A DNA stretch of 64,000 nt from Rhodoferax potami (GTDB lineage: Bacteria; Pseudomonadota; Gammaproteobacteria; Burkholderiales; Burkholderiaceae_C): contig NZ_JAVBIK010000001.1 of NCBI RefSeq assembly GCF_032193805.1, positions 806,001-870,000 of the forward strand, in the 5' to 3' direction. Position 1 is the first letter of the stretch; each line of letters begins with the position of its first letter. Shown piece by piece: positions 1-64,000 of the stretch. Below the pieces are notes generated by a model, which worked only from the letters and a program-made list of their open reading frames with translations, searched no databases and had not been told where the DNA came from. The translations under genes were made by a program, and so were the position numbers.

Positions 1-159
1 TCTTGTGTGTTATCCATGACCAAAGGCCCTTCAGAAATCAAACGGGGGGCAAAGGTACCACAGGCGCATGAAACGTGCAGAGCAGCGGTTTCCCCCGGGT
101 GTTACGGCCCAGATAACGTTGTTTCCCGCCATTTCAAGGCTTTGCGCTTTGGCACAAAC

Positions 160-1407
160 ATGAATAATGGCGCCATGGGTGTCACCGAAATCATCATCTG
201 GTCATGCTTGCTCGGGGGCCTGCTGACCCTGAGCTGCGGGGCCGTGGGTGAAATTTTGAGCGACAACAACCCGGGCGCTTGGCGCGCCTTGTCTTATGTG
301 CTCGTGCTCGGTGGCTCCGGCGTAGTCGGCAGCGGGCTGCCCTTGGCCTTGTTCCCCGACCTCTCCCCCCAGACACTGCAAACGGTGCAGAGCATCATTG
401 CCCCCCTCAGCGGTGCGCTGGTGCTGTGGTACCTCGGCGTCTGGCTTGGCGTGGCGCTGGTCGACCGGATGCTGTACGTCACTATCAACTGGGGCGCTGC
501 TGCCATGGTGGGTGTGGCCGCCTTGCAATCGCTTATTGGCCTGGGGTTTATCAGCACCGGCAGCCTCAACCCCCTGTGGATTTCTGCGGTGGTGAGCACC
601 ACCGGTGTCTTGTTTGCACTGCATGCCAGTGTGCGGGCCTACCGGCTGGGCGACGACCTGGCCCGCTGGATGGCGGTGGCTTGCGGCTTTCTGGCAGTGA
701 TGGTGGTCGGCCTCTACACCTGCGCGCTGTGGCCTACGGCGATTCCGGTCGGTGGCAAAGCCGTGATTGCACTGTGCGCGCTGGTGCACTTCTTGATGGG
801 CATCCGCTTGTCCATGCGGCGCAACCAAGCCAACAGCCGGCTTAAGCGGCGTGCCAGCGACACCGTGGGTTTTGACCGGGCCACAGGCCTGCCCACCGGC
901 TCGGTGTTGCTCACTAAGGTAGACGATGCCCTGTGGCGGGCTGAGCGCGCGGGCGTGGGCTGTGCGGTGGTGGCGCTGCATTTGCGGAATTTGTATTCCA
1001 TGAGCGAGTCGGCCGGACACGCCATTGACCAGCAGATACTGACCGCCGTGGCAGCCCGCGTGCGCAGGGCGGTGGGCTTCCGCTATGTGGTGGGCCTGTA
1101 CCACCCGCGCTGCTTTGTGATGGTGATTACCCATGCCAACCGGCCCCAAGAGGTAGACCGCATGATGTTCAGGCTCAAGGCACTGGTGTCAAGCCGCCTG
1201 CTCCTGAGCGATCCGCAAGCGGGCGGGCACCACTTTCAGCCGGTGTTTGGCTTGGGCGTTTCGCACTGGGTGCCTGGCAGCTCGTCCGCACAGCAAGTGC
1301 TCGACGACACCGAGCAGCGCGCCTTGGCCCAGGTGCAATCGGAGTCGCCGCGCGAGGCCGCGTCCACCGCCTCTGCAACCCTGACCGCCGCCAGCCCGCT
1401 GAGCTAA
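160..1407 (+). CDS. Membrane protein with a degenerate GGDEF domain
   Basis: About 415 residues. The first 230 or so hold six or seven hydrophobic segments, so this half is a membrane sensor of unknown ligand. After a basic linker (MRRNQANSRLKRR) comes a GGDEF-like fold opening with DRATGLPTGSVLL. Where an active diguanylate cyclase has GG(D/E)EF, this protein has YHPRCFVM, so the catalytic loop is lost and no c-di-GMP synthesis is expected. It may be a structural or receptor remnant. The frame is open from base 7, but I chose the ATG at 160 because the first membrane segment begins just after it; the ATG at 175 is also possible. Bases 1-159 show no other gene. Confidence 0.7.
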   Translation: MNNGAMGVTEIIIWSCLLGGLLTLSCGAVGEILSDNNPGAWRALSYVLVLGGSGVVGSGLPLALFPDLSPQTLQTVQSIIAPLSGALVLWYLGVWLGVALVDRMLYVTINWGAAAMVGVAALQSLIGLGFISTGSLNPLWISAVVSTTGVLFALHASVRAYRLGDDLARWMAVACGFLAVMVVGLYTCALWPTAIPVGGKAVIALCALVHFLMGIRLSMRRNQANSRLKRRASDTVGFDRATGLPTGSVLLTKVDDALWRAERAGVGCAVVALHLRNLYSMSESAGHAIDQQILTAVAARVRRAVGFRYVVGLYHPRCFVMVITHANRPQEVDRMMFRLKALVSSRLLLSDPQAGGHHFQPVFGLGVSHWVPGSSSAQQVLDDTEQRALAQVQSESPREAASTASATLTAASPLS

Positions 1408-1428
1408 TGCCCGCGGACCGGCCGGCTG

Positions 1429-2340
1429 TTAACCGGCCAGGTGAGACAGAGCGCGGGTCACCTCTTGGCTGCCTTGCGCAGCGCCACTCTCCGGCACCAT
1501 GTCGCCCGCGCGGGCCAGCACTTGGCGCAGGTTAGCGGCCAGTGTTTCAGGCGCTTGCGCATCCAGCCCGATCCACGCGCCTTGCGTGAGGGTGATGTGT
1601 GCAGCTTCCACACTGCCGGCACCGGCGCACAGCGTGGTGCGGGTGGGCGCGTCTTCGGACACCAGTACCAGCATGGCGGGCACCACCGCTTCGGGCTTGA
1701 GGGCGGCCAGCACTTGCGGCGGCATCAGGCCTTCGGTCATGCGGGTGGCAGCCGTGGGCGCCAGGCTGTTGACGTGGATGTTGTTTTTGGCGCCTTCCAG
1801 CGCCAGCGTTTGCATCAGGCCCACCAGCGCCAACTTGGCCGCGCCATAGTTACTTTGGCCGAAGTTGCCATACAGGCCGGAGCTGGAGGTCGTCATGAGA
1901 ATGCGGCCGTACTTTTGCTCGGTCATGTGCGGCCACACGGCCTTGCAGCAATGCACTGCGCCCATCAGGTGCACATCCACCACGGTGCGGAAGTCGGCAA
2001 TCTCCATCTTGGCAAAGCTCTTGTCGCGCAGGATGCCGGCGTTGTTCACCAGAATATCCACCCGGCCCCAAGCGTCTATGGCCTGCTGCACCATGGCCTG
2101 CACGGCCTCGAAGTCTGTGACCGATGCGCCGTTAGCGATTGCCTCACCACCCGCCGCGCGGATCTCGGCCACGACCGACTCAGCCGCGGAGAGCGAGCCA
2201 CCGGAGCCATCGCGCGCGCCGCCCAGGTCGTTCACCACCACTTTGGCGCCGCGTGCGGCCAGGGCCAGCGCATGTTGGCGACCCAAGCCGCCGCCTGCGC
2301 CCGTTACGATGGCCACGCGGCCTGTGAAATCTAATGCCAT
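1429..2340 (-). CDS. SDR-family dehydrogenase (3-hydroxyacyl-CoA dehydrogenase-like)
   Basis: 303-residue short-chain dehydrogenase. The Rossmann motif TGAGGGLG lies near residues 13-20, NNAG near residue 95, and the active site is a Ser stretch followed by NYGAAK (Tyr-x-x-x-Lys). The N-terminus (ALDFTGRVAIVTGAGGGLG...VVVNDLGG) resembles the dehydrogenase part of multifunctional peroxisomal-type beta-oxidation enzymes, so an acyl-CoA or related hydroxy substrate is likely but unproven. The ATG at 2340 has GAGGAG seven bases upstream; an in-frame start at 2355 lacks such a site. It converges with the gene at 160-1407 and diverges from the Nudix gene. Confidence 0.8.
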   Translation of the reverse strand: MALDFTGRVAIVTGAGGGLGRQHALALAARGAKVVVNDLGGARDGSGGSLSAAESVVAEIRAAGGEAIANGASVTDFEAVQAMVQQAIDAWGRVDILVNNAGILRDKSFAKMEIADFRTVVDVHLMGAVHCCKAVWPHMTEQKYGRILMTTSSSGLYGNFGQSNYGAAKLALVGLMQTLALEGAKNNIHVNSLAPTAATRMTEGLMPPQVLAALKPEAVVPAMLVLVSEDAPTRTTLCAGAGSVEAAHITLTQGAWIGLDAQAPETLAANLRQVLARAGDMVPESGAAQGSQEVTRALSHLAG

Positions 2341-2459
2341 GCTGTGTCTCCTCAAATGGTTGGATCAGGCTAAGGGCAAGTCCGTAGGCCCGTAGTCAGC
2401 TGCTGGTACTTTAATTCAAGCAGTTGCTCACTAAAAAACAAAAGAGAAAAGACAGTCCC

Positions 2460-3314
2460 ATGCAAGACATGCTCGAACCCACCTCCGGCGCTGCGCGCGA
2501 CGCATCCACTGTGGTGCTGCTGCGCGACACGCCCGCTGGCCTTGAAGTTTTTTTGATGAAGCGCAGTGGCCTCTCAGACACCTTTGGCGAGGCCTATGTG
2601 TTCCCCGGCGGCAAGCTGGACGCGCACGACAGCAGCCCCGCCGCCCTCGCCGCCCTGAATGAACCGGCCACCGCACTGGCCCACCGCCTAGGCGAACCCG
2701 AGTTGCACCACGACACTGCCGCCGCCCTGTATGTGGCCGCCCTGCGCGAGTTGTTTGAAGAAGCCGGCGTGCTCTTGAGCGCAGCCGCCCACCGGCCTGC
2801 CGGCGTGTCGCCCGCCGATTGGCAGGCATGGCTGGCCGCACCCGCTGCCAGCCTGGATGCCACCGCCCTGGTGCCCTGGAGCCGCTGGATCACCCCCCGC
2901 ATGGCGGCCCTTAGCAAAAAGCGCTTCGACACCCGCTTCTTTTTGGCCATGGCACCCGGCGACCAGATCGCCAGCCACGACAACCACGAGACCACCGCCA
3001 GCATTTGGCTGAAGCCTGTAGAGGCCCTGCAACGCTACTACCGCCAGGAGATTGAAATGGCGCCGCCCCAGATCATGAGCCTGGGGCACTTGGCCCGCTA
3101 CGCCACCGCAGCCGAAGCCATCCGGGCGGCACAGGCGCAGCTGCCCCCCTGCGTGCTGCCTGAGAATTTTGAAGAAAACGGCACCACCGTGCTGAGCTAC
3201 CCCGGCGACCCGCGCCACTCGGTGCCCGCGCGCGCCCTCCCCGGCCCTACCCGTATGCTGGTGCGCAACAAGCGCTTTGTGCCCGAGGGCCCACTGGAGA
3301 GTTTGTGGCAATAA
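2460..3314 (+). CDS. Nudix hydrolase
   Basis: About 284 residues. Nudix enzymes cleave nucleoside diphosphates linked to another moiety. The glycines of the Nudix box lie in VFPGGKLD and the catalytic half is ALRELFEEAGVLL, separated by an unusually long insertion. That layout resembles the NUDT19-like subgroup that acts on CoA or other large substrates. The substrate cannot be told from sequence. I chose the ATG at 2460, preceded by a purine-rich stretch, over the in-frame start at 2424, whose extra residues are lysine-rich and unlike the family. The gene stands alone and diverges from the SDR gene. Confidence 0.78.
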   Translation: MQDMLEPTSGAARDASTVVLLRDTPAGLEVFLMKRSGLSDTFGEAYVFPGGKLDAHDSSPAALAALNEPATALAHRLGEPELHHDTAAALYVAALRELFEEAGVLLSAAAHRPAGVSPADWQAWLAAPAASLDATALVPWSRWITPRMAALSKKRFDTRFFLAMAPGDQIASHDNHETTASIWLKPVEALQRYYRQEIEMAPPQIMSLGHLARYATAAEAIRAAQAQLPPCVLPENFEENGTTVLSYPGDPRHSVPARALPGPTRMLVRNKRFVPEGPLESLWQ

Positions 3315-3319
3315 GTACA

Positions 3320-3383
3320 GCGCTATCTGCTATTAAATAAATAGCTACCCGCGCATATTCCGTCTGGGCTAAAGGCCGATTTG
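3320..3383. repeat. Comamonadaceae-type short intergenic repeat, copy 1
   Basis: Contains the pattern gctatt-aaataaatagct-gcgc-gggctaaaggccgattt. It recurs with variation at 8431-8467, 10088-10143, 42049-42102 and 45827-45890. This copy sits between the convergent Nudix and dusC genes. It may act at mRNA 3' ends; the function is unknown. Confidence 0.55.
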
Positions 3384-3387
3384 ACTC

Positions 3388-4422
3388 TTAAACCGGGATA
3401 GACCGGCGTATCCACGCATCCACATCGCTGGGCTTGACCAGCGTGCGCATTTCGTCAAACGCGACCTGCGCTTCGGGGTAGTGGCGGCGCAGCAGGTTGA
3501 GCCACTGCTTCACACGACCGGCCTGCTGCTTTTGCTCTAGGCGGGTGCTGGCCACTTGCCAGAAGGCGTGCATGAGCGGGCCCAAGTCTTGCCACGTCCA
3601 GTCGTCCCCCGGCTGAGCAATGCTGTCAGGCGCGGTGCCCATGGCCGCCAAAATACTGCGGGCCAGCGCAGGGCGGGCCACGATGCCGCGGCCCAGCATC
3701 AGCGTGTGGCAGCCGCTTTGCGCCACCGCGGCTTGGGCGTCTTGCACGTTCCAGATTTCGCCATTCACTACCACCGGCACCTGTACCGCACCCCGCACAT
3801 CGGCCACGCGGTCCCAGTAGGCGGGCGGGCGGTAGCCCTGGGCTTTAGTGCGGGCGTGCACCACGATTTCGGCAGCGCCCCCAGCCTCCAGCGCTCGGGC
3901 GCAGTCCAGGGCCAAGCTGTCGTCGTTGTAGCCCAGCCGCATCTTGGCCGTCACCGGAATATGGGCCGGCACCGCCGCACGCACGGCGGCCACGATGGTG
4001 TGAAGAATCTCGGGGTCTTGCAGCAGCGTGGCGCCACCGCCATGGCGGTTGACCACCTTGGCCGGGCAGCCGAAGTTCAGGTCAATGCCGGGCGAACCCA
4101 TCTCGGCCAGGCGTGCTGCGTTCTCGGCCATGCAGGGCGCGTCTGAGCCCAGCAGCTGCGGCCACACCGGCACACCTGCAAATGTGCGCGCACCGAACTC
4201 CAGCTCGGGCACGGTGCGAAGGAGCGCCTTCTCAGACATCAGCGAGTGCGTGATGCGAATGAACTCCGACACGCACTTCTCCACCCCGCCCACACGGGTC
4301 AGGATGTCGCGCAACACAAAGTCGAGAAGCCCCTCCATGGGGGCGAGGTAGATACGTACGGGCACGGGAATAGGGAGATGCGGCTCTGGGGGAATCAGGG
4401 GCGCATTGTCACCGCATTCCAA
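3388..4422 (-). CDS. dusC: tRNA-dihydrouridine(16) synthase DusC
   Basis: 344-residue flavoprotein that reduces uridine to dihydrouridine in the tRNA D-loop. The FMN barrel starts at YLAPMEGL. The catalytic-cysteine segment is NFGCPAKVVNRHGGGATLL; HARTKAQGYR and NGEIWNVQDA follow, then the phosphate-binding GRGIVARP. The N-terminal LAPMEG and the ELEFGARTFAG segment fit DusC better than DusA or DusB. The start at 4422 gives about 20 extra N-terminal residues before the core, so an inner start near the VRIYLAPMEG region is possible. The gene follows the 162-residue secreted protein by 20 bases and may be co-transcribed with it. Confidence 0.88.
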   Translation of the reverse strand: MECGDNAPLIPPEPHLPIPVPVRIYLAPMEGLLDFVLRDILTRVGGVEKCVSEFIRITHSLMSEKALLRTVPELEFGARTFAGVPVWPQLLGSDAPCMAENAARLAEMGSPGIDLNFGCPAKVVNRHGGGATLLQDPEILHTIVAAVRAAVPAHIPVTAKMRLGYNDDSLALDCARALEAGGAAEIVVHARTKAQGYRPPAYWDRVADVRGAVQVPVVVNGEIWNVQDAQAAVAQSGCHTLMLGRGIVARPALARSILAAMGTAPDSIAQPGDDWTWQDLGPLMHAFWQVASTRLEQKQQAGRVKQWLNLLRRHYPEAQVAFDEMRTLVKPSDVDAWIRRSIPV

Positions 4423-4442
4423 TTTCGGGCCTACGCGTGGCG

Positions 4443-4931
4443 CTAGTCGCCATTGGCGGGCACAGCGCCGTCAATCAGATTCCAATGCGCGATCACGCCC
4501 TTGCCGCAGGCCAGCTGGGTGACCTGCCCCGTGCGCTCTTGGATGACACGGACACCTACCGCGCTAGGCGGCTTGGCGCCCTGCTCGTATTCGTCAAACA
4601 GCTCATAGGTGAAATCGCCCGAGGTGAACCGCAGTTGCGTGCGGTCCGTCTGGGCGCGAAAGTAATGCGAGTGCACAAACTTGGCGGGCGAGCCCGATTT
4701 GTCTTTGGGAAATTCCAGCTCCACAGCCACCAGCTTGCCAAAGCGGTAGACCAGATAGCCCTTGCTTGGGCTGGCCAGCAACCGCGGCGACGCACACACC
4801 GACACCACCTTGGCCGTGCGCTGCAGTGGGCAGCTGAACACCACCTCTTCGGCGGATGTGCAATGGGTGGGTGCTGCGGTGCTGAGGGCCGGCAGCAGCA
4901 GTACCAATGCGCCCGCAAAATGTCGAGTCAT
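4443..4931 (-). CDS. Putative secreted protein of unknown function
   Basis: 162 residues. The start MTRHFAGALVLLLPALSTAA is a signal peptide with likely cleavage after A-x-A, and the mature part carries several cysteines (HCTS, FSCPL, VCASP, LACGKG). I do not recognise the family. Its ATG lies inside the degenerate outer core of the last attC site (bases 4929-4935). The gene therefore sits exactly where the next cassette of the integron would start, but no attC follows it before dusC, 20 bases downstream. It could be a former last cassette that lost its attC, or a chromosomal gene that was always at this edge. Confidence 0.6.
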   Translation of the reverse strand: MTRHFAGALVLLLPALSTAAPTHCTSAEEVVFSCPLQRTAKVVSVCASPRLLASPSKGYLVYRFGKLVAVELEFPKDKSGSPAKFVHSHYFRAQTDRTQLRFTSGDFTYELFDEYEQGAKPPSAVGVRVIQERTGQVTQLACGKGVIAHWNLIDGAVPANGD

Positions 4932-5015
4932 GAACGTTGGATGCCACCGTCAAGCAACACACGTCGCGAAGCGGCAACCTGATGCTGCTTGTCCGTGTGG
5001 GTCGAAATGTTAGAC
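4929..5015 (-). other. attC site of cassette 5 with a decayed outer core
   Basis: The inner core gttagac is at 5009-5015. Nested complementary arms (cacacg/cgtgtg and aagcggca/tgctgctt) form the folded arm of an attC. The outer core should read as GTTRRRY on the minus strand, but here it reads GTTCATG (4929-4935), so this end is degenerate and marks the end of the recognisable array. Confidence 0.6.
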
Positions 5016-5393
5016 ATGCGAAGAAACGCTATCGAAGAAGCCCAGACAGGAGGTTGTAGCACCCCGCTCCCAAGGGAACCCGTAAGCCCGAATCAGTTGG
5101 ACCTTTGCCTTCCATTCTCCGACTGCGACCACCTTGCCCTGATATGCAGCGTGGACGTTGATATCGGACTTTCTGTCAACGCAAGCCAAAACTAGTAACT
5201 CTTCACCTACCGTCATCTCTCCGACCTGTTTAGGTGCATTGCCGATACTCCCGGCCAGCGTTTCTGGGTCAAACAGCGGTACTTCCTCAAGGGCTCGAAC
5301 CTTAATTACTTCTGCCGCGTTCAGCCACGCGCCTGCTAAGACTGCTAAGGCGAGGGCGCTGCAGACTGACAGGAAAAGTCTGGATGTATACAT
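5010..5393 (-). CDS. Cassette 5: small secreted or membrane-anchored protein, unknown
   Basis: 127 residues starting MYTSRLFLSVCSALALAVLA, a signal peptide or single N-terminal anchor. The rest is a soluble domain with two later cysteines (LACVDRK and TTSCLG). I do not recognise the family. The ATG at 5393 follows the core of the previous attC by six bases; an in-frame GTG at 5399 is the alternative. The stop codon (5010-5012) lies in its own attC core, a normal arrangement for a cassette gene. Expression probably depends on an upstream cassette promoter. Confidence 0.6.
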   Translation of the reverse strand: MYTSRLFLSVCSALALAVLAGAWLNAAEVIKVRALEEVPLFDPETLAGSIGNAPKQVGEMTVGEELLVLACVDRKSDINVHAAYQGKVVAVGEWKAKVQLIRAYGFPWERGATTSCLGFFDSVSSHV

Positions 5394-5399
5394 TCGCAC

Positions 5400-5526
5400 G
5401 TCTAACGTTTGAGCTGAGGGGCCGGAACCGGGATGGCGCTTGGCCCGCGAAGCGGATGATGACAGCGAGCGCTTCGCGGGCCAAGAGCCATGCCGGTGGA
5501 GGTCCCGCTCCAGCGAAGGGTTAGGC
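5400..5526 (-). other. attC site of cassette 4
   Basis: Outer core gtctaac is at 5400-5406 and inner core gttaggc at 5520-5526. Long complementary arms lie between them (cttggcccgcgaagc pairs with gcttcgcgggccaag around 5439-5495). The arms differ in sequence from the two matched attC sites further right, so this cassette had another source. Bases 5527-5653, between this site and the gene, hold no ORF I would call. Confidence 0.8.
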
Positions 5527-5653
5527 CTCGCTCGCTGGGTGAGGAACTGGCTCGCAGAGATTTCGGCTCACCGCTTGTAGCGAGTGACTGCCGGCGCCTC
5601 CGCTCTTTGCACCCAGTTGCGGTGCGCCCATGGCTGCCACCCAAGTTGCACGC

Positions 5654-5950
5654 TCAATGAGTACCGGTGATTCTGAGTAGCAGGCCTATGCATGCGCCTG
5701 CGACAGCTGCTGCGCTACAGAAAAATGCGCTACGAACCTTGGTGCGACGGGCTTTGACTAACGGATTGAACTTGCCTAGCAGTACACCGGGTCCTTTCGA
5801 GAATGCACGATTCTCTGCGACCACGAACCACGATAGAGCGATACAAACTGCGAAGAGTCCGAGGATGACGTGCGGCACGTACTCTGCTGTGACGACACCC
5901 GCAAGCAATGCGCCAGCGATCGCGCTAAGCAAAGGTAGAAGAACGTACAT
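5654..5950 (-). CDS. Cassette 4: small membrane protein, unknown
   Basis: 98 residues with hydrophobic segments near residues 3-20 and 25-45 and a third near the C-terminus (SAAAVAGACIGLLL), so an integral membrane protein with two or three spans. No family is recognised. The start ATG at 5950 lies 17 bases from the preceding attC core. The gene is followed by about 127 untranslated bases before its attC, which is longer than for its neighbours. Confidence 0.6.
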   Translation of the reverse strand: MYVLLPLLSAIAGALLAGVVTAEYVPHVILGLFAVCIALSWFVVAENRAFSKGPGVLLGKFNPLVKARRTKVRSAFFCSAAAVAGACIGLLLRITGTH

Positions 5951-5966
5951 GGGTCGGAGTCGCGAG

Positions 5967-6068
5967 GCCTAACGTTGGCCGTGAGTGGACCACAACGGCG
6001 CACTCTGTTGTGAAGAACAGCAGGAGCGCGTCCCGCCGTTGTGGGTCCAATCGACGAACCTGTTAGAC
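5967..6068 (-). other. attC site of cassette 3
   Basis: Outer core gcctaac is at 5967-5973 and inner core gttagac at 6062-6068. The arms gtggaccacaacggcg and cgccgttgtgggtcca pair. It is nearly identical over its 102 bases to the site at 6354-6455. Confidence 0.88.
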
Positions 6069-6350
6069 GTCATTGGCACTGACCTCCATCTCCGAAGGGC
6101 TGAGGCAAAGCGAGTGTGAAGAAGCTTCGTCGTCCGATTCATGCCACCACTTCTCCACCCAGGCACCGCCCCACTCGTCTACTTCATACACCTCAAAAAT
6201 TTCACCGACCATTGATAGGACTCGTTCGCGCTCCGGTGTTTCAAGGTGATCCAGAATCGACGAAGAAATACACACCACACGCACGCGAGTCCCTGTTGCA
6301 ACAGGAAAGCCGTTGCAATCGGTAGTCGAGTATGAAGATTCCGCGTTCAT
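6063..6350 (-). CDS. Cassette 3: small soluble acidic protein, unknown
   Basis: 95 residues (MNAESSYSTTDCNG...), hydrophilic and rich in Glu/Asp and Ser. A short aromatic cluster (DEWGGAWVEKWWHE) suggests a compact fold, possibly an SH3-like small barrel. No named family is recognised. The start at 6350 lies four bases from the attC core and the stop (6063-6065) lies inside its own attC core. A longer open frame upstream runs through the attC stem and is not coding. Confidence 0.6.
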   Translation of the reverse strand: MNAESSYSTTDCNGFPVATGTRVRVVCISSSILDHLETPERERVLSMVGEIFEVYEVDEWGGAWVEKWWHESDDEASSHSLCLSPSEMEVSANDV

Positions 6351-6353
6351 GAG

Positions 6354-6455
6354 GTCTAACGTCGGCCGTGAGTGGACCGCAACGGCGCACTCAGTTGTAA
6401 AGAACGGCAGGAGCGCGTCCCGCCGTTGTGGGTCCAATCGACGAACCTGTTAGAC
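6354..6455 (-). other. attC site of cassette 2
   Basis: Outer core gtctaac is at 6354-6360 and inner core gttagac at 6449-6455. The arms gtggaccgcaacggcg and cgccgttgtgggtcca pair. It is nearly the same sequence as the attC at 5967-6068. Confidence 0.88.
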
Positions 6456-6710
6456 ATTGCCATCGCTCTTAGCCCGCCATCTGTGAACCGCAATTGGCAG
6501 GACCCCAAGCAGGCCGACAGTGGAAACAACGGCCACCAAAAATGCAACGACTGCCTCGGCCGCAGTTTGCCACCCGTCAATGAAATCTCCGTTTTGGAGC
6601 TTGTATTCACTCGCGAACGCGAATACGGCGTATGCGCAGAAAGCGCCCAGAAGACATCCAACCACTAGTGGGCCAATCAGTGTTTGTTTTTCTGCGGGCG
6701 AGAGCGTCAT
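6450..6710 (-). CDS. Cassette 2: small membrane protein, unknown
   Basis: 86 residues (MTLSPAEKQTLIG...). Two membrane spans are visible, VVGCLLGAFCAYAVFAF and a second around AVVAFLVAVVSTVGLLGVLP, separated by a short polar loop; the tail is basic (HRWRAKSDGNV). The family is not recognised. I chose the ATG at 6710, six bases from the attC core. The longer open frame back to 6839 crosses the attC stem and should be ignored. The stop lies in the attC core. Confidence 0.6.
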   Translation of the reverse strand: MTLSPAEKQTLIGPLVVGCLLGAFCAYAVFAFASEYKLQNGDFIDGWQTAAEAVVAFLVAVVSTVGLLGVLPIAVHRWRAKSDGNV

Positions 6711-6716
6711 TGCACT

Positions 6717-6834
6717 GTCTAACGCCCAAGGTAAGCGGCGCCGGAGCACCGCAGGTGCGTAGGGCACCAACACAGGCCATGAAAATGCCGAAGGCATGGC
6801 CTGTGTTGGCGTCCGCTTGACCGCCCAGTTAGGC
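6717..6834 (-). other. attC site of cassette 1
   Basis: Outer core gtctaac is at 6717-6723 and inner core gttaggc at 6828-6834. Between them is a long imperfect palindrome centred near 6785, with caacacaggccatg pairing to catggcctgtgttg. It is unlike the paired sites downstream. Confidence 0.85.
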
Positions 6835-6860
6835 AGCACGGGCTTCGCATTTTTTTGGGC

Positions 6861-7139
6861 TCATGCAACGAGTGTTCCTTCCTCGTAGTGCTCATGGCGC
6901 TGCCTGGAGCTAGTGAATGACTGAATAAATTTGGCTTGGCTGTGTTCCGGTTTCTTGGGGAGGAAGAACTGATTGGTAATAGCCCAGTCGAGCGTTCCCG
7001 TGTCCACCGGGTACTCAGTTAGTACTCCGGAAAGTTTGTGCTGAGCGATCCAGTTGGTAGCTTGCTCTCTGTGAGCGAAGACGCCGGATGGGAATGCTGC
7101 TTTGTGCCCGTTAAAGATCCAAACCGTGGAAGTGCTCAT
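6861..7139 (-). CDS. Cassette 1: small protein, unknown
   Basis: 92 residues (MSTSTVWIFNGHKAAFPSGVF...). It has a small mixed fold with a conserved-looking opening (VWIFNG, ASGVF-like, TNWIAQHKLSGVLTEYPVD). It resembles a small hypothetical protein often found in integron cassettes (DUF7710-like), from memory only. There is no signal peptide or membrane span. As the cassette nearest attI it is the most recently inserted and probably the best expressed. Its start lies 16 bases from the attI junction core. Confidence 0.65.
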   Translation of the reverse strand: MSTSTVWIFNGHKAAFPSGVFAHREQATNWIAQHKLSGVLTEYPVDTGTLDWAITNQFFLPKKPEHSQAKFIQSFTSSRQRHEHYEEGTLVA

Positions 7140-7154
7140 GGTGTGTTTGGGGTG

Positions 7155-7220
7155 GCCTAACGTGTTATGGACGTCAAACAGGTCTTATGAACAACTTTGC
7201 AACCCAACATGACCGCCTCC
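7155..7220 (-). other. attI recombination site
   Basis: The core gcctaac at 7155-7161 (GTTAGGC on the cassette strand) is the junction between attI and the first cassette, and the following 60 or so bases toward intI should hold the integrase-binding region. The core is clear; the right limit is a guess. Bases 7162-7394 contain no other gene. The cassette promoter Pc should lie here or within intI, but I could not pick it out. Confidence 0.65.
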
Positions 7221-7369
7221 CAGCTCTTTGTTTAAGTGCTTGATTTATAACTGACTTCAAGACCTAGGCAGCGAATGCCCACCAACGAAAATGCCGACAG
7301 ACCCTGCAAGCTTGCTTATGAACAATGGACTTTGCTGTTGAACAAGTTTCGGCTAATGCTCTACAAGGC

Positions 7370-7398
7370 TTGATTTTATTGGCGTAGAAATCAATACT
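7370..7398 (+). promoter_or_regulatory. Candidate intI promoter
   Basis: TTGATT at 7370-7375 and AATACT at 7393-7398 are 17 bases apart, each matching four of six consensus positions. The -10 overlaps the LexA box, so LexA bound there would block polymerase. The predicted transcript start falls at or beside the ATG at 7405, suggesting a leaderless mRNA. Confidence 0.4.
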
Positions 7399-7414
7399 GT
7401 TTATATGAACAGTA
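7395..7414 (+). promoter_or_regulatory. LexA (SOS) box over the intI start
   Basis: TACTGTTTATATGAACAGTA matches the proteobacterial LexA operator CTGT-N8-ACAG exactly and is nearly a perfect palindrome. It covers the intI start codon and the candidate -10. SOS control of intI is established for class 1 and Vibrio integrons; here it is inferred from the site. Confidence 0.85.
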
Positions 7415-8430
7415 TTAAAAGTCCGGCAAAGACGTCACCGCAGCATCATCCGCCCCTGCGCGCTACCCGCCTGCTTGACCAAGTGCGTGAGCGACTGCGC
7501 TACATGCACTACAGCCTGCGCACCGAGCAAACCTATGTCTACTGGATACGCTGGTTTATCCGCTACAGCGGTCTTCGCCATCCCAAAGACATGGGGCGCC
7601 CAGAAGTTGAGGCGTTTCTGACCATGCTGGCAACGGAGCGCAAGGTCGCTGCATCTACCCATCGGCAGGCACTTAGCGCCTTGCTCTATTTGTACAGAGA
7701 AGTTCTGGCACAGGAGCTGCCATGGCTACAGGAAATAGGCAGGCCGACGACGGCGAAACGGATTCCAAGTGTCTTGACGCGAGAAGAAGTTCAGCGAATG
7801 TTGGCGCTGACACCTTCCGTTGAGGGGCTGCTGGCTCGCTTGATGTATGGCACAGGGATGCGCCTCATGGAAGGACTTAGCCTTCGCGTCAAAGATCTGG
7901 ACTTTGATCGCCATGTACTCATCGTGCGCGATGGCAAGGGCAGTAAAGACCGGGTAGTCATGTTGCCCCGCTCACTGGAGCAGCCGCTACGCGAACAACT
8001 TGCTGTGTCACAGGCGTTGTGGAGTGCAGACCGTGCCGCACAGCGCCCTGGCGTGTACCTTCCGCACGCACTGGAGCGCAAGTACCCGCGTGCCGGGCAG
8101 TCTTGGGCATGGCATTGGGTGTTTCCCTCTCCCACCCTGGCAATAGACCCGCGCTCTGGCGTGGAACGAAGGCACCACCTTTACGAGCAGCGCCTGCAGC
8201 GAGCGCTCAAGCAAGCGGTTGTGCGGGCCGGTATACACAAACCCGTATCTGTGCACACCCTACGCCACTCCTTTGCCACGCACCTTCTACAAGCAGGCAC
8301 CGACATTCGCACGGTACAAGAGCTGCTAGGCCACAGCGATGTGTCCACCACCATGATTTACACCCACGTGCTCAAGGTGGCGGCGGGTGGCACTGCCAGC
8401 CCACTGGATACGTTGCTGCCTGTGCACTAG
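7405..8430 (+). CDS. intI: Integron integrase IntI
   Basis: 341-residue tyrosine recombinase that excises and inserts cassettes by recombining attC and attI. The N-terminal SAM-like DNA-binding domain (about residues 20-105) includes [15 protein letters not shown]. The catalytic domain has R153 (GTGMRLME), K179 region (DGKGSKDR), H284-x-x-R287 (HTLRH), H310 (LLGH) and Y319 (TMIYTH). Residues 218-240 ([13 protein letters not shown]...WHWVF) are the extra segment that separates IntI from XerC/D-type recombinases. All key residues are present and the length equals that of known IntI proteins, so it looks active. It diverges from the cassettes and is probably SOS-regulated through the overlapping LexA box. 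Confidence 0.95.
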
Positions 8431-8467
8431 CCATTCACTATCTTTTTCATAGCTACTTGCGCAATAG
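8431..8467. repeat. Short intergenic repeat, partial copy
   Basis: ttcactatctttttcatagctacttgcgcaa-type sequence related to copy 1 at 3320. It lies between the convergent intI and ahpF genes and directly abuts a terminator hairpin. Confidence 0.45.
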
Positions 8468-8492
8468 AAAAGGGCGCCGCAGCGCCCTTTTC
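8467..8492. terminator. Bidirectional terminator between intI and ahpF
   Basis: A perfect 11-bp stem (GAAAAGGGCGC / GCGCCCTTTTC) with loop CGCA, flanked by A- and T-runs. It can end transcription of intI and of the facing ahpF. Confidence 0.8.
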
Positions 8493-8516
8493 ATTCAAAG
8501 CACCGGCTAAATAAAA

Positions 8517-10073
8517 TCAGTGCCGGATCAAGTGGTCAAACGCGCTCAGCGCTGCCTTGGAGCCTTCGCTGGCGGCAATCACGATTTGCTTGTAGGGCAC
8601 GGTGGTGCAGTCGCCTGCGGCAAACACGCCGGGCACGTTGGTGTGGCCTTTGGCGTCCACCACGATTTCGCCGAACTTGCTCAGGTCCACCACGCCCTTC
8701 AGGAACTCGGTGTTGGGCACTAGGCCGATTTGCACGAACACGCCTTCCAGCGCCACGTGGTGCTCCACGCCGGTGGCGCGGTCTTTGTACTTTAGGCCGT
8801 TGACCTTGCCGTCGGCACCGGTGATTTCGGTGGTTTGGGCGTTGGTGTGCACGGTCACATTGGGCAGGCTGTGCAGCTTTTTGACTAGCACGGCGTCGGC
8901 CTTCAGTTGGTCTGCAAACTCAATCACGGTAACAAACTTCACCACACCGGCGAGGTCGATAGCGGCTTCGATGCCGGAGTTGCCACCGCCGATCACCGCC
9001 ACGTCTTTGCCCTTGAACAGGGGGCCGTCGCAGTGCGGGCAGTAGGCCACGCCTTTGTTTTTGTACTCGGCTTCGCCGGGCACGTTCACATTGCGCCAGC
9101 GGGCGCCGGTGGACAAGATCACGGTCTTGGCTTTGAGCGTGCCGCCATTGGCCAGCACCACTTCGGTCAAACCACCGGCTTCTGCGGCGGGCACGATTTT
9201 GTCGGCGCGCTGCAGGTTCATGATGTCCACGCCATACGAGCGGGTCTGGGCTTCCAGGGCGGCGGCGAAGTTGGGGCCATCGGTTTCTTGCACCGAGGGG
9301 TAGTTCTCAATGGCCATGGTGTCGTTGGTCTGGCCGCCAAAGCGCTCGGCCGCTACACCCACGCGGATGCCTTTGCGGGCGGCGTACACCGCAGCAGCCG
9401 CACCTGCGGGGCCACCGCCGACGATGAGCACGTCAAACGCCTCTTTAGCACTCAACTTGGCAGCGTCTTTGTCGGCCGCGCCGGTGTCGAGCTTGGCCAC
9501 AATTTCTTCCACCAACATGCGGCCGTTGCCAAACAAAGCGCCGTTCAGGTAGACGCTGGGCACTGCCATGATTTCGCGGGCGTTGATTTCGTCTTGGAAG
9601 GCGCCGCCTTCGATCACCGTGGTTTTGACCTTGGGGTTCAGGATAGCCATGAGGCTCAGGGCTTGCACCACGTCCGGGCAGTTGTGGCAGGTCAAGGACA
9701 TGTAGACCTCGAAGTTGAAGTCGCCGTCCAGGCCTTTGATCTGGTCGATCACGTCTTGCTCGACCTTGGGCGGGTGGCCGCCGGTCCACAGCAGGGCCAG
9801 CACCAGCGAGGTGAATTCATGGCCGAGGGGCAAGCCGGCAAAGCGCAGGCTGGTGTCAGTGCCACCGCGCTTGAGGCTAAAGGATGGCTTGCGGGCATCG
9901 GTGCCGTCGAATGCCACGGTGATCTTGTCGCTGCGCAAACTCTGGATGGTTTGCAGCAGGTCGCGCATTTGCGCGGAGTTGTCGTCATCACCCAAGGACG
10001 CCACCATCTCGATCGGCAGCGTGACGCGCTCCAGGTAAGCGCCGAGTTGGGATTTGAGGGTGTCGTCTAACAT
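8517..10073 (-). CDS. ahpF: Alkyl hydroperoxide reductase subunit F
   Basis: About 518-residue flavoprotein that passes electrons from NADH to AhpC. The N-terminal double-thioredoxin domain carries CHNC; the reductase part has the FAD motif [10 protein letters not shown], the redox-active CPHC (YCPHCDGP) and the NAD motif [10 protein letters not shown], and it ends with the FAD-binding [11 protein letters not shown]. The ATG at 10073 has AAGGAA at proper distance; an open frame to 10118 lacks a site. It lies downstream of ahpC on the same strand, with a strong hairpin between them. Confidence 0.93.
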
Positions 10074-10087
10074 GGTGATTCCTTGTT

Positions 10088-10143
10088 TGCTATCTATTTG
10101 GTAGCTATCAGCGCACATCGTGTGTGGGCTACAGCCATATTTC
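10088..10143. repeat. Short intergenic repeat, copy
   Basis: gctatctatttggtagctatcagcgcac...gggctacagccat, the same family as copies at 3320 and 45827. It lies between ahpC and ahpF, the only copy here not between convergent genes. Confidence 0.5.
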
Positions 10144-10147
10144 GGGT

Positions 10148-10197
10148 AAAAAAAAGCCGGACGGCCTGCTGCATATGCCGCAGGACGCTGTCCGGCT
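10148..10197 (-). terminator. Hairpin and T-run after ahpC
   Basis: Stem agccggac (10155-10162) / gtccggct (10190-10197) with an inner stem cctgc/gcagg. On the minus strand it is followed by eight T residues (10148-10155), so it reads as an intrinsic terminator for ahpC. Some read-through would set a lower level of ahpF. Confidence 0.8.
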
Positions 10198-10238
10198 GGT
10201 GAGCGGCTAGCGCCGCTCTACCGACGGGTGCCGGTGAT

Positions 10239-10802
10239 TTAGATCTTGCCGACCAGGTCGATGGAAGGAGCGATGGTCTTGGAGCCTTCGTTCCACTTGG
10301 CTGGGCACACTTGACCGGGGTTAGCGGCGGTGTACTGGGCAGCCTTCAACTTGCGCACGGTTTCCTTGACGTCGCGAGCGATTTCGTTGGAGTGCACTTC
10401 AGCAGTCTTGATGACGCCTTCAGGGTTGATGATGAAGGTGCCGCGCAGTGCCAAGCCTTCTTCTTCGATATGCACGTCAAAAGCGCGTGTCAGGGCGTGT
10501 GTAGGGTCGCCGATCAGGGGGAACTTGGCCTTGCCCACTGCGGGAGAAGTTTCGTGCCACACCTTGTGTGCGAAGTGGGTGTCGGTGGTCACGATGAACA
10601 CTTCAGCGCCGGCCTTCTGGAATTCAGCGTAGTTGTCAGCTGCGTCTTCCACTTCGGTGGGGCAGTTGAAGGTGAAAGCTGCGGGCATGAAAATGAACAC
10701 ATTCCACTTGCCCTTGATGGACTCGTTGGACACGGTCACGAACTTGCCGTTGTGGAACGCTTCGTTCTTGAAGGGAGCGATGGTGGTGTTAATCAAAGAC
10801 AT
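10239..10802 (-). CDS. ahpC: Alkyl hydroperoxide reductase subunit C (peroxiredoxin)
   Basis: 187-residue 2-Cys peroxiredoxin that reduces H2O2 and organic peroxides in the cytoplasm. Peroxidatic Cys47 is in FTFNCPTE and resolving Cys166 in GQVCPAKW, the usual spacing for AhpC. The length equals that of the E. coli protein. A good Shine-Dalgarno (AAGAGGAAAT) precedes the ATG at 10802. The 147 bases between it and the DUF3422 gene should contain its promoter; an OxyR site is likely by analogy but was not identified. It works with AhpF. Confidence 0.95.
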   Translation of the reverse strand: MSLINTTIAPFKNEAFHNGKFVTVSNESIKGKWNVFIFMPAAFTFNCPTEVEDAADNYAEFQKAGAEVFIVTTDTHFAHKVWHETSPAVGKAKFPLIGDPTHALTRAFDVHIEEEGLALRGTFIINPEGVIKTAEVHSNEIARDVKETVRKLKAAQYTAANPGQVCPAKWNEGSKTIAPSIDLVGKI

Positions 10803-10949
10803 GGTGATTTCCTCTTGAATTGGTTGTTCGATAAGTGAACGGGTTGAATCTTAGGGCCTGTTTGCGATGTTTAGGGTTGATTGATCCAATCAAGCAGATT
10901 GGAAAAACCTATAAGCCCGCCCTACACCCCATAGGAATCTTCCATGGGC

Positions 10950-12269
10950 TTATGACACCGATGTGAACAGCCGGTGGTGCAAGCGCCGCAAAGACCACCA
11001 CACGCTGCCTGCCACCACCGGAATGGCGGCGGCCGCGGTGACCTCGGGGCTCAAGGGCCAACCGTGGTGAGAGGCCGCCTTGGCCATGTAGCTCACCAAA
11101 CCCACGATGTAATAGGTGATAGCCGCTACCGACAGACCTTCCACGGTGGACTGCAACTGCAGCTGCAGGCCTTGGCGAGTGTTCATGGTAGCCAGCAGCG
11201 CCTGGCTGCTTTGCTGCTGCTCGATCTCTACCCGGGTGCGCAGCAGGTTGCTGATGCGGGATACGCGCTGGGACAGGGCATCCTGCCGACGGCTGGACCA
11301 CGCACACGTGCTCCGCGCGGGGGTGAGGCGGCGGTCCATAAATTCACGGATGGTTTGCATGCCCGCCAAGCGAGATTCGGCAATGTCTTCAATGCGCTTA
11401 TCCACCAATTCAAAGTAGGCCGCACTGGCCGAGAAGCGCGAATGGGTGGCTGCGTGCTGGCTCTCTACCTGCCCGGCCAGACGGGTCAGCCGGTCGAGCA
11501 ACATGGGTTCGTCATTGCGGGTGGCGGAGCGTATGGCTTCAGCGAGTTCCGCAAGTTCACGCTCTGCGCTGGCCAGCACGTGCGAGGCTTCGCGCGCTGC
11601 GGGCAGGCCCAGCAAGGCGGCCATGCGATATGTCTCGATTTCCAGCAGGCATTGCACCAGGCGGCCCAAGCGGCGTGGCGTCATGCCACCGGCCAGCAGC
11701 ACCATGCGGGAGAAGCCATCGGCATGCACCGAAAAGTCGGTGTACACCTCGCCCAATCCATCAGCCACCGTGGAGGCCACCAACGTTTCTTCGTGCAGCA
11801 CATGGCGCAACCAGGGCATTACGGTTTCTTCCTTGGCGGGTAACACCCACAAGTGCAGGCACGCCAAGCACTCGCCGGGCAGCTCAGCAAACCACTGCTG
11901 GGGTACAGCGTCCAGCGCGACTTCAGGGTCCCGCTCCGTGCCGCCCTGAGCGGTAATGCTGCGCATGAAGGTCCAGGTTACAAACTCGGTGTGTAGTTCC
12001 CAGCGCACCTTGAAGGGACCGAAATCCATGCGCATGTGGATGGAGCCATCCTCAGGCGCCGGCAGGTGGTGGTCACGGGCCAGAGCGGCCATGTGCGAGC
12101 GGCTGGCATCGCGCTGCTCGGAGTTACAGGCCATGACGACATGCGAAAGTGCCATGGGGCTACCCATGGGTTCGGGTGGGCGGGCATGCACTTCGTTGTG
12201 CAGCGAAAGGCGCAGTCGGTGCTGGGGAGGTAGCTGTGTCATGGCGGCTTCGATGAAGGCATGCTGCAT
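10950..12269 (-). CDS. DUF3422 family membrane protein
   Basis: 439 residues. The conserved opening LSLHNEVHARPPEP and the FKVRWELHTEFVTWTF segment identify DUF3422, a proteobacterial family of unknown function. Residues 200-380 are mostly helical with heptad-like stretches, and the C-terminus has two membrane segments (SVAAITYYIVGLVSYMA and AAAAIPVVAGSVWW). It is probably an inner-membrane protein with a large cytoplasmic part. The start at 12269 is the longest; an inner ATG at 12242 (MTQLPPQ) is as likely because neither has a strong ribosome-binding site. It stands alone between ahpC and the DUF4864 gene. Confidence 0.8.
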   Translation of the reverse strand: MQHAFIEAAMTQLPPQHRLRLSLHNEVHARPPEPMGSPMALSHVVMACNSEQRDASRSHMAALARDHHLPAPEDGSIHMRMDFGPFKVRWELHTEFVTWTFMRSITAQGGTERDPEVALDAVPQQWFAELPGECLACLHLWVLPAKEETVMPWLRHVLHEETLVASTVADGLGEVYTDFSVHADGFSRMVLLAGGMTPRRLGRLVQCLLEIETYRMAALLGLPAAREASHVLASAERELAELAEAIRSATRNDEPMLLDRLTRLAGQVESQHAATHSRFSASAAYFELVDKRIEDIAESRLAGMQTIREFMDRRLTPARSTCAWSSRRQDALSQRVSRISNLLRTRVEIEQQQSSQALLATMNTRQGLQLQLQSTVEGLSVAAITYYIVGLVSYMAKAASHHGWPLSPEVTAAAAIPVVAGSVWWSLRRLHHRLFTSVS

Positions 12270-12323
12270 TGCAGCGTTACCGGATCATAGAGGCCCAGAG
12301 GAGGCACTGCCCCCCACATAAAT

Positions 12324-12776
12324 TTACACAAACGTGCCTTGCTCGCCCTGGATATGGCAACCGCTGATCAGCCACTCTTTGTTTTTCTGGAGCTCTAGGG
12401 TGTAAGCCACCATCCAGCTCACGCCGTTTTCGTCGGTCAGGCGCACTTTCACCAGCGCTTCTTTGCCGATGATGGTGGGCTTCAGGAACGCTGCACTGGC
12501 GTGGCGGTAGACCACTCCGTATTGCACCTTCACCAGCACCAAAAAGTTCTGCGCATTGCCGGACATCGCTTTGATGCCTGGGGATGCCAGCCGGAAAGCC
12601 TGCTCGGCGTCGTCGGCTGCAAAAGCGTCGAACTGCTTTTGGATCACGGCAATCACCGCGGCTTCACTTTTGGCGCTCTGCGCCTGAGCCGGGCCGGCGG
12701 CGCACGCTGCAAAAAGCCCCATCAGGGCCGCAGCGCGAAACACAGACTGACAGAACCGGGTAACGCTGGAGACCAT
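12324..12776 (-). CDS. DUF4864 family secreted protein
   Basis: 150 residues. An N-terminal signal sequence (hydrophobic stretch around AAALMGLFAACAAGPAQAQ, cut after AQA) leads to a DUF4864 domain, an NTF2-like small fold (VIQKQFDAFAADDAEQAFRLASPGIK). It is periplasmic with no known activity. The ATG at 12776 has AGGGGG upstream; a start at 12815 would put extra residues before the signal peptide. It is followed by DUF3422 on the same strand. Confidence 0.78.
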   Translation of the reverse strand: MVSSVTRFCQSVFRAAALMGLFAACAAGPAQAQSAKSEAAVIAVIQKQFDAFAADDAEQAFRLASPGIKAMSGNAQNFLVLVKVQYGVVYRHASAAFLKPTIIGKEALVKVRLTDENGVSWMVAYTLELQKNKEWLISGCHIQGEQGTFV

Positions 12777-12925
12777 AGAACCCCCTGACAAGAAGGATGC
12801 CGGAAATCGGTGCAACCAGTCTATGCCAAGCCCCTGTACCCATGCGGCTACCCTAACCGCTTACCCCAGTGAAACGTTAAGGATCTCGCCGCACCAGACA
12901 CAGCCACTCCGAAACACGTGCACAA

Positions 12926-12949
12926 AAAAGGCACCCGAAGGTGCCTTTT
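12926..12949 (-). terminator. Terminator after tctA
   Basis: A perfect 10-bp stem aaaaggcacc / ggtgcctttt with loop cgaa. The A-rich left side gives a T-run on the minus strand, ending the tctBA transcript. Confidence 0.85.
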
Positions 12950-12970
12950 GTTGGATAGCGCCGCAGGAAA

Positions 12971-14482
12971 TCAATCCTCCACAAAAGCCTCCTCCCGCTT
13001 AGCCTTGATGGACGGCAGCATCACCACCACCAAGAGTGCGAGCGCCGCTACTAACAGGCTGGCTGAGAGCGGACGGGTGATGAACACACTCCAGTCCCCA
13101 CGGCTAAGCAGCAGCGCCCGGCGCAAGTACTCCTCCATCATCGGCCCCAGAATGAAACCCAGAAGCAGTGGTGCAGGCTCCGTACCCAGCTTAATGAAGA
13201 GATACCCGATCACCCCGAAGATCGCCACCATCCAGATATCGAAGGTGTTGTTGTTGGTCGAATACACCCCGATCGCACAGAACAGCACGATAGAAGGGAA
13301 CAACCAGCGGTAAGGCACGGACAAGAGCTTGATCCAGATACCGATCAAAGGCAGGTTCAAGATCACCAGCATCAGGTTGCCGATCCACATCGAAGCAATC
13401 AGACCCCAGAAGAGTTCCGGGTTGGCCGTCATCACCTGTGGTCCGGGCTGGATGTTGTGGATCGTCATCGCACCCACCATCAACGCCATCACCGCGTTAG
13501 GTGGGATACCCAGGGTCAGCAGAGGAATGAAAGAAGTCTGGCTTCCAGCGTTGTTCGCTGCTTCAGGAGCCGCCACCCCGCGGATGTTGCCCTTACCGAA
13601 CGGCACTTCACCGGGCTGGAGTTGGGTCTTCTTCTCAATCGTGTAAGCCGCAAAGGCTGCCATCACCGCACCACCACCGGGCAAGATACCCAACAGTGAG
13701 CCCAAGGCAGTACCACGCAGAACAGCCGGCACCATGCGCTGGAAGTCTTGTTTGGTCGGCAAGAGGCCTGAGACAGAGGCCGTAAAGATCTCCCGCTCAC
13801 CCGCACTCTTGGACAGGTTGCTGATGATCTCGCCGTAGCCGAAGACACCCATGGCAATCACGATGAAGCCGATACCGTCAGTCAGCTCAGGGATATCAAA
13901 GCTGTAACGGGCGACACCGGAGTTCACGTCGGTGCCCACCATCCCCAGCAAGAGACCCAAGAGAATCATGGCAATCGCCTTGAGCAAAGAGCCCGAGGCC
14001 AGCACCACCGCACCGATCAAGCCCAGAATCATCAGGCTGAAGTATTCGGCAGGGCCGAACTTGAAGGCCAGCTCAGTCAAGGGGCCTGCAAAGGCCGCCA
14101 GGATCAAGGTACCGACGCAACCGGCAAAGAAAGAACCCAAGCCCGCTGCAGCGAGTGCAGGGCCTGCGCGTCCATTACGGGCCATCTGGTAACCGTCAAT
14201 CACGGTCACCACCGACGAAGACTCGCCGGGCAGGTTCACCAAGATGGCTGTCGTTGATCCGCCGTACTGGGCTCCGTAGTAAATACCGGCCAGCATGATC
14301 AAGGCCGATACAGGAGGCAAGGCATAGGTAGCAGGCAAGAGCATGGCGATAGTCGCCAAGGGGCCGATGCCGGGGAGTACCCCGATCAAAGTACCGAGCA
14401 AACAGCCGATGAAGGCATAAATCAGGTTCTGGCCGGTGAAGGCCACGCCAAAGCCGAGGGCGAGGTTGTCAAAGAGTTCCAT
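12971..14482 (-). CDS. tctA: Tripartite tricarboxylate transporter, large permease TctA
   Basis: 503 residues with about twelve membrane spans. It is the large permease of the TTT family, which takes up carboxylates with a periplasmic receptor. Family signatures are GVLPGIGPLATIAMLLP, YGAQYGGSTTAILVNLPGE and the second-half PGGGAVMAAFAAYTIEK. It lies 34 bases downstream of tctB on the same strand. No TctC (Bug) receptor is nearby, which is common in Comamonadaceae, where receptors are numerous and scattered. The substrate is unknown. Confidence 0.92.
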   Translation of the reverse strand: MELFDNLALGFGVAFTGQNLIYAFIGCLLGTLIGVLPGIGPLATIAMLLPATYALPPVSALIMLAGIYYGAQYGGSTTAILVNLPGESSSVVTVIDGYQMARNGRAGPALAAAGLGSFFAGCVGTLILAAFAGPLTELAFKFGPAEYFSLMILGLIGAVVLASGSLLKAIAMILLGLLLGMVGTDVNSGVARYSFDIPELTDGIGFIVIAMGVFGYGEIISNLSKSAGEREIFTASVSGLLPTKQDFQRMVPAVLRGTALGSLLGILPGGGAVMAAFAAYTIEKKTQLQPGEVPFGKGNIRGVAAPEAANNAGSQTSFIPLLTLGIPPNAVMALMVGAMTIHNIQPGPQVMTANPELFWGLIASMWIGNLMLVILNLPLIGIWIKLLSVPYRWLFPSIVLFCAIGVYSTNNNTFDIWMVAIFGVIGYLFIKLGTEPAPLLLGFILGPMMEEYLRRALLLSRGDWSVFITRPLSASLLVAALALLVVVMLPSIKAKREEAFVED

Positions 14483-14516
14483 GGTGTGCAGTTCCTGTCG
14501 ATGGTTCAGTCGTGGC

Positions 14517-15005
14517 TTAGGCCGTGAAGTAAGCAGGCCAGACCGGGAACTGCAGTTTGAGGAGAACGATGAAGGCGACGTAGCTCAAGATAGCCAAGAC
14601 AGTGGCCAACACAGCGACTTCCTTGAACTTGTGTTCATCACCGGCGTGGCTGGCGATGTAGGTGAGCAGGTAGATACCGACGATCAGGCCCAGAGGTTTC
14701 AAACCGATCATGGGCAGGCCGCCGATGCAGGCACCGAACACCAGGTTGGCGCTGATGATGAAGAACAGGGGCTTCCAGGCGAATTTGCCGACCTTGTCGC
14801 CGTCTTCGGTTTCCACGACCAGCGAGGTGAAGGTGACTGCGATGCCAATGATGGCGAGGAGCACTCCGAGTACCAGGGGGAAGTAGCCGGGGCCCATGCG
14901 GGCACCGGTACCAATGCTGTAGGTGCTGGCGCCTAAGGCAAACGCCGCGCCCACTACGATGAACATAAGTCCCGAGAAAAAGTCTTTTTGACTTTTGATA
15001 TTCAC
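14517..15005 (-). CDS. tctB: Tripartite tricarboxylate transporter, small permease TctB
   Basis: 162 residues with four membrane spans (FFSGLMFIVVGAAFALGAS near the start). GARMGPGYFPLVLGVLLAIIG is the TctB hallmark. The start is GTG at 15005, with AGGAGA a few bases upstream. It is the first gene of the tctBA pair; together with TctA it forms the membrane part of a sodium- or proton-driven carboxylate importer. Confidence 0.9.
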   Translation of the reverse strand: MNIKSQKDFFSGLMFIVVGAAFALGASTYSIGTGARMGPGYFPLVLGVLLAIIGIAVTFTSLVVETEDGDKVGKFAWKPLFFIISANLVFGACIGGLPMIGLKPLGLIVGIYLLTYIASHAGDEHKFKEVAVLATVLAILSYVAFIVLLKLQFPVWPAYFTA

Positions 15006-15057
15006 TGTCTCTCTCCTAGTTATAAGTTGTAACTATTTTGCATCAAAATCAGCAATG

Positions 15058-16848
15058 TTAGCCCGTGAGCGGTGGGGTGGCAGACATCACCTCCTCCATG
15101 ACGGTGACGCCCTCCGAAACACGCAGTGCCCCTGCTAAGCGCAGTGGCCGCATGCCATCCACAATGGCTTGTCGGCGCAGAGCATCAACGCCCGGTTCGC
15201 CGCTGACCCGCGATTTGAACCCGTCTGTGACCACAAGCAATTCGTACAAACCCATGCGCCCCATGTAGCCCGTCATCCGGCAGTCCACGCAACCCACAGC
15301 TTTATAAGGCTTGTAGCCCCCGTTGATTTGCCAGGGCTTGACCATTTCGCCCAAGGCCTCGCGCGTGGCTTCTTCATCACGCACCTTGCATTGCTTGCAC
15401 AAAATGCGAACCAGGCGCTGGGCCAACACCCCCAGCAAAGTGGCGTTGATCAGGTAGGCGGGAATGCCCAGCTCCATCAGCCGCGTGACCGCGGAGGGCG
15501 CATCGTTGGTGTGGAGGGTGGAAAACACCAAGTGGCCGGTGAGGGCTGCTTGCACCGCCATTTCGGCGGTCTCCAGGTCGCGGATTTCGCCCACCATGAT
15601 GATGTCCGGGTCCTGCCGCATGAGGGCACGCAGACCTTGCGGAAAGCCGAAGTCCAGCTGCGGCTGCACCTGGGTTTGGTTGAAAGACGGCTCGATCATT
15701 TCGATCGGGTCTTCCACTGTGCTGACGTTCACCTCTTCAGTAGCCACCCGCTTGAGGGTGGAGTACAGCGTGGTGGTTTTGCCCGAGCCCGTAGGGCCAG
15801 TCACCAGAATGATGCCGTGCGGGCGCTTGACCAACTGCTCCCAGCGGGTCGCGTCGTGGCTGCTGAAGCCCAGGGCGTCCAGATCTTTGACCGCGTTGTC
15901 GGGGTCAAAAATCCGCATCACCATCTTCTCGCCAAACGCGGTGGGCAAGGTGGAGATACGCATTTCAATTTCATCACCGCGCGGGTTGCGGGTTTTGATG
16001 CGGCCATCTTGCGGGCGGCGCTTTTCAATCACGTCCATGCGGCCCAGCAGTTTGATGCGGGCGGTCATGGCGTTGAGCACGCCCATGGGCATCTGGTAGA
16101 CCGGGTGCAACACGCCATCGATCCGGAAGCGGATCACGCCCTGCTCTCGCCGTGGCTCGAGGTGGATGTCGCTGGCGCGCTGGTCGAAGGCGTATTGCCA
16201 GAGCCAGTCGACCACCTGCACCACGCCCTGGTCGTTGGCGTCGAGTTGCTTGTTGCTCTTGCCCAGCTCCACCAGCTGCTCGAAACTTGCGCCGTTGTTG
16301 GAGCCGGTTTTGTTCGCAGCCCGCACGCTTTTGGCCAATGCATAAAACTCGGCGGTGTAGCGGGTAATTTCCTGCGGGCTGGCGACCACGCGCTTGACGC
16401 TGCGGCGGCTCTGGCGCTCCACTTCAGCCACCCAATCGGTAATGAACGGCTCCGACGTGGCCACCGTGATCTCGCTGAGGGTGACCACAACGGGCAAGAT
16501 TTTGTGTCGCTCAGCATAAGCGGCACCCATGGCATCGGCCACCTTGCCCACATCGACCTTGAGCGGGTCAATGCGCAGGTAATCCAGTGCCGCGCGCAGC
16601 GACAACCATTGGGTGAGCATCTCAATATCGAGAGGCTTTTGGTCTGCCGCCCGGCGCATCGATACGGCGGCGAGCCGGACCATCGGATGCTGCGAACTCT
16701 CGGCCTGCGAGCAACGGGCAATCGTGCGCACTGCCTCTTCTTCTGCGATCACTTTGTCTTGCTTGAGCCACTCCACCAGCAAGCGCCAGTCCAAGGGACC
16801 GTTGTAAGAAACCGCGGAGGAACTGGCTTTTTTGGGACTAGGGCTCAT
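15058..16848 (-). CDS. GspE/PulE/PilB-family secretion ATPase, orphan
   Basis: About 596 residues. The N-terminal GspE-II-like domain (ALDYLRIDPLKVD...) is followed by the ATPase core: ASDIHLEPRR, Walker A GPTGSGKTTT, Asp box STVEDPIEM, Walker B RQDPDIIMVGEIRD and the His box LVFSTLHTND. The zinc-binding cysteines sit in CKQCK and CVDC. Such ATPases drive type II secretion or type IV pilus assembly, but no F, G or other secretion genes are adjacent, so its partner system must lie elsewhere. The ATG at 16848 overlaps the stop of the upstream gene (ATGA), implying translational coupling; a longer frame to 16878 is not needed. Confidence 0.88.
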   Translation of the reverse strand: MSPSPKKASSSAVSYNGPLDWRLLVEWLKQDKVIAEEEAVRTIARCSQAESSQHPMVRLAAVSMRRAADQKPLDIEMLTQWLSLRAALDYLRIDPLKVDVGKVADAMGAAYAERHKILPVVVTLSEITVATSEPFITDWVAEVERQSRRSVKRVVASPQEITRYTAEFYALAKSVRAANKTGSNNGASFEQLVELGKSNKQLDANDQGVVQVVDWLWQYAFDQRASDIHLEPRREQGVIRFRIDGVLHPVYQMPMGVLNAMTARIKLLGRMDVIEKRRPQDGRIKTRNPRGDEIEMRISTLPTAFGEKMVMRIFDPDNAVKDLDALGFSSHDATRWEQLVKRPHGIILVTGPTGSGKTTTLYSTLKRVATEEVNVSTVEDPIEMIEPSFNQTQVQPQLDFGFPQGLRALMRQDPDIIMVGEIRDLETAEMAVQAALTGHLVFSTLHTNDAPSAVTRLMELGIPAYLINATLLGVLAQRLVRILCKQCKVRDEEATREALGEMVKPWQINGGYKPYKAVGCVDCRMTGYMGRMGLYELLVVTDGFKSRVSGEPGVDALRRQAIVDGMRPLRLAGALRVSEGVTVMEEVMSATPPLTG

Positions 16849-17603
16849 GTCTTCACCGGCTTGAACACGCGGACCCACTTGTCAGCAGGCAGGCCCCACT
16901 CGCTTTGGATGAACTCGGCGCGCTCTTGCATCAGGGCGCGCTTGGGGCGGCTGGGGGTGCGCTGAGCCATCACCACGGTGTTGCCCTCGCGGGTGGACTT
17001 GAAGGCCCAGATGGCATCTTCGCCAAAGGCCTCCGCAATTTTGTCGACGCTGTTGTCAAAGCTCGACGAGCGGCCGAACAGGTTGACCGTCATGCAACCC
17101 TCTTCGGTGAGCGTGGCGCGGCAGTCGGCATAAAACGCGGCGCTGTCGAGCACCGGGGCGGCTGCCTCCTCGTCATACAAATCGACCTGCAGCGCATCGA
17201 CCGCACTCAGCCATTTTTCTTGTTTGATTTCTTCAGCGGCGTCAGCCAGCACCACTTGCATACGGCTGTTGTCTGCGGGCAGCTTGAACCAGCCGCGGCA
17301 GGCGTGCAGCACCTGGGGGTTGAGCTCGATGGCGGTGGTCTTCATCTTGAGTTCTTTGTGGCAGAACTTGGTGAGTGAGCCGGCACCCAGCCCGAGCTGC
17401 AGTGCCTGGCGCTTTTTAACGGTCTGGGGGTCTACAAAGAGCAGCCACGCCATCATGCGCTGGATGTACTCGTGCACCAATACGGTGGGTGCGTCTACCA
17501 GCATGGAGCCTTGTATCCATTCGCTGCCCAGGTGCAGGTGACGGATGGGGCCTTCTTCGGAGAAATTAACTTCGGGGAATGTGATCGGTGCTTTTCGTGC
17601 CAT
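16845..17603 (-). CDS. Spermidine-synthase-like protein
   Basis: 252 residues with the fold of the spermine/spermidine synthase (class I SAM-dependent) family: LQLGLGAGSLTKF for nucleotide binding, TAIELNPQVLHACR for strand 2, and DALQVDLYDEEA for the acidic motif after strand 4. It departs from canonical SpeE in several places, so polyamine synthesis is uncertain. The gene lies six bases after tatD and overlaps the ATPase gene by four bases. Confidence 0.75.
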   Translation of the reverse strand: MARKAPITFPEVNFSEEGPIRHLHLGSEWIQGSMLVDAPTVLVHEYIQRMMAWLLFVDPQTVKKRQALQLGLGAGSLTKFCHKELKMKTTAIELNPQVLHACRGWFKLPADNSRMQVVLADAAEEIKQEKWLSAVDALQVDLYDEEAAAPVLDSAAFYADCRATLTEEGCMTVNLFGRSSSFDNSVDKIAEAFGEDAIWAFKSTREGNTVVMAQRTPSRPKRALMQERAEFIQSEWGLPADKWVRVFKPVKT

Positions 17604-17609
17604 GGGGAT

Positions 17610-18455
17610 TTATACCAGCAGCGCCCCCAGCTTCGGCAGGGCCATCAGACTGTTACTTAACGCGGCCTGCGCCAGTGTTTCAAGGGGAATGCCACGCAGC
17701 TCGGCAATGCACTGCGCGATGCGCGGCAACTCGGCGGGCGCATTGCGCCCCTGCGGCACACCGGCTGCGCGCTGCTCGGCGGTGGTGTAGAGCCAGTGCG
17801 GCTGGATGTCGGGGGCATCGGTCTCGAGCACCAGCGCATCCAGGGCCAAGGTGCGGGCCAGGTGGCGCAACTGCAAAGCCCGCTCATAGGTGACCGCGCC
17901 CCCAAACCCGAGCTTGAAACCCAGCTTGATGAACTCCGCCGCCTGCACTTCGCTGCCATTGAACGCATGCGCAATGCCCTGCCACCGCCCTTGCGGGCCG
18001 GCCACCTCGCGCAGGTGCTTGAGCAGCCTGTCTGAGGACTTGCGCACATGCAGCACCACGGGCAAGCCGTGTGCGCGGGCCAGCTTGAGCTGTTGGCGGT
18101 AGACCACCTCTTGCCGCTCACGCAAGGGGCTTTTGCACAGGGCGGGGACAAAGTAGTCGAGCCCGATTTCACCCACGGCCACCAGTCGCGGGTCATCAGC
18201 GTTGGCGCTGAGCGCCGCGTCCAGGGCTACCAGATCGGCATCGCTGGCACTCGCCACATACAAAGGGTGGATGCCCAAACAATAGCTGTCGCCACCGTGG
18301 TGCGCCAGCAGGCGCACCGTGTCAAAGTTGCTGCGCTCTACCGCCGGAATCACACAATGCGCGACACCCGCTTGGCGGGCACTCTCGCGCACGGCGCTGC
18401 GGTCCGCATCGAACTCGGGCGCATCGAGGTGGAGATGGGTGTCTACCCAGCGCAT
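17610..18455 (-). CDS. TatD-family metal-dependent hydrolase
   Basis: 281 residues. Metal ligands are visible as HLH in WVDTHLHLD, the Glu in GEIGLDYF, His in VVLHVRKSSD and AHAFNGS, and the late Asp in ETDAPD. TatD proteins act as metal-dependent 3'-5' nucleases; YcfH- or YjjV-like members are less well known, and this one cannot be assigned more closely. I chose the ATG at 18455, directly before MRWVDTHLHLD, since the open frame to 18539 runs into the upstream gene. It is probably co-transcribed with the binding protein upstream, 16 bases away. Confidence 0.85.
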   Translation of the reverse strand: MRWVDTHLHLDAPEFDADRSAVRESARQAGVAHCVIPAVERSNFDTVRLLAHHGGDSYCLGIHPLYVASASDADLVALDAALSANADDPRLVAVGEIGLDYFVPALCKSPLRERQEVVYRQQLKLARAHGLPVVLHVRKSSDRLLKHLREVAGPQGRWQGIAHAFNGSEVQAAEFIKLGFKLGFGGAVTYERALQLRHLARTLALDALVLETDAPDIQPHWLYTTAEQRAAGVPQGRNAPAELPRIAQCIAELRGIPLETLAQAALSNSLMALPKLGALLV

Positions 18456-18471
18456 GGTGGTATCGAACGGC

Positions 18472-19680
18472 TCATTGCTTGCGTTGCACAAAAAGGTTGC
18501 GGGTGCGGTCTTCAGGGTAAGCGAAAGTGACCGCCCCATTTTTGACCAAGCCCATCACCAGCATATTGCTGGTGATGGCGTCTTTGTCGTCCTTACTAAA
18601 AGGGCGCTCGTGGGTCGCTGTCACCCCGTAGTAGACCCGGGGCGGATTTTCCAGCGCGTTTTTCACCGAGGGGCCCGACAAATCACCATTGCGGATCGAG
18701 AGGATGGCGTAGGTCAGCAAATACACCGTGTCATAGGCCTGCGCCGCAGCCATGGGCACGGCAATCTTGCGGGTGCCGTATTTGCGGTTGTAGGCGGTTA
18801 GAAAAGAGATGCGACGCTCGTTGCTGGGCTCGGCAATAAAGGTCTGGGCCATGAGTGCGCCTTCGGCAGCGTCTTTTGCGCCGTCCAAAAAGAACGGAAA
18901 AGACAAAGGCCATGCACCCACCTGCGGCACATTCCACTTCAGGGCTTGGCGGCCTTTGGCAATGACTGCATTCTCAGGGCCGACCGTGTAGCTGAACACC
19001 ACATTGGCACCGGCGGCCTGGGCGGCCTTGAGCTCGGGTTGCAGGTCTTTCACACCGGTGTCAAAGCGCCCCACGTACACCGGCTGCAGTTGTTTAGTGG
19101 CCAGCGCCTTGGTGACGTCTGCGAGACCGCCCTCGCCGTAAGCGGTTTTGTCGGCCAGGATGGCCACCTTGGTCCAGCCCCGCGCCACGATGTCGTTCAC
19201 CACAAACGGGGCCTGGATGGCATCCCGCGCGGAAGTGCGGAAGATATAGCTCTCTGCTGCGGGGTACTTGGCCGTAATCGGAGTGCCTGTTGCGCAGGGC
19301 ACGATCAGCGGGGAGCGGGCTTGTTGAAACACGTCCAGCGACTTCATGGCCACACCGGTATTGCAAAAGCCGATGGTGCCAACCACACCGTCTTGCACCA
19401 GCTCCTGGGAGTGCTGTAAGCCCACATCGGGGTTGGCGGTGTCGTCTTTGATCACAAACTCAATCGGTCGCCCGAGGTAGCCGCCGGCGGCATTGATTTC
19501 ATCCAGCGCCAGCTTGGCCCCGTTGAGCATCGGATTTCCAAAATCTGAGGACGGCCCGCTGAAGGGGCCAATCAAGCCGATGCGCAAAGGCTTGGGCGTT
19601 TGCGCGTGGGCGCCCGGCAAACAGGCCAGTGCGATCACGCCAAGGCAAATCAGTGCCTGCAGTTTCCAACGTTGTTTCAT
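18472..19680 (-). CDS. Branched-chain amino acid-type ABC substrate-binding protein
   Basis: 402 residues with a signal peptide (ALICLGVIALACLPGAHAQ) and a type I periplasmic binding fold (LRIGLIGPFSGPSSDFG; PMLNGAKLALDEINAAGG). It is LivJ/UrtA-like and should bind an amino acid, amide or aromatic acid. No liv permease or ATPase genes are nearby, so it is an orphan receptor or signals otherwise. It is the first gene of a tight minus-strand unit continuing into tatD, the spermidine-synthase-like gene and the GspE-like ATPase. Confidence 0.85.
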   Translation of the reverse strand: MKQRWKLQALICLGVIALACLPGAHAQTPKPLRIGLIGPFSGPSSDFGNPMLNGAKLALDEINAAGGYLGRPIEFVIKDDTANPDVGLQHSQELVQDGVVGTIGFCNTGVAMKSLDVFQQARSPLIVPCATGTPITAKYPAAESYIFRTSARDAIQAPFVVNDIVARGWTKVAILADKTAYGEGGLADVTKALATKQLQPVYVGRFDTGVKDLQPELKAAQAAGANVVFSYTVGPENAVIAKGRQALKWNVPQVGAWPLSFPFFLDGAKDAAEGALMAQTFIAEPSNERRISFLTAYNRKYGTRKIAVPMAAAQAYDTVYLLTYAILSIRNGDLSGPSVKNALENPPRVYYGVTATHERPFSKDDKDAITSNMLVMGLVKNGAVTFAYPEDRTRNLFVQRKQ

Positions 19681-19798
19681 GGTGTTCCCCGACTAAGGTG
19701 GCGGCAGCTTAGGGGGCGGGCCGGCAAACGCCAATCGGCGTCTACCCTTGGCACCGCCGCACAACGCCCCATCCGTCAGGAAACTGCAAGCGTGGGTG

Positions 19799-20572
19799 TC
19801 AGTCGACCAAGCGGCCCGATACCAAACGCAACTGGCGGCTGCAGCGCGCGGCCAGCGTGGCGTCGTGGGTGACCAGCACGAAGGCGGTACCCTGCTCCCG
19901 CGCGAGCTGGAGCATCAGCTCAAACACGCCGTCAGCGGTGCTGCGGTCGAGGTTGCCGGTGGGCTCGTCGGCCAGCACGCAATCAGGCCGGGTGACCAGC
20001 GCCCGCGCAATCGCCACCCGCTGTCGCTCGCCGCCCGAGAGCTCGGCAGGCCGGTGGTTCAAGCGGTGCTCCAAGCCGACAAGCGCTAGCATTTTGGTAG
20101 CAGCTTGCGCAGCTTCTGCGGGCGCTACACGCCGAATTGTCAGGGGCATGGCCACGTTATCCAGCGCGCTGAACTCGGGCAAGAGGTGGTGAAACTGGTA
20201 CACAAACCCGAGGTGCCGATTGCGCAAGCGGCCCTGCGCGGCCGCAGTGAGATCGGCCAGGCTTTGCCCCAGCAAATGAACGCTGCCACTGGTGGGCGCA
20301 TCGAGCCCGCCCATGAGGTGCAGCAAGGTGCTCTTGCCGGAGCCGGATGCCCCCACAATCGCCAGCGTCTCGCCCCGGTGCACCTGCAGGTCAACCCCGT
20401 GCAACACGGTGACATCCAGCCGCCCTTCCTGAAACCGCTTGGTTAGGCCGCGTGCTTGCAGCACCAGCTCGCCCAATGGAGCGGCTGGCATAGGCGAGCC
20501 TGCCAAATCGGCCACCTGCTGGTATTGCGCGGCGGCGAGCGCCTGTTCTACGGATGACATCGGGTTACTCAT
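19799..20572 (-). CDS. lolD: Lipoprotein-releasing system ATP-binding protein LolD
   Basis: 257-residue ABC ATPase that powers release of lipoproteins from the inner membrane to LolA. Walker [11 protein letters not shown]-loop in [20 protein letters not shown] (typical of LolD), signature LSGGERQR, Walker [12 protein letters not shown]. The N-terminus is about 40 residues longer than in E. coli; an inner start near [15 protein letters not shown] is possible. Its ATG overlaps the end of lolC by eight bases, so the two are translated together. Confidence 0.9.
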
Positions 20573-21820
20573 AGCGCAAGGCCTCCGCAGGGTTCACCCG
20601 GCTGGCGCGCCAGCTCGGGTAGAGGGTGGCCACAAACGCCATCAGGAGCGAGATCACCGTGATCGGCAGGATGTCGCTCTGTTGCGGCTCGCTCGGCATG
20701 CGGCTAATCAGGTAAATATCTTTGGGCAAAAAGCTGGCGCCCAGCGCCTGCTCCAGCGCGGGCACGATCACATCAATATTGAACGCCACGCCCAGCCCCA
20801 GCAGCAAGCCGGCCAGGGTGCCTATAACTCCCACCATCGCTCCCTGCACCACAAAAATGCCCATGATGCTGCCCGGGCTCGCGCCCAAGGTGCGCAGGAT
20901 GGCAATGTCAGCCCGCTTGTCGGTCACTGTCATCACCAGGGTGGACACCAGATTGAAGGCAGCCACCGCCACGATGAGGGTCAGGATGATGAACATCATC
21001 CGCTTCTCGACCTGTACCGCTGCAAACCAGCTGCGGTTCTGGCGAGTCCAGTCGCGCAACACCAAGTCGCCGCTCAGGCTGCGGGCGAGTTGGTCAGCCA
21101 CCTCGCGCGCCTGGTGCAAGTCTTTGAGTTTAAGGCGCACACCGCTCGGGCCTTCGAGCCGGAAAATGCGGGCCGCGTCTTCCCAATGCACCAGCACCAG
21201 TGCAGAGTCGTACTCATAGTGGCCGGAATCAAAGGTGCCCACCACGTTCATTTGCTTGAGGCGCGGCACAACGCCGGCCGGGTGACTTGCCCGCTGGGCG
21301 CAACCAGCGTGACCTTGTCGCCTACCCGCACACCCAAGCTGCGGGCCAACTCGCCGCCCAACACCACGCCGAATTCGCCCGGCACCAGCTGGTTCAAAGC
21401 CTGCTGCTGCGCGCCGGCGGCAAAGTCGCTCACCTCGGGCTCCAGGGCGGGGTCGATCCCGCGCACGATGGCGCCCTTCATGTCTTCACCCCGCGCAATC
21501 AGGGCCTGCGCCGCAATGAAGGGGGCGGCTCCAATGACTTGCGGGTTCTCTTTGGCCTGGGCCAGGGTGGTCGCCACATTGGGCAAGGCCTGGCCGTCTG
21601 CGGCATACACCTCGATGTGGGACACCACACCGAGCATGCGATCGCGCACTTCTTTCTGAAAGCCGTTCATCACGCTCAGCACGATGATGAGCGCGGCCAC
21701 GCCCAAAGCAATGCCCAGCATGGACACGCCCGAGATAAAGGAGATAAAGCCGTTACGCCGCGTGGCGCGGCCGGCGCGGGTATAGCGCCAGCCGATCGTC
21801 AGCTCAAAGGGGAGTTGCAT
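20565..21820 (-). pseudogene. lolC: lolC/E lipoprotein-releasing permease, broken by a one-base frameshift
   Basis: Read through the break, this is a full-length permease of about 418 residues: an N-terminal membrane span in NGFISFISGVSMLGIALGVAALI, a large periplasmic domain, and three C-terminal spans with the FtsX-type core (TDKRADIAILRTLGASPGSIM). The frame holds to ...APSGQVT, then one C is missing in a C-run (bases 21280-21282 on the plus strand). The continuation PRLKQMNVVGTFDSG is in the next frame. Lol permeases are usually essential and lolD is intact, so I think the gene is whole in the organism and the sequence has an error here. A real inactivation would need a second copy elsewhere. 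Confidence 0.85.
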
Positions 21821-21880
21821 GGAAGGTTACAAAGTGCTTCAACCGGCGGATTGTGGCATCCATGCGGGACAATCCTGCCC

Positions 21881-22825
21881 ATGCACACCCTTATCCCTTT
21901 TGCAGCACCGGCAGGACCCCAATGCCAGGACGCAATGCCCCGGCTCGAACTTCCCTATCTGGCAGAACTGCTGGGGCTGTTGACCCCCACGCCTCCAGTG
22001 CTGGGCAACGACGACTCGCTCTCGCCCCTGCATGAACGGGTGCACGCGAAAAGCCTGAATTTGCCGGGGGTAGACGGCTTGCTGCCCTGGGCTGCGCTGG
22101 ATGCCCGCCAACTCGGCCTGACCCGCAACCATGGCGACACCGGTTGGGCCTGGATCACCCCATGCCACTGGCAAATCAACGCGGACCATGTGGCTATGGA
22201 CCACCCCGATACGCTGGCCCTGGATGCCCACGAAATCGATGCGCTGCGCGAAGCCATGCAGCCCTACTTTGCCGAAGACGGCATCACCCTGCACTCGCTG
22301 AACCACAGCACCTGGCTGGCCCATGGCGAAATCTTGTGCGACCTGCCCACCGCCTCGCTGGCGCGGGCCTGTGGCGCCAAAGTAGACCGCTGGATGCCGC
22401 GCGTGGCCCAGGCCCGCAGCCTGCGCCGCCTCCAAAACGAGATGCAGATGCTGCTGTACCGCCACCCGGTGAATGACGCACGGGCCGCCCAGCGCCGGCT
22501 CACCGTCAACTCCTTCTGGATCAGCGGGACCGGAACCCTGCCTTCGGGCGCGGTCGACAAGTCAGACACCATGTCGGTGCAACACAGCCTGGAGGCGGCG
22601 GCGCTGCGCGACGACGCCCACGCCTGGGTGCAAGCATGGCAGCAGCTCGACAGCAGCCTGATCGCCCTGCTGCTGCGCCAAGCCAAAGCGGGCCAGGCCC
22701 TGGAGCTGACGCTGTGCGGCGAGCGCATGGCCGCAGGCTTTGAGTTGCAAAATACGGCCTGGTGGAACCGCATCCAACGCCGCTTCACCACCCCTTCACC
22801 TGCTGAATTGCTGCGGACCCTGTAA
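21881..22825 (+). CDS. RpfE-like protein (often annotated phosphoglycerate mutase)
   Basis: 314 residues. It matches, from memory, a betaproteobacterial family placed next to recJ and labelled 'RpfE-type regulatory protein' or 'cofactor-independent phosphoglycerate mutase'. It has tryptophan-rich conserved stretches (WAWITPCHWQI; LNHSTWLAHGEI; TVNSFWISGTGTLP) and no transmembrane span, and no catalytic motif is obvious to me. The ATG at 21881 follows a short gap from lolC, from which it diverges. The gene ends five bases before recJ, so the two form an operon. Real function is not known; the mutase label is weakly founded. Confidence 0.65.
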   Translation: MHTLIPFAAPAGPQCQDAMPRLELPYLAELLGLLTPTPPVLGNDDSLSPLHERVHAKSLNLPGVDGLLPWAALDARQLGLTRNHGDTGWAWITPCHWQINADHVAMDHPDTLALDAHEIDALREAMQPYFAEDGITLHSLNHSTWLAHGEILCDLPTASLARACGAKVDRWMPRVAQARSLRRLQNEMQMLLYRHPVNDARAAQRRLTVNSFWISGTGTLPSGAVDKSDTMSVQHSLEAAALRDDAHAWVQAWQQLDSSLIALLLRQAKAGQALELTLCGERMAAGFELQNTAWWNRIQRRFTTPSPAELLRTL

Positions 22826-22829
22826 GCCC

Positions 22830-24538
22830 ATGAAAATTGTTCCCCGAGACATCCCCCCCGCGCGGCGTGGGCGCTGGAGCAGGCCGGACTGCACCCGCTG
22901 CTGGCCCGCCTTTATGCCGCCCGCGGTGTCACCGGCAAAGACGAGCTCGATGACGCCTTGGGCAAGCTGCTGCCCCCATCGGGCATGTTGGGCGTTGCCC
23001 GGGCCGCCACCCTGCTTGCCGATGCGTTTGCCAACAACCTCAAACTCTGTGTGGTCGCCGACTACGACTGCGATGGAGCCACCGCCTGTGCGGTCGCCGT
23101 GCGCGGCCTGCGGCTCTTGGGCGGCCGCCATGTCGAATATTTGGTGCCCGACCGTGTGGTTGATGGCTATGGCCTGACCGCGCCGATCAGCGAGCGCGTT
23201 AAGCAATCCGGCGCCGATGTACTCATCACCGTGGACAACGGCATCGCCAGCGTAGACGGTGTGGCCCGTGCCAAGGCGTTGGGCCTGCAAGTGCTGGTCA
23301 CCGACCATCATTTGCCTGGCAGCCAGTTGCCCGATGCGGATGTGATCGTCAACCCCAACCAGCCGGGCTGCACCTTTGAGAGCAAGTCCATGGCCGGGGT
23401 GGGTGTGATGTTTTACACCCTGCTGGCCCTGCGCTCAGAACTGCGCAAGCGCGGCGTGTTTGATGCCGCGACCCAACCCAAGCTCGACACCCTGCTGCCC
23501 TTGGTAGCCCTGGGCACCGTGGCCGATGTGGTCAAGCTCGACGCCAACAACCGCCGCCTTGTGGCCCAAGGCTTAAAACGGGTGCGCGCCCACGCCATGC
23601 CTGCGGGACTAGCTAGCCTTTTTATAGCAGCAGGTCGCAAAGCGGAGGTGGCTACCACCTTCGATTTTGGCTTTGCCCTCGGGCCACGCATCAACGCCGC
23701 CGGTCGTTTGAGTGACATGACGCTGGGCATCGAATGCCTGCTAACCGACGACCCCGCCCGTGGCGACGAGCTGGCCAAGATGCTGGACGGCATCAACCGC
23801 GAGCGCCGCGAAATTGAGGGCGACATGCGCGAGCAGGCCTTTGCGATTGCCGAGAGCCTGTTTGACGAAGGCGACGAGCCGCCCCCGGCGATTTGCGTCT
23901 TCGACCCTGACTTCCACGAAGGCGTGGTCGGTATCGTGGCCAGCCGGATCAAAGACAAGCTACACCGCCCCACCTTTGTGTTTGCGGCCAGCGCTGCCGA
24001 AGGCAAAGAGCACGAGCTCAAGGGCTCGGGTCGCAGCATTCCCGGCTTTCACTTGCGCGACGCGCTGGACCTGGTGGCCAAGCGCTACCCCGGTGTCATC
24101 TTGAAGTTCGGCGGTCACGCCATGGCGGCCGGCTGCACCGTGGCCGAAGAGTTTTTTGACGACTTCGAGAACGGCATGAACGAGGTCGCCCAGGAATGGC
24201 TGGACGCCGCCACATTGACCCGCCGCATGGAAACCGACGGCCCGCTGGCCGCCGAATACCGCCGTGTGGACCTGGTAGATGCGCTGCACAAAGAGGTGTG
24301 GGGCCAAGGCTTTGCCGCCCCCACCTTTAGCGAAGAGGTCGAGGTCGTGTCCCAACGCTTGGTGGGTGAAAAACACCTCTCGCTCAAGCTCAAACACCAG
24401 GGCCAGCCGGTGGACGGCATTTGGTTCGGCCACACCGAGCCCCTGCCGCCCAAGGTCACGCTGGCCTTCCGGCTCGATGCCGACGAGTGGAACGGCGTGC
24501 GCCGTGTGCGCTTTCTGGTGGAAGGCGCTCAGGTGTGA
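22830..24538 (+). pseudogene. recJ: recJ single-strand exonuclease, broken by a one-base frameshift
   Basis: About 569 residues once repaired. RecJ digests single-stranded DNA 5'-3' in recombination and mismatch repair. The start MKIVPRDIPP is followed by a run of seven C (22853-22859). An eighth C would restore the family sequence (RAAWALEQAGLHPLLARL...) that continues in the next frame. The intact remainder shows the DHH motifs VADYDCDGA, VDNGIAS, TDHH, LGTVADVV and the DHHA1 region with KFGGHAMAAGCTV. Only the first ten codons are affected, and the C run is a typical site for indel error, so the gene is probably functional. It overlaps the next gene (GTGTGA). Confidence 0.88.
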
Positions 24539-25428
24539 GCCTGCCCGGCGCGCGGGCGTTTGGTGCTGCATTTGCCGCCGCCCTGACGCCGGTGCAAAGG
24601 CGCACCCTGGCAGACGCGGCCCGTCAAGCCAGCGCTGCACCACCGCCTGACCTGCAGACCTTTTGGCTCAGTGAACCTGGTCATGCAGAGCCCTTGCAAC
24701 TCGGCCGCATGGAGCCTGAGCGCGCCGCCCTGTTGGCCAGCCTGTTGCCGGACTGTTACTTCCAAGCCCATGGGGCTACTGCCGGCCTGCACTGGCCCGC
24801 GCTGACCTTACCCGCCCATGAGCGCAGCGCCCGTTTACAAACTGCACTGGCACAGTGCCGTGCGCGCGGCCTGGTGCACGGTTGGCGCAACGAGGCCTTT
24901 GCCTTCTGGCACCACGACTGCCTGGAGCCGCCGGACGATGGGCAGCCCCCGCTGCTGGCGGTGGAGCGCGCAGGCTTTCGCTTTCTGGGCATGCGCAGCC
25001 ATGCGGTGCACATCAATGGATTCACCCCGGATGGGCGCCTGTGGTGCGGGCGGCGCTCGCTGTCCAAAGCCACTGACCCCGGCCTGCTCGACAACGTAAC
25101 CGCAGGCGGTTTGCCTGCCGGCGAGTCGCCCTTGGGCTGCGCCCTGCGCGAGCTGCAAGAGGAAGCCGGCGCAGTATTGCAGGACACCCGAACCCTGCAA
25201 GAAGCCGGGCTGGTGCGCACGGCCCGCTGGGACACCGGTGGCTGGCACGACGAAACCCTGCTGGTCTACAACCTGGCCTGTGCGGACGGCTGGGCGCCCC
25301 TCAATCAGGACGGCGAGGTCGCCGGCTTTGTGTGCCTGAGTGCTGCGCAAACGCTGGAGCAGATTCAGGCAGGTGCCTTCACACAAGACGCCGTCGCCTC
25401 GTTGGCGCAAGGCCTGGGCCTGTTGTGA
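24535..25428 (+). CDS. Nudix hydrolase with DUF4743 domain
   Basis: 297 residues. The N-terminal 120 residues form a DUF4743-like domain; the C-terminal Nudix box is GGLPAGESPLGCALRELQEEAG, complete in its catalytic Glu residues. Proteins of this layout act on oxidised thiamine pyrophosphate derivatives in yeast and bacteria (established for relatives, inferred here). The GTG start at 24535 overlaps the recJ stop, so it is translationally coupled to recJ. Confidence 0.8.
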   Translation: MSLPGARAFGAAFAAALTPVQRRTLADAARQASAAPPPDLQTFWLSEPGHAEPLQLGRMEPERAALLASLLPDCYFQAHGATAGLHWPALTLPAHERSARLQTALAQCRARGLVHGWRNEAFAFWHHDCLEPPDDGQPPLLAVERAGFRFLGMRSHAVHINGFTPDGRLWCGRRSLSKATDPGLLDNVTAGGLPAGESPLGCALRELQEEAGAVLQDTRTLQEAGLVRTARWDTGGWHDETLLVYNLACADGWAPLNQDGEVAGFVCLSAAQTLEQIQAGAFTQDAVASLAQGLGLL

Positions 25429-25486
25429 CACATACACGCGCTACCATGTGCGCTCGCCCCGAGCAGCCTCTACGCCCCGCCCACCG

Positions 25487-26500
25487 ATGACCCCACCCGC
25501 CCAGAATTACGGTGCAGACCCCAGCGGCCTGATTTACGGATTTGCGTTCGATGCGGATGGCTCCGGCCGCCCCATCGGCACCAGCGAAGCCTTGCAGTGG
25601 TTGCGCCAGACGCCCCCGCAGGCCGGTGGCTTTGTGTGGCTGCACTTCAACCTCTCGCACACCGCCTGCGCCAAGTGGATCAAAGAGCAACTGCAGCTCT
25701 CGGACCTGTTTCACGAGTCCCTGACCGACGGATCGCGCTCCACCCGCGTCGAGCTCGATGACGACACCCTGGTCGCCGTGGTGAACGATGTGCACTACGA
25801 CTTTGCCTTTGAGCCCAGCGACATTGCTACTTTGTGGCTCTCGGTCGGCCCGCAGCTGGTGGTCACGGCCCGCTTGCAGCCCTTGCGCTCGATCGACCGC
25901 TTGCGCGATGCCGTGCGCCGGGGCGAGAAGCTGATGTCGTCGGTGGCGCTGCTGGTGCACCTGATGCATGACCAGGGCGATGTACTGATCCAGATTGTGC
26001 GCAACACCACGGCCCGGGTGGACGACATCGAAGACAAGTTGCTCGCCGGGCGGCTGGAGACCAAGCGCGCCAACCTGGGAGCCCTGCGGCGCTTGTTGGT
26101 GCGCTTACAGCGCCTGCTGGCACCGGAGCCGGCTGCCCTGTTCCGCCTGTTGCGCAAGCCACCGGGTTGGATCAGCGAAGACGATTTGGGCGACCTGCGC
26201 CAGAGCACCGAAGAATTCAACGTGGCCCTGAGCGACATGGCTGCGCTGCAAGAACGCATCAAGCTGCTGCAGGAAGAAATTGCCGGCCGCGTGGCTGAAG
26301 CCAACAACCGCAGCCTGTTTGTGCTGACCATCGTGACAGTGCTGGCCCTGCCCATCAACATCATCACCGGCTTGCTGGGCATGAATGTGGGCGGCATCCC
26401 GCTGGCCGAACACCCCCACGGCTTCTGGTGGGTGGTGGCGATTGTGGTGACCTTCACCGTGATTGCCGGCTACATCGCGATCCGCAGACACCGCGACTAG
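25487..26500 (+). CDS. zntB: Zinc transporter ZntB (CorA family)
   Basis: 337 residues. A long cytoplasmic funnel domain rich in acidic and basic helices (FDADGSGRPIGTSEALQWL... to EAN) is followed by two C-terminal membrane helices with the family's GMN motif (LLGMNVGGIPLAEHPHGF) between them. The periplasmic loop sequence after GMN is ZntB-like rather than CorA-like. It would move zinc (or another divalent ion) across the inner membrane. I chose the ATG at 25487; a longer frame overlaps the Nudix gene. Confidence 0.85.
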   Translation: MTPPAQNYGADPSGLIYGFAFDADGSGRPIGTSEALQWLRQTPPQAGGFVWLHFNLSHTACAKWIKEQLQLSDLFHESLTDGSRSTRVELDDDTLVAVVNDVHYDFAFEPSDIATLWLSVGPQLVVTARLQPLRSIDRLRDAVRRGEKLMSSVALLVHLMHDQGDVLIQIVRNTTARVDDIEDKLLAGRLETKRANLGALRRLLVRLQRLLAPEPAALFRLLRKPPGWISEDDLGDLRQSTEEFNVALSDMAALQERIKLLQEEIAGRVAEANNRSLFVLTIVTVLALPINIITGLLGMNVGGIPLAEHPHGFWWVVAIVVTFTVIAGYIAIRRHRD

Positions 26501-26564
26501 CGAACGCCGCTTCATTGCGGACTTACATCCGCATTTACCCCGAGTGGCAATCGGGTCAATTCAT

Positions 26565-26581
26565 CTATTATTCCTACACAC
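26565..26581 (+). promoter_or_regulatory. Shared upstream motif, copy 1
   Basis: ctattattcctacacac, identical to bases 27871-27887. It lies before the oxidoreductase gene of the sulfosugar cluster and may be an operator or promoter element. Confidence 0.4.
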
Positions 26582-26693
26582 TTTTAACTGGTGTTGTGTG
26601 GATGGAAATACAACGACCACGCCACACTTAGAACGCAGCAGGCCATCACCATGCACTGCTGTTGACGCCCCCATTTCCTTAGAAAGCACCTCT

Positions 26694-27842
26694 GTGAACA
26701 ACGAACCACTCCAAGTCCGTTACGGCATCATCGGCTGCGGCATGATGGGCCAGGAACATTTGCGCAATATTGCATTGCTGCCCGGTGCCCGGGTCACCCG
26801 AATTTTTGAGCCTGATGAAGCCATGGCGGCCAGCAGCTTGGCATTGGCTCAAGGTGCGGTGCGAGCGACCAGTCTCGCCGAGGTTGTCTCATCGGCAGAT
26901 GTAGATTGCTTACTGATTGCTAGCCCCAACTTCTGCCATGCAGACCAGCTCCGGGAAATTGCCTCGATACGCCCCTTGCCCGTGCTCCTAGAAAAGCCGG
27001 CATGCACCCGGCTTTCGGATGTGCGTGATCTTGCAGCACTGAGTGCGAGTTACCCGGCGCCAATATGGGTAGCGATGGAGTACCGTTACATGCCGCCCGT
27101 TACCCGACTCACTGAAGAGGTTCGCAGCGGGGCCCATATCGGAGCACTGACGATGTTGAGTATCCGGGAACATCGTTTCCCCTTTCTGGTGAAAGTAGGT
27201 GACTGGAACCGCTTCAATCGCTACACCGGTGGCACCTTGGTCGAAAAGTGCTGTCACTTTTTTGACTTGATGCGCCACTTGGTGCGTAGTGAGCCGATAC
27301 GAATTTATGCTTCCGCAGGCGTTGATCACAATCACCTTGACGAACGCTACCCGGATGGCACGCCCGACATCCTGGACAACGCCTATGTGATCGTGGACTT
27401 TGCCGGCGGGCAGCGCGCGCTCTTGGAACTCTGCATGTTCGCAGAGGGCTCGCGCTATCAAGAGGAAATCACCGTGGTTGGCCCGCTCGGAAAGGCGGAA
27501 TGTTTCGTCCCCGGGCCGGGCCGCTTTTGGCCTGCTGACTTGGGGGAGCCACCCGTTCCCAAAGTAGTCATCAGCCCCCGCCATCCAAAGGGCCCGCGAG
27601 AGCTTGATGTACCCGTCGATCCCATCGCATTGGCCGCAGGTGATCACAATGGATCAACGCTCTATCAACACCAGCGGTTCAACGCGGTTGTTCGCGGAAA
27701 AGGACACATTGAAGTCAACCTGGAAGATGGCTTAGCTGCAGTGCTCATGGGGCTTGCAGCTCAGGAATCTGCGCGGACAGGGCAAGCGATCAGTCTTGTC
27801 GAAGGGGAATATTCACTGAAGGGGCTGCCCTCTAAGCATTAA
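26694..27842 (+). CDS. Gfo/Idh/MocA-family protein, candidate NAD-dependent sulfoquinovosidase
   Basis: About 382 residues. The N-terminal Rossmann domain opens with [17 protein letters not shown] near residue 102 is the family's EKP motif. The C-terminal domain holds [18 protein letters not shown], whose His is in the usual catalytic position. The start is GTG at 26694, chosen because the homology begins there; a longer frame overlaps zntB. It sits before a sugar ABC transporter and near sulfosugar monooxygenase genes. The GH188 sulfoquinovosidases belong to this fold, use NAD transiently, and occur in such clusters, so it probably cleaves sulfoquinovosyl glycerol here. A plain sugar dehydrogenase remains the alternative. 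Confidence 0.65.
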
Positions 27843-27870
27843 CCCCAAGACGTTCGAGGCAACAAGTCCT

Positions 27871-27887
27871 CTATTATTCCTACACAC
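27871..27887 (+). promoter_or_regulatory. Shared upstream motif, copy 2
   Basis: A second exact copy of the 17-base motif at 26565-26581, 51 bases before the ATPase gene. The repetition in front of two same-strand genes suggests one regulator controls both. Confidence 0.4.
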
Positions 27888-27937
27888 ACTCACCAACGCG
27901 ATCTTTGATCCAGATCAGAGGTCGTAACAGTTTTCTC

Positions 27938-29014
27938 ATGGCCTCAGTCCAGCTACACAACGTTCAAAAAAACTACGACGGTAAAACGACAGTCATTCAT
28001 GGAATGGAGCTTGAAATCCGCCATGGGGAGTTTGTCGTATTTGTAGGCCCTTCGGGATGTGGAAAGTCCACCTTGCTGCGCATGATTGCGGGCTTGGAAG
28101 ACATCAGCGGCGGCGATGTATTGATTGATGGGGTACGCGTCAACGATGCACCACCCCGACATCGGGATATCGCCATGGTCTTTCAAGACTATGCCTTGTA
28201 CCCCCATAAAACGCTGTTTGACAACATGGCCTTCGGACTGCGATTGCGCAAAACACCGGAAGACGAAATCAAACGGCGCGTGATGGATGCTGCGCGTTTG
28301 CTTCGCATAGACCATATGCTGGACCGCAGACCCGCCGCGCTCTCGGGTGGACAGCGGCAGCGGGTGGCTATCGGGCGCGCGATCGTCCGCCAGCCTAAGG
28401 TTTTCTTGTTCGACGAACCACTTTCGAATCTGGACGCACAACTGCGCAACGAAATGCGCAGCGAAATCAAAAAGCTGCACCAACGCTTGGGCGCAACCAT
28501 CATTTATGTGACACACGACCAAGTGGAAGCCATGACCTTGGCCGACAGGATTGTGGTCATGAGTGGTGGCCACAAAATGCAATACGCCACACCGGATGAA
28601 ATCTACAACCAGCCGGCTGCTCAGTTCGTTGCAGGCTTCACCGGTAGCCCACCGATGAACTTGGTGCCGTGCGCACTTTCTGGAGGGGCGGTCGATCTCG
28701 GCGGAGCCCGTGTGCAACTGCCTCCTACTCTGGCAACACGAGCCGAAATCGCAAAGAAGCATGTATTTGGCATTCGCCCGGAAAACATTTCTCCTTTGCC
28801 AAGAAACGTGACAGGCGAACTGAATGTGCAGTCTACCGTTGTGATCAGTGAGCCGCTGGGTGCAGAGACGTTGGTTACCTTTCAAGTTGGACAGGTGGAA
28901 CTCGTCGCACGCTGCGCTGCAAGTTACAAAATGCCTGCGGGATCGCAGCAAACGCTGTATCTGGATCCGCAAGCGATGCATTTGTTTGATGGTGACTCAG
29001 GGAAAGCACTCTGA
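27938..29014 (+). CDS. Sugar ABC transporter ATP-binding protein (UgpC/MalK type)
   Basis: About 358 residues. Walker [11 protein letters not shown]-loop FQDYALYPH, signature LSGGQRQR, Walker [13 protein letters not shown] and the switch His in IYVTHDQ are all present. A C-terminal TOBE-like regulatory domain follows (residues 240-358). It energises the permease pair downstream and is expected to import a sulfoglycoside such as sulfoquinovosyl glycerol. The ATG at 27938 fits the family; an in-frame TTG at 27905 adds unlike residues. Confidence 0.88.
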
Positions 29015-29071
29015 GTCTTTTGCGACCGCTCAACCTGCTTGAGTGATTTTCAACCGTGCTAGGAGACAACG

Positions 29072-30337
29072 ATGAATAAAAATTGGGTTCTAAAAATCGC
29101 CGCCGCCGCTCTGACTGCCCCTCTGCTCGCTGGGGCGAGTTGGGCTCAACAAACCACACTAAGGGTTTTTGTTGGACCCAACCAGCGGCCCGACCTGCAA
29201 GCCAAGCTGTTTGAGCAGTACACCAAAGCCAATCCGAGCGTGAAGGTGGAGATTGAAACCGGTGGTGCAACCTCTGAACTGCAACGACAGTACCTGAGCA
29301 CCGTTCTCAATGCCAAAGATGCCGCCATTGACCTTTTCATGATCGATATCGTGAACCCGGCACAGTACGCAGGCAAAGGTTGGATTGAACCTTTGGATAA
29401 ATACGTGGGCGGGGCCGCCAGCTTGCGCAACGACTATCTGCCGGTGTACCAGCAGTCCAACATCGTGGACGGCAAGGTCATGGCATTACCCAGCCAGGGT
29501 GACTCCATGTTCATGTATTACCGCAAGGATTTGCTTGCCAAACACGGTATTGCCGAACCCAAAACGTGGGATGAGCTCAGCGCTGCTGCGAAGAAAATCA
29601 CCGCGGCTGAGAATAATCCGAATTTGCAGGGCCTGTCCTTGCAGGGCGCGCCGATTGAAGGCGCTGTGTGCACCTTTTTGTTGCCGTACTGGGGCCAGGG
29701 CAAGCAATTCAATGACGCGGCCGGCAAGCTCACCTTAGACAAGTCCGCGGCAGTCAACGGCTTGAAAATGTGGCTGAAAATGATGGATGACGGCGTGGTC
29801 AAAAAGAACATTGCCGAAGTCACCACACCAGTGACAGTGAATGAGTTCAAAGCGGGTAACGTGGTGTTTGCCATCAACTGGGGCTTTGCATTCGACCGCT
29901 TCAAAGACGATGCAGACTCCAAAGTGAAAAACAACGTGGGGGTCATTCCCCTACCTGCCATGAACGGCGGCAAATCGGCGACTTGTATGGGTGGTTGGCA
30001 ATGGGCCATGAATGCCTATGGCAAGAACAAAGACGCTGCGGGTAACTTGATCAAGTTCTTATCCTCCAAGGAGGCCAGCGCATTTGTAGCCCGTGAAGGC
30101 TCCATCTTGCCGGTGTACCAAAGCCTCTACAGTGACGCTGCCGTCAACAAGGCGGTTCCGTGGTTCAAAGACGCACTCCCTGTGGTGTTAGGCGCCCAAA
30201 GCCGCCCCATGGTGGAAGACTATGGACAGGTATCTGACATCATCCGGACGACAACCAGCGCAGTACTGGCCCGAACCAAAACGCCGGAAGCAGGAGTAGA
30301 CGAAATTGCGGCTCGTGTAGGTCGATTGATGCGCTGA
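29072..30337 (+). CDS. Sugar ABC transporter substrate-binding protein (SmoF-like position)
   Basis: 421 residues with a clear signal peptide (KIAAAALTAPLLAGASWAQ). It belongs to the large family of MalE/UgpB-like binding proteins; FMIDIVNPAQYAGKGWIEPLDKY and MFMYYRKDLLAKHGI are the standard elements. GGWQWAMNAYGKNKDAA marks the ligand-closing region. A purine-rich ribosome-binding site (AGGAGA) precedes the ATG. In sulfo-SMO clusters the corresponding receptor binds sulfoquinovosyl glycerol; the ligand here is inferred from context only. Confidence 0.85.
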   Translation: MNKNWVLKIAAAALTAPLLAGASWAQQTTLRVFVGPNQRPDLQAKLFEQYTKANPSVKVEIETGGATSELQRQYLSTVLNAKDAAIDLFMIDIVNPAQYAGKGWIEPLDKYVGGAASLRNDYLPVYQQSNIVDGKVMALPSQGDSMFMYYRKDLLAKHGIAEPKTWDELSAAAKKITAAENNPNLQGLSLQGAPIEGAVCTFLLPYWGQGKQFNDAAGKLTLDKSAAVNGLKMWLKMMDDGVVKKNIAEVTTPVTVNEFKAGNVVFAINWGFAFDRFKDDADSKVKNNVGVIPLPAMNGGKSATCMGGWQWAMNAYGKNKDAAGNLIKFLSSKEASAFVAREGSILPVYQSLYSDAAVNKAVPWFKDALPVVLGAQSRPMVEDYGQVSDIIRTTTSAVLARTKTPEAGVDEIAARVGRLMR

Positions 30338-30456
30338 AACGCGGAACGCAAAACGACCTCATATTGAGGGTGCCGCCCCAGCCCCAGGTCATGCCATATG
30401 GCTTGGGGCTCTTTAGAGAAATAGCATCTCTCGCAATCTCACCCGAAGCGCACGCC

Positions 30457-31335
30457 ATGCTCTCCAAACTCAAGGACCCGAGCGAAAAAACGCTCGCGAT
30501 CCTGCTCTTGACACCCGCCTTTCTATTACTGGCGATGATCGTGGTCTACCCGATCGGCAAGCTCGTTTACAACAGCTTGTTTGACATCAACAAAACCGGG
30601 GCTTACATCGGTTTTTTGAACTACACAGACGTTTGGCGCGACCCCCTGTTCTGGAATGCCACCAAAAACACCTTACTTATCACAGTCATCACAGTGCCAG
30701 GGGCACTGGTTGCAGGACTCGGCCTCGCTTTGCTGGCGAATCTGCCATTCAAGCGTAAATGGCCCGTGCGCCTTTCGCTGTTGTTGCCTTGGGCACTTCC
30801 GCTCTCTTTCGCCGGTCTGATATTCGCCTGGTTCTTCAACACGGACTACGGCGTTGTGAATGACGTGTTTTTGCGGCTGGGCCTGATCCCGGAGTCTGTA
30901 AGCTGGCTATTAAAGCCAAACTGGGCCTTTGCTGCCATTTGTCTGACGATCATTTGGAAAACATCGTCATTCATGGCGTTGATCCTGCTCGCAGGTTTGC
31001 AAATGATCCCCCGCTCACTTTATGAAGCTGCAGAGGTCGACGGGGCGAGCAGATGGCAACAGTTTTGGCAAATCACGATACCAATGTTGATGCCCAGCAT
31101 CGTAGTGGCACTGATCTTTCGCACCATCACCGCACTCCAGACCTTTGATATCCCCTACACCATGACACGAGGTGGGCCAGGGGAATCTACAGAAACACTG
31201 GCGATGTTGATTCACAAATACACGATTGATTACTCTGACATCGGCTACGGATCGACCCTAGCAGTGTTCATGTTTTTGATTTCGCTGGCTGTGTCCGGCT
31301 TTTACTTACACCATATCGGAAAGAACGCGTCATGA
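30457..31335 (+). CDS. Sugar ABC transporter permease 1 (MalF/UgpA type)
   Basis: About 292 residues with six membrane spans. The EAA loop that docks to the ATPase is EAAEVDGASRWQQFWQITIP. It lies about 120 bases after the binding-protein gene; the ATG at 30457 is chosen because the first span follows directly, while an open frame to 30364 adds proline-rich residues unlike the family. It overlaps the next permease by four bases (ATGA). Confidence 0.85.
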   Translation: MLSKLKDPSEKTLAILLLTPAFLLLAMIVVYPIGKLVYNSLFDINKTGAYIGFLNYTDVWRDPLFWNATKNTLLITVITVPGALVAGLGLALLANLPFKRKWPVRLSLLLPWALPLSFAGLIFAWFFNTDYGVVNDVFLRLGLIPESVSWLLKPNWAFAAICLTIIWKTSSFMALILLAGLQMIPRSLYEAAEVDGASRWQQFWQITIPMLMPSIVVALIFRTITALQTFDIPYTMTRGGPGESTETLAMLIHKYTIDYSDIGYGSTLAVFMFLISLAVSGFYLHHIGKNAS

Positions 31336-32174
31336 GCAAAGCGACACCGGTGATTTGGACATCTGCTGCATTGCGGTGGGCGGCTGCGGGCATTGTGGTT
31401 ATCAATGGTTTTTTTCCAGCCGTGTGGATTCTGTTCACTTCGCTCAAAACAGAAACAGAACTGGTGCAAAAGCCCATCACCTGGTGGCCCGACGCTCCCA
31501 CCCTGGAGAACTACATCAAGGCTTTTGAAGACCAGCCTCTTCTGCACTATTTGAAAAACAGTGTCATTGTGGCTACAGGCGCTACGGCGCTATCGCTTGT
31601 TGTTGCGGCTTTTGCCGCTTACGCCATCGCGCGACTGAATCTGAAACACCGACAGCTCATCCTCACTTGCATCGTGGCGTCCAGCATGTTTCCGTTGGTC
31701 ACTTTACTGGTGCCGATATTTGAGACGATGCGGGCATTGGGATGGCTCAACACCTATGCCGCGCTTATTCTTCCTTATGTGGTGCTGAACTTACCGGTGT
31801 GCACCCTCGTTCTGGTGAGTTTTTTTCAAAGCATTCCGCGAGATCTGGAAAACGCCGCCATGATCGACGGTTGCACCCGTATGGGTGCACTTTGGAGAGT
31901 CGTCGTACCCCTAGCTGCACCTGGAGTGTTCACTGCGGGCATCCTGGCCTTTGTCAATGCATGGGATGAATTTTTGTTGGCGTTGTCCCTGAACTCCAGC
32001 CCCGCAGTGCGGACTTTGCCTGTCGGCATTTCTCTGTATCAAGGTGAATTCACCTTCCCATGGCCCATCATTTCCGCGGCCCTTATTGTGGCTATCGTGC
32101 CGATCGCGCTGTTGATTGCGGCGTTCCAGGAGCGTGTCGTAGGTGGATTGACACAAGGTGGTTTGAAAGGCTGA
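31332..32174 (+). CDS. Sugar ABC transporter permease 2 (MalG/UgpE type)
   Basis: 280 residues, six membrane spans, with the EAA-like loop ENAAMIDGCTRMGALWRVVVPLA. Its start overlaps the stop of permease 1, so the two are made in equal amounts. It is the last plus-strand gene of the block and converges with the TauE gene, 46 bases away. Confidence 0.87.
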   Translation: MSKATPVIWTSAALRWAAAGIVVINGFFPAVWILFTSLKTETELVQKPITWWPDAPTLENYIKAFEDQPLLHYLKNSVIVATGATALSLVVAAFAAYAIARLNLKHRQLILTCIVASSMFPLVTLLVPIFETMRALGWLNTYAALILPYVVLNLPVCTLVLVSFFQSIPRDLENAAMIDGCTRMGALWRVVVPLAAPGVFTAGILAFVNAWDEFLLALSLNSSPAVRTLPVGISLYQGEFTFPWPIISAALIVAIVPIALLIAAFQERVVGGLTQGGLKG

Positions 32175-32220
32175 CACAGCCTCTCCGCCGGCCGAGTAAA
32201 AGCTGTGAAGCTCAGCGCAT

Positions 32221-33000
32221 TTAGAAAAACAGCATGTGAGCTGCAACCAGCGCCAGGAAGCCGGCGAAAGCCTGCTGCAGGCGCCGTTTGTCCATGCGCT
32301 GAGATATGCGGGCACCCCAGTTCGCAAAAAACATACTCACGAGGCTGATGCCGACAAAAGCCGGGCCGTGTACAAAGCCCCAGGAAACAGATGTGTTGAC
32401 ACCGGTTACGCCCATGCCAATCGCTCCAATCGTCGCAATCGGGATCGCCAACGCAGAGCTAATGACCACCGCTTTGCGGACATCCGTCCCCCGAAGAACG
32501 AAGTAAGGCACTGTCAAAGCTCCGCCGCTCACGCCGAGCAAGGTAGAGACATTACCAATTAAGGCCGCTACCCCCAATAACTCTGCGGACGACGGACGTG
32601 GCCCCTGTGCAGGCTGCGCAGACTGCTTCCACATGATGCAGCACGTCGCCAACGCAAAAAGCCCGAACGCCATCTTGAGCCACTCAGTGGGCATCCATCG
32701 GGCCAGTACGACTGCGGAAACAGCTCCGGCACTCACTGCCCCCAGTAGCCAAGGCGCGCGGTCAAACTGCATACGACCTGCACGCCAGTGGGTCCAACTG
32801 CTGGTCACCGAAGTCACTACGATGCAGGCCAGCGAGGTGGCAACGGCAAAATGCATCACATGCGATCCCAGCAGCGGATCCTCTCGCCACAGCCAATACA
32901 GAGTGGGCACTATGACAAGACCACCACCCACGCCGAATAGGCCCGCAGTGAAGCCTCCCGCTGCGCCCACCAGCAGGAAAAGCAACCAAAGTGGAATCAT
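32221..33000 (-). CDS. TauE/SafE (TSUP) family permease, probable sulfite exporter
   Basis: 259 residues with seven or eight membrane spans; the half-repeat hallmarks are GGFTAGLFGVGGGLVIVPTL and LIGNVSTLLGVSGGALTVPYFV. Members export sulfite or sulfonates. Its ATG (33000) overlaps the stop of the flavin reductase gene, so it belongs to the monooxygenase operon. There it would remove the toxic sulfite released from sulfoquinovose. A longer frame to 33135 overlaps the upstream gene and is not used. Confidence 0.85.
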   Translation of the reverse strand: MIPLWLLFLLVGAAGGFTAGLFGVGGGLVIVPTLYWLWREDPLLGSHVMHFAVATSLACIVVTSVTSSWTHWRAGRMQFDRAPWLLGAVSAGAVSAVVLARWMPTEWLKMAFGLFALATCCIMWKQSAQPAQGPRPSSAELLGVAALIGNVSTLLGVSGGALTVPYFVLRGTDVRKAVVISSALAIPIATIGAIGMGVTGVNTSVSWGFVHGPAFVGISLVSMFFANWGARISQRMDKRRLQQAFAGFLALVAAHMLFF

Positions 33001-33527
33001 GGGGTGTTGGTCTGAAACTGACCGAATTGGCTGCGCCAGAAGCCGAGGGCTGCGGTATCGCGCCACCCGAATTCCTGTACTTGCCCGATGAGAATGTAGT
33101 GATCCCCGGCGTCCACCAACTGGTGGAGCGAGCAATCAAACCAAGCCATGGCGTCTGTAAGGCACAGGCGCTCGCTGCTTTGGCGCTCTACAGGAACACC
33201 CGCAAAACGGGAGTTCATATCTCCCGTTGCAAACTGTCGGGCTGTTGCTTCTTGCTCATGTGAAAGAACGTTCACGGTAAAGCCGCCCGAGCGGGTGAAC
33301 GCCTCCAAACTGCTGGCCGCCTTTCGGATACTCCATAGCACCAGCCGCGGCTCCAAAGACACCGAAGCGAAGGAGTTGCAGGTCATTCCCCAATCACCGC
33401 TTTCCCAACGCGCAGTCACAACGGTAACGCCGGTCGCAAAGCACGATAGCGCCTTCCGGAAGTCAGCCGGGTCTGAAAGAGGCACGGCCTTGGAGCACGC
33501 GGGCATGGATTCTGGAAGGTGGCGCAT
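32997..33527 (-). CDS. smoA: Flavin reductase, partner of the monooxygenase (SmoA-like)
   Basis: 176 residues, a flavin reductase-like split barrel: FRKALSCFATGVTVVTA, TCNSFASVSLEPRLVLWS, FTVNVLSHEQEATARQFA. It reduces FMN with NAD(P)H and hands the reduced flavin to the two-component monooxygenase encoded upstream in the same operon. It lies between the aldo/keto reductase and the TauE gene. A paralogue at 54706-55224 stands outside this cluster. The smo name is by context and family. Confidence 0.75.
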   Translation of the reverse strand: MRHLPESMPACSKAVPLSDPADFRKALSCFATGVTVVTARWESGDWGMTCNSFASVSLEPRLVLWSIRKAASSLEAFTRSGGFTVNVLSHEQEATARQFATGDMNSRFAGVPVERQSSERLCLTDAMAWFDCSLHQLVDAGDHYILIGQVQEFGWRDTAALGFWRSQFGQFQTNTP

Positions 33528-33551
33528 AGGATGTTTCCTCTGGTAATTTGC

Positions 33552-34463
33552 TCAGGGCACCTCATGCCCGTTGGCCAACTCATACAGTTCGTACCAGGTT
33601 TGACGATCCATAGGAACGGAAAACGCCTGATCAAACGACTTGATACGCGCAAGCTGGTTGCTACCCATGACCGGCATAACCCCCACAGGGTGATGCATTA
33701 ACCACGCCATGGCGACCGCCGTGGTGTCCGTTCCACTGGCCTTCGCCAGTTGCTCCAATCGAGGAGCCAAACGGGCTGCAGCTGACCCTGCCTGATGCGC
33801 TTGCGAATGAAGACGACCACCGCCCAAAGGTGACCACGCCATCACGGGCAGTCGATGTTGTTGTGCGTGGGCTATCTGTCCGTTTATGAAAGGAGTGGTG
33901 GCAAGCAGGCTCACTTCAACCTGGTTAGTTTGCAGCCGGTGCTTCATCCGTGACTGCAACAAGTCAAGATCCCAGGGCATGTAATTGGACACACCGATAC
34001 CCCGAACTTTGCCGCAATCGACCAGGCCATCCAAGCAGGCGCCCAATGCATCTGCGTCGCACAAGGGATCTGGGCGGTGGATCAAAAGGAGGTCAATCAC
34101 ATCCACTCCGATTCGTTGCAACGATCGGTCAACACTCGCCAACACATGGGCAGATGACGTGTCGTAGTGCTTCACTCGGGTGCTTGGCCACTGCTCAGAG
34201 AGCAACATGATGTCGGTCTTGGTGACCACCTCAATCTGGTCACGCAGGGAAGGACGGGCTTTCACCGCCTCACCGAACAAGGCCTCGCAGCGGTAGTCGC
34301 CGTAAATGTCTGCATGGTCAAAGGTCGTGATGCCCTGCTCCAGGCAGGCATCAATGCGCTGCAGATTGGCACTGATGCTGGTGTCTTCGGCCTCAGAGAG
34401 GCGCCACACGCCGTAAGCCATCTGGCTAAGGGTGCGGGAGTTTTGCAAAGTAATACGGTTCAT
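33552..34463 (-). CDS. smoB: Aldo/keto reductase, probable 6-oxo-glucose reductase (SmoB-like)
   Basis: 303 residues with the AKR catalytic tetrad visible: D49, Y54 (FDHADIYGDY), K82 (VVTKTDI) and H129 (LLIHRPD). WSPLGGGRL and GSNQLARIKSF give the NAD(P) pocket. In the sulfo-SMO pathway the aldehyde left after desulfonation of sulfoquinovose, 6-oxo-glucose, is reduced to glucose by an AKR in this position. It lies between the monooxygenase and flavin reductase genes in one minus-strand operon. Other aldose substrates cannot be excluded. Confidence 0.75.
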   Translation of the reverse strand: MNRITLQNSRTLSQMAYGVWRLSEAEDTSISANLQRIDACLEQGITTFDHADIYGDYRCEALFGEAVKARPSLRDQIEVVTKTDIMLLSEQWPSTRVKHYDTSSAHVLASVDRSLQRIGVDVIDLLLIHRPDPLCDADALGACLDGLVDCGKVRGIGVSNYMPWDLDLLQSRMKHRLQTNQVEVSLLATTPFINGQIAHAQQHRLPVMAWSPLGGGRLHSQAHQAGSAAARLAPRLEQLAKASGTDTTAVAMAWLMHHPVGVMPVMGSNQLARIKSFDQAFSVPMDRQTWYELYELANGHEVP

Positions 34464-34506
34464 GGAAACAAGAAATCAGTCGTTGAAAAAAGCTGGGAAA
34501 TTCAGG

Positions 34507-35661
34507 TCAACGGCGTACGCCGTTGCCCAAGGGAGTCGCAGGTGTCTGCGCCGGCACACGACCGTACTCCTGTGCCAGCGACACAGTGCGTAAATGTGGC
34601 AGCACTTTGGTGCCGAACATTTCGCACTCCTGCAAATGGGGATAACCCGAGAAAATGAACGCGCGGATGCCCATCTTCATGTAATCGTGGATCTCGCTCA
34701 GCACCTGGTCTACGCTACCCACCAGGGCCGCACCACAGCCACTACGGGCACGGCCCACCCCTGTCCACAGGTGAGGTTCGATGTAGCCTTCTTCGTCGGC
34801 AATCTCGCGGTTGGCACTTTGCAATGAGACGCCCAGACTTTTGGCATCCAGAGCGCGCTGGCGGATCTCGCGCCCCTTATCGTCGTCGAGCTGCGACACC
34901 AGCTCTCGCGCATATTCGCGGGCTTCAGCTTCGGTGTCGCGCACGATCATGTGTACGCGTAGGCCGTAGTCGAGCACACGCCCATGCTGGGCCGCTTGAG
35001 CATGCACGTCCCGCATGCGTTGGGCCAACACCTCTTTGGGTTCAGGCCACATCAAATAAGTGTCACAGTGGGCACCGCACAGGGCCAAGGCATCAGGGCT
35101 ATAGCCACCGAAATACAACAAAGGGCCGCCTGTTTGATAAGGACGCACCGGGTCTGTGGATAGCCCTTTGATGTTGTAAATCTGGCCTTCGTAATTGATG
35201 GTGTCCTGCGTCCACGCCTGCTTGAGAATCTCCACGACCTCCCAGCTACGGCGGTAGCGATAAGCACTGTCAGCGGTTTCGCCCGGAAAGTCGGAGGAAA
35301 TCACATTCAGCGTCAGGCGCCCTTCCAGCATGTGATCCAGTGTTGCCACCGTGCGCGCCAGCATGGCAGGCTGCATTTCGCCGCAACGAATGGCTCCCAA
35401 CATATTCATGTTCTTGATTTGCGGCGCCATCGCTGCGACAAAGCTCAGGGTGTCTTGTCCTACCTGGTATGACGACGGGCACAAGATGTTGCGAAAGCCC
35501 AGTTGGTCAGCTCGCAACGCGATATCACGGGTGTTGCTCCAGCTGCTTCGCAACTGACCGTCTGGAACGCCCAATACCCGGAAGTCGTCCGAGCACAGTG
35601 GCGCAAACCATGCTACCTCTGCGCCCTCAATGTCTGCGCCTTTGACGGGAACAACACTCAT
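34507..35661 (-). CDS. smoC: FMNH2-dependent sulfonate monooxygenase, probable sulfoquinovose monooxygenase (SmoC-like)
   Basis: 384 residues of the bacterial luciferase-like (LLM/SsuD) family: EVAWFAPLCSDDFRVLG at the N-terminus, ADQLGFRNILCPSSYQVGQD, LTLNVISSDFPGE, and GPLLYFGGYSPDALALC. With reduced FMN and O2 it should split the C-S bond of sulfoquinovose, releasing sulfite. It is the first gene of the operon smoC-smoB-smoA-tauE; the start carries GAGGTGA upstream. The specific substrate rests on the gene set around it. SsuD-type alkanesulfonate activity is the alternative. Confidence 0.78.
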   Translation of the reverse strand: MSVVPVKGADIEGAEVAWFAPLCSDDFRVLGVPDGQLRSSWSNTRDIALRADQLGFRNILCPSSYQVGQDTLSFVAAMAPQIKNMNMLGAIRCGEMQPAMLARTVATLDHMLEGRLTLNVISSDFPGETADSAYRYRRSWEVVEILKQAWTQDTINYEGQIYNIKGLSTDPVRPYQTGGPLLYFGGYSPDALALCGAHCDTYLMWPEPKEVLAQRMRDVHAQAAQHGRVLDYGLRVHMIVRDTEAEAREYARELVSQLDDDKGREIRQRALDAKSLGVSLQSANREIADEEGYIEPHLWTGVGRARSGCGAALVGSVDQVLSEIHDYMKMGIRAFIFSGYPHLQECEMFGTKVLPHLRTVSLAQEYGRVPAQTPATPLGNGVRR

Positions 35662-35761
35662 GAATCACCTCGCTTTAAACATGAATGAATAGTATATGAC
35701 TTGAATAAATTACCAATGAGGGTTTCCACCGACGCAAGCCGCATTTGTCATACTGCGCGGC

Positions 35762-36481
35762 ATGCCCGAATCCATACCTGCTAAGCCGCTACCTATCTAT
35801 CTGCAAATCGCTGAGCTTTTGGCCCGCCAGATCAAAGCGGGCTATTGGCGCGAGGGCGAACGCTTACCCACCGAGGCAGAGCTGTCAGAGACCTTGAATG
35901 TGGCTGTCGGCACCCTACGCAAATCGTTGGCGCTTCTGTCAGATCAAGGCGTGCTGGAACGCAAACAAGGCTCAGGCACCTATGTCAAGCAGGTGGCGGG
36001 CACCCAACAAATTTATGAACTCTTCCGACTGGAATTGCACACAGGCCCTGGTCTGCCGACGGCACACATTTTGGATGTCTGCAAATTAGCCCGCCCAACC
36101 TACGTCCCCGCATTCGGGAGCAACCCGACAAGCAAAGTGTGGCGCGTCCGTCGTTTGCGTTTTTTGAGTCAGGTGCCTGCAGCACTTGAAGAAATTTGGT
36201 TCGATGCGAGCGACTGCCCGGTGCTTACCGCAGCAGATTTAGGGGACTCAATGTATCTGTTCTACCAAGAACGTTTTGGCACATGGATTTCCCGTGTTGA
36301 AGACCACGTGAGTGCAGCACCGTCACCAACATGGTCCCTGCCCCCTTACGGACGCCTAGCTGACGAGTACGCCGGCTTTATCGAACGTACTTCTTGGACA
36401 GCGGCCAACACCATTGCGGAGTTTTCACAAACTTGGTTTGACCCTTCGGTGTGCCGCTACTCCTCACGTCTGAGCCAATAA
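35762..36481 (+). CDS. GntR-family regulator with UTRA ligand domain
   Basis: 239 residues: an N-terminal winged helix (EGERLPTEAELSETLNVAVGTLRKSL) and a C-terminal UTRA effector domain (residues 85-239). It diverges from the smoC operon across a 100-base gap and is the obvious regulator of the sulfosugar block. Its effector may be sulfoquinovose or a pathway intermediate, by analogy with other sugar-linked HutC/UTRA proteins. It lies 9 kb from the 17-base motifs upstream of the transporter arm. Confidence 0.85.
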   Translation: MPESIPAKPLPIYLQIAELLARQIKAGYWREGERLPTEAELSETLNVAVGTLRKSLALLSDQGVLERKQGSGTYVKQVAGTQQIYELFRLELHTGPGLPTAHILDVCKLARPTYVPAFGSNPTSKVWRVRRLRFLSQVPAALEEIWFDASDCPVLTAADLGDSMYLFYQERFGTWISRVEDHVSAAPSPTWSLPPYGRLADEYAGFIERTSWTAANTIAEFSQTWFDPSVCRYSSRLSQ

Positions 36482-36571
36482 GCTGCTGAAGTATTTCAAT
36501 CGTTAAATAATGCTCTAGTCCTTTTATTTATTGGACTAAGCGCTACTAATTAGATAGCAAATCCAAAACTG

Positions 36572-37336
36572 ATGTCGACCCCAGTGCAACACCTTTACAT
36601 CCTGACCGGCGCCTCCCGTGGCATGGGTTTGGCCATGGCGCAGCAACTGCTGCAGCCGGGTCACCATTTGCTGTGCCTGTCGCGCAACACCCAGCCCGCC
36701 TTGCAGGCCGAAGCCGAGCAAGCTGGTGCAGCACTGACCCAATGGTCGGCAGATCTGGCGGATGGCGCAGCGGCTGCGCAGCGTTTGCAAGACTGGCTGG
36801 ACAGCCAAGACCCCACGCTCTTTGCCAGCGCAACCCTGATTAACAACGCAGGCGTCATCCCCGCGCTGGTGCCGCTGCGGGACAGCAGCCCTGCAGACCT
36901 GGCCCATGCGTTGCGGGTGGGTCTGGAAGCGCCGATGCAGCTGTGCGCGGCATTTCTCGGGGCCACCCGCCACTGGGAGGCGACTCGCAAAGTGCTGAAT
37001 GTGTCGTCTGGCTTGGGCCGCCGGGCCATGGCCTCGCAAGCCGGCTACTGCGCGGCCAAAGCGGGCATGGACCACTTCACCCGCTGCGTGGCCATGGACG
37101 AAGCGCTGATGTCCAACGGCGCGAAAGTCTGCTCACTTGCGCCGGGGGTGATAGACACCGACATGCAAGTCCAGCTGCGCGGCGCGGATGCGGCGAACTT
37201 TCCCGACCGGGGCAGCTTTGAAGGCCTGAAGACCCATGGCCAGCTCACCAGCCCCGAAGAGGCTGCACGCCGCGTGCTGGCCTATCTGGCCCGCCCGGAT
37301 TTCGGCGAACAACCCGTGGCGGATGTGCGGGGCTAG
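36572..37336 (+). CDS. SDR-family oxidoreductase
   Basis: 254 residues. Nucleotide motif TGASRGMG near residue 13, NNAG near 90, and active-site Ser followed by GYCAAK (Tyr-x-x-x-Lys) near 155. The sequence resembles the sepiapterin-reductase-like branch of SDRs, but the substrate is unknown. The stop overlaps the end of the convergent PPK2 gene by four bases. Confidence 0.8.
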   Translation: MSTPVQHLYILTGASRGMGLAMAQQLLQPGHHLLCLSRNTQPALQAEAEQAGAALTQWSADLADGAAAAQRLQDWLDSQDPTLFASATLINNAGVIPALVPLRDSSPADLAHALRVGLEAPMQLCAAFLGATRHWEATRKVLNVSSGLGRRAMASQAGYCAAKAGMDHFTRCVAMDEALMSNGAKVCSLAPGVIDTDMQVQLRGADAANFPDRGSFEGLKTHGQLTSPEEAARRVLAYLARPDFGEQPVADVRG

Positions 37337-38250
37337 TAAATCGCCGGCACGTACATCTCGGCGGGTACGGGGTGACGCTCGTAATCCTGGTGGCGGACCC
37401 GCTCTGGCAGCTCCACCGGGGGGTGAGGGATTTCTTCGTAGGGCATCTGGCTCAGCAGATGGTGAATGCAGTTCAAGCGGGCCTTCTTTTTATCGACGGC
37501 CTGCACCACCCACCAGGGCGCCTCAGGAATGTGGGTGCGTTCCAGCATGGCTTCTTTGGCGTGGGTGTAGGCCTCCCAGCGCACGCGGGACTGCAGGTCC
37601 ATGGGGCTGAGCTTCCATTGCTTGAGCGGGTCGTGAATGCGGCCCAAAAAGCGGGTGTGCTGCTCTTCGTCGGAGATGGAGAACCAGTATTTGATGACCT
37701 GGATGCCTGAGCGCACCAGCATCTTTTCAAACTCGGGCACGGTGCGGAAAAACTCTTCGAGCTGCTCGTCATTGCAAAAGCCCATGACGCGCTCCACACC
37801 CGCGCGGTTGTACCAGCTGCGGTCAAACAGCACGATTTCGCCCGCTGCCGGCAAGTGGCTCACATAGCGCTGGAAATACCACTGGGTGCGCTCCCGGTCG
37901 TTGGGCGCAGGCAGTGCTGCCACGCGGCACACACGGGGGTTGAGGCGCTGGGTAATGCGCTTGATCGCACCACCCTTGCCGGCCGCATCGCGGCCTTCAA
38001 AAATCACCACCACCTTGTGGCCGGTGGCGACCACCCAGTCCTGCAGCTTGACCAGCTCGCCCTGCATGCGGAAAAGCTCGCGGAAATAGGTGCGGCGGTC
38101 CTGTTTTTGTTGGGCACTCAGCTCGGGACTCAGGCCATCGGCCAGCTCGTCCTGGTTGTGGTCGTCGAGCTCCATTTCCAGCTCTTCGTCATAGCTGTCC
38201 AACATGTCGCTGCGAATGCGACGGATCATTTCTTCTTCACTGGAACTCAC
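37333..38250 (-). CDS. ppk2: Polyphosphate kinase 2
   Basis: 305 residues. Walker A is EGRDAAGKGGAIKR; the catalytic DRSWYNRAGVERVMGF segment and LSPMDLQSRVRWEAY follow. PPK2 enzymes transfer phosphate between polyphosphate and nucleoside diphosphates; the one-domain length suggests class I. The GTG start at 38250 has AGGAG seven bases upstream, and homology begins just after it; a longer open frame to 38631 is not coding. Confidence 0.88.
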   Translation of the reverse strand: MSSSEEEMIRRIRSDMLDSYDEELEMELDDHNQDELADGLSPELSAQQKQDRRTYFRELFRMQGELVKLQDWVVATGHKVVVIFEGRDAAGKGGAIKRITQRLNPRVCRVAALPAPNDRERTQWYFQRYVSHLPAAGEIVLFDRSWYNRAGVERVMGFCNDEQLEEFFRTVPEFEKMLVRSGIQVIKYWFSISDEEQHTRFLGRIHDPLKQWKLSPMDLQSRVRWEAYTHAKEAMLERTHIPEAPWWVVQAVDKKKARLNCIHHLLSQMPYEEIPHPPVELPERVRHQDYERHPVPAEMYVPAIY

Positions 38251-38410
38251 GAGCAACTCCTGAACGGGCAGATTTTTGACACTCTGAGGGTAGGTCCCTC
38301 TAATGTCAATTTCATGACAAAACCATGACCACCTCCGGCCGTAAGATGGCTGTATTGCAAGCGGCGCACACTGGCTGCTGCACCCATTTTTAATTTGAGA
38401 GGAGTCTTGT

Positions 38411-39597
38411 ATGTCCCGTGAAGTCGTCGTCGTCAGCGCTGTGCGCACCGCCATTGGTACCTTTGGTGGCAGCCTCAAAGACATTCCCCCCACTGATCTG
38501 GCCGCCCAGGTGGTGCGCGAATCCCTGGCCCGTGCCAACGTGGAAGGAAAAGACGTGGGCCACGTCGTATTTGGCCATGTGGTGAACACCGAGCCCAAGG
38601 ATATGTACCTCAGCCGTGTGGCCGCCATCAACGGTGGCTGCGCACAAGAGACGCCGGCTTACAACGTGAACCGCCTGTGCGGCTCGGGCCTGCAAGCCAT
38701 CGTGAACGCCAGCCAAAGCATTTTGCTGGGAGACGCCGATATCGCCATCGGCGGTGGCGCTGAAAACATGAGCCGCGCGCCCTTTGCCAGCCTCAACATG
38801 CGCTGGGGTGCCCGCATGGGGGACACCAAGATGGTCGACATGATGATTGGCGCGTTGCACGACCCCTTCCACACCATCCACATGGGTGTGACCGCGGAAA
38901 ACATTGCCGCTAAATGGGGCATCAGCCGCGAAACGCAGGACGCTTTGGCGGTCGAGAGCCATCAGCGCGCCCAGAAGGCCACCGCTGCCGGCGACTTCAC
39001 CAGCCAGATCACCCCCGTCATGCTCAAGAGCAAAAAAGGCGAAGTGGCCTACGCCACCGACGAGCACTTCCGCCCCGACTGCAAACTCGAAGACATGACC
39101 AAGCTCAAGCCCGTTTTCATCAAGGAAAACGGCACCGTGACCGCTGGCAACGCCTCGGGCATCAATGACGCTGCCGCTGCCGTGGTGCTCATGGAAAAGA
39201 GCGTGGCCCAGGCCCGCGGCCTCAAGCCCCTGGCCCGCCTCGTGGCCTACGCCCACGCCGGCGTGGACCCGAAGTACATGGGCATCGGCCCGGTACCTGC
39301 CACCAAACTGGCATTGCAAAAGCCGGCTTGACGGTGAATGACCTCGATGTGATTGAAGCCAACGAAGCCTTTGCAGCCCAGGCCTGCGCCGTCACCAAAG
39401 ATTTGGGCCTGGACCCTGCCAAGGTCAACCCCAATGGCTCGGGTATCTCGCTGGGTCACCCTATCGGTGCGACTGGCGCCTTGATTACCGTGAAGGCTTT
39501 GTATGAGCTGGAGCGCATCAATGGCCGCTATGCGCTGGTGACCATGTGCATTGGTGGCGGCCAGGGCATTGCCGCTATTTTTGAGCGCGACCGCTAA
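38411..39597 (+). pseudogene. Acetyl-CoA acetyltransferase (thiolase), broken by a one-base frameshift
   Basis: About 395 residues if repaired. The nucleophile Cys90 lies in NRLCGSGLQA, the catalytic His and Cys in GHPIGATGA and MCIGGGQG, and NEAFAAQ is typical of biosynthetic thiolases (PhaA/AtoB/BktB type). The frame runs to ...LALQK, then one G is missing in 'aaaagccggctt' (about 39319-39327). The rest, VNDLDVIEANEAF onward, is in the next frame. All active-site parts survive across the break, which points to a sequence error. It would condense two acetyl-CoA in polyhydroxybutyrate or ketone metabolism. An AGGAG site precedes the start. Confidence 0.88.
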
Positions 39598-39621
39598 GCG
39601 GGCACCCAAGGTGTGGGCCGC

Positions 39622-40662
39622 TTAGAAGAGGTCCACATCCATCTCGTCGGCGGCTTGCTCGGTGAGGTGGCCCTCAGCCACTAAGAGCTGGTAGTTGCAC
39701 AAGCGGTTACGGCCATGCTCTTTGGCGTAGTACACCGCCTTGTCGGCCCGGCCGAACGCGCTGCTGGGCGTATCGTTAGGCAGCAACTGCGAGACCCCGA
39801 TACTCACCGTGATCGAGCCCACCTGCGGGAACGCGAAATCGCTCACCCTTCGGCGCAGTCGCTCCAGGGCGATCTCGGCGTGGCTGGCATCGTCGCAGCG
39901 CATTAGCACCACAAACTCTTCGCCACCGAATCGGTAGAGCTGGTCGTAAAACCGGAAGTTGTTGCGCATCAGGCGGGCCAGCAGCAACAACACTTCATCC
40001 CCGATCAAGTGGCCATAGGTATCGTTAACCCGCTTGAAGTGATCAATATCAAGCACTGCCAGCCAGACGCCACCTGCAATCCGGCCCGACTCGCGCCGCT
40101 CATCCACGCCCTCAGGCGGGGTGCTGCTGTTATCGGCCGTGGCTTTGAAAAAAGCGCCATCAAAGGTCTTGCGGTTCAACAGCTCGGTGAGTGAGTCGCG
40201 CTCGCCGTAGTCCAACAAGCCCAGCAAATTTTGATAGGCCAGCAGCACGCTTTGCAGCAAGTCCACGCGTCTGGGGGACAGGGGTTTGGCGGAGGTGACC
40301 TCAAGCAAAATGCGCAATCCATCCCGGGTCCCCATCGGCAGCACAGCCACGGGCGCGGGCTGGTCTTCTTGCACCGCACGGCCTTTTTCGAAGGCGCGCA
40401 CACGCAGGGGGAAGTCCATCAAATGGGGCAATTGGGTCCAGTCCGACCACAACACATCATGGGTCGGTTGATCCTGGTCATGTCGCATGGTGGCCAGCGC
40501 CAGGTAACGTTGCTCATCGCCGTCGCCCAACACGCGAATCAACTCTGCGCGCGTCACACCCAAACCGGCATGCCGCACCACCAAGCGCACCAGCTCAGTG
40601 TCTAACGTATCGCGATCCCGCAAACCGCCCAAAGCAGCGAGACCTTGCACCAAAGCATTCAT
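39622..40662 (-). CDS. Diguanylate cyclase with a GAF-like sensor
   Basis: 346 residues. The N-terminal 160 residues look like a GAF-type sensor domain (TELVRLVVRHAGLGV... LLEVTSAKPLSPRRVDLLQ). The C-terminal GGDEF domain opens with DSLTELLNRKTFD; the active-site motif is GGEEF (YRFGGEEFVVL) and the metal-binding DIDHFKRVNDTYGH segment is complete. It should make c-di-GMP in the cytoplasm. It lacks membrane spans, so the signal is internal. It stands alone, convergent with the thiolase. Confidence 0.88.
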   Translation of the reverse strand: MNALVQGLAALGGLRDRDTLDTELVRLVVRHAGLGVTRAELIRVLGDGDEQRYLALATMRHDQDQPTHDVLWSDWTQLPHLMDFPLRVRAFEKGRAVQEDQPAPVAVLPMGTRDGLRILLEVTSAKPLSPRRVDLLQSVLLAYQNLLGLLDYGERDSLTELLNRKTFDGAFFKATADNSSTPPEGVDERRESGRIAGGVWLAVLDIDHFKRVNDTYGHLIGDEVLLLLARLMRNNFRFYDQLYRFGGEEFVVLMRCDDASHAEIALERLRRRVSDFAFPQVGSITVSIGVSQLLPNDTPSSAFGRADKAVYYAKEHGRNRLCNYQLLVAEGHLTEQAADEMDVDLF

Positions 40663-40798
40663 GAGGTTTCAACCCAATTTTTGTAGTTGTCCGGTTCCAA
40701 CACCCGATCGCACTGCAGTTTGACCCAGCGCAAACCTGCTTCAACGCCCAGAACCTAAGCTGCGCGTTTGCAGAACCACCACCATCTTAGACCAGCCC

Positions 40799-42026
40799 AT
40801 GAGCAACACCAAGCAGCAAAGCCCTGATATGCCCCCAGAAGCCCTCCACCTGCTGCACCAAAGCGGCCTGAAGGCTTTGCAGATTGCAGGGCGGACGCTG
40901 TTACCCGTAGTGCAGGGCGGCATGGGCATCGGGATCTCCGGCAACCGCTTGGCTGGCAGCGTGGCGGCCGCAGGCGGGGTGGGCACGCTCTCCAGCGTGG
41001 ATTTGCGCCGCCACCACCCCGACCTGATGGACCGTACCCGCGAGCTGGCGCCCGGTGAAGAAGCCAAAGCCGGCATCAACGCCGCCAACTTGGAGGCCAT
41101 TGACCGCGAGATAAAGGCCGCCCGCGAGCGCACCGGCGGCAAGGGCCTGCTCGCCATCAACGTGATGCGGGCGGTGAGCGAATACGCCGCCAACGTGACC
41201 CGCGCTCTCGAAGCCGGCATAGACGCCGTCGTGGTGGGTGCCGGCTTGCCGCTGGACTTGCCCGACCTCGCCAAAGACCACCCCAAGGCAGCGCTGATTC
41301 CCATCCTCTCCGACGCGCGGGGTGTGCAACTGCTCGTCAAAAAATGGGAGCGCAAAAAGCGCCTGCCGGACGCCATCGTGATCGAGCACCCGCGCCTGGC
41401 CGGTGGCCACTTGGGCGCTGCCAAGATTGCAGACTTGCAGGACACCCGGTTTGACTTTGAGAACGTGATTCCCCAAGTGCGCCAGTTTTTCAAAGACGCG
41501 GGCTACGAACAACACATTCCGCTGATTGCTGCCGGCGGCATCCGCAGCCATGAAGACATTGCACGCCTGCAGGCTCTGGGCGCCGACGCGGTGCAACTGG
41601 GCAGCGCGTTTGCGGTGACCGAAGAGAGCGACGCCCACGCCGAATTCAAACGGGTGCTGGCCGAAGCGCGCGAGGAAGACATGGTCGAGTTCACCAGCGT
41701 CAGCCGGCTTGCCCGCCCGCGCGGTGGGCACACCCTGGCTGCGCGCGTACATGAAGATCGAGCCCAAGTTACAGGCTGTGGCTCACGCCAAGAGCCGCTG
41801 CACCAAAAGCTTTGACTGCCTGGGCCAATGCGGCCTGCGCGATGGTTTGCCGGGCTGGGGCCAGTTTTGCATCGACAACCAACTGGCGGCTGCGCTGCGT
41901 GGCGATGTGAAAAAAGGCCTGTTCTTCCGGGGTGCCGGCCGCCTGCCCTTTGGCGACCAGATCAAAACGGTGCGCGAGCTCATGCAGCGCTTGCTGACGC
42001 CCGGCATGGCAGGCGCGGCAGCATAA
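40799..42026 (+). pseudogene. Nitronate monooxygenase, frame broken by a one-base insertion
   Basis: About 408 residues when repaired. The FMN barrel starts at GRTLLPVVQGGMGIGISGNRLAG; IEHPRLAGGHLGAA and AAGGIRSHEDIA are the family's signature loops. The first frame runs to ...EFTSVS, then an extra C (about 41702-41706, 'agccggctt') shifts it. The continuation LPARAVGTPWLRAYM...RCTKSFDCLGQCG reads on in the +1 frame to 42026 and carries the C-terminal Cys cluster. Class I nitronate monooxygenases oxidise nitroalkane anions. As with lolC, recJ and the thiolase, the break is probably a sequence error. Confidence 0.82.
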
Positions 42027-42048
42027 GCAGCGACATAAGCAGCGATTA

Positions 42049-42102
42049 CGCTATCAATTCAGGAGCAGCTCGCGCTTATTCGGCAAGCGCTCCAGGGCAA
42101 AA
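42049..42102. repeat. Short intergenic repeat, copy
   Basis: gctatcaattcaggagcagctcgcgcttattcggcaagcgctccagggcaaaaaa, related to the copy at 3320. It lies between the convergent nitronate monooxygenase and 2OG-oxygenase genes. Confidence 0.5.
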
Positions 42103-42107
42103 AACCT

Positions 42108-42848
42108 TTAAGCCTCGCCCTGGAACCCACCGGCGCGCAGGGTCACCACCAAGGTGTCGCGGTAGCCGCCCTCGGCCAAAGGCTGGATCGGTGTGGACTC
42201 GTGGATGACACGCTCATCATCCAAGAGCAGCAGTGACCAGGGCTCACTCAGCGTAAAGCGCTGGCCGTTGGGGCCATCGGCCTCAAACACGCGTGTCTCG
42301 CCCCCCTTCACACGATCACGGGCCACCATGAACACCGCCACCAAGTCCACACCATCGCGGTGTGCGCCTTCAGGCGTAGGGCGGCCAATGCCGTCGGTGG
42401 TGTCGATGCGGAACTGGTGCGCCTCGGCAAACCAGGTGTGGGGGCCTTTCAAATCGTCTGCCACCCGGCCCAGCCAGGCCAATAACTGCTGCCAAGGCGC
42501 TTGCGCTGTGACGCTGCTGTCCATCGGCTCAAAGTGGCGCTGCATGCCGCCGTGCAGCGCGTTGTAAGACAGGGGCTGCCAGTGCGGCCGGTGCGGTGCC
42601 TGGGTCACGCCATGGCTGTCAAGCACAAAGCAAGAGTGGCGGCGGCGGCGGTAGCGGCCACCATCCTTGAGGTAGTTGTCAGGCGGCAGGTCATTCCAGC
42701 CGTCGCACCAGCCCAGCATGGCATCCAGGGGTACGCCGGACAAGCCTGCGACTTGTGACGCTCCTACGACCGCATAGCCCTGACGAAACAGGGTGGCGCC
42801 CAGGTCGGCGGGGCGGGCAATCAGGGGAGGCTGGAAGGAGATGGTCAT
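42108..42848 (-). CDS. 2-oxoglutarate/Fe(II)-dependent oxygenase family protein
   Basis: 246 residues resembling the 2OG-Fe(II) oxygenase family PF10014. The iron triad would be His-x-Asp in EGAHRDGVD and His in RVIHESTPI, with the 2-oxoglutarate-binding Arg in YRDTLVVTLR. Members hydroxylate free amino acids such as isoleucine or modify other small substrates; the substrate here is unknown. No signal peptide. It stands alone, divergent from the hemerythrin gene. Confidence 0.78.
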   Translation of the reverse strand: MTISFQPPLIARPADLGATLFRQGYAVVGASQVAGLSGVPLDAMLGWCDGWNDLPPDNYLKDGGRYRRRRHSCFVLDSHGVTQAPHRPHWQPLSYNALHGGMQRHFEPMDSSVTAQAPWQQLLAWLGRVADDLKGPHTWFAEAHQFRIDTTDGIGRPTPEGAHRDGVDLVAVFMVARDRVKGGETRVFEADGPNGQRFTLSEPWSLLLLDDERVIHESTPIQPLAEGGYRDTLVVTLRAGGFQGEA

Positions 42849-42949
42849 AGCGGAAGATTATCAACCGCCCTGTGATGCCGCCGCCTGATGTGGGTCAATA
42901 CGTCCAAGGCCTGCGCCGCCTATGCTGGGCCCGATCAAGGAGAAGCCCG

Positions 42950-43456
42950 ATGACCGAAACCCTTACCGTCCCTACCACTCTCGCCTGGACCGATGCCCTG
43001 GTACTTGACATGCCCGTGATGGACGAAGTGCATCAAGAGTTTGTAGACCTGCTAGCGCGCGTGGTGCTGGCTGACGATGACATGCTCCTGCCCTTGTGGT
43101 CGGCGCTGATTGCCCACACCCAGGAGCACTTCAACCGCGAAGACGAGTGGATGCGCGCCACCGGCTTTGCCGCCGGTAACTGCCACGCCACCCAGCACAA
43201 AGTGGTGCTGCAGGTGATGCGCGAAGGCGAAGCCCGAGGGCACGGCGGTGACCTCGCGGTGGTGCGGCAGATGGCTGATGAGCTGGGCATCTGGTTCCCG
43301 CAACATGCGCAGAGCATGGATGCATCCCTGGCATTGCACTTGCGTTCGGCAGGCTACGACCCGGCTACCGGGGCGCTCGCCCAACCTGACCGTTTGCCAC
43401 CAACGGAGATTCATGGCTGCGGCGGCGCTACCTGCTCGGACACCGCCACCGCCTGA
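42950..43456 (+). CDS. Bacteriohemerythrin
   Basis: 168 residues, a four-helix bundle that binds O2 at a di-iron site. The ligands are visible in VMDEVHQEF, HTQEHFNREDEWM and CHATQHKVVL, the standard hemerythrin spacing. The tail after residue 140 is Cys-containing (HGCGGATC) and unlike the core. The ATG at 42950 has AAGGAGA upstream. It ends 14 bases before yitT. Confidence 0.88.
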   Translation: MTETLTVPTTLAWTDALVLDMPVMDEVHQEFVDLLARVVLADDDMLLPLWSALIAHTQEHFNREDEWMRATGFAAGNCHATQHKVVLQVMREGEARGHGGDLAVVRQMADELGIWFPQHAQSMDASLALHLRSAGYDPATGALAQPDRLPPTEIHGCGGATCSDTATA

Positions 43457-43470
43457 CTACACATCGCCCA

Positions 43471-44091
43471 ATGCCCCAAACCCCTGACAGCACCACCGAC
43501 TTACGCCACCGCCCCACTGAAGACCTGCAAGCCCTGCTCACCGGCACCATTTTTGTGGCGCTGGGGGTCTTGATGTTCAAGCAGGTCGGCCTGCTGACCG
43601 GTGGCACCGCAGGGGTGGCCTTCTGGCTGCACTACGCCACGGGCTGGAATTTCGGGCTGATCTTTTTCGCGATCAACCTGCCGTTTTACGCCCTGGCCTA
43701 CCAGCGCATGGGGCGGGTGTTTACCGTCAAGACCTTTATGGCAGTGGCCCTGCTGGCTGGCCTGACCAACCTGATGCCGCAGTGGGTGGGCTTTGAGCAC
43801 CTGCACCCGGCGGCCACTGCTGTCATTGGTGGCTTGCTCATGGGCACAGGCATGTTGATTTTGTTCCGGCACAAAGCCAGCCTGGGTGGTTTCAATGTGC
43901 TGGTGCTTTACTTGCAAGAGAAATTCGGCTGGCGTGCCGGGCGCCTGCAAATGGCGCTGGACTGCACCATCGTGCTGCTGGCTTTCGGGGTGACTGATTG
44001 GCAGCATGTGCTGCTCAGTGTGCTGGGCGCCATCACCCTGAACCAGACCCTAGCGACCAACCACCGCGCCGGCCGCTACATGGCCCACTGA
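43471..44091 (+). CDS. YitT family membrane protein
   Basis: 206 residues with five or six membrane spans. GTIFVALGVLMFKQVGLLTGGTAGVAFWLHY is the DUF161/YitT start. FFAINLPFYALAYQRMGRVFTVKTF and LLMGTGMLILFRHKASLGGFNVL follow. Function is unknown. It follows the hemerythrin gene closely and may share its promoter. Confidence 0.82.
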   Translation: MPQTPDSTTDLRHRPTEDLQALLTGTIFVALGVLMFKQVGLLTGGTAGVAFWLHYATGWNFGLIFFAINLPFYALAYQRMGRVFTVKTFMAVALLAGLTNLMPQWVGFEHLHPAATAVIGGLLMGTGMLILFRHKASLGGFNVLVLYLQEKFGWRAGRLQMALDCTIVLLAFGVTDWQHVLLSVLGAITLNQTLATNHRAGRYMAH

Positions 44092-44140
44092 GCGCACGCT
44101 CAGGCCACCGGCACCGCAACGCACACCACCGGAGGCCCGC

Positions 44141-44764
44141 ATGCCCACTGACAACACCACCCACAAACCGGCAACGGTAGACCAACACCAGCTCGGCCTG
44201 TTGCGTGAACACCGGCGCAAACACCGCCACAAGCACCCGCCCAAAGTCACCGCCGCGCCAGAGCACTTTGACCTGCCACCCGCCACCCGCGGGCAGCGCA
44301 TGGCAGACGGGGTGGCCCGCACCGTGGGGTCTTGGCGCTTCATCCTGATTCAGAGTGGCTTGATCGTGGTGTGGATCACCGGCAATGTGCTGACCGGGTC
44401 GCACGCCTGGGACCCCTACCCTTTCATCCTGCTCAACCTGCTGCTGTCTTTCCAGGCGGCCTACACCGCACCGGCCATCATGATGAGCCAGAACCGCCAG
44501 TCGGAGCTGGACCGCAAACATGCCGAGAGCGACTACGAGGTCAACGTCAAGGCAGAGCTCGAGATTGAGCTGCTGCACGAAAAAATCGACCTGCTCAAAG
44601 ACAAGGAGCTCTTGCTGCTGACACAGGCCGTCAAAGAACTGTCGAGCCAGCTCGCCGAGCTGCGCGGCAGGCCCCCCGCTTGTCACCTAGGCTACCAAGC
44701 TACGCAAGGTACGGCGCTACCATCCGCGACCATTGTTGACCCCCTTTCCCCGGAGCCCCTATGA
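44141..44764 (+). CDS. DUF1003 family membrane protein
   Basis: 207 residues. A His/Lys-rich N-terminus (HRRKHRHKHPPK) leads to two membrane segments with the DUF1003 signature (VGSWRFILIQSGLIVVWI; AYTAPAIMMSQNRQSELDRKHAESDYEVN). A C-terminal coiled coil (AELEIELLHEKIDLLKDKELLLLTQ) follows. The His/Lys stretch could bind metal. Function is unknown. The stop overlaps the next gene by four bases (ATGA). Confidence 0.82.
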   Translation: MPTDNTTHKPATVDQHQLGLLREHRRKHRHKHPPKVTAAPEHFDLPPATRGQRMADGVARTVGSWRFILIQSGLIVVWITGNVLTGSHAWDPYPFILLNLLLSFQAAYTAPAIMMSQNRQSELDRKHAESDYEVNVKAELEIELLHEKIDLLKDKELLLLTQAVKELSSQLAELRGRPPACHLGYQATQGTALPSATIVDPLSPEPL

Positions 44765-45807
44765 CCCAAGCCCTGTCCACCCTGACCAACCACCAGATCC
44801 GCTTGGCCGCGCGCCCCGTGGGCATGCCCAAAGCCAGCGACTGGAGCCACACCTCCGAGCCGGTGGCCGAGCCCGCTGAAGGTGGTGTCACCCTCAAAAC
44901 CTTGGCGCTGAGCCTGGACCCCGCGATGCGCGGCTGGATGAACGAAGGCAAGAGCTATATCCCGCCGGTGGGCATTGGCGAAGTCATGCGCGCTGGTGGC
45001 GTGGGCGTAGTGGTGGCCAGCAAGAGCGACAAGTTCGCCGTGGGCGACTATGTGAGCGCAGGCTTTGGTGTACAGGAATACATCACGATTGCCAAAGACG
45101 AGATGAAGCGCAACGGCTTGGTCAAGATCGACCTGCGCGCCGGCACCCTGACCCAGTGGCTCAATGTGCTGGGCATGCCCGGTATGACCGGCTATTTCGG
45201 CCTGATGGATGTGGGCCAGCCCAAAGCAGGCGAAACCATCGTGATCTCCGGTGCCGCCGGTGCCGTGGGTCAGACCGTAGGCCAGGTCGCCAAAATCTTG
45301 GGCCTGCGCGTGGTCGGCATTGCGGGCGGCCCCGCCAAGTGCGAGTGGGTGGTGAAGGAACTGGGCTTTGATGCTTGCATCGACTACAAGGCTGGCCCCG
45401 GCGCCGTGCGTGCAGGCCTGAAAGAGCACTGCGCCGCCGGCGTCGACATTTACTTCGACAACGTGGGCGGCGAAATTCTGGACGACGTGCTGGCCCGCAT
45501 CAACCGCAAGGCCCGCATCATCATTTGCGGCGCCATCAGCCAGTACAACAACACGACCGCCGTGCAAGGCCCCAAGAACTACCTGAGCCTGCTGGTGAAC
45601 CGCGCGCGCATGGAAGGCATTGTGGTCTTCGACTACGCCGACCGCTACCACCTGGCCGTGGCCGAGATGGCCGGCTACCTCAAAGACGGCCGCATGAAGA
45701 GCAAGGAAGACGTGGTGGTGGGCCTGCAAACTTTCCCAGAGACGCTGCTCAAGCTCTTCAACGGAGAGAACTTCGGCAAGCTGGTGCTGGAAGTCGCCAA
45801 GGGCTGA
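44761..45807 (+). CDS. NADP-dependent zinc-free alcohol dehydrogenase family reductase (CurA-like)
   Basis: 348 residues of the leukotriene B4 dehydrogenase/CurA group: LSLDPAMRGWMNEGKSYIPP, GMPGMTGYFGLMDVGQPKAGE, nucleotide motif SGAAGAVGQTVGQ, then IYFDNVGGEILDDVL. It reduces enones or curcumin-like alkenals with NADPH. It lacks the zinc ligands of classical alcohol dehydrogenases. The start overlaps the DUF1003 gene. Confidence 0.85.
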   Translation: MTQALSTLTNHQIRLAARPVGMPKASDWSHTSEPVAEPAEGGVTLKTLALSLDPAMRGWMNEGKSYIPPVGIGEVMRAGGVGVVVASKSDKFAVGDYVSAGFGVQEYITIAKDEMKRNGLVKIDLRAGTLTQWLNVLGMPGMTGYFGLMDVGQPKAGETIVISGAAGAVGQTVGQVAKILGLRVVGIAGGPAKCEWVVKELGFDACIDYKAGPGAVRAGLKEHCAAGVDIYFDNVGGEILDDVLARINRKARIIICGAISQYNNTTAVQGPKNYLSLLVNRARMEGIVVFDYADRYHLAVAEMAGYLKDGRMKSKEDVVVGLQTFPETLLKLFNGENFGKLVLEVAKG

Positions 45808-45826
45808 TCACGTCCTTGGCAGCAAA

Positions 45827-45890
45827 AGCGAATTGCTATTGTTTTTATAGCTATCTGCGCAATCAAATAGAGGGCTAGAGGCACTTTTTA
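45827..45890. repeat. Short intergenic repeat, copy
   Basis: attgctattgtttttatagctatctgcgcaatcaaatagagggctagaggc, the best match to the copy at 3320. It lies between convergent genes and runs into the hairpin at 45872-45906. Confidence 0.55.
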
Positions 45891-45906
45891 TAGGTGACTC
45901 TAGCCC
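45872..45906. terminator. Bidirectional terminator between the CurA-like and serine-hydrolase genes
   Basis: Stem gggctagag (45872-45880) / ctctagccc (45898-45906), nine perfect pairs, with an A/T-rich loop; a T-stretch lies within the loop. It can serve both converging transcripts. The left arm is part of the intergenic repeat. Confidence 0.55.
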
Positions 45907-45920
45907 CCTGACGCTGGAGT

Positions 45921-47096
45921 TCAATCGTTCAACGCGGCGTACACCAGGTTGCGGAACAGCGGCCGGTACCAGCTGCGCTGATTGGGCGCCTGGGTGAGCA
46001 GGATCGCGAAGAAGTCTTTGGCAGGATCCACAAAAAACACAGTACCGGAGATGCCGCTCCAGTAGTACATGCCCTTGCTGCCCAGCTGGCTGCCCAAGCC
46101 CTCTTGCAGCCGCACGGCAAAACCCAGGCCAAAGCCGTGGCCCGGTGGCAGCAGCTCCGCAGCGCGGCCGCTGCGGTTGACCGAAATATCGCCCAAGTGG
46201 TCAGAGGTCATCAAGCGCACCGAAGCCGGACTCAGGATGCGCGCACCGTCCAAGGTGCCGCCCCCCAACATGCACTGCAAAAAGCGCGCGTAATCTGCCG
46301 CGGTGGAGCCCAACCCGGCACCACCCGCCTGCATGGGCGTGGTTCTGCGCAGATCCATCAAGGGCATTGGCTGGCCGCCATCGGGATCGTGGGCGAAGGG
46401 CTCGGCAATGCGGTGGTGCTTGTCGGGCGGAACCACAAACGCGGTATCCACCATCCCCAGGGGCCCCAGGATGTGGGCCTGCAAATAGTCGCCCAGCGGC
46501 TGGCCGGTAACCCGCTCCAGCAAAGCGCCCAGCAGGTCGGTGGCCCGGCTGTATTGCCAGATGCTGCCGGGTTCGTAGCGATAGGGTATGGCCGCCAAGG
46601 CGTGCGAAAAACCGGCGTTGCTGAGCTGGCGGGTGCCTAGCCCGGCAGCCGCATAACGCTGCTGAATGGCGTCGTCGCCCAATATCTCGTAGGTCAAGCC
46701 GGAGGTGTGGCGCAACAGGTCTTGCACCGTGGGCTCCCGGGCAGGTGCGCGTGGCGCCGGGGTGTGGCCGTCGTCCACCCGCACCGCCGCAAACTCGCTC
46801 AAGTGCTGGCCCACAGGGTCGCTGAGCAGCAGTTGCCCGCGCTCGACCAATTGCATGATCGCCACCGACACCAGCGGCTTAGTCATGGAGTAGATGCGAA
46901 AAATACTGTCCGCAGCCATGGGCGTGCCATCCGCCGGATTTTGCTGGCCCCAGGCACGGTGCAACACGGTCTGACCCCGCCGGGCAATCAGGGCTACCGC
47001 ACCGGGCAAGCGGCCTTTGTCTACCTCGGCTTGCAGCACCCGACCGAGCGCCTCCAAGGCGGGCGCGTCAAACCCGGTATCGGGCGTGGCGGCCAC
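45921..47096 (-). CDS. Serine hydrolase, beta-lactamase class C-like
   Basis: 391 residues of the penicillin-binding-like (EstB/AmpC-fold) family. The nucleophile motif S-x-x-K is YSMTKP; the second motif is YSRATD near residue 175, and HTSGLTYEI is typical. It is an esterase or peptidase rather than a resistance lactamase, by family; no signal peptide is seen. The start is GTG at 47096, two bases after the stop of the MetE-like gene; a longer frame overlaps that gene. Confidence 0.8.
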   Translation of the reverse strand: MAATPDTGFDAPALEALGRVLQAEVDKGRLPGAVALIARRGQTVLHRAWGQQNPADGTPMAADSIFRIYSMTKPLVSVAIMQLVERGQLLLSDPVGQHLSEFAAVRVDDGHTPAPRAPAREPTVQDLLRHTSGLTYEILGDDAIQQRYAAAGLGTRQLSNAGFSHALAAIPYRYEPGSIWQYSRATDLLGALLERVTGQPLGDYLQAHILGPLGMVDTAFVVPPDKHHRIAEPFAHDPDGGQPMPLMDLRRTTPMQAGGAGLGSTAADYARFLQCMLGGGTLDGARILSPASVRLMTSDHLGDISVNRSGRAAELLPPGHGFGLGFAVRLQEGLGSQLGSKGMYYWSGISGTVFFVDPAKDFFAILLTQAPNQRSWYRPLFRNLVYAALND

Positions 47097-47098
47097 CG

Positions 47099-48121
47099 TC
47101 AGGCTCCGTAGCGTTGGCGCGCCAATGCGGCACCTTGGGCGAGGGCCTCTAGCTTTTTGGTGGCCACCTCGCGGCTCATGGGAGCGAGACCGCAGTTGGT
47201 GCAAGGGAAGATGCGATGGCGCGGCACATGCTGTAGCGCGACGCCGATGGTGTCTGCCACCTGCTCGGGGGTTTCAATCACATCGCTGGCGACATCGATC
47301 ACGCCCACCATGACGTCCTTGTCTTTGAGCAAAGCCATCAGGTCCGGCGGCACATGCGACTGGTAGCACTCCAGGCTCACTTGTTGGATACTGCTGGCCG
47401 CCAGCGCGGGAAAGACCTGCGCGTATTGGCGCCACTCCTGGCCAAGGGTTTCTTTCCAGTCGTTGTTGGCTTTGATGCCGTAGCCATAGCAAATGTGAAC
47501 CGCCGTGGTGCAGGTCAGGCCGCGGGCCGCAATCTCGAGGGCCTGCACACCCCAGTCCACCGCGTCTTGCATGTAGACATTGAAACCCGGCTCGTCGAAC
47601 TGGATGATGTCCACCCCATCGGCCTGCAGGGCGAGGGCTTCCTGGTTCAGCAGCTCGGCAAACGCAAACGCCATGGTTTTCTTGTCGCCGTAAAAACGGT
47701 CGGCCACGGTGTCCACAATGGTCAGCGGGCCGGGCAGAGTGAATTTGAGTTTTTTCTTGGTGTGGGCGCGGGCCAATTGGGCTTCAAACGCGTGCACCCG
47801 GCCTTTGAGGCGCAGCGCTGCGATGACCTGGGGGACCTGGGCGTCGTAGCGGTTGTTACGGATGCCCATGGTGACTTTGTTGTCGAAGTCGATCCCTTCT
47901 ACCTGCTCCAGAAAGCCATGCACAAAGTGCTGGCGGCTCTGCTCACCATCGCCTACAACATCAAGGCCCGCGTCCTCTTGGGCTTTGATCCATAGCAAGG
48001 TGGCATCTGCCTTGGCTTGTTGCAGGTCGGGGCCGGCCAGTTTCCATTGGGGCCAAAGTTTCTCGGTCTCTGACAACCAAGAGGGTTTGGGCAGGCTGCC
48101 GGCAATCGCGGTTTCGAACAT
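47099..48121 (-). CDS. Core MetE-like cobalamin-independent methionine synthase
   Basis: 340 residues, equal to the catalytic C-terminal half of MetE without its N-terminal folate domain. Zinc and thiol ligands are visible as His and Cys in VHICYGYG, Glu in SLECYQSH and Cys in PCTNCGLAP. Such short proteins transfer methyl groups to homocysteine using a donor other than long-chain folate. One group (MesD) needs a partner, MesX, which I do not see here. The start has AAGGAG upstream. It is the first gene of a pair with the serine hydrolase. Confidence 0.75.
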   Translation of the reverse strand: MFETAIAGSLPKPSWLSETEKLWPQWKLAGPDLQQAKADATLLWIKAQEDAGLDVVGDGEQSRQHFVHGFLEQVEGIDFDNKVTMGIRNNRYDAQVPQVIAALRLKGRVHAFEAQLARAHTKKKLKFTLPGPLTIVDTVADRFYGDKKTMAFAFAELLNQEALALQADGVDIIQFDEPGFNVYMQDAVDWGVQALEIAARGLTCTTAVHICYGYGIKANNDWKETLGQEWRQYAQVFPALAASSIQQVSLECYQSHVPPDLMALLKDKDVMVGVIDVASDVIETPEQVADTIGVALQHVPRHRIFPCTNCGLAPMSREVATKKLEALAQGAALARQRYGA

Positions 48122-48144
48122 GGTGTCTCCTTGTTATGGGGGGC

Positions 48145-49017
48145 TCAGGGAATGTCGCGGAAATACGGTGACAAGTGTGCCCCACAGTGCAGGCAATAGC
48201 GCGCCTCGGGCAAATGCCCCTCCGTCAGGCATTCGTGGCAGGTGCGGGTGGTGGCGGGCGCTGGGGCTCCGCGCAAAGAGGCCATCTCGGACGTCACGAT
48301 GCCGGTGGGCACCGCCAGAGTGCCCCAGCCCAGCAACATCATGCAAGAGGCGATAAAGCGGCCCAAATCGGTTTTGGGCGTGATGTCGCCAAACCCCACT
48401 GTGGTCATGGTGGTCACCGCCCAGTACACCGAGGTCGGGATGCTCGTAAACCCGTTGACCGGGCCTTCGACGACGTACATCAACGTCCCCATGACCAGCA
48501 CAATCATCAGCACCGCTGACAAAAACACCGAAATCTTGCGCCGGCTGGCGGCCAATGCGCGGGCCAATGCCTGGTATTCCTGCACATAGGCAGTGAGCTT
48601 GAACACCCGGAAGACGCGTAACAAGCGTAGCACCCGCACATCAATCAGGGCGGAGACCTCAGGCACCAAGAGTGCCACGTAAGTGGGCAGCAAAGCCAGC
48701 AGATCGATCACCCCGTAAAAGCTCAGGGCATAGCGCATCGGGTGCCGCACACACAGGAGGCGGGCGACGTACTCAGCAGTAAACAGGAGCGTGAACACCC
48801 ACTCCAGCACCTCGAACCAGATGCCAACCCGGTCAGCCACCGCGCCCACGCTCCCCATGGCCACCACTGCCACACTGACCAGAATGGCAAAAATGAGGCA
48901 CTGGTCGAACAGCCGCCCGGCACGGGTATCGGCTTCAAAAATGATGGTGAACAGCTTTAAGCGCCAGCCGTCTAGCGGTTTACCGAGGTAGGAAGAGGTT
49001 TCTGTGGGCGTGGTCAT
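48145..49017 (-). CDS. Voltage-gated-type K+ channel with a C-terminal zinc ribbon
   Basis: About 290 residues, six-span ion channel. The S4 helix is basic (DVRVLRLLRVFRVFKL), the pore has the K+ filter TTVGFGD in SVYWAVTTMTTVGFGDITP, and the gate helix is MMLLGWGTLAVPTGIVTSEM. After it come two CxxC pairs (CHEC and CLHC) in the last 40 residues, a small zinc ribbon unlike most bacterial Kv channels. The ATG at 49017 is chosen; the open frame to 49086 adds unrelated residues. The gene ends 23 bases before the MetE-like gene, which follows it on the same strand. Confidence 0.85.
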   Translation of the reverse strand: MTTPTETSSYLGKPLDGWRLKLFTIIFEADTRAGRLFDQCLIFAILVSVAVVAMGSVGAVADRVGIWFEVLEWVFTLLFTAEYVARLLCVRHPMRYALSFYGVIDLLALLPTYVALLVPEVSALIDVRVLRLLRVFRVFKLTAYVQEYQALARALAASRRKISVFLSAVLMIVLVMGTLMYVVEGPVNGFTSIPTSVYWAVTTMTTVGFGDITPKTDLGRFIASCMMLLGWGTLAVPTGIVTSEMASLRGAPAPATTRTCHECLTEGHLPEARYCLHCGAHLSPYFRDIP

Positions 49018-49056
49018 GAAACAATGGCAAGTGGCGATGCGTGTGGGGGCTCTACT

Positions 49057-49086
49057 GTGCCACTGCGCAAAGCCGCTGAGTGGCAC
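49057..49086. other. Inverted repeat upstream of the K+ channel gene
   Basis: gtgccact ... agtggcac (8-bp arms, 14-base loop) in the 257-base gap between the channel and the amino-acid operon. It may be an operator or a hairpin; no function is assigned. Confidence 0.3.
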
Positions 49087-49274
49087 GCTTTCTGCTTGCT
49101 GCTGTCAGCTATTGGGAGGATTGCGGCGAATTAGGTTATTACTTTTCCGCATACCTTTCGATGGTAAACCCCGATGAGGGCGCGGGCCCACAAAGCTACA
49201 GTTCAGCGTCAGAATCGGGGCGCAGACACCAATCTGGTGCACCCTGCTGATTCAATTCTTTGGAGTAATGATTT

Positions 49275-50309
49275 ATGAGCATGAAGAAACTGAAAACACT
49301 GGCAACCGTGGTTGCCGCTTTGGGTGCCGTCGTTGCAGCACCCGCCCACGCTGGCAAGACATTGGATGCCGTCAAGGCCCGTGGCCAAGTGGTTTGCGGT
49401 GTGAACACAGGTTTGGCTGGTTTCAGTGCTGCTGATTCCAACGGCAAGTGGACCGGTCTCGATGTGGACGTGTGCCGCGCAGTAGCCGCTGCTGTGTTGG
49501 GCGACGGCGAAAAGGTGAAGTACGTTCCCCTGAACGCACAAGCCCGTTTCACTGCTTTGCAATCCGGCGAAGTTGACGTGCTCTCCCGCAACACGACTTT
49601 CACTCTGACACGTGACGCATCTTTGGGTCTGTCCCAAACTGCCGTGACCTATTACGACGGCCAAGGCTTCATGGTTCCCGTGAAGAGCAAGCTCAAGAGC
49701 GCCAAGCAGCTCAAGGGCCAGACCGTGTGCGTGCAGTCCGGCACCACCACTGAAAAGAACCTGACTGACTTCTCCAAGGCCAACGCGCTGAACATCAAGC
49801 CTATCGTGTTTGAAAAGCTCGAAGCCGCTGAAGGCGCTTACTTCTCCGGCCGTTGCGTGGCTTACACCACCGACGCATCCGGCCTGGCCTCTACCCGTAA
49901 CAAGGTTGCCAAGAACCCTGCTGACCACATGATCCTCCCCGAGCTGATCTCCAAAGAGCCTTTGGGCCCCATGGTTCGCCGCGGTGACGACGAGTGGACC
50001 GCCATTGTGAAGTGGACCGTGTACGGCCTGTTGGAAGCTGAAGAAGCCGGCATCACCGCCGCTAACGTCGACGACCTGAAGACCAGCAGCCAAGACCCCG
50101 TGGTCGGCCGCTTGTTGGGCTCCAAGGAAGACACTGGCAAGTTGCTGGGCTTGGACAAAGAGTGGCTGGCACGTGCTGTGAAGACCACTGGTAACTACGG
50201 CGAAATGTTTGAACGCAACGTGGGCCCCAAGTCTGCCCTGCAGTTGCCACGTGGTTTGAACAACCTGTGGAACAAGGGCGGCGTGCAGTACGCCCCTCCA
50301 GTGCGTTAA
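49275..50309 (+). CDS. aapJ: General L-amino acid ABC transporter, substrate-binding protein (AapJ type)
   Basis: 344 residues with signal peptide (TLATVVAALGAVVAAPAHA). The type II periplasmic fold includes VKARGQVVCGVNTGLAGFS, ARFTALQSGEVDVLSRNTT and VCVQSGTTTEKNL. It is the receptor of a polar amino acid transporter with low selectivity (AapJQMP in Rhizobium), the other parts of which follow on the same strand. The 257 bases upstream should hold the promoter. Codon usage is markedly biased to frequent codons, hinting at high expression. Confidence 0.9.
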   Translation: MSMKKLKTLATVVAALGAVVAAPAHAGKTLDAVKARGQVVCGVNTGLAGFSAADSNGKWTGLDVDVCRAVAAAVLGDGEKVKYVPLNAQARFTALQSGEVDVLSRNTTFTLTRDASLGLSQTAVTYYDGQGFMVPVKSKLKSAKQLKGQTVCVQSGTTTEKNLTDFSKANALNIKPIVFEKLEAAEGAYFSGRCVAYTTDASGLASTRNKVAKNPADHMILPELISKEPLGPMVRRGDDEWTAIVKWTVYGLLEAEEAGITAANVDDLKTSSQDPVVGRLLGSKEDTGKLLGLDKEWLARAVKTTGNYGEMFERNVGPKSALQLPRGLNNLWNKGGVQYAPPVR

Positions 50310-50350
50310 TGAGAGTAAACGGAAGGCTGTAAACCGGCGTTCCGTGACCG

Positions 50351-50386
50351 AAAAGGGCAGTCGCATTCACCTTGCGCTGCCCTTTT
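50351..50386 (+). terminator. Intercistronic hairpin between aapJ and aapQ
   Basis: Stem aaaagggcag / ctgccctttt (10 perfect pairs), with cgca/tgcg extending it inward. It likely limits read-through so that the binding protein is made in excess of the permease. Confidence 0.75.
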
Positions 50387-50425
50387 CACTTGATGAGTGT
50401 TTTTCCAGTGAACCAAAGGGCTGAC

Positions 50426-51601
50426 ATGTCCACACCCTCCTCCCCTCCCAAAAAGTCCTGGTCCTGGCGCAGCCAGGCATTCCGTGGACTGATGTACCAA
50501 GCTATCGCCATCGTGGTGGTGCTGGCTACGGTGCTTTATCTTGCCCACAACACCACCACCAACATGAAGTTGCGTGGCATTCAAAGTGGTTTTGACTTTT
50601 TGTCCAACCCTGCCGGGTTCGACATCGGCGAGAGCCTTTTCGCCTTCGACTCCGGTGAGTCGTACTGGCGGGCTTACCTCGTCGGATTTGTGAACACGCT
50701 GCGCGTTGCCGTGGTGGGCATCATCCTGACCACCATTCTGGGCACCTTGATCGGTGTCGGACGCTTTTCGCGCAACGCACTGGTCCGGGGCATTTGCGCC
50801 GCGTATGTGGAATTCTTCCGCAACATTCCGGTGCTGCTGCAGTTGCTGATGTGGTACCTGATGTTCACCGAGGTGCTGCCCGCATCCAACGAGCCCTGGG
50901 TACTGGGACCCTTCTTTCTGAGCAAGGGGGGGATTAACTTCCCGATTCCTCAGTGGGCGCACGGACATGTTTGGGGCGCCTGGGGCCTGCTTTTGGGCGT
51001 GGCTGCCGCTTGGGCTTACCGCGTGTATGCGCAAAAGTCGTTTGAGCAGACCGGCAAGGCCAAGAGCATGGTGCTGGCTCCGATCGGCATTGTGCTGGCG
51101 GTCGGTGTGCTCGGCTGGTTGTTGGGCGGTGCGCCTACTGCGCTCAATATGCCGATCCAAGGTGAATTCGCTATTGAAAACGGCGGAGCTTTGACACCTG
51201 AGTACCTGTCTGTGCTGCTGGGCCTGACGATCTACACCGCGGCTTTCGTATCCGAAGTGGTGCGGGGCGGCATCCAGTCTGTCGCCTTGGGCCAATCGGA
51301 GGCGGCTGCCGCTTTGGGCTTGAGCCGTGGCCACACCATGCGCTTGGTGATGCTGCCGCAGGCACTGCGCGTGATCATTCCGCCAGTGACCAACCAGTAC
51401 CTGAACCTGACCAAAAACTCATCCTTGGCGGTGGCCATCGGCTACCCGGATGTGGTGTCTATCGCGAACACCGCCATCAACCAAACCGGCCGCGCGGTGG
51501 AGTGCATTGCCATCATCATGCTGGTGTACCTGAGCACGTCGCTGTTCACGTCCATCACCATGAATTGGTACAACACCCGCTCTGCGATCAAAGAACGCTA
51601 A
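50426..51601 (+). CDS. aapQ: Amino acid ABC transporter permease AapQ type
   Basis: 391 residues, about eight membrane spans. It has an N-terminal span before a large insertion and the FRNIPVLLQLLMWYL segment; the ATPase-docking loop is SEAAAALGLSRGHTMRLVMLPQALRVIIPP. The start ATG at 50426 follows the hairpin; an upstream frame from 50372 runs through the terminator and is not used. It pairs with AapM, nine bases downstream. Confidence 0.9.
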   Translation: MSTPSSPPKKSWSWRSQAFRGLMYQAIAIVVVLATVLYLAHNTTTNMKLRGIQSGFDFLSNPAGFDIGESLFAFDSGESYWRAYLVGFVNTLRVAVVGIILTTILGTLIGVGRFSRNALVRGICAAYVEFFRNIPVLLQLLMWYLMFTEVLPASNEPWVLGPFFLSKGGINFPIPQWAHGHVWGAWGLLLGVAAAWAYRVYAQKSFEQTGKAKSMVLAPIGIVLAVGVLGWLLGGAPTALNMPIQGEFAIENGGALTPEYLSVLLGLTIYTAAFVSEVVRGGIQSVALGQSEAAAALGLSRGHTMRLVMLPQALRVIIPPVTNQYLNLTKNSSLAVAIGYPDVVSIANTAINQTGRAVECIAIIMLVYLSTSLFTSITMNWYNTRSAIKER

Positions 51602-51610
51602 GGCCTAGTT

Positions 51611-52714
51611 ATGAGCGCAACTACTTTTGAACCTATTCCCGCACGTCCCGCCCCGGTCAAGACCGAAGGTGCGGTTGCCTGGATCCGCAGCAACCTTTTT
51701 GGCAGCTGGCAGACCACCATCGGCACCCTCATCATGGGGGCGATCCTGCTCTACATTTTGCCGCCCCTGTTTGGCTGGGCATTGATCGACGCCAAGTGGG
51801 CCGCCAACGCCGATGCCTGCAGCGCAGACCGTGCAGGCGCCTGCTGGGGCGTGGTGACGGAAAAATTCCGCATCATCATTTTTGGCCGTTACCCCTTTGA
51901 AGAGCAGTGGCGCCCTCTGGTAGCCACACTGCTGCTCTGCAGCTTGCTGGTTGCCAGCTGCATGCGCATGTTCTGGAAGGCATGGCTGGGCGCAGCCTGG
52001 GTGCTGGTCTTGGGCACCTTCTTTGTGCTGATGCACGGCGATGTCATGGGCTTGTCCCTGGTCGAAACCGACCGCTGGGGTGGCCTGACACTGACGCTGC
52101 TGCTGTCCTCGCTGTCGATGGCCATGGCTTTCCCGCTGGCCTTGATGATTGCCTTGGGTCGCCGTTCCAAACTGCCGGCGATCAAGACCTTCTGCACCAT
52201 TTACGTGGAGCTGATCCGTGGCGTGCCCTTGATCTCGGTGCTGTTCATGGCGTCCTTCATGTTCCCGCTGCTGATGCCACAGGGCTTCAACATCGACGTG
52301 TTGGTGCGGGTGCTGGCCGGTATCACGCTGTTTGCTGCGGCCTACATGGCCGAAGTAATCCGCGGTGGCCTGCAAGCAGTGCCCAAGGGCCAGATTGAAG
52401 CGGCCGCCACCCTAGGCCTGAGCTACTGGCAAACCCAGCGCAAGATCGTCTTGCCCCAAGCCCTGGCCATGGTCGTGCCCGGCATCATGAACAACTTCAT
52501 CTCCACCTTCAAGGACACGTCGTTGGTAACCATCGTGAGCTTGTACGAGCTGACCGGTGCCATGAGCCTGGCCCTGAACTCGGACTCTGACTGGCGCCCC
52601 TTCAAGATTGAAGGCTACATCTTCATCGCACTCATCTACTTTGTGTTTTGCTTCTCCATGTCGCGCTACAGCCTCTGGATCGAAAAGCAAGTGAACAAAA
52701 GCAAACTCCGCTAA
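51611..52714 (+). CDS. aapM: Amino acid ABC transporter permease AapM type
   Basis: 367 residues, a permease partner of AapQ. The docking loop is EAAATLGLSYWQTQRKIVLPQALAMVVPG, and YVELIRGVPLISVLFMASFMFPLLMP is typical. About eight spans. It lies between aapQ and aapP in one operon. Confidence 0.9.
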   Translation: MSATTFEPIPARPAPVKTEGAVAWIRSNLFGSWQTTIGTLIMGAILLYILPPLFGWALIDAKWAANADACSADRAGACWGVVTEKFRIIIFGRYPFEEQWRPLVATLLLCSLLVASCMRMFWKAWLGAAWVLVLGTFFVLMHGDVMGLSLVETDRWGGLTLTLLLSSLSMAMAFPLALMIALGRRSKLPAIKTFCTIYVELIRGVPLISVLFMASFMFPLLMPQGFNIDVLVRVLAGITLFAAAYMAEVIRGGLQAVPKGQIEAAATLGLSYWQTQRKIVLPQALAMVVPGIMNNFISTFKDTSLVTIVSLYELTGAMSLALNSDSDWRPFKIEGYIFIALIYFVFCFSMSRYSLWIEKQVNKSKLR

Positions 52715-52723
52715 GGAACGAAT

Positions 52724-53467
<744 letters not shown>

Positions 53468-53471
53468 GTAC

Positions 53472-53771
53472 ATGCCAACCTCTGCTGACCTCCACATTGC
53501 CGAAGAACAGCTTCAAGCCTTTCAATCAGGCTTGAAGCAGTTTCAGTCAGGGGGGTTGGCGGCGCACGCCTTGTCAGAGATGGCGCGCGGCCAGACAGTA
53601 TTGCTGACCGCGTTGCCTGAAAAGTTCACCGTCGTACTGCACCAGCTGATGGATCGCCTGGAGTCTAGCGCCCTGTTCAGCGAAGAGAGCTGCTCATTCA
53701 GTCAACGTGACTTGATTGACAGCCTTCAGCTCTGGATCGACAAAGCGACCCAGCGCCTCACTCAAAGCTAG
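53472..53771 (+). CDS. Small protein of unknown function after aapP
   Basis: 99 residues, hydrophilic and predicted mostly helical (AEEQLQAFQSGLKQFQSG; TVVLHQLMDRLESSALFSEE). No membrane span or signal peptide, and no family is recognised. The start lies four bases after the aapP stop, so it is translated from the amino-acid operon. It could be a regulator of the transporter or unrelated. Confidence 0.6.
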   Translation: MPTSADLHIAEEQLQAFQSGLKQFQSGGLAAHALSEMARGQTVLLTALPEKFTVVLHQLMDRLESSALFSEESCSFSQRDLIDSLQLWIDKATQRLTQS

Positions 53772-53780
53772 AGGCCCAGC

Positions 53781-54620
53781 CTATTGCTTGGCAGCCGCAA
53801 CGGGGGCCAAGCGGTCGTGGGTCCAACGCAGTAAATCCATCCACATCTGGCGCACTTCTGCATCTTGGGGCAAGCGGCTCGCGCTGGGCAGCTCAATCGT
53901 GACCACCGGAATCCGCTGGTGGACGCCGGCATAGTTCCCTAGCGACCCCGGAAAGATACCCACCTGATCCAGGTAAAGGCGCCCGAGCTTGCTGGGCGGC
54001 ACCGAGGGGCCGTCAAAGTCCAGCACCCCATACGGTGCATGCACGCTCACGATCAAGTTAGGCTTGAAGCTGCCCATTTGCTCCAGCAAAAACCGGGATT
54101 CCGGCTCAGACGCCGGTTTGTCACCCGGCCAGCGACGCGGGTCGCGCTTGGTGCGTTGCTCCCAATACACTTTAGCGTCCCGAGCCCAGTTAGGCGTGGG
54201 GAAGTTGCGATTGAGGTCCACGCCATCCGCATTGGTGCGCCGAGCCGGTTTGGCAAACAAGCCATCGGGGTTGAGACTTGGGATGAAGCGCCAGTGGATA
54301 TTCAGCGCAGTGTCGGATGGAGGGGTCTGTGCCAGCCCTAACCAGTGGTAGACCAGCGACACGGACGACATTTCATCCCCGTGAATACCCCCCACCACCA
54401 GCACACGGAAATTAGCGTCCACCGCCGTCACATCGCGGCCCCAAATGACGCGCCCTTTATTAGAGCGGGCCTTCAAATCCTGCAGCGAAGCCGCTTCGCA
54501 CATGGCGGGGCTCACGCTGGGTATTTTTGAAGAATAGTCGCCGCAAGCCCTCTTGATATCTGCATGAGCTGCTACAGAAAAAATAGCAAAAACAAAACTG
54601 GCAATGATTTCCTTGTGCAT
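53781..54620 (-). CDS. M14-family zinc carboxypeptidase (MpaA-like)
   Basis: 279 residues with a signal peptide (EIIASFVFAIFSVAAHAD). Zinc ligands are in GGIHGDE (His and Glu) and SVHAPYG (His); the catalytic Glu is in VVTIELPSASRL. NADGVDLNRNFPTPNW is the typical substrate-binding Asn-Arg loop. Relatives such as MpaA cut the gamma-D-glutamyl bond of murein peptides; this one is exported, so it probably acts on peptidoglycan fragments in the periplasm. It converges with the aap operon. Confidence 0.82.
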   Translation of the reverse strand: MHKEIIASFVFAIFSVAAHADIKRACGDYSSKIPSVSPAMCEAASLQDLKARSNKGRVIWGRDVTAVDANFRVLVVGGIHGDEMSSVSLVYHWLGLAQTPPSDTALNIHWRFIPSLNPDGLFAKPARRTNADGVDLNRNFPTPNWARDAKVYWEQRTKRDPRRWPGDKPASEPESRFLLEQMGSFKPNLIVSVHAPYGVLDFDGPSVPPSKLGRLYLDQVGIFPGSLGNYAGVHQRIPVVTIELPSASRLPQDAEVRQMWMDLLRWTHDRLAPVAAAKQ

Positions 54621-54705
54621 ATCGGGAATTGTAAAGGTCGCCCGTCGCCCATGGTTTTGGGTGGGCCGTTATGGCAATGCGGTGAAAGCGCGTTAAATTC
54701 CAGAG

Positions 54706-55224
54706 ATGACGCCCCCTGCTCGAGCACGATCTGCTATCCCCCCTGATTTTTCCAGCCAAGAATTCCGGCAAGCCTTGGGGATGTTTGCCACCGGTGTGAC
54801 CGTGGTTACGGCCCAAGCCCACGATGGCACCCTGGTGGGCCTAACCGCCAACTCTTTCAACTCGGTATCGCTCGCGCCTCCGCTGGTACTCTGGAGCCTG
54901 GCCCAAAAGGCCGGATCCATGGAAGCATTCAGCCGCGGCGCACACTACGCGATCAACATCCTGGCTGCTGACCAGCAGGCTTTGGCCATGCAGTTCGCCA
55001 GCAAAGACATCGACCGCTATGCAGGCGTCAACTTCAGCCGTGGCGCCCACGGCGCACCACTCCTGGCCGGTGCGGTGGCGCACTTTGAGTGCTTCAACCG
55101 CAGCCAGTACGAGGAAGGCGACCATGTGATTTTTGTGGGCGAAGTGGAGCGCTGTAGCCACCGCGCAGGTGCAGCCCCCCTTCTCTACCATGGCGGGAAG
55201 TTCTACACCGAGCACCCGCTCTGA
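54706..55224 (+). CDS. Flavin reductase family protein
   Basis: 172 residues, a split-barrel flavin reductase (FRQALGMFATGVTVVTAQ; TANSFNSVSLAPPLVLWS; YAINILAADQQALAMQFA). It is a paralogue of the gene at 32997-33527 but has no monooxygenase beside it. It may supply reduced flavin to an unlinked oxygenase. It is directly followed, five bases on, by the TAXI gene. Confidence 0.82.
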   Translation: MTPPARARSAIPPDFSSQEFRQALGMFATGVTVVTAQAHDGTLVGLTANSFNSVSLAPPLVLWSLAQKAGSMEAFSRGAHYAINILAADQQALAMQFASKDIDRYAGVNFSRGAHGAPLLAGAVAHFECFNRSQYEEGDHVIFVGEVERCSHRAGAAPLLYHGGKFYTEHPL

Positions 55225-55229
55225 ATCGC

Positions 55230-56567
55230 ATGTCACTCCACCTGCCCCGGCCGGTCAAAGCAGCACTCCTTGGATTCTGGGATTTATTCACGTCGGCCAG
55301 CCCCTTGCTGTTCGCGGGTGCGGGCCTGATCTGGCTTGCCTATTGGTGGCTGAATCCGATGCCACCCAAACAGCTGACCCTGTTGACGGGCCCGGAGCAA
55401 AGCGCTTACGCCGAAATGGGCGATCAGTACGCAAAGCTGCTGCGCCAGCACGGAATCACGGTCCGACTGGTGCCCACAGAGGGTTCCGCTGACAACTTGC
55501 GCCGACTGCAGGCCGGCGAGGCGGATGCCGGTTTTGTGCAGGGGGGGTCTGCAACGGCGCCGACCGATGACGACACGGAAGAACTCCTCACGCTAGGCAA
55601 CTTGTTTGTGGAACCGGTCTGGCTGTTCTATCGCGCTCAATCTGCGGCAGACATCTCAGAAACGGGCCGGCTGCAGTCCTTGAACCAGTTGAGTACCTTG
55701 CGAATCAACGCGGGAACCGCCGGTAGCGGCGTCCCGCCGTTGATGGACACGCTGCTGGACATGCACCGCATGGACCCCAAGAAAATCAAAATTTCGCACC
55801 TGGAGCAAACGCCCGCCACGGTGCAGATGTTGCAAGGCAAGCTGGATGCGGTGGTGTTCGCCTCGGCCCCGCAGGCCCCTATGGTGCAAATGCTGCTGCA
55901 AACACCCGGTATCCGGCTCATGGATTTTCCTCAGAACGAGGCCTATGCACGCCGCCTGCCGTTTATCACCCCGGTCACACTGCCGCGCGGCGTGGTCGAT
56001 CTGGCGCGCAACATTCCAGCGCAAGATGTACACCTGATTGCCACGACCACCAGCATGCTGGTGCGTGAGAGCCTGCACCCGGGCTTGCGTCAATTGTTGT
56101 CTCAGGCAACGGTACAGACCCACGGGCAATCCGGCTGGTTCCAACGCACCCGAGAGTTTCCCAACGCATCCAACAGCGAGTTTCCGTTGGCACCCGAAGC
56201 CGAGCGCACTTTGAAAAATGGCATCCCCAGCCTGCAGCGCTACATCCCGTTTACCTTGGCCAATCTTGTAGAGCGCATGTGGCTGGCACTGGGCATCATC
56301 ATTGCCGTGCTGCTCCCGTTGGGAAAAATAGCGCCTCCGCTGTACGCCTACCGCGTGCGGTCTCGCGTTTTCCGTTGGTATGGCGAACTCCGGGATATTG
56401 AAAGCCGACTCGAAGCACACCCCGAAGACAAAGAAAAATTGTTGGAAGAGCTGAACGCGATTGAAGCCAAGGTGGAAAAAGTCATTCTGCCCCTGTCCTA
56501 CGCGGATGAACTCTATGCACTACGCAACAACATCGGCCTCGTGAGACAGCGCTTAACTACAGCTTAG
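55230..56567 (+). CDS. Membrane-anchored TAXI family (TRAP-type receptor) protein
   Basis: 445 residues. An N-terminal membrane span (LFAGAGLIWLAYWWL) replaces a cleavable signal. The central TAXI domain has LTLLTGPEQSAYAEMGDQYAKLL, LQAGEADAGFVQGGSA and INAGTAGSGVPPLMDTLLD. Near residue 355 lies a second membrane span (MWLALGIIIAVLLPLGKI), then a cytoplasmic helical tail of about 80 residues with coiled-coil character. It is thus an anchored protein with a periplasmic binding domain, and no TRAP permease is near. It overlaps the convergent DUF1631 gene by 11 bases. Confidence 0.8.
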   Translation: MSLHLPRPVKAALLGFWDLFTSASPLLFAGAGLIWLAYWWLNPMPPKQLTLLTGPEQSAYAEMGDQYAKLLRQHGITVRLVPTEGSADNLRRLQAGEADAGFVQGGSATAPTDDDTEELLTLGNLFVEPVWLFYRAQSAADISETGRLQSLNQLSTLRINAGTAGSGVPPLMDTLLDMHRMDPKKIKISHLEQTPATVQMLQGKLDAVVFASAPQAPMVQMLLQTPGIRLMDFPQNEAYARRLPFITPVTLPRGVVDLARNIPAQDVHLIATTTSMLVRESLHPGLRQLLSQATVQTHGQSGWFQRTREFPNASNSEFPLAPEAERTLKNGIPSLQRYIPFTLANLVERMWLALGIIIAVLLPLGKIAPPLYAYRVRSRVFRWYGELRDIESRLEAHPEDKEKLLEELNAIEAKVEKVILPLSYADELYALRNNIGLVRQRLTTA

Positions 56568-58944
56568 CAATCACGCTGTTTTTCATGGCCTGCTGGGCCA
56601 CCGCGTCCAGCGCAGCATCCAGCACGGTCTGCGCCGATATCACCCGCAATTGACCGGCGGCCACCAACTTGTCATGCGTGCGGCGGGTCATGGACTGTGT
56701 AGAGCCTGATGCGCTCGTGAACAAAAACAGGGTTCCATGCGGACTCGCCCAGGTGAGCTGCGTGCGGACCCAATCGTCATTGGACTGCAGCTCCACCCAA
56801 GAGCCGAGTGGCAAACTGCCTGCGCCGCTGCCCGCGACGGGCACTTCCGCTTCCTGCGCCGTGGACGTCGATGACTCTGGTGCAGTGCTGCTGGCAGAGG
56901 GCGCGTCGTCGAGCTCCAGCAGATTCGACTCGCTGGCTTCGGAAGGTGCAACCCAAGGGTCGCCATCTTCCACCGGGCGATGAGGCACTGCCAAAGCGAC
57001 AGCGCGCGCGGGTGTCTCGGGCGCCTCCTTGGAGCGGGTCCAGGGATCCCGGTGAACTGCCCGGAAGGCCGCTTGGTGCAAGCCCATCAGTGCTTCAAAA
57101 AATGCACCCACCTTGGTGGCGGGGTATTGGATGGTCTCCAGCCCGTCACGCAAGGTTCCCAGCAAGAGCGGAACCAGCTTGGTGAGTTTGGGAATATTCT
57201 TGGGCGCCAGATCCGGATGGGTGCTCCACAACAGCGCCGCGATCAGTGCTTGGTACCGGTCTGCCGCCGCAGAGCGACTGCCGCCTGCGAGTCGCGCTTG
57301 CGCAACCACTTGCGCCCACGGGCCGCACAAAAAATGCAAGACTACTTCGGGTACTTTGTTGGCATCCCGGTGCCCGTCGATTTCCCGGGCAATCTTTTCA
57401 GCCAGCAAGTTGCGCTGCTCGGCCTTCTCCAAGGCCCTGACAGCCTGAGCCCTCAAGGCGGCTTGCTTGGAAGCCTCGTCGTCCCAGAGTGACTGCAAAT
57501 GACTCAGAACACGCTCAAAACTTTCCGGGCCCGCGTGCTCGTCCATCAAGGGAGCGATGGCCTCCCGCGCTTCGTCCAGATACGCCAAAAAGCCGGGACT
57601 CCCGACCTTCGCGAACGCCAAGCTGCGATGCGTCAACTCTTGGACCAGCATCCTGGCAGCGTGCCCTTTATCGGTAAAAAAGCGCGGATCGGCCAAAGCC
57701 AAACGCATCAGAGCGGGCTCCAGCCCGCGCACCAAGCCCTGCACTGGTTCCAACAAACGCGGATCGCGCGCTATGTTGTCCACCATCAGGCTCACCACTT
57801 CCAAACTCAAAGCCTGCGCAACCCCATTGGCCGTGCGACGGATTTTTTCACGCACATCGCCGTCCACCCCCGCGCGAATTTCGGGCGTGGCACTGCGGCG
57901 CTGCTCGAGCCGCTGGACCACACGATCGACTTGCCGCATTTCGGCCAGGGCCTCAAAGGCCGCAGGAACGGTCGCCGCAAAGTCGGTAGGCTCAGCTTCG
58001 TGTGCCCGATACCCCGCCTGCGGCGATTCAAAGTCTCGCTCGAACTGTTTTGCAAATGCAGCGACTCTGTGCGTCGTGCCTGCAGAATCCAGTTCACCCG
58101 CCAGCAGCAGGCGCAGCCTGTCCAGGGTGAGCAAACCAGGATCAACGACAGGCTTAGGGCGGCTCAACTCTCGGGCTATCAAGGCCTCCCGCTCCGCACT
58201 GCCCGGTGCGCCATAGCGGGTGGTCTCCATCAGCGCGGAGCCAGCGCCTTCAGCGCGTTTAAAGCCAGCGGCCCCCACGCCGGGCGTGGCACTTTGCGAG
58301 ACCGCATAACTTGCGGCCACCACACCTTGCGCGCGTAACCGGACCACGAGATCACGGTACAACACTTGAAGCTCACTGCCTAAAGCAGTTCCCATCACGG
58401 TGAGCCAGTCCAAGCGCATCGAGGAAGGAGCGGGGGTGCGCTCCACGGTATTGCGCAATGCTTGGATATAGGCCTCCGGGCGCAAGGGGTTGCGCTCCGG
58501 GCGAACCGTAGGCAAGCCCAAAGCTGCACACATCAAGGCATTGAGTTCAGACAGGCTTGCCTCCGCAGCCAGCATGACCATTTGCTGCGCCCGCGCCATA
58601 TTGACGCTCTCTTGCACCTGAAGCTCGTCCATCAGCTCCAGTTGATCAAACTGCACATCAGCGATGCTGGGCATCGACGTGCGAGGCGTATCCACCGGCT
58701 TGGTGAACTGCTCCATCAATGCTGCTTCGAAGCCCTTTTCCAGAATAGCCTCATGAGCAAACAGCTGCCGCAAGGAATCCGCGTGAACTTCCCGCTCCCT
58801 GAAGTCACGCGCTGCGCCTTCGCGCAAATGCAAGTCGCGGCGCAGTGCAGCGACCAGTTTGGCCATCAGAGCAGGACCGGCCGCCGCGGCTTCCTTGACG
58901 GTCGCTTGGAACAAGGGCGGCGGGGGCGAGTGTCGATTTTGCAT
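56557..58944 (-). CDS. DUF1631 family protein, copy 1
   Basis: 795 residues, almost wholly helical, no signal peptide or membrane span. MRLDWLTVMGTALGSELQVLYRDLVVRLRAQGV and LVQELTHRSLAFAKVGSPGFLAYLDEAREAI are conserved with the second copy at 60699-62933. The C-terminal end (GSWVELQSNDDWVRTQLTWASPHGTLFLFTSASG) is a PilZ-like beta segment shared by both. DUF1631 is of unknown function, sometimes mislabelled thymidine phosphorylase. The PilZ-like end could mean a c-di-GMP link. Confidence 0.75.
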   Translation of the reverse strand: MQNRHSPPPPLFQATVKEAAAAGPALMAKLVAALRRDLHLREGAARDFREREVHADSLRQLFAHEAILEKGFEAALMEQFTKPVDTPRTSMPSIADVQFDQLELMDELQVQESVNMARAQQMVMLAAEASLSELNALMCAALGLPTVRPERNPLRPEAYIQALRNTVERTPAPSSMRLDWLTVMGTALGSELQVLYRDLVVRLRAQGVVAASYAVSQSATPGVGAAGFKRAEGAGSALMETTRYGAPGSAEREALIARELSRPKPVVDPGLLTLDRLRLLLAGELDSAGTTHRVAAFAKQFERDFESPQAGYRAHEAEPTDFAATVPAAFEALAEMRQVDRVVQRLEQRRSATPEIRAGVDGDVREKIRRTANGVAQALSLEVVSLMVDNIARDPRLLEPVQGLVRGLEPALMRLALADPRFFTDKGHAARMLVQELTHRSLAFAKVGSPGFLAYLDEAREAIAPLMDEHAGPESFERVLSHLQSLWDDEASKQAALRAQAVRALEKAEQRNLLAEKIAREIDGHRDANKVPEVVLHFLCGPWAQVVAQARLAGGSRSAAADRYQALIAALLWSTHPDLAPKNIPKLTKLVPLLLGTLRDGLETIQYPATKVGAFFEALMGLHQAAFRAVHRDPWTRSKEAPETPARAVALAVPHRPVEDGDPWVAPSEASESNLLELDDAPSASSTAPESSTSTAQEAEVPVAGSGAGSLPLGSWVELQSNDDWVRTQLTWASPHGTLFLFTSASGSTQSMTRRTHDKLVAAGQLRVISAQTVLDAALDAVAQQAMKNSVIAKL

Positions 58945-58978
58945 GCAGCAGCGTGGACTCTCTCAGTACCAAAGAGGC

Positions 58979-60640
58979 TTACTTCAAAGCCTTGTAGCGC
59001 ACGCGCTTGGGCTTGGCACCCTCTTCGCCCAGACGCTTCTTCTTATCGGCTTCGTACTCTTGGTAGTTGCCGTCAAAGAAGGTCCACTGGCTGTCGCCTT
59101 CGGCAGCCAGGATGTGGGTGGCAATACGATCGAGGAACCAGCGATCGTGGGAAATCACCAGCATGGTGCCGGCGAATTCGAGCAGCGCATCTTCTAGGGC
59201 ACGCAAGGTTTCCACATCCAAGTCGTTGGACGGCTCATCCAGCATCAACACGTTGCCGCCTGCGATCAGTGTCTTTGCCAAGTGCAAACGACCCCGCTCA
59301 CCACCGGACAACATGCCCACCTTCTTCTGCTGGTCGCCACCGTTGAAGTTGAAGCGACCGCAATAGGCGCGGCTGGCCATTTGGAACTTGCCCACGTTCA
59401 GGATGTCGAGTCCACCGGACACGTCTTCCCAAACGGTTTTTTCATCCGACAGCGCATCGCGGTGCTGGTCCACAAACGCCATCTTGACGGTGGACCCAAT
59501 GACGACTTCACCCGAATCCGGCTTCTCGCGACCGGCGATCAGCTTGAACAAGGTCGATTTACCGGCACCATTCGGGCCGATGATGCCGACAATCGCGCCG
59601 GCAGGGATGTTGAAACTCAGGTTGTCGATCAACACGCGGTCGCCAAAGGACTTGCTCACGCCCTTGAATTCGATCACCTGGCTACCCAAACGGTCTGCCA
59701 CCGGGATAAAGATTTCGTTGGTTTCGTTACGCTTCTGGTATTCGAAGTCGCTCAATTCTTCAAAGCGGGCCAGACGGGCCTTGCTCTTGGCTTGGCGGGC
59801 CTTGGGGTTCTGGCGGGACCATTCCAATTCCTTCTTCAAGGCCTTGGCACGGGCTTCTTCGCCCTTTTGTTCGGCTTCCAAACGGGCGCCCTTCTGGGTC
59901 AGCCAGTCAGAGTAGTTGCCCTTGTACGGAATACCGGAGCCGCGGTCCAGTTCCAGAATCCACTCAGCAGCGTTATCCAGGAAGTAGCGATCGTGGGTGA
60001 TAGCTACCACGGTGCCGGAGTAGCGCTGCAGGAATTGCTCCAGCCAATCCACTGATTCAGCGTCCAAGTGGTTGGTCGGCTCATCGAGCAGCAGCATGTC
60101 GGGCTTGGAGAGCAGCAAACGGCACAAGGCCACGCGGCGCTTCTCACCGCCGGACAGCACGCCGATGTTGGCATCCCATGGGGGCAGGCGCAGGGCGTCA
60201 GCGGCAATTTCGAGCTGGTGCTCGGAATCCGTGCCGGCGGTGGCGATGATGGCTTCCAGTTCAGCCTGCTCAGCAGCCAGTGCGTCAAAGTCGGCGTCTT
60301 CAGCGCCGTAGGCGGTGTACACCTCTTCCAAGCGGGCCTTGGCAGTGAACACTTTGCCCATACCGCTTTCCACGGCTTCACGCACGGTGTGGGTCGGGTC
60401 GAGTTGGGGTTCCTGGGGCAGGTAACCGATGTTCAGGCCGGCCATAGGAATGGCTTCGCCCTCAATTTCCTTGTCCACACCGGCCATGATCTTAAGCAGG
60501 GTGGATTTGCCGGAACCGTTGGTACCCAAGACACCGATCTTGGCACCGGGGAAGAAGGAAAGGGAGATGTCTTTAAGAATGTGCCGCTTGGGGGGCACGA
60601 TCTTGCCGACGCGGTTCATAGAGAAAACGTATTGGGCCAT
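58979..60640 (-). CDS. ettA: Energy-dependent translational throttle protein EttA (ABC-F)
   Basis: 553 residues with two ABC domains: Walker A GTNGSGKST and GPNGAGKST, signatures LSGGEKRR and LSGGERGR, Walker B MLLLDEPTNHLD and VLMLDEPSNDLD. The arm insertion and linker (SRQNPKARQAKSKARLARFEEL) are typical of EttA, which binds the ribosomal E site and restrains translation at low energy. There are no membrane parts. It sits between two DUF1631 genes on the same strand. Confidence 0.93.
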   Translation of the reverse strand: MAQYVFSMNRVGKIVPPKRHILKDISLSFFPGAKIGVLGTNGSGKSTLLKIMAGVDKEIEGEAIPMAGLNIGYLPQEPQLDPTHTVREAVESGMGKVFTAKARLEEVYTAYGAEDADFDALAAEQAELEAIIATAGTDSEHQLEIAADALRLPPWDANIGVLSGGEKRRVALCRLLLSKPDMLLLDEPTNHLDAESVDWLEQFLQRYSGTVVAITHDRYFLDNAAEWILELDRGSGIPYKGNYSDWLTQKGARLEAEQKGEEARAKALKKELEWSRQNPKARQAKSKARLARFEELSDFEYQKRNETNEIFIPVADRLGSQVIEFKGVSKSFGDRVLIDNLSFNIPAGAIVGIIGPNGAGKSTLFKLIAGREKPDSGEVVIGSTVKMAFVDQHRDALSDEKTVWEDVSGGLDILNVGKFQMASRAYCGRFNFNGGDQQKKVGMLSGGERGRLHLAKTLIAGGNVLMLDEPSNDLDVETLRALEDALLEFAGTMLVISHDRWFLDRIATHILAAEGDSQWTFFDGNYQEYEADKKKRLGEEGAKPKRVRYKALK

Positions 60641-60698
60641 TGCGATTCTGGTTATTCAGCGGTAAAGCCATATTATCGACTGCGCGGCAACCAAGCGA

Positions 60699-62933
60699 TC
60701 AAGGGTTGCGGTCTGATGGGGTTTCAAACGCGTTTTTTACATCGTTTCGCAGGGCCTCGCGGGCCACGGCATCGAGGGCGTTGTCCATGACATGGCCATC
60801 AGACACCAGCCGGATCAAGCCCAGCCCCCGCAAGCGGTCCATGGTGCTGCGCGACATGGAATGCGTCATGCCGCTAGCCGACAAAAACATGAACAGGGTC
60901 CGGTGCGGGCTCGCCCACGAGAGCTGGGCGCGCACCCATTCGCTACCCAGGGCCATATCGACCCAAGACCCGGTGCGCAGGCTCTCTGCACTCCAAGCAT
61001 CGTGCAGCGCTTGGTCTGCGACTTCGGAGGGCTCTGCATTGCCCTTGCGGGACACCTGCTGGCCGTTGAAAAAGCCGGAGTCCTCAGCCTCCATCTCGGC
61101 GAGCCAGGGATCGTCTTCAAGTGTCTCTGGCCCGGTAATAGCCTGTGGGCCTCCGGCAGGTGTTGCGCTCTGTGCATCCCGGTGGGACACATATTTGGCG
61201 TTGTCAAAGGCCTGCTCATGGATATCGATCAGGGCATCAAAAAACGGCGGGATCCGGTCTTCGGGGTGATCCACCAAAGCCAGCCCTTGCCGGATTTTCA
61301 CCAGCATCAGCGGCACCAATTCGACCAGACGCGCCCTGTTTTTACGCACCAGGCGGGGCTGCACACTCCAAATCAGGTCATCCACCAGTGCGAGATAGCC
61401 TTCTGCATCGTCCGAACCACCGGCGCTCCGCAACTGGTACTCGGCCACCACCTGCGCCCACGGCCCCCGCAAAAATGCCACCACGATGTCCGGTGCATTT
61501 TTAAAGGTCATGCGCTGCACAAACTCCTGGGCCAGGCGCTGGGCCAGCATGTTCCGCTGCTCCACGTGCATGAGGCCACGGGCAGCCTCGGCGGCAGCCT
61601 GCTTGTGCAGATGGTCTTCCTGCCCCCACGCTTCGTCCAACTTTTGCAACACTCGCTCAAAAGTGGCGGCACTTCCCTCGCTCCCCAAAAGCGCGGAGAT
61701 AGCGTTTTCCATGTTTTGCCGGAAACGCGCGTAGCCCGAGGCCTCTTCGCTCTGAAACGCCAGACTCCGGTGCGTCATGCGGTCCAGAAAAACACGCGCA
61801 GGGTGCTTGCGGTCTGCAAAAAAGCGGGAGTCTTGCTGAGACATCCGCTGCAGCAGAGGCTCCATACTCAGCACCAATTGCCGCACACCGGGTAACAGGC
61901 GGCGGTCTTGCATCAAATTTTCCAGCATCAGGCGCACGACTTCCTGACCCAACTCCTCGCCCAAAGCCTTGCCTTGCAGCGCCTCCCGCGCTGACGCCCT
62001 GGCGCGAGACCGTGGCTGCCCGGCGCCCGCATCGGCCACGACTGCGCGCTCAGAGAGGCGCTTGAGCATCGGCTCGACCAGCTTCATATCCTCTAGGGCC
62101 AAGAAAGACGCGGGCACGGTGTGGGTGAAATCTGCATTTCCTGCAGCTGCAGGCCGCGGATCGAGCTCACCAGAGAGCAAACGACGCAATTTATCCAGCG
62201 TGAGCAAGCTGCGTGACACGGAGGACGCCGGGGCGCTGGAAGTCAGGCCGAAAGGATGTGTCGTGGGGCCATACATCGGCACCGGTTCTACGCCCTGAGA
62301 TTTCAGCCACTCGATCAACTCGCGGTACATCTGGTCCAGCGCGCTACCCAACAAACCAGCGGCAGGCGCCATCACCGACAAGCGCGCCTCATCCTCGGGC
62401 ACCACTTGGACAAACGCCTCGCGCAAGGCGTGGGCAAAAGCTTCCGGTTTGAGCGGATTCAAATGGGCCTGCACGCTGGACCAGCCCATCAAATTGCTGA
62501 TAAAGGCGTTCAGATTCGGCAGAACCGCCTCCACAGACCGGGTGACTTCCTGCTCATTGACGGCCAACTCAATGTTGGCATCGATCTGCTCTTCTTCCAG
62601 AAACTGGAAATCGTCAAATCGCACAGGGCTGATGCTGGGCTTGCGGAAAGAGCCGCCCCCGTACACCGCGCTGCGCAACTCCACACGAAACACCGCTTTC
62701 AACTCCGCAGAACGGGCCAACAGTCGCTCAACGGTGACCTGCCGGACGGGATGCAGCTTGGCATGCAGGGTTTTGCCCCCGCCCACTTTGAGCATGGACT
62801 TCAGGCCTTCGAGCACATCATCCAACAGCGGGTCGCACTGCTCCAGCACTGCATCGATACAAGCAGACAGCGTGGGCTTGGTGTTGCCGATTTCGTGGGC
62901 AACTCCCAGGCGCCGCAACAAGTATTTCTTCAT
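60699..62933 (-). CDS. DUF1631 family protein, copy 2
   Basis: 744 residues, a paralogue of 56557-58944. It has the same plan: N-terminal helices, MAPAAGLLGSALDQMYRELIEWLKSQGVE, FLDRMTHRSLAFQSEEASGYARFRQNMENAI, and the C-terminal beta segment GSWVDMALGSEWVRAQLSWASPHRTLFMFLSASG. The two proteins are diverged but clearly related end to end. Function is unknown. Tandem placement around ettA suggests duplication with ettA in between. Confidence 0.75.
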   Translation of the reverse strand: MKKYLLRRLGVAHEIGNTKPTLSACIDAVLEQCDPLLDDVLEGLKSMLKVGGGKTLHAKLHPVRQVTVERLLARSAELKAVFRVELRSAVYGGGSFRKPSISPVRFDDFQFLEEEQIDANIELAVNEQEVTRSVEAVLPNLNAFISNLMGWSSVQAHLNPLKPEAFAHALREAFVQVVPEDEARLSVMAPAAGLLGSALDQMYRELIEWLKSQGVEPVPMYGPTTHPFGLTSSAPASSVSRSLLTLDKLRRLLSGELDPRPAAAGNADFTHTVPASFLALEDMKLVEPMLKRLSERAVVADAGAGQPRSRARASAREALQGKALGEELGQEVVRLMLENLMQDRRLLPGVRQLVLSMEPLLQRMSQQDSRFFADRKHPARVFLDRMTHRSLAFQSEEASGYARFRQNMENAISALLGSEGSAATFERVLQKLDEAWGQEDHLHKQAAAEAARGLMHVEQRNMLAQRLAQEFVQRMTFKNAPDIVVAFLRGPWAQVVAEYQLRSAGGSDDAEGYLALVDDLIWSVQPRLVRKNRARLVELVPLMLVKIRQGLALVDHPEDRIPPFFDALIDIHEQAFDNAKYVSHRDAQSATPAGGPQAITGPETLEDDPWLAEMEAEDSGFFNGQQVSRKGNAEPSEVADQALHDAWSAESLRTGSWVDMALGSEWVRAQLSWASPHRTLFMFLSASGMTHSMSRSTMDRLRGLGLIRLVSDGHVMDNALDAVAREALRNDVKNAFETPSDRNP

Positions 62934-63222
62934 GGTGACCGTATTCTCAACGCCGCGAATGGGCTTCGCCAGTGTATTGACAGATTGTTACCCGCGCCAA
63001 CACCGTACGCCTGATTCCGTGTCGACAAACCGACACCAGGCCAAGCCGTGCGACAATACGGGCCATTGCAGCTATTCAGTTGCCTGCAATATCAGCAACT
63101 TGCTGGGGATCGCTACGTGACAGGGCATCCCACTTTTGAATCCATCTGCCTTTGACTGACTGCGCACCGAGTGTCCGCAGAACGGCTGATTCCCAAGCGT
63201 CCCGGACGGACGCATCTATCCA

Positions 63223-64000
63223 ATGAACTTTGAAGAATTGAAGCTGGCACCTGCCATCGTGAAGGCCGTGCGCGAGCAAGGTTACGAAACGCCCACCGCC
63301 ATTCAGGCACAGGCTATTCCCCTGGTGCTCGAAGGCCACGACCTGCTGGGCGGCGCCCAGACCGGTACCGGCAAGACCGCTGCCTTCACCCTGCCCCTGC
63401 TGCACCGCCTCTCGATGAGCCGCAGCGCGGAGAACAAATTCGGTGGCACCGGCATCCGCGCCCTGGTGCTGACTCCCACCCGCGAACTCGCCGCCCAGGT
63501 GGAAGAGTCCGTTCGCCAGTACGGCAAATACCTGCAACTCAGCTCCACCGTCGTGTTCGGCGGCGTGGGCATGAACCCGCAAATCTCCAAGGTCAAAAAA
63601 GGCGTGGACATTCTGGTGGCCACCCCCGGCCGTCTGCTGGACCTGGCCCAACAAGGCATGTTGGACCTGGGCCAGGTGCAAATGCTGGTGCTGGACGAAG
63701 CCGACCGCATGTTGGACATGGGCTTCATCCATGACGTGAAAAAAGTGCTGGCACTGGTGCCCAAAGAAAAGCAAAGCCTGCTGTTCTCTGCGACCTTCAG
63801 CGACGAAATCCGCGAGCTGGCCAACGGCCTGCTCAAGAACCCACAAAGCGTGCAGGTCACACCGCGCAACACCACGGTGCAGCGCATCACCCAGGTGATC
63901 CACCCCGTGGGCCGCGGCAAGAAAAAGGCCCTGCTCGCCCACATCATCAACGAGCAAAACTGGAGCCAGGTGCTGGTGTTCACCCGCACCAAGTTCGGTG
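63223..64000 (+). CDS. rhlE: DEAD-box RNA helicase, RhlE type (cut by the window edge)
   Basis: The first 259 residues of a longer protein. The Q motif is in [13 protein letters not shown], Walker A in AQTGTGKT, motif Ia PTRELA, Ib TPGRLLD, the DEAD box in [14 protein letters not shown], and motif III SAT in [10 protein letters not shown]. It unwinds RNA in ribosome or mRNA metabolism. The ATG at 63223 is supported by homology from [16 protein letters not shown]. The 289 bases before it hold no other gene; a long leader is possible. The stop lies beyond base 64000. Confidence 0.9.

Follow-up and report, generated by a model that had tools for sequence, protein, structure and literature searches.

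Described channels closest to the locus

The voltage-gated potassium (Kv) channels of eukaryotes (Kv4.2/Kv4.3, Kv1.3, Kv2.1 and Shaker) have the same six-helix voltage sensor and pore as the bacterial channel described here, which is encoded in a 64,000-nucleotide stretch of Rhodoferax potami DNA, hereafter the window. Its nearest solved sequence is Kv4.2 (1.1e-26), with further matches to Kv1.3 and Shaker and, further off, to 6uwm, 2a0l and 1orq, the last three of which we take to be KvAP-type prokaryotic Kv channels. The best PDB match of a profile search was Kv2.1 (8.1e-44), and the transmembrane region of Kv4.2 (E 9.1e-11) and Kv1.3 lead the fold matches of the whole model. Some animal Kv channels have an N-terminal T1 domain with zinc between subunits, whereas the window channel, with S1 starting at residue 32 of the AlphaFold2 model, leaves no room for one, and no T1 family is found among its 9 Pfam rows at E <= 1. 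Its S6 helix carries Pro-Thr-Gly, in contrast to the Pro-Val-Pro of Kv1. The same bare sensor-plus-pore is seen in 6uwm (PDB title 'Voltage-gated potassium channel'), which aligns with window residues 38-257 (1e-15), but this match stops at residue 257, ahead of the first ribbon Cys of the window protein. Likewise, no solved relative among 60 of the 172 PDB profile matches covers the ribbon, and none of them runs past profile position 259.

Cytoplasmic modules have been described on some Kv channels. In the excerpted text of a study on Kv3.1, a T1 helix that carries zinc-coordinating residues is described as a cuff directly beneath S4-S5 and S6, the zinc ligands being H77 together with C104/C105 (PMC9287412). 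As far as that excerpt describes it, this site resembles the putative zinc site of the bacterial ribbon in being cytoplasmic and under the gate and in using Cys along with His, but it is N-terminal and lies between subunits, whereas the bacterial ribbon is C-terminal with its four Cys within one subunit. Another short C-terminal module, SHOCT, is reported to occur on a few ion-channel proteins; it is a different domain from the ribbon, and the excerpted part of its description mentions zinc ribbons only for other proteins (PMC3581485). No published description of a ribbon-tailed Kv channel was found in the open literature searched, a scope that mostly left subscription journals and preprints outside. 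The component parts of the window channel are of known kinds, and their combination as a conserved subfamily appears to be undescribed in the searchable literature.

A Kv-type channel with a predicted zinc-ribbon tail

The features of the gene are collected in Table 1. The initial annotation had placed a Kv-type channel with a C-terminal two-CxxC tail at these coordinates, which are correct, and had left unsaid the strand, which is minus; both the channel anatomy and the zinc-ribbon signature that it named were found. The Pfam Ion_trans family is matched with E = 4.8e-35 and 121.3 bits, where the cut-off is 25. Across 75 aligned sequences the S4 charges R128, R131, R134 and R137 are invariant and K140 is nearly so, and their partners in S2 and S3 are present in the window channel as E72, F79, E82 and D105. 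The potassium filter signature TxGYG/TxGFG is present as T206-V-G-F-G-D211, and P237 and G239 of S6 are invariant in 75/75 aligned sequences. The Ion_trans match, the S4 charges, the acidic partners and the potassium filter together confirm, at the level of sequence, that the gene encodes a Kv-type channel subunit. The AlphaFold2 model built on the 75-sequence alignment has a mean pLDDT of 88.5, and the tail beyond S6 (residue 250) is non-helical in it.

Table 1. Coordinates within the window of the channel gene, its predicted parts and the next gene.
Feature	Position	Strand	Remarks
Kv-type channel gene	48145..49017	minus	290 aa + stop; ATG at 49017, stop 48145-48147
S4 charges R128, R131, R134, R137, K140	48598..48636	minus	spacing: every third residue
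Selectivity filter region T203-D211	48385..48411	minus	TMTTVGFGD; G208, G210, D211 invariant (n=75 alignment)
S6 gate helix, residues 217-250, with P237-T-G	48268..48369	minus	AlphaFold2 model
Linker, residues 251-259, S6 to first ribbon Cys	48241..48267	minus	
Predicted zinc ribbon, residues 255-282	48172..48255	minus	C-x2-C-x11-C-x2-C with loop Gly-His; from conservation, Pfam and ribbon-only model
First CxxC pair, C260/C263	48238-48240, 48229-48231	minus	
Second CxxC pair, C275/C278	48193-48195, 48184-48186	minus	followed by Gly
Next gene, MetE-like	47099..48121	minus	23 bp downstream of the channel, same strand

The first Cys of the tail, C260, lies ten residues past the end of the predicted S6 helix. 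Zn_Ribbon_1, DZR and Zn_ribbon_3 of Pfam have in common with the channel tails the signature C-x2-C followed by C-x2-C-G-x2-L; the channel ribbon differs from these families by a conserved Gly-His loop, with the His kept in 89% and the Gly in 76% of 179 ribbon-bearing rows. When tails were scanned alone (scan A3, 41 tails which, like the 75 sequences of alignment A2, are a chosen subset leaving out four ribbonless proteins), the Pfam double zinc ribbon (DZR) was matched by 41/41 ribbon-bearing members at E <= 0.1 (best 3e-7), Zn_Ribbon_1 by 37/41 (best 1.1e-6) and Zn_ribbon_3 by 32/41 at the same threshold. The window tail itself reaches 19.1 bits against DZR (cut-off 27.3) and 24.0 bits against Zn_Ribbon_1 (E = 3.2e-5), and thus stays just below the curated threshold of 25 of the latter. 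A ribbon-only model has core blocks with a mean pLDDT of 91; its structural matches are weak, with Foldseek E of 0.64 or worse and a best VIA-align Z of 3.8 over 40 residues (rmsd 3.1). Among the matches listed, the best of these weakly scoring folds are mostly RanBP2-type/NZF fingers, solved with partners such as Ran or ubiquitin.

The gene following the channel resembles, we presume, a MetE-type protein, and is probably functionally unrelated to it. Neighbours were clustered by similarity over 92 loci, some with short flanks and with the channel's own antisense frames set aside. The largest family was the MetE-like one, present in 11/92 loci, namely the window, nine Comamonadaceae/Rhodoferax/Polaromonas/Ramlibacter records and one more genome of the window's family. 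Since the best recurring neighbour is found in just these 11 loci, the neighbours are silent on channel function, and an operon or neighbourhood logic was rejected as a guide to it.

Conservation of the ribbon

The family was assembled as 184 distinct proteins, comprising those that match the window protein with at least 40% identity and more than 150 bits, together with four hand-named enterobacterial rows; a distant ribbon group (see below) is outside the set. Absence of the ribbon or loss of its Cys residues among close homologues, which the initial annotation had named as evidence against its proposal, was looked for in this set: all four Cys are kept in 179/184 proteins, and the remaining five are L203, with a Cys-to-His exchange at the second ligand, and four members of one Variovorax-type clade that are without the ribbon. 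The pattern that would have spoken against the proposal was therefore not seen, this clade excepted. In agreement with this count, all four Cys are invariant in the 75-sequence alignment, a chosen subset without the ribbonless rows in which identity goes down to 43%. Source sets that partly overlap gave similar counts, with four Cys in 40/41 close relatives from the window's family, in 77/80 loci from genome contigs (the best 80 of 592 confirmed stretches), in 6/6 plasmid-record members read and in 29/30 Bacteroidota members read. Named members from eleven phyla keep the four Cys, those outside Pseudomonadota being 44-54% identical to the window protein. A chance origin of the four-Cys tail is ruled out by this conservation.

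The geometry of the tail is conserved along with its Cys. The two CxxC pairs are separated by 11 residues in 179/179 ribbon rows, and the S6 proline and the first Cys lie 17-43 residues apart, with 20-25 in 153/179, a combination that fits a rigid small domain held on a short leash under the gate. Around the ligands, 96% of the 179 rows have Ala three residues ahead of the third Cys, all have F, Y or H directly ahead of it, and Gly after the fourth Cys and Leu three residues beyond are each found in 96%. The Cys pattern is all-or-none in relatives, which fits a shared metal site. From this pattern together with the single Cys-to-His swap, we infer that the tail is more readily explained by a metal site than by a disulfide switch.

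Distribution across bacteria

A close relative (at least 46% identity) was found in 41/150 genomes of the window's family, the window's own included, and 40/41 of these proteins end in the ribbon; the nearest named relative belongs to a Rhodoferax MAG (91% identity). In 398 genomes of the window's phylum, Pseudomonadota, a profile search with the ribbon included returned 59 close matches followed by a gap, and 58/59 reach the ribbon, extending to model position 277-278 of 279, the ribbonless exception being in genome G122. Because the first models contained the ribbon, so that selection by the ribbon was possible, the same 398 genomes were searched with a model of the transmembrane part alone (A4), whose sequences came from ribbon-bearing members. 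This gave 59 matches at E <= 1.9e-79, with a gap to 2.6e-58, at the 59 places of the first search, and a selection of the channels by their ribbon was thereby rejected. Tails were read for 34/59 of these matches, and four Cys were seen in 33 and none in G122. In Bacteroidota, 73 matches (E <= 5.6e-99) in 72/198 genomes all reach the ribbon, and two partial matches stop short of it (G563, model positions 12-214; G558, 98-252). The tail is thus less exceptional than the initial annotation had hinted, being present in 58/398 genomes of the window's phylum and 72/198 Bacteroidota genomes.

Named ribbon-bearing members were also found in Calditrichota, Rhodothermota, Planctomycetota, Ignavibacteriota, Thermodesulfobacteriota, Myxococcota and Bdellovibrionota; many members are MAGs, so single phylum assignments may be wrong. 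Records of a plasmid collection with a ribbon channel come from Pseudomonas aeruginosa, Salmonella, Klebsiella, Deinococcus, Bacteroides and Acetoanaerobium (Bacillota). The annotation of 18 matching plasmid records reads "ion transporter" in 12 and has nothing at that place in 6. In the Salmonella and Klebsiella records (L178:3977-4813 and L179:3998-4825), the channel is flanked by oppF and an HI1450-family gene. When the Salmonella gene was used as query in a DNA search, 3/5426 E. coli genomes were matched, none of them covering 80% of the query, and this rarity in E. coli may be one reason why the family was overlooked.

Origin, loss and related channel groups

A tree of 95 hand-chosen proteins was built without the tail; it was computed quickly, some of its branches are long, and its support values are limited to SH-aLRT. 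In it, a branch with support 98 sets apart 66 full-ribbon rows (59 of the subfamily and 7 of the distant ribbon group), among which L203 with its Cys-to-His exchange was counted, and the opposite side of this branch holds 13 rows without a tail motif and 12 rows with a single CxxC. The four ribbonless rows form one clade nested among ribbon rows, and their sister, L039, keeps the ribbon on a long linker. As far as the sampled proteins go, the tree shows one origin of the ribbon with one loss. Because of the conserved tails, the outcome of the transmembrane-only search and the grouping in the tree, the ribbon is, on these comparisons of sequence, the mark of an old and widespread channel subfamily.

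The ribbonless Variovorax-type channels (L040, L093, L096 and L098) have a common basic tail, R-L-T-P-[AS]-A-R-R-R-A-L-A-Q-H-R-R. They keep every sensor and filter residue examined, with one Thr ahead of the filter differing, and the ribbon is therefore probably dispensable to the channel fold and probably an added module.

The distant ribbon group (L158, L160-L168) has 29-36% identity and a C-x2-C-x10-C-x2-C motif soon after S6; four Cys were seen in 10/10 members read, which often occur in several copies per genome and mostly carry family code f39. At E <= 0.001 the window's genome (4.0 Mb, 3 contigs) has one other matching stretch, which encodes a more distantly related channel (29%). This second channel (G000:C1:2290864-2291142, L002) has a charged, coiled-coil-like tail without CxxC.

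A separate Kv group has just one knuckle, in most cases CPHCG-x-x-L, close to the very end of the protein (L043, L157, L169, L174, L215-L217, L220-L223, L225, L226; L238-L240, L265-L272, L274-L276). Searches with an alignment of 13 members gave 8 matches in Bacteroidota at E <= 1e-95 and 12 in Pseudomonadota at E <= 2.2e-95, of which 5 and 3, respectively, were already part of the alignment. Exactly one CxxC was read in all 8 of the former and in 11/12 of the latter; the remaining match, L273, is the same place as L174, which has one CxxC. Weaker matches are mostly without CxxC or, in Bacteroidota, belong to the two-CxxC subfamily. With one CxxC per subunit, a four-Cys zinc site is possible only between subunits. 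The ribbon and single-knuckle channels might accordingly be considered together, as a broad class of bacterial Kv channels with a minimal zinc or thiol ring at the gate, made either of four ribbons or of single knuckles joined between subunits, in which zinc loading or the state of the thiols would influence the gate, as an independent counterpart of the animal T1 ring; we regard so general a scheme as doubtful.

Possible roles of the ribbon

We give somewhat better than even chances to a zinc-loaded, mostly structural ribbon that sits under the gate and contributes to assembly or gating. The gene product would be the subunit of a homotetrameric, depolarisation-activated potassium channel whose sole sizeable cytoplasmic part would be the C-terminal ribbon. 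Each subunit would bind one zinc via its own four Cys, about ten residues beyond S6, and the four small ribbons would hang directly below the gate, where packing with one another or onto the S4-S5/pre-S1 surface could tune assembly or gate opening. This would place the ribbon where some animal Kv channels use a zinc-bearing T1 ring; the Kv3.1 ring, as described in the excerpted source, is a precedent for zinc under a Kv gate at the cytoplasmic face (PMC9287412). A structural zinc ribbon is favoured because the all-or-none Cys pattern and the Cys-to-His swap fit a metal site. Sensor and pore residues that are invariant or nearly so, the constant spacing of the CxxC pairs, the DZR matches of all scanned tails, and the transmembrane-only search and tree also speak for this reading. 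Several observations weigh against it: the window tail falls just under the Pfam cut-off, the ribbon model has weak structural matches and the models are of a single subunit, the loop His at 89% may exceed a purely structural need and could mean a partner or sensing site, and the loss in one clade indicates that the ribbon can be done without.

The tail might alternatively be a regulatory sensor, in line with the coupling to zinc or redox state that the initial annotation had suggested, in which zinc loss or thiol oxidation alters the gate so that potassium efflux reports zinc or redox stress, a tentative possibility that draws on the presence of two CxxC pairs per subunit near the gate by sequence. 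Desulfobacterales, Bacteroides and Acetoanaerobium are lineages of strict anaerobes, and the intact ribbon in all three, like the Cys-to-His swap at a ligand position in L203, speaks against such a sensor; taken together, these two sequence observations lean away from a purely oxidative switch. Nor does any neighbour gene recur enough to suggest zinc or redox control.

It is rather unlikely that the ribbon serves for localisation, or as a patch on which a partner protein in the cytoplasm docks, and has little direct influence on gating. The partner-bound fingers among the fold matches of the ribbon model offer mild support at weak scores, as does the conserved loop outside the ligands, with its His and Ala (the His, again, as mild support), and the distance of the ribbon to S6 is not strictly fixed. 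However, no partner gene recurs beside the channel, and the family is spread patchily over many phyla, so that a universal docking partner is hard to name.

That the tail has no role and is a dispensable remnant is highly improbable, for although the ribbonless clade has lost it with the channel intact, four Cys held across eleven phyla at the identities given above are unexpected of a neutral tail.

Returning to the structural zinc ribbon and its possible part in gating, the Variovorax-type members, with the channel but without the ribbon, constitute a natural control. RCK and cyclic-nucleotide domains are far above 25 residues in size. Were the ribbon to gate the channel, its roughly 25 residues would make a much smaller cytoplasmic gating module than either of these domains, and the family would offer a simple system for zinc or thiol control of a voltage-gated pore.
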